Part shown: piece by piece, positions 1-53,566 of the stretch
Layout: the number at the start of each line of letters is the position of its first letter
How positions within the stretch are numbered: position 1 is the stretch's first letter
Source of the DNA: Chloroflexota bacterium
GTDB lineage: Bacteria > Chloroflexota > Limnocylindria > Limnocylindrales > CSP1-4
Reading direction: 5' to 3'
Length of the DNA: 53,566 nucleotides
Assembly (NCBI GenBank): GCA_030446555.1
Contig: JAUJNA010000002.1
Location: forward strand, 159,637-213,202
Program-made: the position numbers and the translations under genes
Notes under the pieces: generated by a model
Seen by the model: only the letters and a program-made list of their open reading frames with translations
Database searches by the model: none
Told to the model about the DNA's origin: nothing

Positions 1-964
1 TGCTGGAGCCCAGTCCCCCGAGCGCTGACACGACACCGCCGAGAGCCGCGTCCTCCGCAAGAGCCAGCTTCACCAGGACCGTCTGACGCTCGGCGGATGC
101 GGCACCGTCGGCGCTGGCCGGCACGACCGCGCTCAGGACGCCGGGCAACGGCGTCAGCGCCGCCGGCCCGCGCTCGAGGCGGTCCAGCTCCAACTCGAAC
201 ACCGAGTCCGCCTGCACACGGCGCTTCAGCTCGTCGGGTGTGCCGATGGCCAGGATCCGGCCGTGATCCACGATGGCCAGCCGGTCACAGAGCTCCTCCA
301 CCTCGGCCATGTAGTGGCTGGTCAGCAGGATCGTGCGGCCGGGCACGGCGCGTTTCCAGTCGACCACCAGCTCGCGCACGGAACGGGCGGCCGAGACGTC
401 CAGGCCCAGGGTCGGCTCATCGAGGAAGAGGATCCACGGATCGTTCAGCAGGCCGCGCGCCAGGTTCAGCTTCTGACGCTGACCGGTGGAGAGCGTGGAT
501 ACCTTCTGCTCGCGCTGCTCCTGGAGGCCCACGAGATCGATCAGCTCGTCCACGCGGCGCCAGCCCTCACGAACGCCGATGCCGTAGAACTGACTGAACA
601 TCCAGAGCTGCTCGCGCACCAGCAGCAGGCCGTACCCCGACTGTTCGCCGCCCGAGACGATGTTCATGATCCGGCGGATCTGGGCGGTCTTTCGAGCGAC
701 GTCGAAGCCGAAGACGCTGGCCGTGCCGGACGTGGGCAGGAGCAGCGTGGTGAGGATCTTGATGAGTGTCGTCTTGCCGGCACCGTTGGGCCCGAGCAGG
801 CCGAACAGCTCGGCCGGCTCGACCTGGAGGTCGATGCCGTCGAGGGCCACGATCGGCTCCGGCTTGGCCTTGTAGACGCGCCGCACGGCGCGCGCGTCGA
901 TGGCCAGCTCCGTGACAGAGCGCGAGGACGCGTTCGCAGGTGTGTTCGAGGGTGAGGAGGACAC
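1..964 (-). CDS. ABC transporter ATP-binding protein (drug-exporter DrrA-like), C-terminus cut by window edge
   Basis: Minus-strand reading from GTG at 964 gives ...LFGLLGPNGAGKTTLIKILTTLL (Walker A), LSTGQRQKLNLARGLLNDPWILFLDEPTLGLD (signature and Walker B). Not in the supplied ORF track; read directly. Confidence 0.88.
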   Translation of the reverse strand, partial: MSSSPSNTPANASSRSVTELAIDARAVRRVYKAKPEPIVALDGIDLQVEPAELFGLLGPNGAGKTTLIKILTTLLLPTSGTASVFGFDVARKTAQIRRIMNIVSGGEQSGYGLLLVREQLWMFSQFYGIGVREGWRRVDELIDLVGLQEQREQKVSTLSTGQRQKLNLARGLLNDPWILFLDEPTLGLDVSAARSVRELVVDWKRAVPGRTILLTSHYMAEVEELCDRLAIVDHGRILAIGTPDELKRRVQADSVFELELDRLERGPAALTPLPGVLSAVVPASADGAASAERQTVLVKLALAEDAALGGVVSALGGLGSS

Positions 965-1042
965 GGTGAACCCCGGGGATCCGTCGCTGGATGAACGGGT
1001 GGGCGACCGTCGACGGCGGTCGTCGCGGTCCGCGGAAAGCGA

Positions 1043-1528
1043 CTAGAGGTGCGGCGTCACCGGCTTCTCACGAACGCTGCGCATGGTATCACCGGGGTCC
1101 GTCGGGACTTGGTCGCGGGCTGATGCGCCGCGCAGCCAGCCATCCCGGAGGTGCGACGGGCTCAGGTAGTCAGCCGCGCCGCGCTCCGTGACGAACGACC
1201 GTTCCCCATCGGGTCCGACGAGCGCCACGAGCCGCCCCGTGGGACGAGCCACCGTCACCGCGCGCACCGTGACCCCCTCGACACGTAGCGCCGCGGTCAG
1301 GCGCCGACCCCATCCGTCCTCTCCCACCGCACCGATCAACGTCGCGCGGCCGCCCAGGCGAGCGAACGCGCGGGCGGTGTTCGACGCCGATCCGCCGGCT
1401 CGGAAGCGCACCGTCCCAGGGACGTCGCTGCCACGGAGCAGGCGGCCCATCGGTGAGGCCACGACATCGACCAGGATGTCGCCCAGGACGACGAGGTGCG
1501 GCCGGCGCGATGCGGATGACAGGTTCAC
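1043..1528 (-). pseudogene. Truncated PfkB/ribokinase-family carbohydrate kinase (N-terminal half only)
   Basis: 161 aa with GDILVDVV, GGSASNTARAFARLGG and IGAVGEDGWG motifs of PfkB kinases; stops after ~160 aa, no C-terminal catalytic DTxGAGD region. Confidence 0.7.
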
Positions 1529-1579
1529 CTACCGGGGCGGGCTGGGGAGGTTCGAGCTCGGCGACTATGATGGCCGGAC

Positions 1580-3688
1580 ATGACCATCACCGCCGGTCCG
1601 ACCGAGCGAGTCGACCACCGCTTGGCCATCGACACCATCCGCACCCTGTCGATCGACGCGGTGCAGGCGGCGAACAGCGGACACCCCGGGGCGCCGATGG
1701 GCGCCGCGCCGATGGCGTACGTGCTCTGGACGCGCTTCCTTCGCCACAGCCCCACCCGGCCCGACTGGTTCGACCGCGACCGCTTCGTGCTGTCGGCCGG
1801 CCACGCCAGCATGCTCCTCTACTCGCTGCTCCACCTCACCGGCTACGACCTGCCGCTCGACGAGCTGAAGCGCTTCCGCCAGTACGGCTCGCGCACCCCA
1901 GGGCACCCCGAATGGGGCGTCACGCCCGGCGTCGACGCGACCACCGGACCGCTGGGACAGGGCTTCGCCAACGCGGTCGGCATGGCCATGGCGGAGCGCC
2001 GGCTGGCAGCCGAGTTCAACCGGCCCGGCCACGAGATCATCGACCACGCGACGTACGGGATCTGCTCCGACGGTGACCTCCAGGAGGGCATCGCCTCCGA
2101 GGCCGCCAGCCTGGCGGGCCACCTGCGCCTGGGCAAGCTGCTCTTCCTCTACGACGACAACCACGTCCAGCTCGACGGGCCCACGGCATGGGCGTGGAGC
2201 GAGGACGTGCTGAAGCGTTTCGACGCCTACGGCTGGGACACCGCCCGGGTGGAGGACGGGAACGACCTCGAGGCGATCGCGTCCGCCATCGAGGACGCGC
2301 GCCGGGACCAACGCCCCAGCCTCATCGCGGTGCGGACCGTCATCGGCTACGGGGCTCCGAACAAGGCCGGCACGCAGAAGGCCCATGGCTCGCCGCTCGG
2401 CCCTGACGAGGTGCGCGCGACGAAGGAGGCATACGGCTGGGATCCCGAGACGACCTTCCTGATCCCCGACGAGGCGCTCGTCCACTTCCGGGAGGCCGTG
2501 GAACGCGGCGCGAAGCTGGTCGACGAGTGGGAACAGCGGTTCGCCGCGTACGCCGATGCTCACCCCGACGAGGCGGCCGAGCTGCGACGCCGCATCGGGG
2601 GCCACATGCGCGACGGCTGGGAGAAGGACCTGCCGCGGTACGAGGAGGGCGCGGCGCCGCTCGCCACGAGGAACGCCTCGCAGGACACGCTCCAGGCCCT
2701 GGGCACGAGCGTCCCGGAGCTCTTCGGCGGCGCGGCCGACCTCTCGGAGAGCAACCTCACGGACATCAAGGGCGGTGGCGACTTCACGGCCGAGGTGGGC
2801 GATCGCAACATCCGCTTCGGCGTCCGCGAGCACGCCATGGGTGGCGCGGCCAACGGGATCGCCTATCACGGCGCCTTGATGCCGTATGTGGCCACGTTCC
2901 TCAACTTCAGCGACTACATGCGCGGCTCGGTGCGTCTTGCGGCGCTATCCCGGCTGCACGTCATCTACGTCTGGACGCACGACTCGGTGGGCCTGGGCGA
3001 GGACGGCCCAACGCACCAGCCCATCGAGCACTACGCGGCGCTACGCGCCATGCCCAACGTCTGGTTCCTCCGCCCCGGCGACCCGAACGAGGCGGTCGCC
3101 GCGTGGCGGCTGGCGGTGGAGCGGCGTGACGGCCCGGTGGCCCTCGCCTTCACCCGACAGAAGCTGCCGGTGCTTCCCGGCACGGCTGGCCTCGCCACGG
3201 ACGGCGTCTCGCGCGGCGCCTACATCCTGGCCGACGCGGTCGACGAGGATGGGAACGCCGTGCAGCCCGACCTCATCCTCCTCGCCACGGGCTCCGAGCT
3301 CCAGCTCGCCATGGCCGCCCGGGAGGAGCTAGTCGGCGAGGGGATGCGCACGCGCGTCGTGTCGATGCCCTGCTGGGAGCGGTTCGAGGCCCAGCCGGAG
3401 GAGTACCGCGAGGTCGTGCTGCCACGGACGTGCACCAAGCGGCTGAGCATCGAAGCGGGCGTCTCACAGGGCTGGGACCGCTGGGTGGGCGACGAAGGCG
3501 CGATGCTGGCCATCGAGCGCTTCGGTGCATCCGCGCCGGCCGACGACATCTTCCAGCACTTCGGCTTCACCGCTGGCCACGTCGCGGAGATCGCCCGGGC
3601 CGTCCTCACGGGGCGGGCCGAGCGCGTCATCTCGCCGGCGCCCGATCACGTCGCGCCGGGCGATCCCGTAGCCTCGGCCGGAGCATGA
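1580..3688 (+). CDS. tkt: Transketolase
   Basis: 702 aa; [64 protein letters not shown] motifs. Confidence 0.97.
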
Positions 3689-3695
3689 GCCAGCG

Positions 3696-5465
3696 ATGAC
3701 CGACGCCCTGTCGCCTCCTCGCCCGCTGGATGACGCCTTCCGACTCCCGATCCGTCTCCCGGCCGAGTTGCGTGCCGTCGTGGACGATCGGATCCACCGG
3801 GCGCTCTCCGAGCGCTGGGCGGAGCGGCTCTGGGAACGGGACGCCACGCTGTGGACCGAGGACCCCTCGGTCGCGGCGAGGATCGGTCACCGTCTCGGCT
3901 GGCTGGAGGCCCCCGAGACCTTCGCGGACCGGACGGATGAGCTGGTCGCGTTCGCCGCCGCGGTCGTCGAGGAGGGTTTCGAGCGCGCCGTCCTGTGCGG
4001 CATGGGCGGCAGCTCGCTCGCTCCCGAGGTCCTGGATCGGGCGTTCCCCCGCTCCGCGCACGGCATCCCGCTCAACGTGCTGGACTCGACCGACCCGACG
4101 GCAGTGCGCGCTGCCACGGCCGATGCGGACCTGGCCCGGACGCTCTTCGTGGTGGCCTCCAAGTCGGGCACCACGACCGAGACGCTGGCCTTCCTGGCCC
4201 ACTTCTGGCAGCTCGTGCACGAGGCACACGGACGGGGTCCCGAGGCAGAGGTGGGCGAGCACTTCGTGGCCATCACCGATCCGGGCAAGAGCCTCGAAGC
4301 GTTCCCACGCAGCGGGGCCTTCCGCTCGGTCTTCCTCAACCCGGAGGACGTCGGCGGGCGGTACAGCGCCCTGACCTACGTGGGCATGGTGCCGGCGGCG
4401 TTGCTGGGGCTGGAGCTGGACGAGCTCATGCGCGGCGCGCGGCTGATGGCCGAGCGTTGCCGCGCCACGGACGAGACGAATCCGGGCATCTGGCTGGGAG
4501 CCGCGCTGGCCGCCCTCGCACGCGCCGGGAGGGACAAGCTCACGTTCGTCATCGAGCCGTCCCTGGTCGCGTTCGGCGCCTGGGCCGAGCAGCTCATCGC
4601 CGAGAGCACCGGCAAGCAGGGGACGGGCATCGTGCCGGTCGACGGCGAGCCGCTGGGCGAGCCCGCTGTCTACGGCACCGACCGCGTCTTCCTCCGCCTG
4701 GGACGTGCCTCCTCGCGCGATTGGCGTGGCGCAACGGATGCCGCCCTGGACGCGCTGAGCGAACACGGACATCCGGTCATCGACCTGCTCCTCGAAGGCG
4801 GCGAGTGGCTCGGCGGCGAGTTCTTCCGCTGGGAGTTCGCCACGGCCGTGGCGGGAGCCGCGCTGGGCATCGATCCCTTCGACGAACCCAACGTGACCGA
4901 GTCCAAGGACAACACGCGGCGGGTCCTCGCGGCCTTCGGTGAGACGGGCTCGCTGCCGCACGATCCTCCGCTGCGCGAGGAGGGCCGCCTCCGGTTCTTC
5001 GGCGACGCGCCACTTCGCCTCACCGAACCCGGCACCGACCTGACCACGGAGCTGCGACGGCACCTCGATCGCGCGCGGCCCAACGGCTACATCAGCATCC
5101 AGTCGTACCTGGCAGCGACACCGGCCCGTGAGGCAGCGCTGCGCGACCTCCAGCGGACGCTGCGCGACTCGACGCATCGTGCCGTCACGCTGGGCTACGG
5201 GCCGCGGTTCCTCCACTCCACGGGACAGTCGCACAAGGGCGGCACGCCCTCGGGGTGCTTCGTGCAGCTCGTGGGCGGACATCCCGACGACCTGCCCATC
5301 CCGGGCCGCCGGGAGACCTTCGGGGTGCTCATCGAGGCCCAGGCACTGGGCGACTTCGCGTCGCTGGAGAGCCACGATCTGCCGGTGCTCCGTATCCACC
5401 TGTCGGACGACCCCGACGCCGGCTTGGCGGAGCTCCGGACCGTCGTGGAGCGCGCCCTGACCTGA
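3696..5465 (+). CDS. pgi: Glucose-6-phosphate isomerase (resembles the PGI half of Tal-PGI fusions)
   Basis: 589 aa; VLCGMGGSSLAPEVLDRAF, VASKSGTTTET, GRYSALTYVGMVPAALLG, STGQSHKGGTPSGCFVQL. Confidence 0.88.
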   Translation: MTDALSPPRPLDDAFRLPIRLPAELRAVVDDRIHRALSERWAERLWERDATLWTEDPSVAARIGHRLGWLEAPETFADRTDELVAFAAAVVEEGFERAVLCGMGGSSLAPEVLDRAFPRSAHGIPLNVLDSTDPTAVRAATADADLARTLFVVASKSGTTTETLAFLAHFWQLVHEAHGRGPEAEVGEHFVAITDPGKSLEAFPRSGAFRSVFLNPEDVGGRYSALTYVGMVPAALLGLELDELMRGARLMAERCRATDETNPGIWLGAALAALARAGRDKLTFVIEPSLVAFGAWAEQLIAESTGKQGTGIVPVDGEPLGEPAVYGTDRVFLRLGRASSRDWRGATDAALDALSEHGHPVIDLLLEGGEWLGGEFFRWEFATAVAGAALGIDPFDEPNVTESKDNTRRVLAAFGETGSLPHDPPLREEGRLRFFGDAPLRLTEPGTDLTTELRRHLDRARPNGYISIQSYLAATPAREAALRDLQRTLRDSTHRAVTLGYGPRFLHSTGQSHKGGTPSGCFVQLVGGHPDDLPIPGRRETFGVLIEAQALGDFASLESHDLPVLRIHLSDDPDAGLAELRTVVERALT

Positions 5466-5513
5466 CCATCAGCCGGGCTCCCCCAAGGGGCCACCAGGAC
5501 GGAGAGAGGGACC

Positions 5514-6428
5514 GTGGAGCTCGCGATCGTCGGACTCGGGCGCATGGGCGGCAACATGGCCCGCCGCCTCCACGTGGCGGGCCACCGGGTCATCGCCTAC
5601 AACCGCTCTCGGGATAAGACGGAAGAGATCATGACCGAGGGCCTGGAGGGTGGCTTTACCCCTCAGCAGGTGGTGGGCATGCTGCCGGTCCCGCGCATCG
5701 TCTGGCTGATGGTCCCCGCCGGCGACGCCACTGAGGAGGCGCTGCTCGAGTTCGCGGAGCTGCTCACTGCGGGGGACACCCTCATCGACGGGGGCAATGC
5801 GAACTTCCACGACTCCAAGCGTCGTCATCAGATGCTCAAGGCGAAGGGCATCCGCTTCGTCGACGCCGGCATCTCGGGCGGTGTCTGGGGCCTCGAGAAC
5901 GGCTACGGGACCATGGTCGGCGGCGACCCGGAGGCGGTGCAGCCGCTGGAGCCCATCTTCCGCGCGCTGGCCCCGGCTGACGGCGGTTACGTCCACTGCG
6001 GGCCGGCAGGCTCGGGGCACTACACGAAGATGGTCCACAACGGCATCGAGTACGGCCTCATGCAGGCCTATGCCGAGGGCTTCGAGATCCTCCACGCCTC
6101 CGACTACCCGCTCGACCTGGAGGCCATCGCCAAGGCCTGGAACAGCGGCACGGTCATCCGCTCCTGGTTGCTGGAGCTGGCGGGGCTCGCCTTCGAGCAG
6201 TACGGCGAGGGGCTCCACGAGCTTCGCGGCTGGGTGGCGGACTCGGGCGAGGGGCGCTGGACCGTCCAGGAGGCCATCGATCTCGACGTGCCGGCGCCCA
6301 TCATCACGCTCTCGTTGCTGGCGCGTTTCCGGAGCCGCCAGGAAGAGAGCTACGGTGCCAAGGTGCTGGCCGCGCTGCGCCAGCAATTCGGCGGACATGC
6401 GGTACGGACGGAGGGGGCACCCGAATGA
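5514..6428 (+). CDS. gnd: 6-phosphogluconate dehydrogenase, decarboxylating (short GndA/YqeC type)
   Basis: 304 aa; MELAIVGLGRMGGNMARRL, DGGNANFHDSKRR, DAGISGGVWGLENGYGTMVGG, GHYTKMVHNGIEYG. Confidence 0.95.
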   Translation: MELAIVGLGRMGGNMARRLHVAGHRVIAYNRSRDKTEEIMTEGLEGGFTPQQVVGMLPVPRIVWLMVPAGDATEEALLEFAELLTAGDTLIDGGNANFHDSKRRHQMLKAKGIRFVDAGISGGVWGLENGYGTMVGGDPEAVQPLEPIFRALAPADGGYVHCGPAGSGHYTKMVHNGIEYGLMQAYAEGFEILHASDYPLDLEAIAKAWNSGTVIRSWLLELAGLAFEQYGEGLHELRGWVADSGEGRWTVQEAIDLDVPAPIITLSLLARFRSRQEESYGAKVLAALRQQFGGHAVRTEGAPE

Positions 6429-8134
6429 CGGCCACTCGCCCGGCGAGACCCAAGCCGGCGCCGTCGCGGACGGCGGTGGGCACGACGCGCGCCACGAAGA
6501 GCCGCGATGCCCTCCACATCTACCGCGACGAGTCGGAAGCCCGGCCGGACAACCCGCTGCGGACGGGCACCCGCCTGGAACGGATCCCGGCTCCCTGCAT
6601 CGTCGTCATCTTCGGTGCGACCGGCGATCTGGCTCAGCGCAAGATCCTGCCCGCCATCTACAACCTCCGCCGGGCCGGTCTCCTGCCGCCCGAGTCGGCC
6701 GTGCTCGGGTTCTCGCGCCGGCCGCTCTCCGACGACGCCTATCGGGAACTGTGCCGCAAGGCCGTCGCCGAGCACTCCCGCGTGAAGCTGGAGGACGGCA
6801 TCTGGGACGACTTCGTGGAGGGCGTGCACTACCAGCAGGGTGAGTTCGGCGATCCCCCGGACTTCCGGGGGCTGGAGGAGCGACTGGAGCAGATCGACGA
6901 CGAGCGCGGCACGCACGGCAACCGCCTCTACTACCTCGCCACGCCGCCCGCCGCCTACACCGACATCGTGGCCAATTTGGGCAAGGTGGGTCTCGACCGG
7001 CAGCGCGAGGGATGGGCGCGCGTGGTGATCGAGAAGCCCTTCGGGCACGACCTGGAGTCGGCCCGTCAGCTGAACGACGCGGTGATGCGCGTCTTCGACG
7101 AATCGCAGGTCTATCGCATCGACCACTACCTGGGCAAGGAAACGGTGCGCAATCTGCTCGTCTTCCGCTTCGGCAACGGCATCTTCGAGCCGCTCTGGAA
7201 CCGCCGCTACGTGGATCACGTGCAGATCACTGTGGGCGAGGACCTGGGCATCGAGGGTCGCGGCGAGTTCTACGAGCAGGCCGGCGCAAGCCGCGACATC
7301 CTCCAGAACCACATGCTGCAGCTGCTCAGCCTGGTGTGCATGGAGCCGCCCATCGCCTTCGAGGCGGACGCACTCCGAGACGAGAAGGTCCGCGTGCTGC
7401 GTGCCATCGACCCCAGGTGGACCGAAGCCCGCGTCCGTGCCCAGGTCGTCCGGGGTCAGTACCAGGCTGGCTGGTCCGCTGACCACAAGGTGCCGGGCTA
7501 TCGCGAGGAGCCGGAGATCGCCCCTGCCTCGCGGGTCGAGACCTTCGTGGCCCTGAAGCTGGAGGTGCAGAACTGGCGCTGGGCCGACGTGCCGTTCTAC
7601 CTGCGCACCGGCAAGCGGCTGCCCAAGCGGGCCAGTGAGATCGCCATCCAGTTCAAGCAGCCGCCGCTCATGCTCTTCCGCGACGGCACGACCAACCCCG
7701 AGCCGAACCTGCTCGCGATGCGCATCCAGCCCGATGAGGGCATCCTGCTGCGCTTCGCCGCCAAGGTCCCCGAGCTGGGACTCGACGTGCGCAGCGTGAA
7801 CATGGACTTCACCTACGGCTCGTCGTTCATGAGGGACGCCCCGGAGGCGTACGAGACGCTCCTGCTGGACGCGATGCTGGGGGATGCCTCCCTCTTCACC
7901 CGCGCCGACGAGGTGGAGGCTGCCTGGAGCATCGTGTCGCCCATCATCGAGACGTGGCGTGAGTGGGACCGCGAGGTGGAAGCGGGTGAGCAGCCCACGA
8001 AGGAGGAACGAGCGGGGACGCTGGCCGACGTGGACGGTGGAGAGGGCATCTGCTTCTACGAGGCGGGCACCTGGGGACCCGAGGCCGCGGACAAGCTCAT
8101 CGAGCACGACGGGCGACGCTGGCGGCGCGTGTGA
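6425..8134 (+). CDS. zwf: Glucose-6-phosphate 1-dehydrogenase
   Basis: 569 aa; VVIFGATGDLAQRKILPAIYNL, VVIEKPFGHDLESA, RIDHYLGKETVRNLLVFRFGN. ATGA overlap with gnd. Confidence 0.97.
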   Translation: MTATRPARPKPAPSRTAVGTTRATKSRDALHIYRDESEARPDNPLRTGTRLERIPAPCIVVIFGATGDLAQRKILPAIYNLRRAGLLPPESAVLGFSRRPLSDDAYRELCRKAVAEHSRVKLEDGIWDDFVEGVHYQQGEFGDPPDFRGLEERLEQIDDERGTHGNRLYYLATPPAAYTDIVANLGKVGLDRQREGWARVVIEKPFGHDLESARQLNDAVMRVFDESQVYRIDHYLGKETVRNLLVFRFGNGIFEPLWNRRYVDHVQITVGEDLGIEGRGEFYEQAGASRDILQNHMLQLLSLVCMEPPIAFEADALRDEKVRVLRAIDPRWTEARVRAQVVRGQYQAGWSADHKVPGYREEPEIAPASRVETFVALKLEVQNWRWADVPFYLRTGKRLPKRASEIAIQFKQPPLMLFRDGTTNPEPNLLAMRIQPDEGILLRFAAKVPELGLDVRSVNMDFTYGSSFMRDAPEAYETLLLDAMLGDASLFTRADEVEAAWSIVSPIIETWREWDREVEAGEQPTKEERAGTLADVDGGEGICFYEAGTWGPEAADKLIEHDGRRWRRV

Positions 8135-9339
8135 CCGCCCCTCCCGCGAGAGCGACCGGGATGCCTCTCGCGCGCGAAGCCGCGACCACCCGTTGGCATG
8201 CCCGGGCGTCGAGCATCAGCGAGACGGTGGGACAGCTCACGCGCATCTGGGGCACGGCGGCGGAAGAGGAGGCTACGGCGGAGGCGGATGACGCTTCCAG
8301 CCGCATCAAGGGGCGCATGCGGACCAGCGTGCTGACCCTCGTCGTGATCGCGCTGCGTCCCGAGACGGCGGAGCGCGCGATGTCCATCGTCAATGCACTG
8401 GCTTCACGCCACCCCTCGCGGGCCATCGTGGTCTCGCCTGGTGATCCGGACGGGCCTACGACCTTCGATGCCCACATCTACGCCGCATGCCACCTGTCGC
8501 CCACCAGCCACGCCGAGGTGTGCACGGAAGAGATCTTCCTGAAGACCGGTGGTGAGCTGTCACAGCACCTCTCGACGGTCATCGCACCGCTGCTGATCCA
8601 CGACCTGCCGGTGGTCCTGTGGTGGCCTGACGATCCGCCCTTCGGCAGCAAGCACTACCGCGATCTGGCCGACATGTGCGACACGCTGCTCGTCGACTCG
8701 GGCTCGTTCCGCGATGACGGGCGACACGGACTGAAGGGTCTGCTCGAGACGGTCGCGGCGGGCCACGCGGTGAACGACATCGGGTGGGCGCGGCTCGGCC
8801 TCTGGCGCGAGCTGCTGGCCAGCCTCTTCGACCACCCGCTGCTCATCGCCGAGCTGCCGGGCGTGCGGCACCTGCGCCTCGACGTGGCGCGTCCGGGCAC
8901 CACGATGCGCATCTCCAAGGCGGCCTGCTTCGGCGGCTGGCTCGCCGCGCTCCTGGGCTGGACGGTCTCGCGACCGGTGCGCGAGACCGGCGGCGATCGC
9001 TTCGCCGGCGAGTTCCGCGTGGGACGGCGCACCGTGACGGTGGAGTTCCGACCCGTGGGCGCCGGCAGCGGTCCCAACGTACCGGGGACCGGCTCCCTCA
9101 TGCGCGTCGATCTCGAGCTGATGCGCGGCCGAGCCCAGACGCGGGCGCGGGTCACACGCCAGGCGGACCACCTCCTGGCGACCGCCGACTGGAATGGAGC
9201 GCAGGTGGCTCGACGCGCCGGCCGGCTGGAGCCGTTCGAGGAGACGCCGTTCCTCGCCGAGGCGCTGGATCGGACCATGCAGGATCGCGTCTTCCAGATG
9301 GCGCTGGACAAGGCCGTGGAGCTGGTCGGCCAGAAGTGA
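8131..9339 (+). CDS. opcA: Glucose-6-phosphate dehydrogenase assembly protein OpcA
   Basis: 402 aa; SRIKGRMRTSVLTLVVIAL, LLIHDLPVVLWWPDDPPFGSKHYRDLADMCDTLLVDS; position directly after zwf. Confidence 0.92.
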   Translation: MTAPPARATGMPLAREAATTRWHARASSISETVGQLTRIWGTAAEEEATAEADDASSRIKGRMRTSVLTLVVIALRPETAERAMSIVNALASRHPSRAIVVSPGDPDGPTTFDAHIYAACHLSPTSHAEVCTEEIFLKTGGELSQHLSTVIAPLLIHDLPVVLWWPDDPPFGSKHYRDLADMCDTLLVDSGSFRDDGRHGLKGLLETVAAGHAVNDIGWARLGLWRELLASLFDHPLLIAELPGVRHLRLDVARPGTTMRISKAACFGGWLAALLGWTVSRPVRETGGDRFAGEFRVGRRTVTVEFRPVGAGSGPNVPGTGSLMRVDLELMRGRAQTRARVTRQADHLLATADWNGAQVARRAGRLEPFEETPFLAEALDRTMQDRVFQMALDKAVELVGQK

Positions 9340-10148
9340 ACGAGGGGGATGGGGATGGCCGGCCGGAGGTCATCGTCCTCGATGATGCCGGCGCCATCGC
9401 CATGGAGGCGGCGTCCGGTCTGACCGCGGCCCTGGCGGAGGTGCTCGGCAACGGCGGGGAGGCCGCGCACCTGGCGCTCACGGGGGGATCGTCAGCCACC
9501 GCGCTGTATCTGGAGCTTCGCCGGCCTGAGCGGATCGCAGCGCTCGACTGGTCACGCGTCCATTTCTGGTGGGGCGACGAGCGCTTCGTGCCGCTGGACC
9601 ACCCGGAGTCCAATGCCGGGACCGCGCTCCGGGTGCTCTTCGGCATGGGAAGCGGGCAGACCGATGCCTCCCTGGTGTTCCCGGCGCCGCCCGGGTCCAT
9701 CCATCCGGTGCCCGTGGAGGAGGCACTCGGCGCGGGCGCGGGGGCCGAGAGGGCCGCGGCCTCCTACGAAGGGATCCTGCGCTCGACCGTCGCGTCATGG
9801 GAAGACGATGTGCCGCGTCTGGACGTCGTCCTGCTCGGGGTGGGCCCCGACGGACACATCCTGTCGGTCTTCCCGGGCAGTCCCGCTCTGTCAGCGCGAA
9901 CCCCCCTGGCCATGGGCATCGAGGCACCCCGGCACGTGACGCCCCATGTGGGGCGCATCACGCTCTCACCGCGGATGCTGGAAGCCGCCGGGACGATCCT
10001 GGTGATGGCGCCTGGCGGCGGCAAGGCAGGCATCGTGGCCCAGGTGCTGCAGGGAGAACGGGACCCGGTGCGCTGGCCGGCACAGCTGGCGGTGCGTCGG
10101 AACGCCGCCTGGCTGCTGGACCGGGAGAGCGCCGCCCAGCTGCGCTGA
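9336..10148 (+). CDS. pgl: 6-phosphogluconolactonase
   Basis: GTG at 9336 in frame with the 8784..10148 ORF; LALTGGSSATALYLEL, WSRVHFWWGDERFVPLDHPESNAG, LDVVLLGVGPDGHILSVFPGSPAL. Confidence 0.92.
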   Translation: MNEGDGDGRPEVIVLDDAGAIAMEAASGLTAALAEVLGNGGEAAHLALTGGSSATALYLELRRPERIAALDWSRVHFWWGDERFVPLDHPESNAGTALRVLFGMGSGQTDASLVFPAPPGSIHPVPVEEALGAGAGAERAAASYEGILRSTVASWEDDVPRLDVVLLGVGPDGHILSVFPGSPALSARTPLAMGIEAPRHVTPHVGRITLSPRMLEAAGTILVMAPGGGKAGIVAQVLQGERDPVRWPAQLAVRRNAAWLLDRESAAQLR

Positions 10149-10162
10149 GCAGGGATCCATCG

Positions 10163-10957
10163 ATGGACGAGGCCCTGCTCCTGACCGCGCTCTTCTGTGG
10201 CACGGCCGTCCTCTACTCGTCGGTGGGGCACGCCGGCGCATCGGGATACCTGGCTGTGATGGGTCTCGTGGGCCTACCGGGGGCGGTGATGAAGCCGACC
10301 GCGCTGGTCCTGAACCTCTTCGTGGCCAGCGTCGTGACGATCCGTTTCGCGGCGGCCGGTCTGGTCGACTGGCGCCGGCTGGCGCCGTTCCTTGCCGGCT
10401 CCGTCCCGTTCGCCTTCCTGGGTGGCGCCGTGTCGCTGCCCGGCACGCTCTACCGCGTGCTCGTGGGCTTCGTGCTGGTGCTGGCGGCCGCTCGGCTGCT
10501 CCGAACGGCGAGCGAAGCGGGGCGGGAGAGCGCGATCGACGCGGTGCAGGACACCCAGGGGCGTTCGAGCCGGTACGGGACCATCCAGCCGCCGCCTCCC
10601 CGCGCCCCGGTCGCGGCGGGGGTCGGTGCCGGGGTCGGGACGCTGGCGGGGCTCACGGGCACCGGTGGAGGCATCTTCCTCACGCCCATCCTGCTCTTCG
10701 CCGGCTGGGCGACCACGCGGATGGCTGCCGGGATGTCGGCGGCATTCATCCTGGCCAACTCCGCAGCCGGCCTGGCCGGCAACATCATCAGCGTGCGTGC
10801 CGTCCCGGCCTCCATCCCGCTGTGGGTGGCGGCGGTCATGGTCGGCGCCCTGATCGGCTCATCGCTTGGCACGCACAGGCTGGGCACACCAGCGCTCCGG
10901 CGCCTGCTGGCGACGGTGCTGCTGGTGGCGGGACTCAAGCTGATCGTGCTGCCGTGA
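10163..10957 (+). CDS. Sulfite exporter TauE/SafE family permease
   Basis: ATG at 10163; hydrophobic multi-TM protein with VGHAGASGYLAVMGLVG and GTLAGLTGTGGGIFLTPILLF. Confidence 0.85.
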   Translation: MDEALLLTALFCGTAVLYSSVGHAGASGYLAVMGLVGLPGAVMKPTALVLNLFVASVVTIRFAAAGLVDWRRLAPFLAGSVPFAFLGGAVSLPGTLYRVLVGFVLVLAAARLLRTASEAGRESAIDAVQDTQGRSSRYGTIQPPPPRAPVAAGVGAGVGTLAGLTGTGGGIFLTPILLFAGWATTRMAAGMSAAFILANSAAGLAGNIISVRAVPASIPLWVAAVMVGALIGSSLGTHRLGTPALRRLLATVLLVAGLKLIVLP

Positions 10958-11339
10958 GCGCCCGTGGGTCCCTGGCAGCCGCACTGGATCGCATAGAGCA
11001 AGCGATGCCGCTGTGACCGGCATATCGGTGCCAAGGGCCACACAAGCAGGTGGCCAAGCACTCGTACAGCGACGGGCCTGAGCACGAACCGCTCGAAAGG
11101 AGGAAGCGACCCACCGTCGGGCACTGCGCGAGGCGCCTTGGGGCCTCGGTGATGCCTCATATGCCGGTGTGAGCGGTATCGCCATCCCTTGCCGTATCGC
11201 GGTCGCCTTGCCGCCCGTGATGACTCCCGCGCGCCGATCGATCCTGCTGCCCTGAAGTCGGTCGCGATCCGCCCGGTCGTGGGTCGCGTACACCGCTACA
11301 GTGCCGGCAGGCCCCGCACCGCACCCGGAGGTAGGACGG

Positions 11340-12215
11340 ATGCTCGCTCGTTTCTTCACGCGCCTCATCGATGCCCAGTCGGTCTGGGCCCGGCCGCTCG
11401 GCGACTTCAATGGCCGCCTCCTGTCGGCGATCTTCCGCCCGCTCGGGTCCGTCAAGGACTTCCTGAACGGCAAGTGGCTGGGTCACGCGCTCCATCCGGC
11501 GCTGACCGACCTGCCCATCGGCATGTACACGCTGGTCATCCTCTTCGACGTCCTGGACCTGCGCCAGGCGGCGGATATCGCGCTCGTGGTGGGCATCCTG
11601 TCCCACGCCGCGGCGGCTCTCGCCGGTTTCGCCGACTACACCGACACGGACGGCAAGCCGCGCGTGGTCGCGACCGTCCACGCGACAGCGATGAGCCTGG
11701 GGATCATCACCTACATCGTCTCGCTCGCGGTGCGCCTGGGCGACCCCGTGGACCGGACGCTGCCCATCGTGCTCTCGCTGGTCGGGTACGGCCTGGTCAT
11801 CGTGGGCGCGTACATCGGCGGCGAGGTCGTCTACACGCTGGGCAACATGGTCAACCGGCACGCCTGGCGTTTCGGGGCGACGGCCAAGTGGCAGGCGCTC
11901 GACGTGACCGACATCCCCGAGGGCGTGCCCGTCAAGGCCAGGGCCGGGGCTCAGACACTCGTCCTCGTTCGCCAGGGCGAGACGGTGAACGCCCTGCACG
12001 AGGTGTGCGCCCATGCCGGCGGCCCGCTCTCGGAAGGCACCGTCGTCGACGGGTGCATCGAGTGCCCCTGGCACGGGTCCCGGTTCGAGCTCACGACCGG
12101 CTACCGGAAGCGCGGCCCGACGACGTTCGACCAGCCGCGCTACGAAGTACGGCGAGCGGAGACGGGCGGGTGGGAGGTCCTTCGTGTCAGCGCGGGGAGC
12201 GGCGGGGAGCCCTGA
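11340..12215 (+). CDS. DUF2231-type membrane domain fused to Rieske [2Fe-2S] domain protein
   Basis: N-terminus GHALHPALTDLPIGMYTLVILFDVL (DUF2231-like); C-terminus CAHAGGPLSEGTVVDGCIECPWHGSRFEL (CxH...CxxH Rieske motif). Confidence 0.88.
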   Translation: MLARFFTRLIDAQSVWARPLGDFNGRLLSAIFRPLGSVKDFLNGKWLGHALHPALTDLPIGMYTLVILFDVLDLRQAADIALVVGILSHAAAALAGFADYTDTDGKPRVVATVHATAMSLGIITYIVSLAVRLGDPVDRTLPIVLSLVGYGLVIVGAYIGGEVVYTLGNMVNRHAWRFGATAKWQALDVTDIPEGVPVKARAGAQTLVLVRQGETVNALHEVCAHAGGPLSEGTVVDGCIECPWHGSRFELTTGYRKRGPTTFDQPRYEVRRAETGGWEVLRVSAGSGGEP

Positions 12216-12239
12216 GCAGGGGTCGCCACGGATGGACCG

Positions 12240-13157
12240 TCACGCACGCGCCACGGCGATGAGCGCCACGGCCACCATGGCCAGCAGGACGCCCGCGATC
12301 CGGATCCGAGCCAGTCGTTCACCGAGGAACACGCGCGCGAGGACCGCCGTGACCACCGGGTAGAGCGAGGAGAGGACGACCGCGACCGGAAGGTCGCCCG
12401 AGGCATCGGCCACGATGAAGAAGAGGTTGCCTCCCAGGTCGCCCAGGCCGGCCAGCACGATGAGGGGCACGACCGCCAGCGGGGCGCGCAAGGAAGGCCG
12501 GCGGCCGGCCGTCGTGAGCACCACGAGGAACGCCGAGATCACCGCGATGCCCGCCAGCCGCACGACGAGGATGGGCCACCACGTCTCGCCGCCCGCCAAG
12601 CGCGACTGGTCGATGGCCAGGAAGAACGTGGCGAATCCGAGACCGGCGGCCAGGACCAGACCCAGCTCCGTGGCCCGGCGGCCCTGCCGTGGAGAGCGGT
12701 GGTTCGCCACCGCCGGTCCGTCCGGGAGGCTTATGAGGACCACGGCCGCCAGGGCGGCCACGATGCCCATGATCAGCAAGGGTCCCGCTGGCTCGCCGGC
12801 GACCAGTCCCACGAGGGCGGGGATGGCTGCGCCCACCAGCGCCGCCAGCGGAGCGACGAGACCCATCGTGCCCCGGGAGAGCGCGAGGTAGAAACAGCCC
12901 AGCCCGCCCACGCCACAGCCGCCCGCCACCGCCGCCCATGCCAGGGCAGCGGCGGGTGGGTACGGCTCCCCTGCGTACAGCAGCACCAGGGCCGTGGCCA
13001 CGAGCCCGACGAGCTGTCCGGCGGCCAGGGTCGTCGTCACGCTCCCGAGACGGCTGGAGATGCCGCCCGAGAAGTCGCCGATGCCCCAACAGAGCGCGGA
13101 GGCGAGGGCGGGAAGCGAGGTCGGCAGGGTCAGTGGCCCCCGGGTTCGGTGTCCCAC
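12240..13157 (-). CDS. EamA/DMT-family transporter (start codon uncertain)
   Basis: LPALASALCWGIGDFSGGISSRLGS...VVLSSLYPVVTAVLARVFLGERLARIRIAGVLLAMVAVALIA. Start overlaps the end of the YhaN-like gene. Confidence 0.82.
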   Translation of the reverse strand: MGHRTRGPLTLPTSLPALASALCWGIGDFSGGISSRLGSVTTTLAAGQLVGLVATALVLLYAGEPYPPAAALAWAAVAGGCGVGGLGCFYLALSRGTMGLVAPLAALVGAAIPALVGLVAGEPAGPLLIMGIVAALAAVVLISLPDGPAVANHRSPRQGRRATELGLVLAAGLGFATFFLAIDQSRLAGGETWWPILVVRLAGIAVISAFLVVLTTAGRRPSLRAPLAVVPLIVLAGLGDLGGNLFFIVADASGDLPVAVVLSSLYPVVTAVLARVFLGERLARIRIAGVLLAMVAVALIAVARA

Positions 13158-15459
13158 AGGCTGGGTGGTGCCTCGACCGGCTCCGGGCCGACCGCGCGAC
13201 CGACGGTACCGCCGGTCACCCGTCGAGCGGCGGGGATCGGCTGGGCGTGGGGCAGCGCCTGCGGCATGGGGTGATCGGCTGTCGCTGCGATGAGCTGCTC
13301 CCACCGGTCCGGCGACGTGCCGTTCGTGGCCTCGGGCGGTCGGTCCTCCGCGACGTCACGGGCAGCCGGGGCGGGCAGCTCGACCACCCGATCGGCGAGC
13401 TCGTCGTACCGCTCGGAACAGGTCAGGTAGACGACCTGGTGGTCCCGCGCGATCCGCTTCAGCAGCTCCACCGATCGCCGGGCACGCTCGTCGTCGAAGG
13501 TCACGAACGGATCGTCGAAGACGAGCGGCGGCCGGCGTCCCTGGGTCACCTGGCGCACCAGGCCCAGACGCGCCGCGAGGTACACCTGGTCGACCGTGCC
13601 TCGGGACAGGGTCCTCACGTCCACCCAGTCATCCGCTTCGACAGAGAAGACCCTCAGCCGGAGCTCGTTCTCATCGACCTTGACGCGGCGGTAGCGGCCG
13701 CCGGTGATGACGGCCACGTCCGCGCCCATCCCCTGCTCCAGGAACCGGGCTGCCTTCTGCATCGTGGCCTGCTCGGCAGCATCGAGACAGGCGAGTGCGG
13801 TCTCGTAGACGCGCGTGCGCCGCTCGCTGGCGACCAGGGCGGCACGAGTGGCGGCCAGCCGCTCCGTCGTGCTCGCCACCACCTCCGCGTCCACCGCGTT
13901 GGCGTCCACGCGCGCCCTGGCCCCGGCCTCGACCGCCACGGCCGACTCCCGCTCGGCACGGATGCGGTCCACCGCCGCTTCGGCTCGCCGGAGGTGCGCA
14001 TCGGGCTCGGCACCCACGGCGCCCATGCCGGCGAGGGCGTGGCGCGCCTCGTCGGCCATGGCGGCCATCCGGTCGCGCATCCGCGCCGCGTCATCGTGCG
14101 CATCCGGGCGCTGGGAGGCCTCGGGTGCGTCTGTCAGCAGGCCCCGGTACTCGGCGCCCAGCCGCTCGATCCCATGCCGAGGACAGCGAGCTGTGCATCG
14201 CGTTCGCCGGCGATGGCTCGCAGTCGCTCCTCCACGTCAGCGCGGTCACGCGACCGAGCACCGATGCGATCATCGCGTCCCTCGTCCTGCAGCCGCTCTC
14301 CCGAGGCCCGCCACCGCAGGCGCAGGAGGGCAAGCGAGGCTCCCACGGCGGCGACCATGAAGAGCGCGCCGATCGCCAGGCCCACGGTGCCGCCAAGCCC
14401 CGTCGCCGCGACGAAGGCCCCGATCGCGAGAAGGAGGGGCAGCACCGGCAGGAGGGCGGCGCCTCGCCCGGGTGGGCTGGCTGCGACTGCTCCCGACGGT
14501 GCCGGCGACGCCTCGGGCTGCGTGGCCAGTTCCGCACGCCGCTCCGAGATCTCGTATTCCAGGTCCCGCAGACGCTCCACCCCGTTGCGCAGAACGGGCA
14601 GGGGCGTCGTGCTCGGGTGGCTCGTCTCGGCGGCGGCGATCTCCCCGCTGAGCTCCGACGCGCGGCGGTACCGGCGGTACTCCGCGTCGGCCTTGCCCAG
14701 TCGGTCCTGGGCTGCCACGGCCCGCTCCGCGGCATCCAGCTCCGCCGCGGCCCGGGCGAGGCGGCCATCGAGCGACTCGCGGCGCGCTCGTGCCTCGGCC
14801 AGCGCGCTCCGGTCACGCGACAGGGCAGCCAGCGCCGCCTCCCCTGTCGCAGCGTCGGCCGCGAGCCGTGAAACGGCATCGCGAGCCTGCTTCAGCGGGC
14901 CCGGGTTCTTGGCACCCTCGGAGCGGTACCGGGAGATCGCGTCCTGGAGCTTACGGCGAGCCGCCCACGTGCCCCGGTCGGCACCGCTCATCGACTGTTG
15001 GAGCCGGTCACGAAGGGCACCCTCATCACGGTCCAGGTCGGCCAGCTCGGCGTGGCGGATGCAGGCCGTGGAGCGGAAGAACCGCTCCGACGGCAGGCCC
15101 GTGAGCTCCGCCAGCCGGCGGTCCACGAGAGCCGGGTCGGTATGCACCTCACCGTCGAGCTCCAGCTCCGCCGTGCCGCGCGAGCCCGCGAAGGCCTTCG
15201 TCACTCGACCCGCGAGCCCGTCGTGCTGGAAGCGGAGCTCCACATGCGGGACAGCGTCGGGCTGTCCCCATGGACGCACGCTCTCCGTCTCCGCAGCGGT
15301 GGAGGTGGGCCTGCGGAAGAGCGCCATCTCGAGCGCACGCTGGACCGTCGTCTTGCCGGCCTCGTTGGGACCCCGGATGACGGTCAGGCCCTCTGCGAAC
15401 CGGAGCTCCAGGGAGGCGTGCCGTTGGAAGTCGGTGAGACGAAGGCTCGTCAGCCGCAT
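13130..15459 (-). pseudogene. YhaN/SbcC-like AAA ATPase (DNA repair), interrupted by an apparent 1-nt deletion near 14171-14173
   Basis: N-terminal ORF 14134..15459 (MRLTSLRLTDFQRHASLELRFAEGLTVIRGPNEAGKTTVQRAL) and C-terminal ORF 13130..14080 (RRPPLVFDDPFVTFDDERARRSVELLKRIARDHQVVYLTCSERYDELADRVVEL) are in different frames; inserting one G joins ...AVLGMG-IERLGAEYRGLL... Total length 2330 nt +1 = 777 codons. Confidence 0.85.
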
Positions 15460-16655
15460 CAGACCAGCGTGACCCGCTTGGGGTCATCGAGGAGCGCGTG
15501 CAGCAGGTGGAGTGCCTCCCGGTGCTCAGCCGCCAGCTCGTGGGCACCGGCCGCCTCAGCCGCAGCGATGCGCGCCCCAAGATCGCGGGTGAACGCTCCG
15601 GCGATCGTGTCGGGTGGCGGCAGCGGGCCCTCGGGAAGGGCGGCGATCGAGGTGTCGCGGATGCGCACCTTGAAGAAGCCTGTCTGCAGCTGTCGCTCCA
15701 GCTCGTCGGCGTCCAGGTCGAGCGAGTCACGCGCCACGCCCACCAGGCGCACGTCGAGCACGAGGTCCGGGTCGGCCATGGACAGGAGCCGCTTCGCGAG
15801 ATCGGCCTGCGAGACGACATCGGCGACGTCGACATCCGCCCCCCGGAAGCGTGTCCGGCCCACGGTGATCGGCTCGATGTGGACCCTGGGCCGGGCGCTT
15901 CGCGTCCCTGACGCCTCGCTGCCCGTCCCGTCGAGCGTGACCAGGAGGACATGGCCCGCGCCATCCTGGTCGACCGCCACCGGCTCCGGCGCGCCGGCGT
16001 AGGCCCACGTCGTCGCTCCGAACCTGCCATGGCGCATCGAGTGCCAGTGGCCGAGCGCGAGGTAGTCGAGACCACTCGCGGCGATCTCCTGCGGCGTGAA
16101 GAGCACGTCGTCCGACTCCACCTTGCCCTCCACCCGCAGCGAGCCGTGGATCATCCCGACCCGGCAGCGCGCCCGGTCATCCATCGGCGCGGTGAACGCG
16201 TGGAGCGGGCTCTGCGGCTGCTTCTTGGTGGGGAAGACCCGTCCGTGCACGACCATGTCCAGGTCGGCGAACGACACCTCCGGGTGCTCCGGCGTCAGCA
16301 CCGTCAGGAGGTCGGATCCAGCGGGCAGTCCGGCCATGGCCGGTAGATCGAAGGCACGGTAGATGGACGTCGAGTCGTAGCAGTCGTGCGTGCCCGGGAT
16401 GATGACCGAGCGGATGTGCCGCTTTGCGAGGCGCTCGAGCTCACCCACCGCGCGCTCCACGGAGCGCCGTGGCTGGGCGTTGGAGTCGAACAGATCACCA
16501 CAGATCAGCACGACATCCGCCCCTCGCGCGATGGCGGTGTCGATGGCTCGCGAGAACGCGGCGAACTGGCGCTCGCGCTGCTCGGCGGCGACCTCTCCCA
16601 GGTCGTCGTGCCGCGCGCCGAGGTGGACGTCCGCCAGGTGCAGCAGCCGGACCAT
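15459..16655 (-). CDS. Mre11/SbcD/YhaO-like metallophosphoesterase (DNA repair exonuclease)
   Basis: 398 aa; MVRLLHLADVHLGARH, ADVVLICGDLFDS, IPGTHDCYD, ALGHWHSMR. Confidence 0.92.
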   Translation of the reverse strand: MVRLLHLADVHLGARHDDLGEVAAEQRERQFAAFSRAIDTAIARGADVVLICGDLFDSNAQPRRSVERAVGELERLAKRHIRSVIIPGTHDCYDSTSIYRAFDLPAMAGLPAGSDLLTVLTPEHPEVSFADLDMVVHGRVFPTKKQPQSPLHAFTAPMDDRARCRVGMIHGSLRVEGKVESDDVLFTPQEIAASGLDYLALGHWHSMRHGRFGATTWAYAGAPEPVAVDQDGAGHVLLVTLDGTGSEASGTRSARPRVHIEPITVGRTRFRGADVDVADVVSQADLAKRLLSMADPDLVLDVRLVGVARDSLDLDADELERQLQTGFFKVRIRDTSIAALPEGPLPPPDTIAGAFTRDLGARIAAAEAAGAHELAAEHREALHLLHALLDDPKRVTLV

Positions 16656-16903
16656 GATGTGTCCATCGTACGACCCGGAGGGTCCCCGCGCCCTGTCTCG
16701 ACCACCCCGTCGGACGAACGGTGCTAGGCTTCAGGGAGCATCCGGTGCGCCCCAGACAGGGACCTCGGCAGAGCACCTGGGACGCGCGGCGCCCGGCCCT
16801 CCCCGACGCCACGCCTCAGTTTCGCGCTGCCGCCTGACGGGACGACGGGGTGCTGGAGGAGGTCCCGGCTGCTCTTCGGCTGCCCCCAGGGAGGTCTGTG
16901 CTC

Positions 16904-17245
16904 GTGTCCTACACCGATCGCAACGTGATGTGCCTTGATTGCGGCGTCGAGTTCATCCACTCGGCCGCCGACCAGGAGTTCTATGCCCAGAAGGGCTTCG
17001 CCTCTGATCCCAAGCGCTGTGCCAGCTGTCGCGCGACCCGCCGAACGATGCGCGAGTCGAGCAGCTACGACGTCCGCGATATCGGCGGACCGCGCGGGTA
17101 CGAGCGGGGCGACTACCGGCCGGCGCGCGAGTACTTCGCGGTCATCTGCTCCAAGTGCGGCAATGCCGCGCAGGTGCCCTTCAAGCCGCGCATGGACAAG
17201 CCGGTCTACTGCTCCGACTGCTTCCGCCAGGAGCAGGCCGTCTGA
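16904..17245 (+). CDS. Small zinc-ribbon protein with two CxxC pairs
   Basis: VSYTDRNVMCLDCGVEFIHSAADQEFYAQKGF...CASC...ICSKCGNAAQVPFKPRMDKPVYCSDCF; GGGAGG-type SD before the GTG at 16904. Confidence 0.85.
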   Translation: MSYTDRNVMCLDCGVEFIHSAADQEFYAQKGFASDPKRCASCRATRRTMRESSSYDVRDIGGPRGYERGDYRPAREYFAVICSKCGNAAQVPFKPRMDKPVYCSDCFRQEQAV

Positions 17246-17360
17246 TCGGGACGCCGTCACCCACGGGTGGGCCCTTACCGGCCGAGAGTAGACTGCGGAG
17301 CTCGGGGGAAGCCCGGTCCGGTGGACCGTTCCGTTACCCGCCACCCAGGAGCGATGAGCC

Positions 17361-18941
17361 ATGACCGACCTCGCGATCGCGCCGCGCCTCAAGATCACCT
17401 ACGCGACGCTTCGCAACGACAACGACGAGTTGCACGCGCAGTACGAAGGGGGTCTGGAGCGCGCCCATGGGCTCCTCGGCGCGTACCACCGCAACCTCGT
17501 GGGCGGGGCGGAGCGCGACGGTGACGGGACCTTCGAGAAGCGCACGCCGATCGACGGCACGGTCATGGGCACCTTCGCCAAGGGAAGTCGCCAGGACGTG
17601 CGCGACGCCATCGACGCCGCCGAACGAGCCTTCCCGGTTTGGAGCCGCATGCCCTGGCAGGACCGGGTGGCTCTCCTGCGCCGCGTCGCTGACCTGATCA
17701 GCGAGCGCCAGATGGAGTTCTCGGCGCTGCTCTCGATGGAGGTCGGCAAGAACCGCCTCGAGGCACTCGGCGATGTGGAGGAGACGGCCGATCTCATCCG
17801 CTGGTCGTGCGACATGATGGAACGCAACGACGGATTCGATCATCCCATGGGCAACCTGGGTGACCCCACGGTCCACACGCGGAGCGTCCTGAAGCCGTAC
17901 GGCGTCTGGGCCGTCATCAGCCCCTTCAACTTCCCCTTCGCGCTCTCCGGTGGTCCGGCGGGTGGTGCGCTCGTGGCCGGCAACACGGTGGTCTACAAGC
18001 CGTCCTCCGATGCGCCGCTCTCGGGAGTCTGCCTGGCCCAGGTGATGCAGGACGCCCGGCTGCCCGACGGCGTCTTCAACATGGTCATGGGCCCTGGCGA
18101 GTCCGTAGGCGCGGAGCTGCAGGAGAATGAGGCGGTCGACGGGATCATCTTCACAGGCTCGTTCGAGGTCGGCTTCAGCCTTTACAAGGGGTTCGCGGAG
18201 ACCTTCCCGAAGCCGACCATCATCGAGATGGGCGGCAAGAACCCGGCCATCGTCAGCCGCCACGCCGATCTGGATGAAGCGGCCGAGGGAGTGATGCGTG
18301 CCGCCTTCGGCTTCACCGGCCAGAAGTGCTCGGCCAACAGCCGCGTCTACGTCGAGCGGCCCGTCCTCGATGAGTTCACCCGCCTCCTGCTCGACAAGAC
18401 GCAGGCGATCACCATCGGTGACCCCACGCTCCGCGAGAACTGGCTGGGGCCGGTCATCAACGAGCGGGCGATGGCGCGCTACGAGAACGCGGTCGGCGAG
18501 GCGCGCACGGACGGGCGCCTGCTGATCGGCGGCGAGCGGCTCACCCGTGACGGCCTGGACAGCGGCTTCTTCGTCGCTCCCACCGTGGCCACGGACCTGC
18601 CTGTGGGTCATCGGCTCCTTCGCGAGGAGCTGTTCCTGCCCTTCACCGTGCTCGTGCCGGTCGACTCGATCGACGAGGCGCTGCGGCTCTCGAACGACTC
18701 GATCCTGGGGTTGACCGCCGGCTTCTACTCGGAGGAGGAGGCGGAGATCCAGCGCTTCCTCGACGAGATCGAAGCGGGCGTCATCTACGTCAACCGGCGC
18801 GCCGGCTCCACGACCGGTGCCTGGCCGGGCATCCAGCCGTTCGGCGGCTGGAAGGGCTCGACGGCCACCGGCAAGTCGGGCGGCGGGTTCTACTACGTCC
18901 AGCAATTCATGCGTGAGCAGTCCCAGACGATCGTGGAGTGA
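17361..18941 (+). CDS. Aldehyde dehydrogenase family, L-glutamate gamma-semialdehyde (P5C) dehydrogenase-like
   Basis: 526 aa; GKNRLEALGDVEETADLIRW, VISPFNFPFALSGGPAGGALVAGNTVVYKPSSDAPL, EMGGKNPAIVS, GFTGQKCSANSRVYV. Confidence 0.88.
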   Translation: MTDLAIAPRLKITYATLRNDNDELHAQYEGGLERAHGLLGAYHRNLVGGAERDGDGTFEKRTPIDGTVMGTFAKGSRQDVRDAIDAAERAFPVWSRMPWQDRVALLRRVADLISERQMEFSALLSMEVGKNRLEALGDVEETADLIRWSCDMMERNDGFDHPMGNLGDPTVHTRSVLKPYGVWAVISPFNFPFALSGGPAGGALVAGNTVVYKPSSDAPLSGVCLAQVMQDARLPDGVFNMVMGPGESVGAELQENEAVDGIIFTGSFEVGFSLYKGFAETFPKPTIIEMGGKNPAIVSRHADLDEAAEGVMRAAFGFTGQKCSANSRVYVERPVLDEFTRLLLDKTQAITIGDPTLRENWLGPVINERAMARYENAVGEARTDGRLLIGGERLTRDGLDSGFFVAPTVATDLPVGHRLLREELFLPFTVLVPVDSIDEALRLSNDSILGLTAGFYSEEEAEIQRFLDEIEAGVIYVNRRAGSTTGAWPGIQPFGGWKGSTATGKSGGGFYYVQQFMREQSQTIVE

Positions 18942-18969
18942 CGACCATCGCCCAGCCAGAGGAGCGCGC

Positions 18970-20352
18970 GTGACCCAGCTGGCCAGCCGCCCGACCGATC
19001 CCACGACGCCTCGTCCCGCGCGGCCCGTGCCCGATCTGGTGACCGAGATCCCGGGGCCCCGAGCGCGCGCCCACGTGGAGTTCGACCACGGACTCACCTC
19101 CCCCAGCCTTCCCCGCGCGTACCCGCTCGTCCCTGTCCGCGGCGAGGGCGCGACCATCGAGGACATCGATGGCAACCTGTTCCTGGACTTCGCGGCCGGC
19201 ATCGCCGTCAACTCCACCGGTCACGCGCACCCGCGGGTGGTAGCGGCCATCCAGGAGCAGGCAGCGGAGCTCCTGCACTACAGCGCGTCCGACTTCTACC
19301 TACCCATCTACGCGCGGACCTGCCAGCGCCTCGGGGCGATCTCGCCGTTCAAGGGACCGACACGCGTCTACCTCGGGAACAGCGGCACGGAGGTCGTGGA
19401 GGCGTCCATCAAGTTGGCCCGCCATGTCACGGGCCGCCAGAACCTCGTGGCCTTCCTGGGCGGTTTCCATGGTCGGACCTACGGGTCGGTCAGCCTGACC
19501 GCCTCCAAGGCCAAGTACCACGCCGGGTTCGGACCCCTGCTGCCCGGCATCTACCACGCGCCGTTCGGCAGGGTGGCGGACCTGCGCTGGTTCGACGAGG
19601 TCCTCTTCCGCCGCCTCGTCCCGGCAGACGAGGTGGCCGCCGTGATCGTCGAGCCCATCCAGGGAGAGGGCGGCTACATCGTCCCGGAGGACGGCTTCCT
19701 CCAGGGGCTGCGCGAGCTCTGCGACCGGCACGGGATCCTGCTCATCGCCGACGAGATCCAGTCGGGACCGGGCAGGACGGGTCGCATGTGGGCCATGGAG
19801 CACTGGGGCGTGACGCCCGACATCCTGCTCACCGCCAAGGGTCTCGCCAGCGGCATGCCGCTCGGTGCCCTCATCGCCCCGGCACGGCTGCTGGAGGTCT
19901 GGGGCGCAGGCGCGCACGGCTCCACGTTCGGGGGCAACCCGGTGTCCTGCGCAGCGGCGCTGGCGACCATCGACCTGCTGGAGGAGGGACTCATCGCCGA
20001 TGCCGCGGAGCGCGGCGAGCAGGCGCTCGAGGGGCTCGGGCCGCTGGCGGACCGCTTTCCGGGGTTCGTCCGCGACGTGCGCGGCAAGGGGCTCATGCTG
20101 GGCGTGGAGTTCGATACGCCCGAGCATGCCGAGGAGGTCCAGTGGGTCTGTTTCCAGCGCGGGCTGCTCGTGCTGGAATGCGGCACCTCGGCCGTGCGCC
20201 TCTCCCCGCCGCTGGTGGTCACGCAGGAGGAGATCGCCACCGCGCTGCGCATCTTCGGCGAGGCGGTCGAGGTCGTGGCGCGAGTCCCCCGGCACGTCCT
20301 GGAGGAGGCTGAGGCGGCCGGGGCGGTGACCGGGGTCGAGGCCGGCGGCTGA
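18970..20352 (+). CDS. Class-III PLP aminotransferase (4-aminobutyrate/acetylornithine aminotransferase family)
   Basis: GTG at 18970; YLGNSGTEVVEASIKLARHVTGRQNLVAFLGGFHGRT, EPIQGEGGYIVPEDGFLQGLRELCDRHGILLIADEIQSGPGRTG, KGLASGMPLGALIAP. Confidence 0.92.
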   Translation: MTQLASRPTDPTTPRPARPVPDLVTEIPGPRARAHVEFDHGLTSPSLPRAYPLVPVRGEGATIEDIDGNLFLDFAAGIAVNSTGHAHPRVVAAIQEQAAELLHYSASDFYLPIYARTCQRLGAISPFKGPTRVYLGNSGTEVVEASIKLARHVTGRQNLVAFLGGFHGRTYGSVSLTASKAKYHAGFGPLLPGIYHAPFGRVADLRWFDEVLFRRLVPADEVAAVIVEPIQGEGGYIVPEDGFLQGLRELCDRHGILLIADEIQSGPGRTGRMWAMEHWGVTPDILLTAKGLASGMPLGALIAPARLLEVWGAGAHGSTFGGNPVSCAAALATIDLLEEGLIADAAERGEQALEGLGPLADRFPGFVRDVRGKGLMLGVEFDTPEHAEEVQWVCFQRGLLVLECGTSAVRLSPPLVVTQEEIATALRIFGEAVEVVARVPRHVLEEAEAAGAVTGVEAGG

Positions 20353-20411
20353 CCTGACGAGGCCAGGGGCGACCGATCCGGGTCCTTGGGCCCACCGGCT
20401 ACAGTGCGGCG

Positions 20412-21332
20412 ATGGCTGCCTCCAAGTCGGCGTCGATGCGGGACGCGATCGCCGAGCTCGTGCGCGACGGGGACACGGTGGCCATCGAGGGCTTCACACA
20501 CCTGATCTGCTTCGCCGCCGGCCATGAGATCATCCGCCAGCGCAAGCGTGATCTGACCCTCTGCCGCCTGACGCCGGACGTCATCTACGACCAGATGATC
20601 GGTGCGGGCGTCGCCCGCAAGCTCGTGTTCTCCTGGATGGGGAACCCAGGCGTGGGCAGTCTGCACGCCATCCGCCGCGTGACGGAGGGGGACGCCCCCA
20701 CCCTCGAGTTGGAGGAATACAGCCACTTCGGGATGGTGGGGCGATACACGGCGGGCGCGATGAAGCTGCCCTTCTTCCCCCTGCGCAGCTACTTCGAGAC
20801 CGACCTGCCACGCGCGAACCCGCGCATCCGGCCGGTCACTTCCCCGTTCGGCGACGAGGTGGTCTACGCCGTACCGCCCCTCAACCCGGACGTGACGATC
20901 GTCCACGCGCAGCGGGCCGACGCGGCCGGCAACACCCAGATCTGGGGCTTGCCCGGCTGCCAGAAGGAGGCAGCCTTCGCTGCCGAGCGGGTCATCGTGG
21001 TCGTCGAGGAGCTCGTCGCGGAGGAAGTCATCCGAGCCGACCCCAACCGCACCGTCATTCCCGGGCTCGTGGTCGACGCCGTGGTGGTCGAGCCGTTCGG
21101 CGCCCATCCCTCCTATGCGCAGGGGCACTACGACCGCGACAACCGTTTCTACCTCGATTGGGAGGCCGTGAGCCGCGATGAGGCCGCCCTACGGGCGTGG
21201 CTGCGCGACTGGGTGTACGGCGTGGCGGACCGCGCCGGGTACATCGACAAGCTGGGACAGGAGCGAGTGGCAGCCCTGCGGCCCGGTCCTGCGCCATCCG
21301 GCTCGGTCGACTACGGGGACTACCGATCGTGA
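20412..21332 (+). CDS. CoA-transferase subunit A (glutaconate/3-oxoacid CoA-transferase-like)
   Basis: 306 aa; IAELVRDGDTVAIEGFTHLICFAAGHEIIRQ, AQRADAAGNTQIWGLPG. Confidence 0.85.
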   Translation: MAASKSASMRDAIAELVRDGDTVAIEGFTHLICFAAGHEIIRQRKRDLTLCRLTPDVIYDQMIGAGVARKLVFSWMGNPGVGSLHAIRRVTEGDAPTLELEEYSHFGMVGRYTAGAMKLPFFPLRSYFETDLPRANPRIRPVTSPFGDEVVYAVPPLNPDVTIVHAQRADAAGNTQIWGLPGCQKEAAFAAERVIVVVEELVAEEVIRADPNRTVIPGLVVDAVVVEPFGAHPSYAQGHYDRDNRFYLDWEAVSRDEAALRAWLRDWVYGVADRAGYIDKLGQERVAALRPGPAPSGSVDYGDYRS

Positions 21333-22114
21333 CCGGCGTCGTCGCCGGACCGTTCACGGCGTCGGAGATGATGATCGTCGCGGCAGCACGGGAGCTGGCT
21401 GGGCAGCGAGTCTGCTTCGTCGGTGTGGGGCTTCCCAACATCGCGGTGAACCTGGCCAAGCTGACCGGCGCGCCGGATCTGGAGCTCGTCTACGAGGCGG
21501 GCGTCTTCGGTGCGCGGCCAGCGCGCCTGCCGCTCTCCATCGGTGACCCCACCATCGTCACGCGCGCGACGGCCGTCACGAGCATGCTGGAGCTGTTCGG
21601 CTACTACCTCCAGGGTGGCCTGATCGACGTCGGCTTCCTGGGCGCGGCCCAGATCGACCGGTACGGCAACATCAACACGACGGTCATCGGGGACTACGCC
21701 ACACCGCGGACCCGGCTGCCGGGTTCGGGGGGAGCGTGCGAGATCGCCATCGATGCCCGCCAGGTGTTCGTGATCGTGCGCCAGTCCAGGCGGTCATTCG
21801 TCGAGCGCATCGACTTTCGGACCTCGCCCGGCAACGTAGGCGGCCCGAACGGCGCCCGCATCCGGCGCGAGCAGGGATGGCTGGGGGCGGGACCGTCGGT
21901 CGTGGTCACCGATCTGGGCGTCTACCACTTCGACGCCGATGGGGAGATGCGTCTCGATTCGATCCATCCAGGAGTCACCCTCGCCCAGGTCCGCGACAGC
22001 ATGGCCTGGGAGCCTCGGGTGGCCGATCGACTGGCCGAGACGGCTCCACCCAGCCCTGACGAGCTCCGGCTGATCCGCGATGTGCTCGATCCCGAGGGGG
22101 TCTACACGGGCTGA
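21329..22114 (+). CDS. CoA-transferase subunit B
   Basis: GTG at 21329; CFVGVGLPNIAVNLAKLTGAPDLELVYEAGVFGARPARLPLSIGDPT, GAAQIDRYGNINTTVIGDY; overlaps subunit A by 4 nt. Confidence 0.87.
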   Translation: MTGVVAGPFTASEMMIVAAARELAGQRVCFVGVGLPNIAVNLAKLTGAPDLELVYEAGVFGARPARLPLSIGDPTIVTRATAVTSMLELFGYYLQGGLIDVGFLGAAQIDRYGNINTTVIGDYATPRTRLPGSGGACEIAIDARQVFVIVRQSRRSFVERIDFRTSPGNVGGPNGARIRREQGWLGAGPSVVVTDLGVYHFDADGEMRLDSIHPGVTLAQVRDSMAWEPRVADRLAETAPPSPDELRLIRDVLDPEGVYTG

Positions 22115-22155
22115 GTCGGTGCCGCGAGGCAGGCGATGCGAGCCCAGGGCCGGCT

Positions 22156-22209
22156 CAGGTCTTCCGGAGGCTGGTTTCAGGTCTTCCGGAGGCTGGTTTC
22201 AGGTCTTCC
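22156..22209. repeat. 22-bp tandem repeat, about 2.45 copies (CAGGTCTTCCGGAGGCTGGTTT)
   Basis: Perfect copies at 22156-22177 and 22178-22199, partial copy 22200-22209; overlaps the 3' end of the membrane-protein gene. Confidence 0.95.
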
Positions 22210-22840
22210 TATCCGGGCCCGTCGCGCGCGCTCGCAGAAGCAGCACACCGCCGACAACGATGATGACCATCGTCCACAGCAGGCCCAGGTCCGGGAGTCC
22301 AGCGACGCGCCCGGAGACCTGGACCAGGCCGACGACCGCAAGGATGCCGCCCACCCAGACCGACCAGTCGCGGCGGACGCCCTGCAACCGCCCGACGGCC
22401 CAGATGAGCCCGAAGGCCACGCCCAGGAAGAGCGCTGTCCACCCGGGGCCTGTGAGGTAGCCCAGCTCGCCGCCGAGCCTCGCTGCCGCCAGCGCCACGA
22501 GCACCGCGGCGGGGATGAAGGCTCCGCGCACCCGGGCGACGACCCAGGCAGCCCCGAACCCGATGCCCAGCGCAAGCAGCACGAGGGACGTGAGACTGAT
22601 CCCCGGGCGCAGCTGCTGGATGAGCAGCGCGACGCCCAGGAGCACCACGAAGACGCCGACCCACGGAAAGGACCGAGCGCCCCCCGACCAGCTCCAGGTA
22701 GCCCACTCTGGGCCCCGAGGCGTCGCCCTTCCGGTCGAGCCCCCGACGGGACGAGCCCGCCACGATCGCCAACCCGGCCCCGTCTCCACGGTGCCCGTCG
22801 CAGGCTCGCCCCGGCGCGGGCTGCTTGGGTCGGTCGCCAT
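22199..22840 (-). CDS. Multi-pass membrane protein of unknown function
   Basis: ATG at 22840; FPWVGVFVVLLGVALLIQQLRPGISLTSLVLLALGIGFGAAWVV... several TM segments; TANNNT hexamer 6 nt upstream of the ATG. Confidence 0.75.
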   Translation of the reverse strand: MATDPSSPRRGEPATGTVETGPGWRSWRARPVGGSTGRATPRGPEWATWSWSGGARSFPWVGVFVVLLGVALLIQQLRPGISLTSLVLLALGIGFGAAWVVARVRGAFIPAAVLVALAAARLGGELGYLTGPGWTALFLGVAFGLIWAVGRLQGVRRDWSVWVGGILAVVGLVQVSGRVAGLPDLGLLWTMVIIVVGGVLLLRARATGPDRKT

Positions 22841-23041
22841 GCCGGCAGCGTACACCGGGTCCGGATGGACCTCTTGGAAGGAAGGGCCGTCGGGAAGCCG
22901 TTGGTAGCCATCCCGTCTGACAGGGTCGTGCCGGAGGGCGGCTCACGCCTTACGGTGAGCGGCTCGGCGCGGTTCCACCCCTTGGCGGGACCGGCTCGCG
23001 CTGCCTAGCTGCGACCGTGCGAGCTACCCACGACCGGGCTT

Positions 23042-23120
23042 GTCTGATGGCCCGTTGCACCACAGAGCGCTCGTCAAGCCCTTGGTGGATCCGACTTATC
23101 CTCCTCGGGGGCCATCAGAC
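23042..23120. repeat. 79-bp element bounded by a perfect 12-bp inverted repeat (GTCTGATGGCCC ... GGGCCATCAGAC)
   Basis: Direct reading: 23042-23053 and 23109-23120 are exact reverse complements. Confidence 0.85.
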
Positions 23121-23502
23121 GCGCATCTCACCACTCACCGACCGATAAGCGCAGGGTCCCCGGCCACGCCGGGACGCCTTCTCGGCGACGTAACGCAGGA
23201 ACTGGCCATCAGGTGGACCGCTTGCCATCGTGAGGGGGAAGACCTGGGCGGCGGGGCGTCACGGCGGCGGCGCGGCGGGCGGCTCCCTGCCCCGGCATGT
23301 GATGCCTGGGAGCCGTGGGGCGGGTCGAGAGAGTCCTGTGAGCGGCAGTCGCCGGCTATCGATCCTGACCGTGTGGTGACACGCTCATGCAAGCCTCCGC
23401 CCGAGCCGGGTGGTCCATCCGCACGTCCATGACGATCAGGCTCGCTCAAGGCAGACGTGCGTCGGCCCTACCCGAGTCGCTCGGATACAGGGGAGGGATC
23501 CC

Positions 23503-23610
23503 GTGAGATACCAGGGAAGCGGCGGGAGCCGCCTGCCGTTGATCCTGTTCATCGCCGTCGCGATCGCCGTGGTGGTGGTCGCTTACTTCCTGTTCTTTGC
23601 GCCCAAGTGA
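23503..23610 (+). CDS. 35-aa single-TM small protein
   Basis: GTG at 23503 after GGGAGGG; VRYQGSGGSRLPLILFIAVAIAVVVVAYFLFFAPK, lying just upstream of the PRC-barrel gene. Confidence 0.55.
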   Translation: MRYQGSGGSRLPLILFIAVAIAVVVVAYFLFFAPK

Positions 23611-23630
23611 CCGGCGGAGGAGGCATCCAG

Positions 23631-25076
23631 ATGCGTAAGGGGAAGACCATCATCGGAAAGGACGTGCTGAGCCTGGCCCAGGGTATCCGCGTCCACACCG
23701 TCAAGGACCTCATCATCGGGGAGGGGAACGACGCGATCGTGGCGCTCCTCGTGGACGAGGGCGGGCTGCTCAACAGCTCCACGGTGGTGCCCATCGAGGC
23801 GGTCCACAGCTTCGGCAAGGACGCCGTCGTCATCGCCGACGCGTCCGCCGTGGTGGCAGCGTCCAGCTATCCGCGTGTCAACTCCATCCTGGGCCGCAAG
23901 GAGTCGCTCCTCGGCAAGAAGGTGTTCACCCACACGGGAGAGCAGCTCGGTTCCATCAGCGACATGTACTTCGAGGAGGCCACGGGGCGGATCGGTGGCC
24001 TGGAGGTCTCGGGCGGCAAGCTGGGCGATCTCGCGAGTGGCACCTCGTACCTGCCCATCGAGGAGATCCAGCGCTCCGGCCCGGACGTGGTATTCGTCGA
24101 TCCCAGTGCCGCTGAAGCGCTGGGGGATCAGGTGGGCGGCCTCCAGGGCGCGCTCAAGGATGCGCAGGGACGAGTCGGTCAGGTCGCCGGGGACACGCGC
24201 GACAAGGTCGGCCAGGCCGCGGGGGAAGCGAGATCAAACCTGGAGGAGCAGGACCCCGAGACGGCGCTCGTCGGCCGGCGTTCCGGCATGGACGTGATGG
24301 ATGAGAACGGCAGCGTGGTCGTCGCGAACGGCCAGCGCATCACCGCCGACCACGTGGCCCGCGCCAGGGAGAGCGGCAACCTGGAGGTCCTGAAGCAGGC
24401 CGTTTCACTGGGCCAGCGAGAGGAGACGGGGGAGCAGGTCGGAGCGGCGGTCCAGGGGCTGGGCGACTCCGCCGCGAGCCTCTGGGACCGCTTCACGGCC
24501 AAGCTTGGGGAGGTCACCGATGCGCAGGGCAAGAGGGTCGACGAGCAGCAGACCCGCCAGAAGCTGTCACAGATCTCCGACGCCATCGGCCGTCCGGTGA
24601 CCAAGGTCATCCTTGATCGGAACGACGATGTGATCCTCGACCTGGGCGACATCATCACCCACCAGGCGGTCCAGCAGGCGTACGACGCCGGCATGCTCGA
24701 CACGCTGCTCGACTCGGTCTACCGGGGCGAGGTGACGTTCACGCGCGACGAGATGATGGCGCGTCAGGAGGGTGCGGCGACCGTCGAGAAGGCCAGTGGC
24801 GGTGCCATGCTGGTCGAGGAGCTCCAGCAGAAGGTGGAGACGGCCGAACAGGAGCGCCAGGCGCAGAGCGAAGAGAAGCGCCAGCAGGCCGAAGCCGACC
24901 GCTCCCGGCGCGAGGAGGAGCGTCAGCAGCGCACGCAGGAGCGTGAACAGGCCGAGCTCCAGCGCATGCAGGAGATCCAGGAGGCGACGGCCACCAGGAC
25001 AGACCCAACGGTCTCCAGCGGGGCCAGCGGGGAAGAGTCACGCGGCACGACCTCCGTCTCGGCCCCTACGAGCTGA
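23631..25076 (+). CDS. PRC-barrel domain protein with internal repeats and charged coiled-coil tail
   Basis: 481 aa from ATG 23631: MRKGKTIIGKDVLSLAQGIRVHTVKDLIIG... and LLGKKVFTHTGEQLGSISDMYFEEATGRIGGLEVSGG (two PRC-like units), then helix-rich and Q/E/R-rich segments. Confidence 0.83.
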   Translation: MRKGKTIIGKDVLSLAQGIRVHTVKDLIIGEGNDAIVALLVDEGGLLNSSTVVPIEAVHSFGKDAVVIADASAVVAASSYPRVNSILGRKESLLGKKVFTHTGEQLGSISDMYFEEATGRIGGLEVSGGKLGDLASGTSYLPIEEIQRSGPDVVFVDPSAAEALGDQVGGLQGALKDAQGRVGQVAGDTRDKVGQAAGEARSNLEEQDPETALVGRRSGMDVMDENGSVVVANGQRITADHVARARESGNLEVLKQAVSLGQREETGEQVGAAVQGLGDSAASLWDRFTAKLGEVTDAQGKRVDEQQTRQKLSQISDAIGRPVTKVILDRNDDVILDLGDIITHQAVQQAYDAGMLDTLLDSVYRGEVTFTRDEMMARQEGAATVEKASGGAMLVEELQQKVETAEQERQAQSEEKRQQAEADRSRREEERQQRTQEREQAELQRMQEIQEATATRTDPTVSSGASGEESRGTTSVSAPTS

Positions 25077-25083
25077 CCGGCGC

Positions 25084-25917
25084 TCAGTCGTTCGCGTTGG
25101 GGGCGATGCGGACCGCCGTGAGGAAGGCCCGGTAAGCGTCGATCGCGCTGGTCGCCTCGTATCGGACCCCGCGGTCCCCCACGCGCTCGAAGCCCGGGAT
25201 GACCGCCGCGAAGTCGGCTTGGCCGCCATGTGCGAACTCGAGGAGGACCGCGATGGGCACGGGCAGCTCGAGTGGCCGGATCCCATCCCGGTCGTCCGAG
25301 CGAACCCGCTCGACGGCCCGCCTCGCGCCCGCCTTGACCAGCCGGCGTGCTTCCTCGGGATGCACCGAATCGGCGGCCTGCCAGCTCACGCCGCGTTTCA
25401 CCACCACGCGCTCCGCCCAGGGCAGCCACTCAGCGACCTCCTCGGCCAGCGCGTCGTCGCCGGCGACCATCCCCACCGGCACACTCAGCGCACCCAGGTA
25501 GAGACCGTTGATGCCGTACTCGCCCACCGGGCGGCCGCTGAGGGAGGTGAGGGTCGGCGCGCTGCTGTAGGTATGGGCGATCGTGCCGCGCGGATGCCCC
25601 GCACGGGTGTGGTAGCCCACGAAGAGCGCGACATCGAAGCCGTCCACCGCCGCCTCGACCATGCTGTACGGCTTGCGACCCTGCACCAGGCGCGCCCGGC
25701 GGTCGAGCCGCTCCGGGCGCAGGTTGTACATCGACCCGTGGCTGTCGTTGACCACGACCTCCTGGGCACCGCCGTCGAAGCTACCCTCGATGGCGGCGTT
25801 CGTCTCGCCCTCCATCAGCTCCACGGCCGCCGCGTAGCCGCTGTCGTCACGTCCGGTGGGCTTGGCGTGGCTGACGCCGGCGATGCCTTCCATGTCGACC
25901 GACAGGTAGACCCTCAT
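25084..25917 (-). CDS. M55 family metallopeptidase (D-aminopeptidase DppA-like)
   Basis: 277 aa; MRVYLSVDMEGIAGVSHAKPTG, NDSHGSMYNLRPERLD, FVGYHTRAGHPRGTIAHTYSS. Confidence 0.92.
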   Translation of the reverse strand: MRVYLSVDMEGIAGVSHAKPTGRDDSGYAAAVELMEGETNAAIEGSFDGGAQEVVVNDSHGSMYNLRPERLDRRARLVQGRKPYSMVEAAVDGFDVALFVGYHTRAGHPRGTIAHTYSSAPTLTSLSGRPVGEYGINGLYLGALSVPVGMVAGDDALAEEVAEWLPWAERVVVKRGVSWQAADSVHPEEARRLVKAGARRAVERVRSDDRDGIRPLELPVPIAVLLEFAHGGQADFAAVIPGFERVGDRGVRYEATSAIDAYRAFLTAVRIAPNAND

Positions 25918-26717
25918 GCTCCCTCCCCTCCCTGGCGTGGTGCCCGTTCCGCCTCATCCGCGGCTGCGTGGCGGGCCGGCGTCCCGATCCAGACGCTGCC
26001 GTCGGCGAAGACCTCCGACTTCCAGATGGGGGCCCGCGCCTTGAGCTCCTCGATGGCGTAGCGGCACGCCTCGAAGGCTTCCGCCCGGTGGGCCGCTGCG
26101 GCGCAGATGACGACGCTCGCCTCACCCACCGGCACGGTCCCCGTTCGGTGGACGATGGCCAGACGGCGGATGCCCCACCGCTGGGCGATCTCGTCGGCGA
26201 TCGCATCCATGACGCGGACTGCCATCTCGTCGAACGCCTCGTAGGTCAGCTCCTCCACGCGCTGGTCGCGGAAGCGCTCGGGGTGCGACTCCTGTCCCGG
26301 GGCCGGGGTCCCTGCGGACTCGCGCGTCTGGCCCACGAAGAGGACGGCGGCGCCATCCGAGTCGGAAGGCACCGAACGACGCAGCTCGGCCACCAGCGCG
26401 TCGTCGATCGGGTGGGACCGCAGCTCGATGCGGCGGGACGGATCGAAGTGAGGTGATCCGGGCGCGTCCGGGGCGCCGCCCGCCACCGGTGGGATGACGG
26501 CCAACTCGTCCGCCGGCTCCAACCGATCGCTCGGGTCCGCGTACGTCGCGTTGCGGGCGAAGCGCACCACGCCGGTGGCGGACGCCAACGCCGGGTACTC
26601 CCGCACGAGCACGGTCCAGGCCTCCGCGATACTGGCGCCATCGGGCACCTCCAGCGGACGCTGGCGCCAGCCGGTCTGCTGCCGCTGCAGCGCGAAGAGT
26701 CGGACGACGATCCGCAC
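25914..26717 (-). CDS. MoaD-MoaE fusion (molybdopterin synthase)
   Basis: 267 aa; MoaD-like N-terminus MRIVVRLFALQRQQTGWRQRPLEVPDGASIAEAW...DELAVIPPVAGG, MoaE-like C-terminus GAAVLFVGQTRE...LTYEAFDEMAVRVM...IVHRTGTVPVGEASVVICAAAAHRAEAFEACRYAIEELKARAPIWKSEVF. Confidence 0.93.
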   Translation of the reverse strand: MRIVVRLFALQRQQTGWRQRPLEVPDGASIAEAWTVLVREYPALASATGVVRFARNATYADPSDRLEPADELAVIPPVAGGAPDAPGSPHFDPSRRIELRSHPIDDALVAELRRSVPSDSDGAAVLFVGQTRESAGTPAPGQESHPERFRDQRVEELTYEAFDEMAVRVMDAIADEIAQRWGIRRLAIVHRTGTVPVGEASVVICAAAAHRAEAFEACRYAIEELKARAPIWKSEVFADGSVWIGTPARHAAADEAERAPRQGGEGA

Positions 26718-26726
26718 CGGGGTCCC

Positions 26727-27566
26727 TCAGACCAGGACGCCCGAGCCGTAGGCCAGCCCGGCGGCCACGATCGTGCCGGATGCGACAGCGGCGAGTGCGA
26801 TGTACAGGAGGCCGGTGGCCGACTCCATCGACCGTGTCCGGGCCGTCCGCTCGGCCATGAGCGAGAGCGCCAGCGGCCCCAGCAGGCTCACCACGAGCCG
26901 CAGCCAGACGAACAGAGCCGCCCCGCCGGTGAGCACCGCGAACGGACGGTCCCCCGCCACTGACCCGGTACCGAAGGCGGCCCAGGTCGCGAAGAGTGCC
27001 AGCTGGAGGCCGAGGGTCACGGTGAGCAGCCGGATCGCCAGGACCAGCGGTCGCTCCCCGAGACGCGGCGTCACGAGATACCAGTGCCCCAGGATCAGTG
27101 CGGCCAGCGTCCCGCCCGCTGCCGCGGACAGCACGAGGTACTGGAGGAGCAGCGGCACGGCCTGCACAGCGTCGCTGCTCCAGCCCAGAGCGGCCATGGC
27201 GAAGCTGCCGACGCCCGCACCGACCCCGACCAGCCCCGGGATGGTGAGCGGGGAGCCGCGTCGCGAGGCGACCACGCAGACCGCCGCCGCGCCGCTGAAG
27301 AGCAGCACGAAGCCACGACGTGCGGTGTCCACGTCGGCCGGGGCAGCGACGATGGCCAGGCCCGTCGGGACAGGCAGGCTCGTGTCCGTCAACCAGGCAA
27401 GCAGCCCTAGGAGCGCGGCACAGGCGGCAGTGAAACCGAGGAAGCCGCGTGTCGCGTCGGTCCAGCGACGGAGCGCCACGACGAGCGCCAGGCTCCCCAC
27501 GCCGAGGCAGAGCAGCACCGTCCAGTTGATGTAGGCGAGCGCCTCCACGATGGACTGCGACGGCAC
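26727..27566 (-). CDS. Multi-pass membrane protein of unknown function
   Basis: 279 aa, GTG start 27566; many hydrophobic segments; TANNNT hexamer 6 nt upstream. Confidence 0.72.
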   Translation of the reverse strand: MPSQSIVEALAYINWTVLLCLGVGSLALVVALRRWTDATRGFLGFTAACAALLGLLAWLTDTSLPVPTGLAIVAAPADVDTARRGFVLLFSGAAAVCVVASRRGSPLTIPGLVGVGAGVGSFAMAALGWSSDAVQAVPLLLQYLVLSAAAGGTLAALILGHWYLVTPRLGERPLVLAIRLLTVTLGLQLALFATWAAFGTGSVAGDRPFAVLTGGAALFVWLRLVVSLLGPLALSLMAERTARTRSMESATGLLYIALAAVASGTIVAAGLAYGSGVLV

Positions 27567-27607
27567 CCCAGGAGTGTACCGAGCGGACGCCGGGCGGACC
27601 CTTCTTC

Positions 27608-28258
27608 TCAGCCGCCGGGCAGGTACTCCACGCCCGGGTCATCGGGGCTGAGGAAGATACCCGCTAGCGGGCCAGTGGTGATGCGTACCAAGCGGATCGC
27701 GCCCGCGGGGTCGGACAGCGTGGGAAAGGCGTAGGCGACCGGATCGGACGCGGGCGTCGTGAAGCGGTGGGCGACCTCGACGGATCGGTAGCCCGTCACG
27801 CGCCCCTCAGTGACATCGTAGGCGCGGAATCTGGGACCTGCCGTGACCGACGCTTGAGCCACGTCCGTCGGTGGGGCGGGCGCGAGAGATGTAACCGGGG
27901 TGGCCGGCGGCATGGGCGACACGATCCCCGTCGGTGTGGCGGGCGCGAGAGATGGGACCGGGGTGGCCGGCGGCATGGGCGACACGGTCCCCGTCGGTGT
28001 GGCGGGCGCGAGAGATGGGACCGGGGTGGCCGGCGGCATGGGCGTCGCTCCGGTCCTGGGGCTCGCCAGGGATGCCACCCCGAGCCCGGCCGCCAGGCCG
28101 GCGGCGACGAGGATCACCACGACCAGCGCGTTGATGAACGGCACGACGGGCCGCCAGCCGGGTCGGTCGGTTACGCGCACCAACTCGCGCACGAGAAGCA
28201 GGCCGATGAGGAGGAGGATCCAGCTGATCGCGACGACGACCGTGCGGTCGGTTGTCAC
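27608..28258 (-). CDS. Membrane-anchored protein with Pro/Thr-rich repeat linker and conserved-looking C-terminal domain
   Basis: GTG 28258; two TM segments (VVVAISWILLLIGLLLV, FINALVVVILVAAGLAAGLGVA), three 21-aa repeats MPPATPVPSLAPATPTGTVSP, then VTAGPRFRAYDVTEGRVTGYRSVEVAHRF... Confidence 0.7.
   Translation of the reverse strand: MTTDRTVVVAISWILLLIGLLLVRELVRVTDRPGWRPVVPFINALVVVILVAAGLAAGLGVASLASPRTGATPMPPATPVPSLAPATPTGTVSPMPPATPVPSLAPATPTGIVSPMPPATPVTSLAPAPPTDVAQASVTAGPRFRAYDVTEGRVTGYRSVEVAHRFTTPASDPVAYAFPTLSDPAGAIRLVRITTGPLAGIFLSPDDPGVEYLPGG
27851..28039. repeat. 63-bp in-frame tandem repeat, 3 copies
   Basis: Units encode MPPATPVPSLAPATPTGTVSP / MPPATPVPSLAPATPTGIVSP / MPPATPVTSLAPAPPTDVAQA with near-identical DNA. 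Confidence 0.92.
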
Positions 28259-28609
28259 GGGCAGAGCATCATAGGCGGGGGACGGGTGACCTCGGAAGCG
28301 TGCGGAGTCCAGGGGCATGTGACCGCACTTCGAAGGATACCGGTCGGGCGACCCGAGACGAGCACGCCGCATGCTCCCCTGGACCCCTCAGGCCCGAAGG
28401 CGACCGGGTCGCGAGGCTCGACGCAGGCGCTGACGACTAGGACGCCGCTGGGCCGCCGAGCCTCGGCGACTGGTCGCTTCCGCTACCTCCAACCAGTACC
28501 GTGGTCCTATCCGGTCAAGGACCTGTGGCACGGTTCCGTTGCGCCGAAGCACAGAGAGTGCCGAAGAAGAGAGCGATGTGCCGGCAGCGGGCCGGTGGCG
28601 TGTCCCCGC

Positions 28610-30292
28610 CTAACCGGCCTCCGTCAGACGCCCCAGACGCTCGGTGAGACGCAGGTTCTCGCGGTAGTCGATGGGCACGTCCACGAGCGCCGGGCCCTCG
28701 ACCGCCAGGGCGCGCATGAGCGTCGGATACAGGTCTGCGCTGGACTCCGGCCGGAAGCCGGCGATGCCGAACGACTCGGCGTAGCGCACCAGGTCGGGAT
28801 TGCCGAACTCCACCGCGAACGGGCGTCCGAACTCGTTGCGCTGCTTCCAGTCGATGAGGCCGTACCCGTCGTCGCGCCAGATGACGACCGTGATGTCGGC
28901 ACCGATGCGCAAGGCCGTCTCGAGCTCCTGGCTGTTCATGAGGAACGCGCCGTCGCCGGTCAACGCGACGACCTTGCGGTGCGGATGGACCAGCTTGGCG
29001 GCGATGGCACCGGGCACGCTGATGCCCATCGCGGCGAACCCGTTGCTGATGATCACGGTGTTCGGCTCATAGGCCTGGTAGAGCCGCGCCATCCAGACCT
29101 TGTGAGCGCCCACGTCGCTGATCACGATGTCCCCGGGTCCCAGCGCGCGCCGCAGGTCGGCGATGGCCTTCTGTGGCTTGATCGGCCAGCCGTCGTCGTG
29201 CTCGTGGGCACCCAGCTCGGCCAGGACGGCTTCGCGCAGGTCGACGTGACGCTCCGCCGTGACCTGGTTGCTGGGCCCGACCGCTTCCAGCAGCCGCTCC
29301 AGCGACCCCGCGATGTCGCCCACCAGCTCCACCTCGGGTGAGTAGCTGGCGTCGATCTCCGCCGGCTGCGTGTCGATGTGCACGATCCGCTTGGTCCTGC
29401 CGGGGTTCCACCGCTCCGGTGCGTACTCGACCGGGTCGTAGCCCACACAGATGACCAGATCGGCGATCTCGAAGCCGGTCAACACGTGGTCCCGCGCCTG
29501 GATACCGACGGCCATCAGCGAGAGGTGGTCGCGATCGTCCATGGCCCCCTTGCCCATGAAGGTGACCGCGACCGGGATGTGCAGGCGCTCGGCGAGCTGC
29601 CGGAGCTGGCCCGAGGCGCGCCGGCGCAGCGCGCCGTTACCGGCCAGGATGAGTGCCTTCTCGGATGCGTCGATGAGCCGGGCGGCGAGGTCGATGGCCT
29701 CGTCAGGCGGCTCCGGGAAGTGGGCCGGCGTGCGCTGGAGCGGTTGGGTCCGCTCGCCCGACTCGGGCGGCATCTGGGCACGATTCTCGGGCAGCTCGAT
29801 GTGCGTAGGCCCGGGCTTCTCCAGCTCCGCGACGCGGAAGGCCTTGCGCACGATCTCCGGGATCGCATCGATGCGCTCGACGCGCGTGTTCCACTTCGTC
29901 ACCGGGCGGAACATGTCCACGATGTCGACGAACTGGTGGGACTCCTTGTGCAGCTTGTCAGAGCCCACCTGCCCGGTCAGCGCCACCATCGGTGCGCGGT
30001 CCAGGTAGGCGTCCGCGATGCCCGTCACGAGGTTCGTGGCTCCCGGTCCCAGCGTGGCCATGGCCACCGCGCAGCGGCCGGTCAGACGACCGTAGACGTC
30101 GGCCATGAAGGCAGCGCCCTGTTCGTGGCGGGTGGTGATGTGCCGGATCGACGGGGTCTCGGCCAGCGCCTCCAGGACATCCATCGTCTCCTCGCCCGGC
30201 ACGCTGAAGACGTACTCGCAGCGCTCGGCCTCGAGGCAATCGACGAGCAGGTCGGCGGCGGTGCGGGGGCGTGGGCGGCGCGTGACGGCCAT
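28610..30292 (-). CDS. Thiamine-diphosphate enzyme, acetolactate synthase large-subunit-like (AlsS-type)
   Basis: 560 aa; CEYVFSVPGEETMDVLEAL, RHEQGAAFMADVYGRLTGR, GPGATNLVTGIADAYLDRAPMVALTGQ, VALTGDGAFLMNSQELETALR, GYGLIDWKQRNEFGR. Confidence 0.88.
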   Translation of the reverse strand: MAVTRRPRPRTAADLLVDCLEAERCEYVFSVPGEETMDVLEALAETPSIRHITTRHEQGAAFMADVYGRLTGRCAVAMATLGPGATNLVTGIADAYLDRAPMVALTGQVGSDKLHKESHQFVDIVDMFRPVTKWNTRVERIDAIPEIVRKAFRVAELEKPGPTHIELPENRAQMPPESGERTQPLQRTPAHFPEPPDEAIDLAARLIDASEKALILAGNGALRRRASGQLRQLAERLHIPVAVTFMGKGAMDDRDHLSLMAVGIQARDHVLTGFEIADLVICVGYDPVEYAPERWNPGRTKRIVHIDTQPAEIDASYSPEVELVGDIAGSLERLLEAVGPSNQVTAERHVDLREAVLAELGAHEHDDGWPIKPQKAIADLRRALGPGDIVISDVGAHKVWMARLYQAYEPNTVIISNGFAAMGISVPGAIAAKLVHPHRKVVALTGDGAFLMNSQELETALRIGADITVVIWRDDGYGLIDWKQRNEFGRPFAVEFGNPDLVRYAESFGIAGFRPESSADLYPTLMRALAVEGPALVDVPIDYRENLRLTERLGRLTEAG

Positions 30293-30547
30293 CCGCGCCA
30301 GTCTATCGACCGCATGGACGGCCGGACGTGCTGAGCGATCGAGCCGGTTCGCACGGCCGAGTCATGGGTGGGCTGGTACGTGCCTATCGCGGTCCGGACC
30401 CAGCCGTTCTTCTCCGGCACCGTGCTCAGCGATCCATCGGTCGAGTCGCTGGACGTGGGTCTTCCGTACTTACCAGCCCGTGCGTGGCTGAGGCGTACGA
30501 ACCAGAGGCTCATGAGGTGCGGTCGCCGGCCGTTAGCATCTCGCACC

Positions 30548-31717
30548 ATGGACGAGACCGCCCCTGCGATCCTCGAGATGGGGGCCCTGCTGCTCGTCGC
30601 CGCCCTGGCCGGCTGGGCGGCCAGAAAGGCGCGGTTGCCGGCGGTCATCGGTTATCTGGCGGTGGGCGTCGCCATCTCCCCGTTCACGCCGGGATACGTC
30701 GCCGACCGGAGCCAGCTCCAGCTCCTGGCCGACGTGGGCGTGGTGATCCTGCTGTTCGAGGTGGGGATCGAGGTGGACCTGGGACGCCTGCGACGCGACC
30801 AGGCCGCGCTCAGCTGGGCCGCTCCCCTGCAGGTCGTCCTCACGACCGTCCTTTCCGGGCTGGCGTTCTTCGGCCTGGGGATCGCGCCGATCGGCGCTGC
30901 TCTCATGGGACTGTGCATCGCGTTCTCGTCCAGCGTGGTGGTCGTCAATATCACCCGCAGCAGGCGTCGGACGACCGATCGCCAGACGGAGCAGGGCATG
31001 CTGGGCTGGAGCGTCCTCCAGGACGTGAGCGCCGTGGCTCTGGCGGCCGTGCTGCTCGCGCTGCTGGGCACCGAGACGCGGCCGATCGAGATCGCCCTCC
31101 CGCTGCTCGTCGGCTTCGGACTGTGTGCCGTCATCGCCGCCTGGCTGTTGCCCCGGATCCTGCTCCTGCTCCGCGCCGAGCATGACCTCTTCCTCATCGT
31201 CTCCGTCGCGAGCGGGCTGGCGTTGGCGGGACTGGGATCCGTGGTCTTCGGCGTGCCCCTGGCGCTCGCCGCCTTCGTCGCCGGTCTGGCCGTCTCCGAA
31301 AGCCCGGACGCAGCCGAGGCACGCCGGCGTCTTCTTCCCTTCCGTGACCTGTTCGCGCTGCTCTTCTTCGTCCTGATGGGCTCGCTCATCGACCCGGCCG
31401 CGCTGGAGGCGGGCCTGGGCTGGCTACTCCTGATCGTGACCCTGGTGGTGGCCACCAAGGTCCTGGTCATCTACGGGCTGGGGCGCCTCGCCCGGCTGCG
31501 GGTGCGGCCTTCGCAACTCGCCATCGGGCTCGGCCAGATCGGTGAGTTCTCGTTCGTGCTCGGCACCGCGGCTCTCGCGGCTGGTGCCATCCCGCCCGAG
31601 CTGTTCGCCGCGCTCCTGGCCGGGGTCATCGTGACGATCGCCTTCTCGGCGGTCGTGGTGCGGCTGGCGGGCGTCACGCCGGAGATCCCGGCCACCATGG
31701 ACACCGCCGCTCCCTGA
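30548..31717 (+). CDS. Cation:proton antiporter (CPA2/Kef-type membrane domain)
   Basis: ATG 30548; VIGYLAVGVAISPFTPGYV, LADVGVVILLFEVGIEVDLGRL, AFSSSVVVV, GLGQIGEFSFVLGTAAL. Confidence 0.9.
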   Translation: MDETAPAILEMGALLLVAALAGWAARKARLPAVIGYLAVGVAISPFTPGYVADRSQLQLLADVGVVILLFEVGIEVDLGRLRRDQAALSWAAPLQVVLTTVLSGLAFFGLGIAPIGAALMGLCIAFSSSVVVVNITRSRRRTTDRQTEQGMLGWSVLQDVSAVALAAVLLALLGTETRPIEIALPLLVGFGLCAVIAAWLLPRILLLLRAEHDLFLIVSVASGLALAGLGSVVFGVPLALAAFVAGLAVSESPDAAEARRRLLPFRDLFALLFFVLMGSLIDPAALEAGLGWLLLIVTLVVATKVLVIYGLGRLARLRVRPSQLAIGLGQIGEFSFVLGTAALAAGAIPPELFAALLAGVIVTIAFSAVVVRLAGVTPEIPATMDTAAP

Positions 31718-31756
31718 AGGTCGATGACCGGCACTGGACGCCGTGGCTTAGCTGCG

Positions 31757-33226
31757 CTAGTCGGTCGGCCTCGGTGCCGGCGGGTCCGGGTGCGCGAGGA
31801 CCATGATGCGCAGCTCGGTCATGTCCTCCATCGCCCAGCGCAGGCCCTCGCGCCCCAGCCCGGAGTCCTTCACGCCGCCGTAGGGCATGTGATCGATGCG
31901 GTAGGTGGGGATGTCGTTGATGATGACGCCGCCGACCTCCAGCTCTTCGAAGGCCTGCCACGCGTGCTCCAGGTCGTTCGTGAAGACGCCCGTCTGGAGC
32001 CCGTAGAAGGAGTCGTTGACCTCTCGCAGCGCGTCGCCGAAGTCGCGGAACGGGAAGGCCACCACGACCGGTGCGAACGCCTCGTTGGAGCAGACCTGGG
32101 CATCGCGCGGCGTGTCCACCAGGACGGTCGGTGGGAAGAAGGCACCATGGGCGCTCCCCCCGAGTAGCAGCCGGCCACCCATCTCGATCGCCTCGCGCAC
32201 CCATCCGTCGGTCCGTTGCGCCTGTGCCTCGTCGACCATGGGACCCAGCTGGGTCTCCGGGTCGAGCGGGTCGCCCACCGTGAGCTCACGGGCGGCCGCC
32301 ACGAATCGGTCCAGGAACGCCCGGAAGATCGACTCGTGGATGAACATCCGCTGGACGCTGATGCAGGTCTGCCCAGCGTAGGTGAAGCTGCCCACGACCG
32401 AGCGCTTGACGGCCCACTCGAGGTCCGCGCCTTGATCCACGATCACGCCGGCGTTGCCGCCCAGCTCGAGGACCACCCGCTTCTTGCCGGCGCGCTCCTT
32501 CATCCGCCAGCCGACCGAGGGAGAGCCGGTGAACGTCAGCAGCTTGAACCGCTCGTCCGAGACCATCGTGTCGCCCAGCTGGCGGGTCATGGGCAGGATG
32601 CTGACCGAGCCCTCGACCGGCCGTGCCTCCTCGATGATCCGTGCCACCGTCAGCAGGGTGAGCGGATCCTTGGACGGCGGCTTCAGCACGATGGAGCACC
32701 CGGCCGCGATGGCCGGTGCGAGCTTGTGCGCGGCGAGATTGAGCGGGAAGTTGAAGGGGCTGATGGCGGCGATGGGTCCCACCGGGAAGCGACGCGTGAT
32801 GCCGTATCGGCCGCGTGACGAGGGCATGAGATCGAGCGGGATCGATTCACCGACCATGCGCTCCGCCTCCTCCGTCCCCAGCCGGAAGGTCAGGACGGCC
32901 CGATCCACCTCCACGAGCGCGTCGCGGATGGGCTTGCCGGCTTCGGTGGCGATGAGCCGTCCGAGCTCCTCGCGCCGTGCCCGGATGCCTTCGCTGACCT
33001 CGCGCAGGATCCGACCCCGTTCGTAGGCCGGAAGGCGGCGCGTCTCCTGGAACGCCGCGACGGCCGACGTGACGGCTTCCTCGTACTGCGCCGGCGTCGC
33101 GTTGTAGGTGGCGCCAGCCGGCTCGTTGGGGCGTGCAGGGTTACTGATCTCGAGCACGTCGGGCGACTCGACCCACCGTCCCGCGAGGAAGATGGGATGC
33201 GGTCTGGTGCCGGCGACGGTGGCCAT
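31757..33226 (-). CDS. Aldehyde dehydrogenase family protein
   Basis: ATG 33226; PVGPIAAISPFNFPLNLAAHKLAPAIAAGCSIVLKPPSKDPL, VLELGGNAGVIVDQGADLEWA, SFTYAGQTCISVQRMFIHESI. Confidence 0.93.
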   Translation of the reverse strand: MATVAGTRPHPIFLAGRWVESPDVLEISNPARPNEPAGATYNATPAQYEEAVTSAVAAFQETRRLPAYERGRILREVSEGIRARREELGRLIATEAGKPIRDALVEVDRAVLTFRLGTEEAERMVGESIPLDLMPSSRGRYGITRRFPVGPIAAISPFNFPLNLAAHKLAPAIAAGCSIVLKPPSKDPLTLLTVARIIEEARPVEGSVSILPMTRQLGDTMVSDERFKLLTFTGSPSVGWRMKERAGKKRVVLELGGNAGVIVDQGADLEWAVKRSVVGSFTYAGQTCISVQRMFIHESIFRAFLDRFVAAARELTVGDPLDPETQLGPMVDEAQAQRTDGWVREAIEMGGRLLLGGSAHGAFFPPTVLVDTPRDAQVCSNEAFAPVVVAFPFRDFGDALREVNDSFYGLQTGVFTNDLEHAWQAFEELEVGGVIINDIPTYRIDHMPYGGVKDSGLGREGLRWAMEDMTELRIMVLAHPDPPAPRPTD

Positions 33227-33284
33227 GAGCCGATCGTACACCCGCTCGCTCGACGGCTCGCCACGCCGCTAGACTCGCTGAGCC

Positions 33285-34262
33285 ATGGCTCGCCGACTGC
33301 GCTTCCGGACCGTCGACGTCTTCACCGATCGGCCGCTCAGCGGGAACCCGCTGGCAGTCTTCCCCGACGCCGAGCCACTGTCCGATGACGAGATGCAGGC
33401 CATCGCCCGAGAGATGAACCTCTCCGAGACGAGCTTCGTGCTGCCGCCCACCGAGGCCGGGCGCGCAGCCGGCGCCGACTACCGTGCCCGCTTCTTCACG
33501 CCGGGCACCGAGCTTCCATTCGCCGGGCACCCCTCCCTGGGCACCGCGTTCGTGCTCGCGCAGGAGGGTCGCTTCGAGCTTGCGGATGATCACCTGGACG
33601 TCCGCCAGGAGCTTGCCGTGGGCGTCCTGCCCATCCGACTCGACCTCCATGGCGACCCACCGGTGATCACCACCGTGACCATGACGCAGGCCGTTCCGGA
33701 GCTGGTCCACGAGCTCGAGGAGGAGGAGATCGACGAGCTCTGCGAAGCACTGGAGGTCGACCGGGACGCGCTCGGGTGGCTGGATCCGGCCGGCCGAGCG
33801 GCGAGGGCACGCCCGGCCGTCATATCGACCGGCCTGGCACATCTGATCGTGCCCTTCCGCGAGCGTGATGTCATGGACGAGGTGGACCGGGAGCGGTCGG
33901 ACGACGAGCTGGGCGGCATCCTGGGCGAGCTGGGAGCGGTCGCGGCCGCCCTGGTCGCTCCCGGCGGCTCGGGTGGCGTGCCTGACGCCGAAGGGTCGGT
34001 CCGGCTGCTGGAGAGCGCCGCGCTCCGCATCGAGGTCGACCCCGCCACGGGATCCGCGGCGGGACCGATCGCCGTCCTGCTGGGCCAGGCGCTGGGTGTC
34101 CGTGGCGCCACCTACCGCATCGTGCTGGAGCAGGGAACGGAGATCCAGCGTCCCTCGCGGATGGTCGCCGAAGCGGACTTCTCGCGCGACGGCGCCCCGC
34201 GCACGGTCCGGGTCGCGGGGACGGTCGTCCCGGTCATCGAGGGTCGGCTGGCGTTGCCGTGA
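33285..34262 (+). CDS. PhzF family isomerase/epimerase
   Basis: 325 aa; FRTVDVFTDRPLSGNPLAVFPDAEPLSDDEMQAIAREMNLSETSFVLPP, RFFTPGTELPFAGHPSLGTAFVL. Confidence 0.93.
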   Translation: MARRLRFRTVDVFTDRPLSGNPLAVFPDAEPLSDDEMQAIAREMNLSETSFVLPPTEAGRAAGADYRARFFTPGTELPFAGHPSLGTAFVLAQEGRFELADDHLDVRQELAVGVLPIRLDLHGDPPVITTVTMTQAVPELVHELEEEEIDELCEALEVDRDALGWLDPAGRAARARPAVISTGLAHLIVPFRERDVMDEVDRERSDDELGGILGELGAVAAALVAPGGSGGVPDAEGSVRLLESAALRIEVDPATGSAAGPIAVLLGQALGVRGATYRIVLEQGTEIQRPSRMVAEADFSRDGAPRTVRVAGTVVPVIEGRLALP

Positions 34263-34322
34263 GCCGTCGGAGGGCGGCTGGTAGGCTGCCTCGCGCAGCC
34301 CAGCGCTCACCGAGGAGATGCC

Positions 34323-34826
34323 GTGAAGTCCTACTCGAGCCCGCCCGCCATGTCGCTCGACCCCTCCAAGCGCTACACCGCGACGATCGAGACGTCCGCC
34401 GGGACCATGTCCGCGGAGCTCTTCGTGGGCGATGCGCCGAGGACCGTCAACAACTTCGTGTTCCTGGCGCGCGACGGCTTCTACGAGGGCGTCATCTTCC
34501 ACCGAGTGATCCCGGGTTTCATGATCCAGGGCGGTGACCCGACCGGCAAGGGCACCGGCGGGCCGGGCTACCGGTTCGACGACGAGCCAGTGAAGCGGCG
34601 CTACACACGCGGCACGCTGGCCATGGCCAACGCCGGGCGGAACACGAACGGCAGCCAGTTCTTCGTCATGCACTCCGATTACGCGCTACCGCCGAACTAC
34701 ACCATCTTCGGCAAGCTGACCTCGGGCGAGGAGGTCGTGGACGCCATCGCCACCGCACCGACCGGAGCGCAGGATCGCCCGCGCGATCCGGTGCGCATCG
34801 AACGCGTCACCATCGAGGAGGCATGA
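34323..34826 (+). CDS. Cyclophilin-type peptidyl-prolyl cis-trans isomerase
   Basis: 167 aa; APRTVNNFVFLARDGFYEGVIFHRVIPGFMIQGGDPTGKGTGGPGYRF, GSQFFVMHSDY; SD GAGGAG upstream. Confidence 0.95.
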   Translation: MKSYSSPPAMSLDPSKRYTATIETSAGTMSAELFVGDAPRTVNNFVFLARDGFYEGVIFHRVIPGFMIQGGDPTGKGTGGPGYRFDDEPVKRRYTRGTLAMANAGRNTNGSQFFVMHSDYALPPNYTIFGKLTSGEEVVDAIATAPTGAQDRPRDPVRIERVTIEEA

Positions 34827-35716
34827 TCGGGACCCGCCGCGTCGAGCTCGGCTTCAAGTCGTCACCCCAGGCGGTCGACTGGCCGACCATCGAGCGGCTC
34901 TGGGCGCTCGCCGGCTCGCTCGATGTCTACGACTCGGCGTGGCTCAACGACCACCTGACCGACCAGTCGCACGATCGCGGCGGCGCCTCGTTCGAACCGA
35001 TGACCCTGCTCGCAGCACTTGCGCGGCACGTGCCGCGGCTGCGGGTGGGCCACCTGGTGCTCGCCAACACCTTCCGCCACCCAGCGGTGCTGGCCAAGGA
35101 GGCGACCGTGCTCGACCATGTGACGGGCGGCCGGTTCATCCTGGGTCTCGGCGCGGGCTGGCATGAAGGGGAGCACCGCTCGTTGGGCATCGAGCTGCCG
35201 CCCATCGGCCGGCGCATCGACCGCTTCGAGTCAGCGGTGCGCATCGTCAAGGCGCTGTTCTCGGAGGAAGCGGCCCACGAGCCCGGCGTGACACTCGACG
35301 CGCCGCCATGGCGGCTCGAGGGCGCCACCAACCTTCCGCGGCCGGTCCAGCCGGGCGGCCCGCCTCTCTGGCTGGGCGGCCAGCGGCCGCGCGGTCTGCG
35401 CATCGCGGCGCGTCATGCCGATGGCTGGAACTTCACCGGTAACCTGGGCAGCCTCGACGAGTTCCGCGAGCGGCGCGACGTGCTCCTCCGGGCGTGCGAC
35501 GAGCTGGGTCGCGATGCCGCCACGCTGACCATCTCGGTCCAGCTGCCGGGTGGCGCCGATGCCGCGGAGCGGCGCGCCACCGTGGCGAAGGCGCTGGAGT
35601 ACGTGCGGGAGGGTGCCCAGCACCTGATCCTGGTGTCGCCCGCAGCCCGGGGGGCGGACGGCCTCCAGGCCTTGACCGACGAGGTGGTCTTCCCGCTGCG
35701 AGAGGCGCTGGGCTAG
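34823..35716 (+). CDS. LLM class flavin-dependent (luciferase-like) oxidoreductase
   Basis: 297 aa; ARHVPRLRVGHLVLANTFRHPAVLAKEATVLDHVTGGRFILGLGAGWHEGEHRSLGI. Confidence 0.92.
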   Translation: MIGTRRVELGFKSSPQAVDWPTIERLWALAGSLDVYDSAWLNDHLTDQSHDRGGASFEPMTLLAALARHVPRLRVGHLVLANTFRHPAVLAKEATVLDHVTGGRFILGLGAGWHEGEHRSLGIELPPIGRRIDRFESAVRIVKALFSEEAAHEPGVTLDAPPWRLEGATNLPRPVQPGGPPLWLGGQRPRGLRIAARHADGWNFTGNLGSLDEFRERRDVLLRACDELGRDAATLTISVQLPGGADAAERRATVAKALEYVREGAQHLILVSPAARGADGLQALTDEVVFPLREALG

Positions 35717-35730
35717 GTCGTGCGTCGGCG

Positions 35731-36432
35731 TCAGGCCCGGTCGGCACCGCCGAGGATGGTGCGGCCCCCGTCGACGCGCAGGACGGCACCCGTCACGTAG
35801 CTCGCGCCCGGTCCGAGCAGGAACTCGATCGTGGCAGCCACCTCGTCGGCCGTCCCCATCCGACCGAGCGGCACGTCGGGACGTCGGTCGGGGGGGAACC
35901 GCGGCGGATCGAACGGCGTATCGATGGCGCCGGGCTCCACGAGGTTGACCCGTACGCCGGATGGAGCTGCCACCAACGCCATCGAGCGCACGAGGCCTGC
36001 CAGGCCGGCCTTGGCCGCCGCGTACGCCGGTGAGCGCGACGAGCCTTCGGCCGACCCGACGATGCTGCCGACGATGACGGCGGCGCCATCTGCGGCAGCG
36101 AGCGCGGGCAGCGCGAGGCGAAGCGCCTCGAACGGCCCGCCCAGGTCGACCCGCATGATCTCGTCCCACCCCGCTCGGTCGTGCCACTCGCCTCGCGGCG
36201 GCAGGCCGGCCGAGCAGACGAGCCCGTGCAACCCACCGGTCGCCCGTGACACGGCGTCGAGGAGCACGGCCGGATCGGCCGCGTCGCCGTGCACCTGTTC
36301 CGCACGATCGGGCATCCCCGCTGCGAGGTCGATGCCCACGACGTGCCACCCTGCTGCGATCAGCCGCTCGGCGACCGCTCGCCCGATCCCCGATGCCGCG
36401 CCGGTGACGAGCGCATGGGGCGCCCCGTGCAC
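35731..36432 (-). CDS. SDR family oxidoreductase
   Basis: GTG 36432; HALVTGAASGIGRAVAERLIAAGWHVVGIDLA, AYAAAKAGLAGLVRSMAL, GAVLRVDGGRTILGG. Confidence 0.92.
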   Translation of the reverse strand: MHGAPHALVTGAASGIGRAVAERLIAAGWHVVGIDLAAGMPDRAEQVHGDAADPAVLLDAVSRATGGLHGLVCSAGLPPRGEWHDRAGWDEIMRVDLGGPFEALRLALPALAAADGAAVIVGSIVGSAEGSSRSPAYAAAKAGLAGLVRSMALVAAPSGVRVNLVEPGAIDTPFDPPRFPPDRRPDVPLGRMGTADEVAATIEFLLGPGASYVTGAVLRVDGGRTILGGADRA

Positions 36433-36440
36433 GTCGCGCC

Positions 36441-36869
36441 TCACCTCCCTCGACGCTCCACCAGGAGGTCGATCGCGTCGAGATAGCCGGGCCATCCGCG
36501 GCCGATGACTTGCCCGATGACGACCTGCTCGAGCACCAGCTGCCGGCGCCACGGCTCACGCGCACGCACGTCGCTGAGATGGACCTCCACGGCGGGCCGC
36601 TCGACGCCGGCGATCGCGTCGGCAAGTGCGTGGCTGGTGTGTCCCAGGGCGCCCGGGTTGATGACCACGGCGTCGAAGTCAAGGGCCTCGAGACGGTCGA
36701 TCAGCGCCCCCTCGTGGTTCGACTGGAAGTCGGCGAGCTCACAGTCGCGCGCCGCCGCGTGGGCGCGGGCCCGCTCGACCACCTCGGCCAGCGTCGTCCG
36801 ACCGTAGATCTCCGGCTGGCGAACGCCGAGCCGGCCCAGGTTGGGGCCGTTGAGCAGGAGGATCCTCAC
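36441..36869 (-). CDS. aroQ: Type II 3-dehydroquinate dehydratase
   Basis: 142 aa; MRILLLNGPNLGRLGVRQPEIYGRTTLAEV, FQSNHEGALIDRLE, VINPGALGHTSHALADAI. Confidence 0.96.
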   Translation of the reverse strand: MRILLLNGPNLGRLGVRQPEIYGRTTLAEVVERARAHAAARDCELADFQSNHEGALIDRLEALDFDAVVINPGALGHTSHALADAIAGVERPAVEVHLSDVRAREPWRRQLVLEQVVIGQVIGRGWPGYLDAIDLLVERRGR

Positions 36870-38497
36870 GGCGCGGAGATCGTGGCCATCGCGTGGGCGA
36901 GCTCGGTCTCGCTGACATCGTCGACCTCCGTGACGCGCCCGACCGCCATCGGCAGGATCCAGCGGAGCCGCCCGCGGTCGCGCTTCTTGTCGCTCCCGAG
37001 CGCGGACCGGACGACGGCGGGATCGAAGCGCGCGTGGAGCGAGAAGCCGAGCCGCGCCAGCACGTCGTCGATGCGCGCCGCGAGACCGGGCTCCGCGCCG
37101 CGACCTTCGGCCATCGCTGCGACCGCGCGGAGTCCGAGCGCGACGGCTGCTCCATGCGGCATCGAGTAGCCGCTGGCCACCTCGAGCGCATGGCCCAGCG
37201 TGTGGCCCAGGTTGAGCGTCCGCCGTTCGCCGTGGTCGAAGGGATCGCGCTCCACGATGGCCAGCTTCGACCGCGCCGCTCGTTCCGTGATCGCGTAGCG
37301 GACACCTTCATCCTCGCCGGACAGCGCCGCGAGGCCCTGCCGTTCGACGAGCTCCCAGAGCACCGCGTCGCCGATGAGTCCGGCCTTCAGGCACTCGGCG
37401 ATGCCGTCCCGACGGCGTGCGAGTGGCAGCGCCCGGATGTGCTCGATGTCGGCGATGACGCTCCATGCCGGCCAGAACGCCCCAGCCGCGTTCTTCGCGC
37501 TCGCGAGGTCGACGGCGACCTTGCCTCCGAGCGCGGAATCGGCCTGCGCCAGCCAGGTGGTGGGCAGGTGGACGAGCGGGATGCCGCGCAGGTAGAGCGA
37601 CGCCGCGACCCCGGCCAGGTCACCCACCGTCCCGCCCCCGACGGCGACCAGCGGATCGCCCCGTTCGACGCCCGCAGCTCGCAGCCACTCGAGCACGCGC
37701 TCCACGCCGCGCATGCGCTTGGCGCGCTCTCCGCCGGTCACCATCAGCCGGCGTCCATCGGGGAGCGCCGCATCGAGTGCCGGCAGCGCCCGGACTATGC
37801 GTCGGTCCGCCACGATCGCGGGCACGCGGCCCGGGAAGGCCTCGTGGAGCATCCGGCTCAACGCTGTGGCGTCGAGGCCGCGGCCGAGGACGACGCGACC
37901 CTCCGCGGGGCCGATCGGGTGGCGGCGCGTGACGAGCGCGTCGAACATCGCGCGCCACGTCGAACGCCCCGAATGGGATCGCGGATCGATGCCCGCCAGG
38001 ACGGCGTCGGCGACGCGCTCCGCCGGACCCGAGCCATCCACGACGAGGTCGGCGGCACGGTAGAACGGCGCGCGCTCCACCGCCTTGGCCTCGAGGACCC
38101 GAGCGGTATCGACGCGGTACATCGGACGCGGGATGAGGTCCGCGGCCAGGCGGTCCACCAGGTCGCGCGGCTGGACGGCGAGGTGGACGAGGACGCCGCG
38201 TGCCGTCAGATCCCACCGGTTGAGGGGGTCGATCACGGTCCCGCCACCCGTCGCGATGATCGCCTCGGGCGGGGCGTCGAGCGTGGCCACGGCGTCGCGC
38301 TCCACGGCGCGGAACGCAGCCTCGCCGCCGCGCTCGGTGTGCTCCGCGGCGCTGGCACCGGTCCGCTCCTGGACCCGCTCGTCGAGATCCACGAACGGGC
38401 GACCGAGGCGCTGCGCCAGGCAGCGTCCGACGCTGGTCTTGCCGCTCCCGGGCAGCCCGACGAGGACGATCCCGCTGCCGCTGATGGCGTCAGACAT
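36866..38497 (-). CDS. Shikimate kinase / 3-dehydroquinate synthase fusion (AroK-AroB)
   Basis: ATG 38497; N-term GIVLVGLPGSGKTSVGRCLAQRLGRPFVDLDE (shikimate kinase), C-term VAVGGGTVGDLAGVAASLYLRGIPLVHLPTTWLAQADSALGGKVAVDL...LNLGHTLGHALE (DHQ synthase). Confidence 0.95.
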   Translation of the reverse strand: MSDAISGSGIVLVGLPGSGKTSVGRCLAQRLGRPFVDLDERVQERTGASAAEHTERGGEAAFRAVERDAVATLDAPPEAIIATGGGTVIDPLNRWDLTARGVLVHLAVQPRDLVDRLAADLIPRPMYRVDTARVLEAKAVERAPFYRAADLVVDGSGPAERVADAVLAGIDPRSHSGRSTWRAMFDALVTRRHPIGPAEGRVVLGRGLDATALSRMLHEAFPGRVPAIVADRRIVRALPALDAALPDGRRLMVTGGERAKRMRGVERVLEWLRAAGVERGDPLVAVGGGTVGDLAGVAASLYLRGIPLVHLPTTWLAQADSALGGKVAVDLASAKNAAGAFWPAWSVIADIEHIRALPLARRRDGIAECLKAGLIGDAVLWELVERQGLAALSGEDEGVRYAITERAARSKLAIVERDPFDHGERRTLNLGHTLGHALEVASGYSMPHGAAVALGLRAVAAMAEGRGAEPGLAARIDDVLARLGFSLHARFDPAVVRSALGSDKKRDRGRLRWILPMAVGRVTEVDDVSETELAHAMATISAP

Positions 38498-39275
38498 CGG
38501 CGTCGGGGCCCAGCTCGGCGCGGAGCGCGGCACGCATCCGTTCGACGGGCGCCGCGACGTCGAGCCACAGCTCGAGGCTGCGCCGACCCTGGCCGAGCAG
38601 GACACCGGCCCCGGCCCGGGCGGTCGCGCCACGCTCGCGAGCTTCGCGGACGAGCCGCGTGGGGCTCGGACGGTAGACGAGGTCGAGGACGCTGAGGTCA
38701 GGACGGAGGAGCGCGGCGGGGATCGGTGTGTCGTCTCCCGCCGTGCCGACCGGCGTGGCGTTGACCACGAGCTGTGCCTCGGTCAGCAGCCGCGGGAGCG
38801 ACTCCCAGCCCGCGGCTCCATCGACCGGCGTGCGGGCCACCGGCGTGACGCGCCCGACGCCCGCCTCGCGCAGGGCCTGGATCAGCGCACGTGCGGCGCC
38901 ACCGGCGCCGAGCACCACCGCGTGCTCGAAGCGCGTGCCAAGGCGCCCCAGCTCCTCCACGATGGCCGGCAGGTCCGTGTTGTGGCCGATGGTGCGGCCG
39001 TCGCGCCGGACCACGGTGTTCACGGCGCGCACCTGGGCAGCGGCCGGCGAAAGATCGTCGACGAGGGCGACGGCGGCTGACTTGTGCGGGGTCGTGACGT
39101 TCGCGCCGAGAGCGTCGTCGGCGCGCAGCGCCTCGAACGCGCGGCCCAGGCCTTCGGCAGGCACGTCGACCAGCTCGTACCGATGCTCGAGCCCCAGCGC
39201 GCGGAACGCTGCGTCGTGCATCCGCGGCGAGGCCGAGTACCCGATGCGATGCCCAAGGAGCCGGACGATGGCCAT
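38490..39275 (-). CDS. aroE: Shikimate 5-dehydrogenase
   Basis: 261 aa; LLGHRIGYSASPRMHDAAFRALGLEHRYELVDV, GANVTTPHKSAAV, VLGAGGAARALIQAL. Confidence 0.95.
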   Translation of the reverse strand: MAIVRLLGHRIGYSASPRMHDAAFRALGLEHRYELVDVPAEGLGRAFEALRADDALGANVTTPHKSAAVALVDDLSPAAAQVRAVNTVVRRDGRTIGHNTDLPAIVEELGRLGTRFEHAVVLGAGGAARALIQALREAGVGRVTPVARTPVDGAAGWESLPRLLTEAQLVVNATPVGTAGDDTPIPAALLRPDLSVLDLVYRPSPTRLVREARERGATARAGAGVLLGQGRRSLELWLDVAAPVERMRAALRAELGPDADV

Positions 39276-39287
39276 GGGTGCTCGCGC

Positions 39288-40496
39288 TCAGCGGGCAGCG
39301 ACGGCGACGGACGGCTGGGTCGATCGACGGCGACGGCGACGGACGGCCGCGAGCAGGTCCGACATCGTGTCGCCGCCGAAGCTCGTGAGGAGGAGGTCGG
39401 CGAGCACCAGCGCGACCATCCCCTCGCCCACGATCGCCGCACGCGGCATGATCGCGATGTCCGAGCGCTCGATGTGCGCGCGTCCCGGCTCGCCGGTCGC
39501 GATGTCGACCGAGCCCAGCGGGCGGCGGAGCGTCGAGACGGGCTTGACCGCGGCGCGCACGACGATGGGCATCCCGTTGCTCATGCCGCCCTCGACACCG
39601 CCAGCGCGGTTGGTCCGACGCGCCCAGCCGTCGGAGGTCGCGTCGAGCTCGTCATGCATCTGGCTCCCCCACCGGCCGGCCACGTCGAAGCCGGCACCCA
39701 GCCCGACGCCCTTGACGGCGGGGATGCCCATGATCGCGGCCGCCAGTCCGGCGTCGAGCCGCGTGTCCCACTCGGAGCTGGATCCCAGTCCGATGGGCAC
39801 CCCTTCGGAGACCACGACGAATGCGCCCCCGACCGAATCGCCGGCCGCCCTCGCCTGGTCGACCTCGACCACCATCCGCCGTTCCGCGTCGGCGTCCGGG
39901 CAGCGAAGCGGTGTCGGATGGGCGAGGTCCGTAGCCACCCACGCGTCGGTGACGCACGTCAGCGGGTCCTCGACGGTGGGGAATGCCCGTACCGAGCCGA
40001 CCTGCTCGACATAGCTCCAGATCCGAACGCCGGCGGCGGCGAGGAGCTGCCGGCAGACGGCGCCGGCCAGCACGCGCGGAGCGGTCGACCGGGCGGATGC
40101 GCGCTCCAGCACGTCGCGGACATCACTCGTGCCGTACTTGATAGCCCCGGCGAGGTCGGCGTGGCCCGGTCGGGCGCGGGTCACCGGCCTGGGCCGTCGC
40201 GCCACCGGGATGGGCTCGATCGCCATCCGCTCCTGCCACTGGACCCAGTCGAGATTGTCGATGCGGAAGGCGAGCGGCGACCCGAGCGTTCGCCCGAAGC
40301 GAAGTCCCGCCATCCACGTCACGCGGTCGCGCTCGATGAGCATCCGCCGACCGCTGCCGTAGCCATGCTGGCGTCGGGCCAGGTCCCGGTCCACGGCGGC
40401 GGTCGAGACCTGCAGGCCGTAGGGCAGGCCCTCGAGCACGCCCGACACGGCCGGGCCATGCGACTCGCCGGCGGTCAGGAGCCGCAGCCGCCTCAC
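39288..40496 (-). CDS. aroC: Chorismate synthase
   Basis: 402 aa; RLLTAGESHGPAVSGVLEGLPYGL, DRDLARRQHGYGSGRRMLIERD, GHADLAGAIKYGTSDVRDVLERASARSTAPRVLAGA. Confidence 0.97.
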   Translation of the reverse strand: MRRLRLLTAGESHGPAVSGVLEGLPYGLQVSTAAVDRDLARRQHGYGSGRRMLIERDRVTWMAGLRFGRTLGSPLAFRIDNLDWVQWQERMAIEPIPVARRPRPVTRARPGHADLAGAIKYGTSDVRDVLERASARSTAPRVLAGAVCRQLLAAAGVRIWSYVEQVGSVRAFPTVEDPLTCVTDAWVATDLAHPTPLRCPDADAERRMVVEVDQARAAGDSVGGAFVVVSEGVPIGLGSSSEWDTRLDAGLAAAIMGIPAVKGVGLGAGFDVAGRWGSQMHDELDATSDGWARRTNRAGGVEGGMSNGMPIVVRAAVKPVSTLRRPLGSVDIATGEPGRAHIERSDIAIMPRAAIVGEGMVALVLADLLLTSFGGDTMSDLLAAVRRRRRRSTQPSVAVAAR

Positions 40497-41869
40497 CCCG
40501 TCGCTCCGAGTACCGCCGCGTCCCGCCAGAAGGTGGGGTATGAGATGGCGACGCAGTCGGGATCGTCGAGCGCAACGTCGCCGACCACGCCGGCCCAGGC
40601 GGCGACGGCCATCGCCATCGCGATGCGGTGGTCGCCTGCGGTGAGGACGCTGGCCGGCAACGCCGGGCCGCGCCCGATGCGCCAGCCGTCGGCCGCTTCC
40701 TCGACCCTTACGCCGCCCGCACGGAGCGCGGCCGCGAGCGTCGCGATCCGGTCACTCTCCTTGACGCGCAGCTCCGCCGCGCCGCGGACCTCGCTCGTGC
40801 CGTCCGCCGTGGCCATCGCAACGGCAAGGAGCGGCAGCTCGTCGATGAGCGGCGCGATCCGGTCGCCCTGCAGCGTGATCGCGCTCAGCCGGGACGCGCT
40901 GCGCACCCGGAGGTCGCCCACCGGCTCGGGGCCGCTATCGGTGTCTTCGTCCGGCGAGGTGTGGCGCGGTCGCACCTCGATATCGCCGCCCATCTCGCGC
41001 AGCGCATCGACGAGGCCCAGGCGCGTCGGGTTCAGGCCGACGCCCAGCAGCTCGATGTCGGCGTCGGGGTGGACCGTCGCCGCGACGATCCAGGCGGCGG
41101 CCGAGGAGATGTCACCGGGTACCTCGAGCGACCGCGCCGCGAGCATCGAGGGACCCCGCACGGTGGTCACCGTCCCCGCGGGGCACGAAGGGTCGGTCAC
41201 GCGGCCCACCCCGGCGCCCAGCCATCGGAGCAGCCGCTCCGTGTGATCGCGGGTCGCCCCGGGTGCGCGGATCACGGTCTGGCCGTCGGCGCTGAGCGCC
41301 GCGATGGCCACCGCACCGAGCACCTGGGCGCTCGCCACCTCCAGGCGGTGCTCCATCGCGGCGAGCGGCCGGTTGCCGCGGATCACGATGGGAGCGTGCC
41401 CGTGGGTCGTCTCCACGGCCGCGCCCATCCGCCGCAGCGGCGTCGCAACGCGCTCCATCGGACGCCGGCTCAGGGATGCGTCACCCCTCAACTCCACCTC
41501 ACCCCTGCCCGACGCCGCGAGGCCGGCGAGGAGCCGCATCGTGGAACCCGAGTTGGCACAGTCCGCCGAGGCGTCGCGTGTCACCCGAACGCCGGCATGA
41601 TCCCCGCGCCCCGCGACGCGAAACGATGTCGGGTCGTCCGGACCTACGCCCTGGTCCTCTCCGATGAAGGCGCCCAGCGCACGGAGCGCCCCGACCGTCG
41701 AGAGGACGTCGTGTCCCGGGTGTCGGATGGAGATGATCGCGTCGCCCGACGCCATCGCGCCGAACATGAGGGCCCGGTGGGCGATCGACTTGTCGCCCGG
41801 CAGCCGGATGGACCCCCGAAGCCGCGAAGCCCGGGCGAGCGGATGCACCGCCGCGACGGTCCCGGTCAC
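40493..41869 (-). CDS. aroA: 3-phosphoshikimate 1-carboxyvinyltransferase (EPSP synthase)
   Basis: 458 aa; RGSIRLPGDKSIAHRALMFGAMASG, DCANSGSTMRLLAGLAA, GDASLSRRPMERV, PGDISSAAAWIVAA. Confidence 0.96.
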   Translation of the reverse strand: MTGTVAAVHPLARASRLRGSIRLPGDKSIAHRALMFGAMASGDAIISIRHPGHDVLSTVGALRALGAFIGEDQGVGPDDPTSFRVAGRGDHAGVRVTRDASADCANSGSTMRLLAGLAASGRGEVELRGDASLSRRPMERVATPLRRMGAAVETTHGHAPIVIRGNRPLAAMEHRLEVASAQVLGAVAIAALSADGQTVIRAPGATRDHTERLLRWLGAGVGRVTDPSCPAGTVTTVRGPSMLAARSLEVPGDISSAAAWIVAATVHPDADIELLGVGLNPTRLGLVDALREMGGDIEVRPRHTSPDEDTDSGPEPVGDLRVRSASRLSAITLQGDRIAPLIDELPLLAVAMATADGTSEVRGAAELRVKESDRIATLAAALRAGGVRVEEAADGWRIGRGPALPASVLTAGDHRIAMAMAVAAWAGVVGDVALDDPDCVAISYPTFWRDAAVLGATG

Positions 41870-43206
41870 CCGGTCGCCTCCGTCCTCTGCGACGCGGCGG
41901 AGCCCATGGCATGCCGGCGCTGCACCGAGCGGGACGCTCGGAGGACGGCGGAGAGCACCATCCGCAGCTCTTCGTCATCCAGGACGCCGCTCGCGCTGGT
42001 GTCCAGGGCACGCTGGAGCACGTCGCGCTCGCGCAAGACGTCGTGCCCGTGGGCGGCCGTTCCCCTCGCGTCCTGCACGGCGAGTGCGATGCGCGCGCGC
42101 TCATGGAGCAGCTCCACCAGTCTCGCGTCCAGCGCATCGATGCGCTCGCGGAGCCCGGTGAGCGCAGCAGGGGTCGCGGCGGCGGGCGGTCCGACGACGT
42201 CGGTCGGACGGAGGTACTCCAGGCGACGGAGCTCGTCCATCAGCGCCCCGAACTCGGGGAAGGAGAGCGACTGGTCGCCGTCCGATCGGGCGCGCGCCGG
42301 ATCGGGATGGACCTCGACGATGAGGCCATCGGCGCCCACGGCTGCAGCCGCGAGCGCCATCGGTGCGACGAGTGAGCGGCGGCCCGTGCCGTGCGACGGG
42401 TCGATGATCACCGGCAGATGGGTCAGCTCACGCAGGACGGGCACGGCCGACAGGTCGAGCGTGTTGCGGGTTGCGGGTTCGAACGTCCGGATGCCCCGTT
42501 CGCACAGGATGACGTTGCTGTTGCCGCTCGAGAGGACATATTCGGCGGCCATCAGCCACTCCTCGATCGTGGCGCCGAAGCCGCGCTTCAACAGGATCGG
42601 CTTGCGTGTCTGACCGGCCGCGCGCAGCAGCGCGAAATTGTGCATGTTGCGGCTGCCGATCTGGATGACATCCACGTAGCGGTCGAACAGCTCGACCTGC
42701 CCGGTCTCGGTCATCTCGGAGATGATCGGCATGCCGGTCTCGTCACGTGCCCGGGCCAGCAGCTGCAGCGCCGGCTCACCGAGACCCTGGAATGCGTATG
42801 GCGACGTGCGCGGCTTGAACGCCCCGCCACGCAGGATCCGGGCGCCCTCGCGGTGGACCCACCGCGCGGTAGCGAGTAGTTGCTCCTCCGACTCGACCGA
42901 GCACGGCCCCGCCATCGTCACGAGCGGGCTGCCCGCGCCGACCTTGACGGCACCGATGCCGATACGCGTGCGGTCAGGGTGGTGCTCGAGGCTCGCGAGC
43001 TTGTACGGCCGGGTGACGCGGATGACCTCTTCCACACCGGACAGGGTCCCCACGTGCCCCACCCGCTCCAGGTCCGTTCCGACGACACCGATGATCACCC
43101 GCTCCTGACCCTCGCTGACGAACGCCTCGAGGCCCTCGTTGCGAATCAGCTCGCAGACTTGTTCGACCTCCCGAGGCTCGGCGCTCGGGCGCATCACGAC
43201 GATCAT
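41866..43206 (-). CDS. 3-deoxy-7-phosphoheptulonate synthase with C-terminal chorismate mutase domain
   Basis: ATG 43206; AGPCSVESEEQLLATARWVHREGARILRGGAFKPRTSPYAFQGLGEPALQLL, DPSHGTGRRSLV; C-terminal LRERIDALDARLVELLHERARIALAVQDARG (AroQ-type chorismate mutase). Confidence 0.94.
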   Translation of the reverse strand: MIVVMRPSAEPREVEQVCELIRNEGLEAFVSEGQERVIIGVVGTDLERVGHVGTLSGVEEVIRVTRPYKLASLEHHPDRTRIGIGAVKVGAGSPLVTMAGPCSVESEEQLLATARWVHREGARILRGGAFKPRTSPYAFQGLGEPALQLLARARDETGMPIISEMTETGQVELFDRYVDVIQIGSRNMHNFALLRAAGQTRKPILLKRGFGATIEEWLMAAEYVLSSGNSNVILCERGIRTFEPATRNTLDLSAVPVLRELTHLPVIIDPSHGTGRRSLVAPMALAAAAVGADGLIVEVHPDPARARSDGDQSLSFPEFGALMDELRRLEYLRPTDVVGPPAAATPAALTGLRERIDALDARLVELLHERARIALAVQDARGTAAHGHDVLRERDVLQRALDTSASGVLDDEELRMVLSAVLRASRSVQRRHAMGSAASQRTEATG

Positions 43207-43230
43207 GGGCAGCCTCTTTCCCGGTCCTGA

Positions 43231-43271
43231 CCCGAAAAGACGAAACGCAGGTCGCCTTGCGGCACCTGCGT
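43231..43271 (-). terminator. Terminator-like hairpin plus U-rich tail in the aro leader
   Basis: Minus strand ACGCAGGTGCCGCAAGGCGACCTGCGTTTCGTCTTTTCGG: 8-bp perfect stem plus GCC/GGC extension, then TTTCGTCTTTT; lies 5' of the DAHP synthase start codon. Confidence 0.6.
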
Positions 43272-43324
43272 CTGCGGGCACGAGATGACCTGCTGGCGAG
43301 CGTTGCTCGCCGGCCTCGTACCCG

Positions 43325-43354
43325 CTAGGCGTAATACCCGAAGGAGAGGGTCAT
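43325..43354 (-). CDS. Candidate leader peptide MTLSFGYYA (Phe/Tyr-containing)
   Basis: Minus strand ATG ACC CTC TCC TTC GGG TAT TAC GCC TAG; begins 10 nt after a -10-like TAGGCT and is followed immediately by an RNA stem. Confidence 0.6.
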   Translation of the reverse strand: MTLSFGYYA

Positions 43355-43364
43355 CAGGGCGCGG

Positions 43365-43393
43365 AGCCTAGGGGCACGCCCGCCTCGTGTCAA
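43365..43393 (-). promoter_or_regulatory. Sigma70-type promoter of the shikimate operon
   Basis: Minus strand TTGACA (43393-43388), 17-nt spacer, TAGGCT (43370-43365). Confidence 0.75.
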
Positions 43394-43426
43394 TCACTCG
43401 AAGGCCGTGAACATCGCTCGAAGGCC
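43387..43426. repeat. Two adjacent imperfect 20-bp direct repeats overlapping the aro -35 element
   Basis: Plus strand GTGTCAATCACTCGAAGGCC (43387-43406) and GTGAACATCGCTCGAAGGCC (43407-43426). Confidence 0.85.
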
Positions 43427-43506
43427 GCGGGCCCGCCTGCAGGCACCCTCATGGCCATCGAGGGGCATGCTGTCCTCGGGGGACCCACTCGATGGGCAGG
43501 GAGGCC

Positions 43507-44025
43507 ATGGGCAAGGAGATGGGGCGGTCGGCCGTCGAGACCGAGGTCGATGATCGAGCGCTCCTCGCTGAAGCGCGGCGCGCGATCCTCTCGACGATCG
43601 CGCCGGACGGGCGGCCGCGGTCCGTGCCGATCTGCTTCGTCGTCGTCGGCGCGGCGGTCTGGACGCCGCTCGACGAGAAGCCCAAGCGGACGCCCGATCC
43701 TCGCGCACTCGCCCGCGTCCGGGACATCCTCCGCGACCCGCGCGTCACTCTCCTCGTCGATCGCTGGGACGAGGACTGGGCCCGACTGGCATGGCTTCGC
43801 ATCGAGGGGACGGCCTCACTGGTCGAGCCCGGCGAGGACGGCCACGAGCGCGCCGTCTGGGGGCTTCGCGCCCGCTATCCCCAGTACGCGACGCAGACCC
43901 TGGAAGATCGTCCGCTCATCCGCATCGACATGGAAGGGGTCGTCGCCTGGAGCGCCGCCGACCCCGGCCAGGAGCCTGGGCGTCCGGCACCTAGCCCCCC
44001 TTCCGCAGACCTCCCCGGCGGGTGA
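43507..44025 (+). CDS. PPOX-class F420-dependent oxidoreductase-like (pyridoxamine 5'-phosphate oxidase family)
   Basis: LAEARRAILSTIAPDGRPRSVPICFVVVGAAVWTPLDEKPKRTPDPRALARVRDILRDPRVTLLVDRWDEDWARLAWLRIEGTASLVEPG; SD AGGGAGG before ATG 43507. Confidence 0.88.
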   Translation: MGKEMGRSAVETEVDDRALLAEARRAILSTIAPDGRPRSVPICFVVVGAAVWTPLDEKPKRTPDPRALARVRDILRDPRVTLLVDRWDEDWARLAWLRIEGTASLVEPGEDGHERAVWGLRARYPQYATQTLEDRPLIRIDMEGVVAWSAADPGQEPGRPAPSPPSADLPGG

Positions 44026-44521
44026 TCGCGCGACTGGCCAGCGCCGCCACGCCCATCGCCACGAGAGCTCGCTCGGCGATGGGCAGCGGCCGGACGACGG
44101 CGAGGAACTGCTCCGCTCGGGACCTGTCGATGGTCGCGAGCAGGGCCGACCCGCGCGGCGTCAGCGCCAGCGTCCGCTGACGCCTGTCCACGGCTTCCTC
44201 GACGCGCTCGACCAGCTCGCGGCGCTCCAGGCCGGTCACGATCCGACTGGTGGCGGAAGGGGTCCGACCGATGCGATCGGCGAGGTCGGCGATGGTCAGT
44301 GTCTCGGCCCCACCGATCGCGTACAGCGCCGCCAACTGTGTGAACCCCAGCCGCAGCTCCCCCAGCTGCGACGCGAAGCCGATGACCAGCTCCCGCCAGA
44401 GCGCGCGTCCCACCGCGATGCGGTCCGAGAGCAGGCGCGGGTTCTGGAGCTCATCGCGCGCCGCCTGGACGACCGGGCTTAGCAGGCCGTCGGTCGCGGC
44501 GGCATCGGGGGACTGGCGCAT
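43991..44521 (-). CDS. MarR family transcriptional regulator (start at 44521 or GTG 44539)
   Basis: FTQLAALYAIGGAETLTIADLADRIGRTPSATSRIVTGLERRELVERVEEAVDRRQRTLALTPRGSALL (winged HTH). Confidence 0.9.
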   Translation of the reverse strand: MRQSPDAAATDGLLSPVVQAARDELQNPRLLSDRIAVGRALWRELVIGFASQLGELRLGFTQLAALYAIGGAETLTIADLADRIGRTPSATSRIVTGLERRELVERVEEAVDRRQRTLALTPRGSALLATIDRSRAEQFLAVVRPLPIAERALVAMGVAALASRAITRRGGLRKGG

Positions 44522-44622
44522 GCATGCATGGTTGCACACATCCGACGCGTAGAGCCGCTCGCCACTGCTACGGTTCGGTGGTCGCGGGCTGACCTAGGCC
44601 TGTGCGTCCCCGAAAGGAAACC

Positions 44623-45603
44623 TTGTCGATCGCGTTCGTCTTCCCGGGCCAGGGCTCACAATCGATGGGCATGGGCCGCGCCCTCGCCGATGCTTCGCCG
44701 GCCGCTGCCCGCGTCTTCACGGCAGCCGACGAGGCGCTGGACGGTGAGTCCCTCACCGAGCTCGCGTGGAGCGGTCCCCCCGAGACGCTCGACCTGACGA
44801 GCAACGCCCAGCCGGCGCTCGTTGCCACGTCGATGGCGTTCCTGGAGGCGCTGTCGGAGCGATGGGCCGAGGACGGCAGCGAGCCGGCCGAGCCCAGCTT
44901 CTTCTGTGGCCATTCGATGGGTCAGTACAGCGCCATGGTGGCCGCGGGCGTGCTCGACCTCGGCGACGGGATCCGTCTCGTGCGCGAGCGGGGTCGACTC
45001 ATGCAGGCCTCCGCCGAGGACGGTGCCATGGCAGCCATCATCGGCTTGGACGACTCGCGCCTGTCCGAGCTGGAGGCGGCCGGCCGGGAAGCCGGCATCC
45101 TGACCATCGCCAATCGCAACTCACCGGGCCAGGTGGTCATCAGCGGCGAACGAGCCGCGGTGGAGCGAGCAGCGGAAGCCGCGAAGGGCCTCGGGGCCAA
45201 GCGTGCCGTCCTGTTGCCGGTCAGCGTCGCGGCGCATTCGCCGCTCATGGAACGCGCGGCCGAGGGCATGCGGGCGGTGCTCGAGGAAGTGCCCTTCCGG
45301 GACCCATCCTCGCCGCTCCTGGCGAACGCCGATGCGCGTCCGCTGACCACCGGCGAGGAGTGCCGCGGTGAGCTCATCGAGCACCTGACCCGCGGCGTCG
45401 ACTGGGTGCGCGCCGTGGAGGCCATGCGCCAGGCCGGCGTGGACACGTTCGTCGAGGTGGGCCCGGGCAAGGTGCTCACGAACCTGATCAGGCGCATCGC
45501 ACCCGATGCGACGGCCGTCGCCACCGATGACACTGCCGCGCCAGGCGGCCTGCGCGATCCCTTCCGACCCACGTCCCGACCCGCCTCCCAGCCCGCGTCG
45601 TAG
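44623..45603 (+). CDS. fabD: Malonyl-CoA:ACP transacylase
   Basis: TTG 44623 after GAAAGGAA; LSIAFVFPGQGSQSMGMGRAL, FFCGHSMGQYSAMVAAGVL, VVISGERAAVERA, FVEVGPGKVLTNLIRRI. Confidence 0.95.
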   Translation: MSIAFVFPGQGSQSMGMGRALADASPAAARVFTAADEALDGESLTELAWSGPPETLDLTSNAQPALVATSMAFLEALSERWAEDGSEPAEPSFFCGHSMGQYSAMVAAGVLDLGDGIRLVRERGRLMQASAEDGAMAAIIGLDDSRLSELEAAGREAGILTIANRNSPGQVVISGERAAVERAAEAAKGLGAKRAVLLPVSVAAHSPLMERAAEGMRAVLEEVPFRDPSSPLLANADARPLTTGEECRGELIEHLTRGVDWVRAVEAMRQAGVDTFVEVGPGKVLTNLIRRIAPDATAVATDDTAAPGGLRDPFRPTSRPASQPAS

Positions 45604-45628
45604 GCGCCAGAGGAGTAGCTCTCGGATC

Positions 45629-46891
45629 ATGCGCCGCCCCGACTTCTCCCGCCGCGTCGCCGTCACCGGTCTCGGCGTCATCAGCCCCATCGGCCAGGAC
45701 ATCGAGACCGTCTGGTCGAACCTCGTCCGTGGCAACAGCGGGCTGCGGCGCATCACGCGCTGGGATCCGGCGCCCTACGAGGCGCAGGTGGCGGGTGAGG
45801 TGGAATTCGACGCAGCGGCATGGATGGACTTCAAGGCCGCTCGGCGCACCGACCGCAACGTGGTCATGGGGGTCGCGGCAGCGAAGCAGGCACTCGCCGA
45901 CTCGGAGCTGGCCATCACCCCCGAGAACCGCGATGACATCGGGGTCATCTTCGGCTCCGGCGCTGGCGGCCCCTACCTGATGATGGAGAACAAATCGACC
46001 TGGGACAGCAAGGGCGCCCGGTCGGTCAGCCCGTTCTTCATCGCCAACATGCTGCCCGACACGGCGTCGGGCCAGATCGCCATCGAGACCGGCATCCGCG
46101 GCCCCAACATGTGCGTGGTCACGGCCTGTTCCACCGGCACCCACAACATCGGTGAGGCGGCCGAGGGCATCCGCCGCGGCGACTACGTGGCGGCTCTCAC
46201 GGGCGCGACGGAGAACCCGCTCCATGAGCTGGCCCACATCGGCTTCTCGAACATGCGGGGCATGGGCATGCCGCGACCCGGCGAGGGTGTGGAGAGCGTC
46301 TCACGCCCCTTCGACGCCACGCGCAACGGGTTCGTCCTGGGCGAGGGTGCCGGCGCGATGATGCTGGAGGACCTGGAGCACGCCCGGGCGCGCGGAGCGA
46401 AGGTCTACGCCGAGGTCGTGGGCTACGGGTCTGCCGCCGACGCCTGGGACCTGATCCAGCCCGTGGAGAAGGGCGACGGCATCCGCCGGGCGATGCTCCA
46501 GGCCCTCGAACGACACGGCGTGCCGGCCGACGAGGTAGACCTCATCAACCCGCACGGCACGTCCACGCCACTCGGTGACCTGCGCGAGGCGCAGGCCATC
46601 TGGTCCGTCTTCGGCGACCACACGCCCAAGGTGGCCATCAGCGCCACCAAGTCACTGACGGGTCACCTGATGGGCGCCTCGGGGGCGTTCGAGGGGGTCG
46701 CCACCGTACTCTCGGTGCACCATCAGTGTGCGCCCGCCACGGCGAACTACCGCGACGAGGATCCGGAGATCGCCCTTGACGTCGTCCACGGCTCGTCGCG
46801 GTCGATGCCGATCCGCTACGCCATGTCGGACAACATCGGCCTGGGCGGCCACAACGGCGCCGTCATCTTCAAGCGCTACGAGGACGACTGA
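45629..46891 (+). CDS. fabF: Beta-ketoacyl-ACP synthase II
   Basis: RRVAVTGLGVISPIGQDIETVW, VVTACSTGTHNIGEAAEGIRRG, INPHGTSTPLGDLREAQAI, SATKSLTGHLMGASGAFEGV. Confidence 0.95.
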   Translation: MRRPDFSRRVAVTGLGVISPIGQDIETVWSNLVRGNSGLRRITRWDPAPYEAQVAGEVEFDAAAWMDFKAARRTDRNVVMGVAAAKQALADSELAITPENRDDIGVIFGSGAGGPYLMMENKSTWDSKGARSVSPFFIANMLPDTASGQIAIETGIRGPNMCVVTACSTGTHNIGEAAEGIRRGDYVAALTGATENPLHELAHIGFSNMRGMGMPRPGEGVESVSRPFDATRNGFVLGEGAGAMMLEDLEHARARGAKVYAEVVGYGSAADAWDLIQPVEKGDGIRRAMLQALERHGVPADEVDLINPHGTSTPLGDLREAQAIWSVFGDHTPKVAISATKSLTGHLMGASGAFEGVATVLSVHHQCAPATANYRDEDPEIALDVVHGSSRSMPIRYAMSDNIGLGGHNGAVIFKRYEDD

Positions 46892-47047
46892 GCGCCGGTC
46901 GGGCCACGATCGCACTCATATGCACAGATCGGGATCATCACAGATGACCTTGAACTGCAGCGATGCCACGCCCCACGCCAGCCGCGTGGACGACGCCTCG
47001 CATCGGGTGAGTCCCGACCGGCCTGACGCTCGGCGGGAGCCAGTCCA

Positions 47048-47469
47048 TCAGCGACTCCCTCTACTCGCAAGCTCTCGCGCGTGCCAGTCGAGGACGCGAG
47101 AGGGAGCATCCGGACTGGCTGGCTATAACGCTCGGCATACACGCGTGGCGTTAGCCCGGCGTGCGACATCGCGTCGCGATACTTCTCCACGTGCGCGAGG
47201 GAGGGAGCCCCCGCGGCTCGCTCCTCGAGGATCTCGGCGCGTCCCTCCAGGAGTTCCACGTCCAACCCGGGGTGCGCGCTGCCCAGCGCGAGCATCACCG
47301 TCGGACAGTGGCGCAGGTTCCAGATCTTCTGCGCCCCGGGCTTGCTGTATACCCAGATCGCGCGTCCGTCCCAGCTGAACCAGATCGGCAGGACGTGCGG
47401 CATCCCGTCGGGACGGACCGAGCCGATCCAGACGCATCGGTTCGGTGCGCAACCGATGGTCCAGCTCAC
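47048..47469 (-). pseudogene. PPOX-family (F420/FMN-binding split-barrel) protein with apparent 1-nt deletion near 47110
   Basis: WIGSVRPDGMPHVLPIWFSWDGRAIWVYSKPGAQKIWNLRHCPTVMLALGS; inserting one nt after ...QPVRM gives TPSRVLDWHARELASRGSR*; 422 nt +1 = 141 codons. Confidence 0.65.
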
Positions 47470-47766
47470 TGGGAATGGACGGTGCGATGCCCACCCGGGA
47501 CGGCGCCGCGAACGGTAGCGGAGCCGTTCCCCGCTGGGACTCCCCTGTGTCGGCTATGTCCAGCATCTGTCCTCAAGCTCCGTGCCCGCGCTGTCAGGCG
47601 CCGGGCAGTGCACGTTCGGGGTCCACTCCGGGAACATCCGGTGGGGGTTCGGCTGCCAGACCCAGGGCGTGCAGGTTCGTAGTGCACCGACGCACCCCCG
47701 GCTGGTGAAGCCGACGGCCCGCCGCTGTGGCGACGGGCGTCGGCCAGGGTGGGACCCTGTGGTCGC

Positions 47767-48430
47767 TCAGTGGCGAGCCGCGAGCCGGTGGCGGAAGGTC
47801 AGCCACGCGACGACCATGAGGCCGGTTAGGAGGACGAGCGGGATGGCGGGATTGCGAGCGGTCCGTAAGGCGGCGCGCCGGCCGAGCCGACCACGTCCCC
47901 GGTGGCCGAGTCGGGCGGGGCAGGAGACCTGCGGGTCGAACGGCGCGAAGAGCACCTCGCCACCGGGCCGGAAGTAGGCATGGAGCATGTAGTGGGCCTC
48001 TTCCGTGCCGGGGGTCCGGGATGGCCGGGCAGCAGGAGCGCCGGCTGGCCGAAGGCCTCGGGTGCGCCCTTCCCCACGTCGGCCGCCTCCCACTCCACGC
48101 CGATGACCTGCTCGAGGCTCGCGTCGAGGAGCACGACCACGGGCTTCTCCGGATCCATGACGCCCGCCGGGAACTGGTCTGGAAGTTCTCCATGTTCAGG
48201 GCATGGACGCCCATGCCACCCATCCCGGGCTCCGAGATGCAGTGGGGCGGCTCGGCGATGTAGCCCATGGCCGCGATCTGGTCGCCGCTCTTGCCCTCGA
48301 AGCGGGCGCGCAGCTCGGCGAAGCCCTCCGGTGCCGGGATGGGCGCGGGTCCCTCGGCCAGAACCGCTGTCGGCGCCATGGCGGCGAGGAGCGCGCAGGC
48401 GAGCGCGATGGCTCGGATACGGATGTGCAT
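47767..48430 (-). pseudogene. Secreted/membrane-anchored protein of unknown function split over three frames
   Basis: Signal peptide MHIRIRAIALACALLAAMAPTAVLA...MGYIAEPPHCISEPGMGGMGVHALNMENFQ (frame 1), DQFPAGVMDPEKPVVVLLDASLEQVIGVEWEAADVGKGAPEAFGQPALLLPGHPG (frame 2), GTEEAHYMLHAYFRPGGEVLFAPFDPQVSCP...LVLLTGLMVVAWLTFRHRLAARH (frame 3). 664 nt +2 = 222 codons. Confidence 0.75.
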
Positions 48431-48554
48431 GGCTAGTCCTTCCCTTCTTCGAATCCGTCCGTGGCGAGCCCAAGCGGCTCGTTCGATGGGAAGGCGGGAA
48501 AAGGGAGGTCACGAGCGTGCCATCGGACGGCACGGGTGGAACGAAGCGGCGCGG

Positions 48555-51500
48555 TCAGCGCTCCCAGGTCAGGGAGAGGCTGGGGTCCGGCGTGTACGAG
48601 CAGAAGGTCCCGGTGTGCACGGCAAGCGCCAGGTGCCGACCGAGCGACGGGCTGTGGGTCTCGATCCGACGCAGGGCAGCCCGGATCGCCTTGCCCACGC
48701 TGAGGCGCGCACGCTCGGCGGCCGAGGCGGCCACGCGCGAGCGGCCGCCCAGTCCGACCGAGGAGGCGAGTTCCTCGACGAGGAGGTCGTGCTCGGCGCG
48801 AAGACGGGAGACACGCTCGGGATCGTTCCACGCCTCGGCCTCGGCCATCTCCGCCTCGAGCTCGCTGAGCCTCTGCCGGTAGGCCTCGCGCGCCTGAGCG
48901 TCCAGGATCTCTCCCGCGTCACCGAATCCAGACGAGTCGAGCTCATCGGTCGTGCGGCTCTCGACCCGCGTTCTCGCCCCCGGATCTCGCTCCCGTGCGA
49001 CGAGATCGAGGGCGTGGATCTCCTGGCCCGGTCCCGCGAGGAGCCGAGCGAGATAGCGCAACCCCTTGGCGTCCTGAAGTCGGAAGCTGTCGCCCTGGAA
49101 GGCGATGGTCCAGTACTCCCCGTCCCTGCGGAACACGCCGGTCCTCTCGAGGTGTGGCGACGTGTCGCCACTCGCGACGGCGACCGCAGCGAATCCCTTC
49201 ACCGCCACTTCCTCCCTTGCGACCTCGTCGAGTGGGAGACGAGCCTCCAGGGCGGTCATGCCGAGATGCTGGGCGGTCGTTCGTGCCGCCCGGAAGAGAG
49301 CGCCAGCACGTGCTCGATCCCCAGGTCCATCGCGAAGGACGAGCACCTCCGCGAAGTCGGCCTGTGTGTGTGCCGCCCACGGCCGAGCGCCCATCCGCTC
49401 GCTGAGACGGATCGCGTCCTCGAAGTGCCGTTCCGCATCGTCGAGACGTCGCAGCGTGGTGGCCAGCATCCCCAGATACCGATCGACCGCCCCGACGCTT
49501 CCGGCGCCGTGTCCGATGGCGTGGCGGCCGGTGAAGGGCGCCAGCTGCGCGTAGAGTCTCTCGGCTGCGGCCGTGTCGCCGAGTCGGGAAGCCGCCTCGC
49601 TCGCGAGACCGATCCCGAGGAGCCACTCGCTGTCACGGTACAGGGCGCGGAAATCGTCGCGCGCGAGCTCCTCGGATACGGTGCGGGCCTCCTCCATGCG
49701 GCCGCCGTCGATGAGCAGACAGGCGAGCGCGGCACGGTGGAACGGGTACCAGGGGAACTCCTCGGTGGACGCGCGCACGTTCGCCTCTTCCTCGGCGAGG
49801 CGACCCTGCTCGCGCCGCAAAAGGAACCTGTGCATGCCCGCCTCGGACACGTCATCCTGGATGGGGTTGATCGGGTTGCCCGGCTGGACCTCTCCCTCGA
49901 TCGACTCCTCCGCGCGGTCGTATGACCCCTCGAGAAGGGCGATCACCGACCGATAGCTTCGCAGGGCACGCACCTCCACCGGTTGGCGGAGCTCGGTCGC
50001 TGCACGCTCGGCGATCTCCAGGTGCCTCTTGGCCTCAGCCATCATCGCCAGATCGGTGTAGGCGGCGTGCAGGGTCTGGTGCCCGTCCAGGGTGCGCTCG
50101 GTGTCGGCCGCGGCCTCGGCAACGGCCAGCAGCTCCTTCGCGGTCGCCAGCCTCTCGCCCGGGTTCTCCGGCCAGTACGTCGCCCAATAGCGGCCCAACA
50201 GCGCGTAACCCAGCGTCTGTGGGTCACCGATCGCTCGTGCGATCTCGACCGCCTCCTGGCTCAGCGCAGCACTGTGCTCGCGATGCTCCGACGAGCTGCG
50301 CCACGCGCACGCGAGTCGCGCGAGGAGCCGCACCCGGAGGGGAGGGTCGGCTCGCCCGAGCATGCGGAGCGCGTCCCGCAGGAGCGGGATCAGGTGTGGA
50401 TCGCGGCCGACTCGCGTCCAGATGAACCGCCCCCCGTAGCCGAGCGCCGCGCGGGCGAGCCGCCTCGCGTCACCGATCTCCCGACAGATGCCGGCGGCGC
50501 TCAGGAACGTCCCTCGGGCGGTCACGAGGTCGCCTGCCCGCGCTTGCGCATCGCCGACGGAAAGGAGCAGCTCGGCGCGCGTCCGATCGTCCGGGGACCC
50601 TTCAGCCTCGAGCGCGTGGAGCGCCATCTGATAGAGCCGAACGGCCTCCTCGTATGCGAGGGCCCTCGTTGCCTCGTCTGCGGCACGCCGGGCATAGTCG
50701 ACCGTCTTCCAGGTGTCGGCGGCTTCGCCACCCTGGAGGAAGTGGTACGCGAGCTCGGCGAGGTGGCGCTCGGGGGTGCCCGAGTAGAGCTCCTCGAGAA
50801 CCTCCCCGATGCGCCTGTGGAGACGCATCCGGCGACCGCGGCTGAGCTCGTCGTACAGCGTCTCGCGGACGAGCTCGTGCGAGAAGCGCAACCTCCCCAA
50901 CGCTCCGCCGACCGGCGCGAGCAACCCCGCGCGGATCGGTTCGTCGAGCAGATCGATCAGCCGGCCCGCCTCGTATCCACCGACCCGGCGAAGGACCTCC
51001 ACGCCGAACTCCGGCCCGATCGCAGCGGCATGGCGGAGCGCATCGGCACTCGCGTCGGCGAGCTGCGCGATGCGCCGCCCGATGCCTCGCGGATCCCGGC
51101 AGGAACGCCCAGGTGGAGCGACCCCAGCCCAGCGACGCCCTCGAGGCGGCCCTCTGCACCAAGAGGCGTACCGCCTCACCGAGGAACAGGGGATTGCCGG
51201 CGGTGGCGCGCCACATCAGCGACGCCACGTGCATCGGCGGTCCGATGCCGGCCGTATCGCGGATGAACTCCGCCACCGCCGCTTGCGGAAGACCAGCGAG
51301 GGTGAGCCGCCGCGTCGCCGGCTCGCGCATCAGCTCGCCGAGCGCCGATGTCAGCGGGTGGTCGGGCGTCAGCTCCACGTCCCGGTAGGTCGCAACGAAG
51401 AGGATGTGGCTGTCCGCGAGCTGGCTGGCGAGGAAGCGAAGCAACAGGATCGAGGCGGTGTCCGCTGCGTGGAGGTCATCGATGACCAGCAGGAGCGGGC

Positions 51501-51961
51501 ACTCGCACGCGGCATCGATCAGGAAGGCCGCGACCGAATCGAAGAGACGGAAGCGTGCCGATCGGCATCCATCGTGGGCGGCACGGGCAGCCCCGGAAGC
51601 ATGACCGAGACCTCCGGGAGCATCTGCGCGATATCGGGCGCACCCCTCCCGAGCTGACGCCGGAGCACCTCACGGTCGGTGTTGCGGAGGTACGAGCGGA
51701 TCGCCTGCACCCACGGCCAGTAGGCAGTCGCACCGGCGCGTCCCAGCCGCGGCCCCACATCACGCGGTGCCCTCGCTCCCGAGCGCGCGCGGTCAGTGCG
51801 TCCGCCAACCGGCTCTTGCCGATGCCGGGCTCGCCCGCCACGAGGATGAGGCGACCCCTGCCCGACGCCGCGTCATCCAGTGCCCGCAGCAGCTCCTGGA
51901 GCTCGCGGTCACGTCCGACGAAGACGCTTCCCGACCGGTCCTCGGACACGCTCACCATCAC
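48555..51961 (-). pseudogene. Large AAA-ATPase/TPR regulatory protein interrupted by four apparent 1-nt deletions
   Basis: Walker A FVGRDRELQELLRALDDAASGRGRLILVAGEPGIGKSRLADAL (51961 frame), AYWPWVQAIRSYL (next frame), LLRFLASQLADSHILFVATYRDVELTPDHPL (next), long TPR-like C-terminal ORF 48555..51179. 3407 nt +4 = 1137 codons. Confidence 0.82.
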
Positions 51962-52135
51962 TCAGCCCGCTGAAGGATACGACGCGGCCGAGGGGGCGAC
52001 ACCCCGAACGAGCCGGCGGCGGTAAGGGCCATCGGCAGCGCGACCCCCGATCCCGCGTCGTGGGTGGGAGCGGCGTCTCGCTTCAGCCTGACACCGGCTC
52101 TGCGCCCGGCCACCAGCCATGGCCGAGGATGGGCG

Positions 52136-52522
52136 ATGATGGGTCCCATGGAGGCCACCCCGGGCAGGCCCGTCACGATCCTCTACTTCTACCGGACCCG
52201 GTGGGGCTCGCACGAGGAGTTCCTGCGGCTGTTCGATCAGAACCACTGGCCCATCCTGCGCGAGCAGGTGCGATCCCGGCGCCTGCTCGCGGTGACCTGC
52301 CACGTGCCGCGTTTCCATGGCGAGGGTCGGGCCGACTGGGACCTCCTGGTGACGATCACGTACCGCGACTGGGCCGCCGTGGCGGAGCACAGCGACGCCT
52401 CCATCGCGAAGCGGCTCTTTCCCGACGTGGAGCGCCACGCGGCCGAGGAACAGCGCCGATTCGAGCTGCTGGACGCACACTGGGACGTCGTGCTGGAGGA
52501 ACGCGCGCTGCCCGACGGCTGA
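52136..52522 (+). CDS. Conserved-looking hypothetical protein (possible EthD/ABM-like fold)
   Basis: MGPMEATPGRPVTILYFYRTRWGSHEEFLRLFDQNHWPILREQVRSRRLLAVTCHVPRFHGEGRADWDLLVTITYRDWAAVAEH. Confidence 0.65.
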   Translation: MMGPMEATPGRPVTILYFYRTRWGSHEEFLRLFDQNHWPILREQVRSRRLLAVTCHVPRFHGEGRADWDLLVTITYRDWAAVAEHSDASIAKRLFPDVERHAAEEQRRFELLDAHWDVVLEERALPDG

Positions 52523-52589
52523 GTCGGCGGGCCAGACCGGCCCCGCTCAGAGCCCAGGCTGATCGGCCCAGCGCGGCACACGGCTGGGG

Positions 52590-53138
52590 CTAGCCGGACA
52601 GGCCCAGCTCGGTCCGGGTGAAGAGCGCTCGAAGCCGGAGGCCGGCCTCGGCGAAGCGCTCGGCGCCGCCCTGCTCGCGGTCGACCACGCAGACGGCCCC
52701 GATGAGCTGCGCCCCGGCCTCCCGCAGCGCGGCCGAGGCGGCCACACCGGCGCCACCGGTCGTGACGACGTCCTCCACGAGCACGGTCCGGTCGCCTAGC
52801 TCGAGGCGACCCTCCACGGCTTTGCCGGTGCCGTACGCCTTGGCGTCGGCACGCACGAAGAGCGCCGGGAGACCGGTCCGCAGCGCGAGCGCCGTAGCGA
52901 GCGGGACGGCACCCAGAGCGGTGCCCGCGATCCGCTGCATGTCCGTGGGGAGCAGCGCCTCCAGCGCCTCGGCGATGCGGGCGAGGAGCGCGGGATCGGT
53001 GGTCAGGCGGAACTTGTCGATGTAGTAGTCGCTCACGGCACCGGAGCGGAGGGTGAAACGGCCACGCAGCACGGCCGCGTCCACGATGTCGCGCCCCAGC
53101 TGTTCGCGGGCATCGAACGTGGTGGTGGCCGCGTTCAT
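52590..53138 (-). CDS. pyrE: Orotate phosphoribosyltransferase
   Basis: 182 aa; LRSGAVSDYYIDKFRLTTDPALL, IAGTALGAVPLATALAL, VLVEDVVTTGGAGVAASAALREAGA. Confidence 0.95.
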   Translation of the reverse strand: MNAATTTFDAREQLGRDIVDAAVLRGRFTLRSGAVSDYYIDKFRLTTDPALLARIAEALEALLPTDMQRIAGTALGAVPLATALALRTGLPALFVRADAKAYGTGKAVEGRLELGDRTVLVEDVVTTGGAGVAASAALREAGAQLIGAVCVVDREQGGAERFAEAGLRLRALFTRTELGLSG

Positions 53139-53566
53139 CGCGTGCCGCTGCCCACGAGCTCGGCCGGAGGTGCTTCCGCGGACGGCTCGGTGACCACCCG
53201 GGACTCGATCACCGCCCGTGACGGTGGGTCATCGTCTCGTTCTGGCAGCTCGTACCGCGCGACCCGGTCGATGAGCCGCCGGATGCGCAGGCCCTCGATG
53301 GGTCCCAGCGCGTAGAGCGGCATCGGCCGCAGCCAGACGGCGCTGCCGAGGCTGACCGCGTCGGCGCCCGCCCAGAGGTATTCGCGGCAGTCATCGAAGT
53401 CGCGGATCCCCGCCGTCGCGATGATGGGCAGCCGGACGCCCGCATCGCGCAGCTCGGCCACCACGCGCAGCCCGATGGGCTTGATGGCTCGCCCGGACAG
53501 GCTGCCGTAGCGGTTGCGGAGCAGGGGTTCGCCGGTCTCGGGATCCAGCCGCAGCGCCTTGACCGA
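53135..53566 (-). CDS. Dihydroorotate dehydrogenase-like, 3' portion (cut by window edge)
   Basis: Minus strand SVKALRLDPETGEPLLRNRYGSLSGRAIKPIGLRVVAELRDAGVRLPIIATAGIRDFDDCREYLWAGADAVSLGSAVWL. Confidence 0.88.
   Translation of the reverse strand, partial: SVKALRLDPETGEPLLRNRYGSLSGRAIKPIGLRVVAELRDAGVRLPIIATAGIRDFDDCREYLWAGADAVSLGSAVWLRPMPLYALGPIEGLRIRRLIDRVARYELPERDDDPPSRAVIESRVVTEPSAEAPPAELVGSGTR

Follow-up and report, generated by a model that had tools for sequence, protein, structure and literature searches.

What governs expression of the shikimate operon at this locus, and does the short leader in front of it take part? The question arises from a 53,566-nucleotide stretch of Chloroflexota DNA, probably from the class Limnocylindria and referred to hereafter, in its entirety, as the window (source genome 2.1 Mb, 78% complete), in which the minus strand carries an operon for aromatic biosynthesis behind a short open reading frame (ORF) and two stems. 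The initial annotation read this leader as a ribosome-mediated Phe/Tyr transcription attenuator. On the strength of sequence comparison and computed folding we judge that reading very probably correct, and it is supported in outline by a conserved ORF, conserved stems, and a conserved promoter.

The genes 3′ of the leader, all on the minus strand, run in the order DAHP synthase–chorismate mutase, aroA, aroC, aroE, aroKB, aroQ. The first (41866–43206) matches NCBIfam NF006421 over residues 1–331 (E = 6e-141) and chorismate mutase models at its C-terminus; since the product that begins at ATG 43206 is covered by the DAHP synthase model from its first residue, we take this ATG as the start in preference to the GTG 43281 of a mechanical ORF list. 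It is followed by aroA (EPSP synthase, 40493–41869, TIGR01356), the start of which overlaps the stop of the upstream gene, by aroC (chorismate synthase, 39288–40496, TIGR00033), by aroE (shikimate dehydrogenase, 38490–39275; NF001319 and TIGR00507, both under curated cut-offs), by an aroK–aroB fusion (shikimate kinase/3-dehydroquinate synthase, 36866–38497, the start at 38497 being our inference; NF010627 and TIGR01357, under curated cut-offs), and by aroQ (type II 3-dehydroquinate dehydratase, 36441–36869, NF003807). On the other side of the leader lies a divergent gene for a PPOX-class oxidoreductase.

Each of the sequence elements that the initial annotation had described was recovered on the minus strand, together with one that it had overlooked, a −35 box (TTGACA, 43388–43393). 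This box is conserved in related leaders and is separated by a 17-nt spacer from the −10 box (TAGGCT, 43365–43370), which lies 10 nt 5′ of the leader ATG in a placement that is likewise conserved; transcription is thus predicted to start at or just 5′ of the ATG, giving an mRNA with almost no 5′ untranslated region. The near-leaderless ORF (43325–43354; ATG ACC CTC TCC TTC GGG TAT TAC GCC TAG), which has no Shine–Dalgarno sequence, encodes MTLSFGYYA, with one Phe and a Tyr-Tyr pair (that it holds only three aromatic codons counts against the attenuator reading). Directly 3′ of its stop codon begins the 5′ arm of a stem that we term P1 (CGGGTACGAGG, 43314–43324, including CGGGTACGAG at 43324–43315), the 3′ arm of which (CTCGTGCCCG) occupies 43275–43284. 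Within P1 lie an inner hairpin (GGCGAGC-AAC-GCTCGCC, 43295–43311), with double-sided changes among relatives, and the segment GCAGGTC (43287–43293), a candidate antiterminator that is only partially conserved. A terminator-like hairpin then follows (ACGCAGGTGCC-GCAA-GGCGACCTGCGT, 43245–43271; 12 bp with one bulged G), of a GNRA-loop type kept across the clade of the window described below. Its T-tract (TTTCGTCTTTT, 43235–43245) is interrupted, so that termination in the window may be leaky; relatives have TTTTTTGTTT. For the 171-nt leader, the computed folding energy is −82.4 kcal/mol (z = −3.5; equaled by 2 of 200 dinucleotide shuffles), and P1 alone outscores 200 of 200 shuffles. Simple consensus scans of the window called neither a promoter nor a terminator at the leader, as TAGGCT fits the −10 consensus at only three of six positions and the T-tract is imperfect.

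To ask how widely this arrangement occurs, a first set of upstream regions was gathered through DAHP synthase orthology and not through RNA similarity. In the order to which the window belongs, all upstream regions uncut by a contig end contain a mini-ORF rich in Phe, Tyr, and Trp, together with a stem and a terminator-like hairpin; for three DAHP synthases belonging to other families in the class, the upstream region has no such leader. Two leader types are found in the class. In the window clade (the window, G028, G001, G021, G102, and G004), the leader UAG stands directly before P1, and the peptides of the relatives read MKSFFWYYT (G028), MTSFFWYPT (G001), MSHLYYWFT (G021), MTQQFWFYA (G102), and MAHQTWFYA (G004). 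In a larger clade, the leader stop is overlapped by P1 (CCCGGCAUGACC...GGUCGUGCCGGG), and the terminator core is GCAGAGG/CCUCUGC. The two types are homologous, since covariance models detect each across the divide: a model built on relatives with the window excluded finds four of the six window-clade members (E ≤ 1.3e-6), and a window-clade model finds the larger clade at E-values down to 5e-13.

The former model matches 106 of 177 same-class genomes, almost always once per genome. The ORF downstream could be read for 94 leaders, and for 93 of these it is DAHP synthase (judged from N-termini by inspection; an automatic pattern flagged 22, all but one of them DAHP synthase by eye), and the lone exception (L129) is a frame artefact, given that a DAHP synthase match occurs at the same place. 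In G130, a DAHP synthase gene for which no leader was detected lies 36 nt from the end of its contig. One genome, G069, has two DAHP synthase genes, each with a leader of its own (L118 and L119). A promoter of the form TTGAC-N17/18-TAnnnT precedes the leader start by 6–15 nt in 100 of 105 related leaders, compared with 0 of 102 control windows, and a Shine–Dalgarno-like core precedes just 6 of the 105. Two doubts raised in the initial annotation—that ORF and stems might be unconserved, and that transcription might start downstream of 43325—are both answered by these comparisons: the ORF and stems recur in five window-type relatives and, as a homologous type, in roughly 100 further genomes of the class, and the conserved promoter puts the start upstream of the ORF.

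The leader peptides are markedly aromatic. Phe, Tyr, and Trp make up 35% of residues across the 106 (18.8, 14.2, and 1.9%, respectively), with at least two Phe/Tyr residues in all but one. Among larger-clade leaders, the codon in fifth position 5′ of the stop specifies Phe or Tyr in 97 of 97 peptides ending in PA or PV; where it is Phe, it is written UUU 47 times and UUC once, as against 35 UUU and 727 UUC in the downstream DAHP synthase genes. At the last two aromatic positions of this clade, Phe is nearly always encoded by the rare UUU, and earlier Phe codons are mainly UUC. This placement might reflect slow decoding, or it might serve to avoid pairing with the terminator.

P1 is stronger than in shuffled sequence for each of the five window-clade members examined and for 95% of 40 further leaders (p ≤ 0.02), and compensatory pairs are present among relatives. 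In an alignment of 31 sequences, 96% of the cells in P1 and the terminator-like hairpin are paired, and none of 500 shuffles reaches the covariation score of these stems (a control that kinship inflates); the signal is lost when the partner is slid. The distance from the start of the last aromatic codon to P1 is 8 nt in 84 of 100 larger-clade leaders; it is 9 nt in the window, where the codon in question is the second of the Tyr pair, and in all but one of the four close relatives measured, the exception being L032 with 12 nt. If the ribosome footprint is assumed to reach ~13 nt beyond the first A-site base, this fixed spacing implies that a ribosome stalled at the last aromatic codon would mask the base of P1. 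In computed folds, the probability of the P1 base falls from 0.98 to 0.00 when a stalled ribosome is masked, and removing the ribosome restores it.

Leaders of the larger clade mostly have a second mini-ORF, the start of which shares an AUGA with the stop of the first. In 85 of 100 leaders it terminates exactly six codons farther on, in the loop of the inner hairpin (in L011:1341–1453, for example, it encodes MTVPGA). Its start is AUG in 88 of 100, its stops include UAG, UGA, and UAA, and the other two frames are mostly stop-free. The stop falls 24 nt into P1, and several single-ORF leaders elsewhere in the phylum stop 28–32 nt past the start of P1; the second mini-ORF may therefore relay the ribosome to the same spot at which longer single leaders stop. 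The window itself has no second mini-ORF. Such a relay would be the most novel aspect of these relatives and, if true, would make termination–reinitiation part of the switch.

Outside the class the homologues are weaker: the larger-clade model matched ~99 genomes in other Chloroflexota classes (E-values from 3e-16 to 8e-4). Inspection of 40 of these matches left about three spurious or unclear, and most of the others stand 5′ of DAHP synthase, including the AroG-like family of that enzyme (downstream of L225 and L247); tyrS follows one leader (L235, in G301) and pheS another (L255, in G452). P1 itself is retained in out-of-class leaders with wholly different sequences, and the recurrence of the GCAGAGG core among these matches is explained in part by the model used in the search. 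We give slightly less than an even chance to the broadest formulation, namely a Chloroflexota-wide attenuator family serving DAHP synthase of both sequence families, TyrS, and PheS, with near-leaderless ORFs and, in most of the class, a two-ORF AUGA relay. Similar terminator-bearing leaders precede asd (aspartate-semialdehyde dehydrogenase) at L241 (G478) and L252 (G513), where the peptides do not look specifically aromatic. Farther afield, three DAHP synthase loci of Actinomycetota (L170, L192, and L163) are preceded by short ORFs containing runs like YWFFYCY and VYFFWF, along with GC-rich terminator-like hairpins; judged by sequence, these are possibly aromatic attenuators in Actinobacteria too.

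Several of the features expected of an attenuator are present: a conserved aromatic leader ORF, an upstream promoter, a hairpin and T-tract before the first gene (a predicted terminator), and a stem at a fixed distance from the regulatory codons, the computed closing of which depends on ribosome position. From these we infer how the switch would respond. Transcription would begin at or a few bases 5′ of the leader ATG, and a ribosome would load onto the near-leaderless ORF. With charged Phe- and Tyr-tRNA in ample supply, the ribosome would complete the nine-codon peptide and depart; P1 would then close, and RNA polymerase would stop at the hairpin and T-tract. When these tRNAs are scarce, the ribosome would stall on the last aromatic codon, 9 nt 5′ of P1, and its footprint would cover the base of the P1 5′ arm and hold P1 open. 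The segments so freed (in the window, probably GCAGGTC and the end of the P1 3′ arm) would compete for the 3′ arm of the terminator, disfavoring it and allowing read-through into DAHP synthase–chorismate mutase and the downstream aro genes.

The least settled element of this scheme is the antiterminator. The initial annotation had assigned the role to GCAGGTC paired with GACCTGC (43253–43247) in the terminator 3′ arm, and in the window this assignment is plausible: the pairing is 7/7, and in a model with the ribosome stalled on the last Tyr codon the cost of forbidding the terminator is 1.9 kcal/mol (4.4 kcal/mol with the ribosome at the stop; 11.8 kcal/mol with no ribosome), the best terminator-free fold of the stalled state including GCAGGUC:GACCUGC. 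As a conserved mechanism it is not established. Among close relatives, four have a terminator that can be read; in these the match is 6/7 to 4/7 and the stalled-state terminator-free cost is 9.0–13.4 kcal/mol; the corresponding segment reads GCAGAGG or GCAAAGG in close relatives, and GCACCAC in G004. Two results here count against the attenuator reading as a whole, in that outside the window the terminator is clearly the favored fold for every ribosome state, and none of the antiterminator candidates passes a covariation or shuffle test.

An attenuator could also be switched by other pairings, and to this alternative we would assign somewhat below an even probability. It would set P1 against a second stem, P2 (formed by the inner segment, or by GGCA...UGCC, with the P1 3′ arm), or would use a pairing of the GCRCGGGUC:GACCUCUGC type with the terminator 3′ arm, in place of GCAGGTC:GACCTGC. 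P2-type folds arise in both clades once the P1 5′ arm is masked, and the base of P1, lost under the stalled ribosome, closes (0.86) with the ribosome placed on the codon that terminates the second mini-ORF. GCRCGGGUC:GACCUCUGC, a larger-clade candidate, ranks first among 22 registers (6.46 of 9 pairs, the next having 5.06), but its duplexes there are no stronger than those of shuffles, and it stays a candidate only; a related pairing between the P1 3′ and terminator 3′ arms (GGGUC:GACC), which forms the core of this candidate, was rejected, as covariation is absent when compared with permuted partners. Against this alternative too, GCAGGTC:GACCTGC is exact in the window and belongs to the lowest-cost terminator-free fold there. 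Pairing of the leader codons with the terminator 5′ arm was rejected as a switch, as synonymous choice weakens it (−6.0 kcal/mol, versus −7.0 kcal/mol expected).

Recognition of the hairpins by a protein or small RNA (TRAP-like or trans-acting), with the ORF secondary, is a reading that we consider very unlikely, although one observation speaks for it: both arms of the terminator core GCAGAGG/CCTCTGC are near-invariant across two families, beyond what pairing needs, where P1 sequences vary widely. Yet the window clade has ACGCAGG/CCTGCGT and not this core, the invariance outside the class is biased by a search model that rewards the core, and conserved triple-complementary patterns have been reported in actinobacterial trp attenuators (PMC1262725). 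That the core might be a general terminator of these genomes was considered and rejected; in the genomes of the family it is present at the leader and almost nowhere else. More improbable again is the view that the leader is untranslated and its ORF accidental, the hairpin being simply an intrinsic terminator or a processing site. P1 and the hairpin are indeed very stable by themselves, and a terminator is predicted for every ribosome state, but an accidental ORF is hard to reconcile with ~106 aromatic-rich leader ORFs of fixed stop and spacing, with rare UUU placed specifically at the last aromatic positions, and with the same leader type 5′ of TyrS and PheS. Least probable of all is translation attenuation, in which the leader would control the DAHP synthase start site and not termination; leader-peptide systems of this kind exist, erm being an example, but the T-tract ends 20–140 nt 5′ of the start codon in nearly all leaders, no examined fold hides a ribosome-binding site, and the terminator-like hairpin and T-tract are conserved.

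For the transcription attenuator that we favor, the closest precedent, by analogy, is aroR–aroF of Corynebacterium glutamicum (Neshat et al, 2014, via PMC11802643; PMC4046766). A short aromatic leader peptide (Phe-Tyr-Phe) there precedes the DAHP synthase gene, as in the window, and ribosome stalling is reported to lift operon transcription under Phe limitation. That system belongs to another phylum, and it is reported to be indifferent to Tyr availability; the window leader, by contrast, has two Tyr codons and one Phe. The pheA (pheL) and pheST leaders of Escherichia coli also place Phe codons in a peptide before a terminator and, as here, serve synthetase and biosynthetic targets, but unlike the window leader they respond to Phe only; for DAHP synthase, E. 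coli relies on repression of the genes by TyrR/TrpR, unlike the attenuation proposed here.

No Rfam family, T-box (RF00230) included, matches above threshold in the window or in ten related loci. The G028 leader (L003) aligns end to end with RF02502 on the same strand and with the same topology, but its 28.4 bits fall short of the gathering score, which is 50, so that it is not a member of that family, which we take from its consensus to be a trp leader; RF02502 has no match in the window. RF02502 (Atu_C8, from Rhizobiales) and the actinobacterial trp attenuators share with the window the succession of leader, long stem with an inner hairpin, and terminator (PMC1262725). A 2005 survey found the Phe/Tyr operons of Actinobacteria to be without such structures (PMC1262725), and a 2010 survey, in which leader-peptide systems had earlier been known only from Proteobacteria and Actinobacteria, added the Firmicutes (PMC2965389). 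The literature searched, largely outside subscription journals, yielded no leader-peptide attenuator from Chloroflexota, aromatic or other, in agreement with the remark in the initial annotation that no example was known in this lineage. The kind of attenuation, in which Phe/Tyr leaders control DAHP synthase, is already known from aroR–aroF; the Chloroflexota example and its RNA family are new as far as we have found.

The comparison amounts to a concrete, conserved prediction, that a mostly uncultured phylum may control entry into aromatic biosynthesis by translating a nine-codon peptide. More than 100 aligned examples in two unlike clades make the codon-to-stem geometry, the placement of rare codons, and the relay through a second ORF directly testable.
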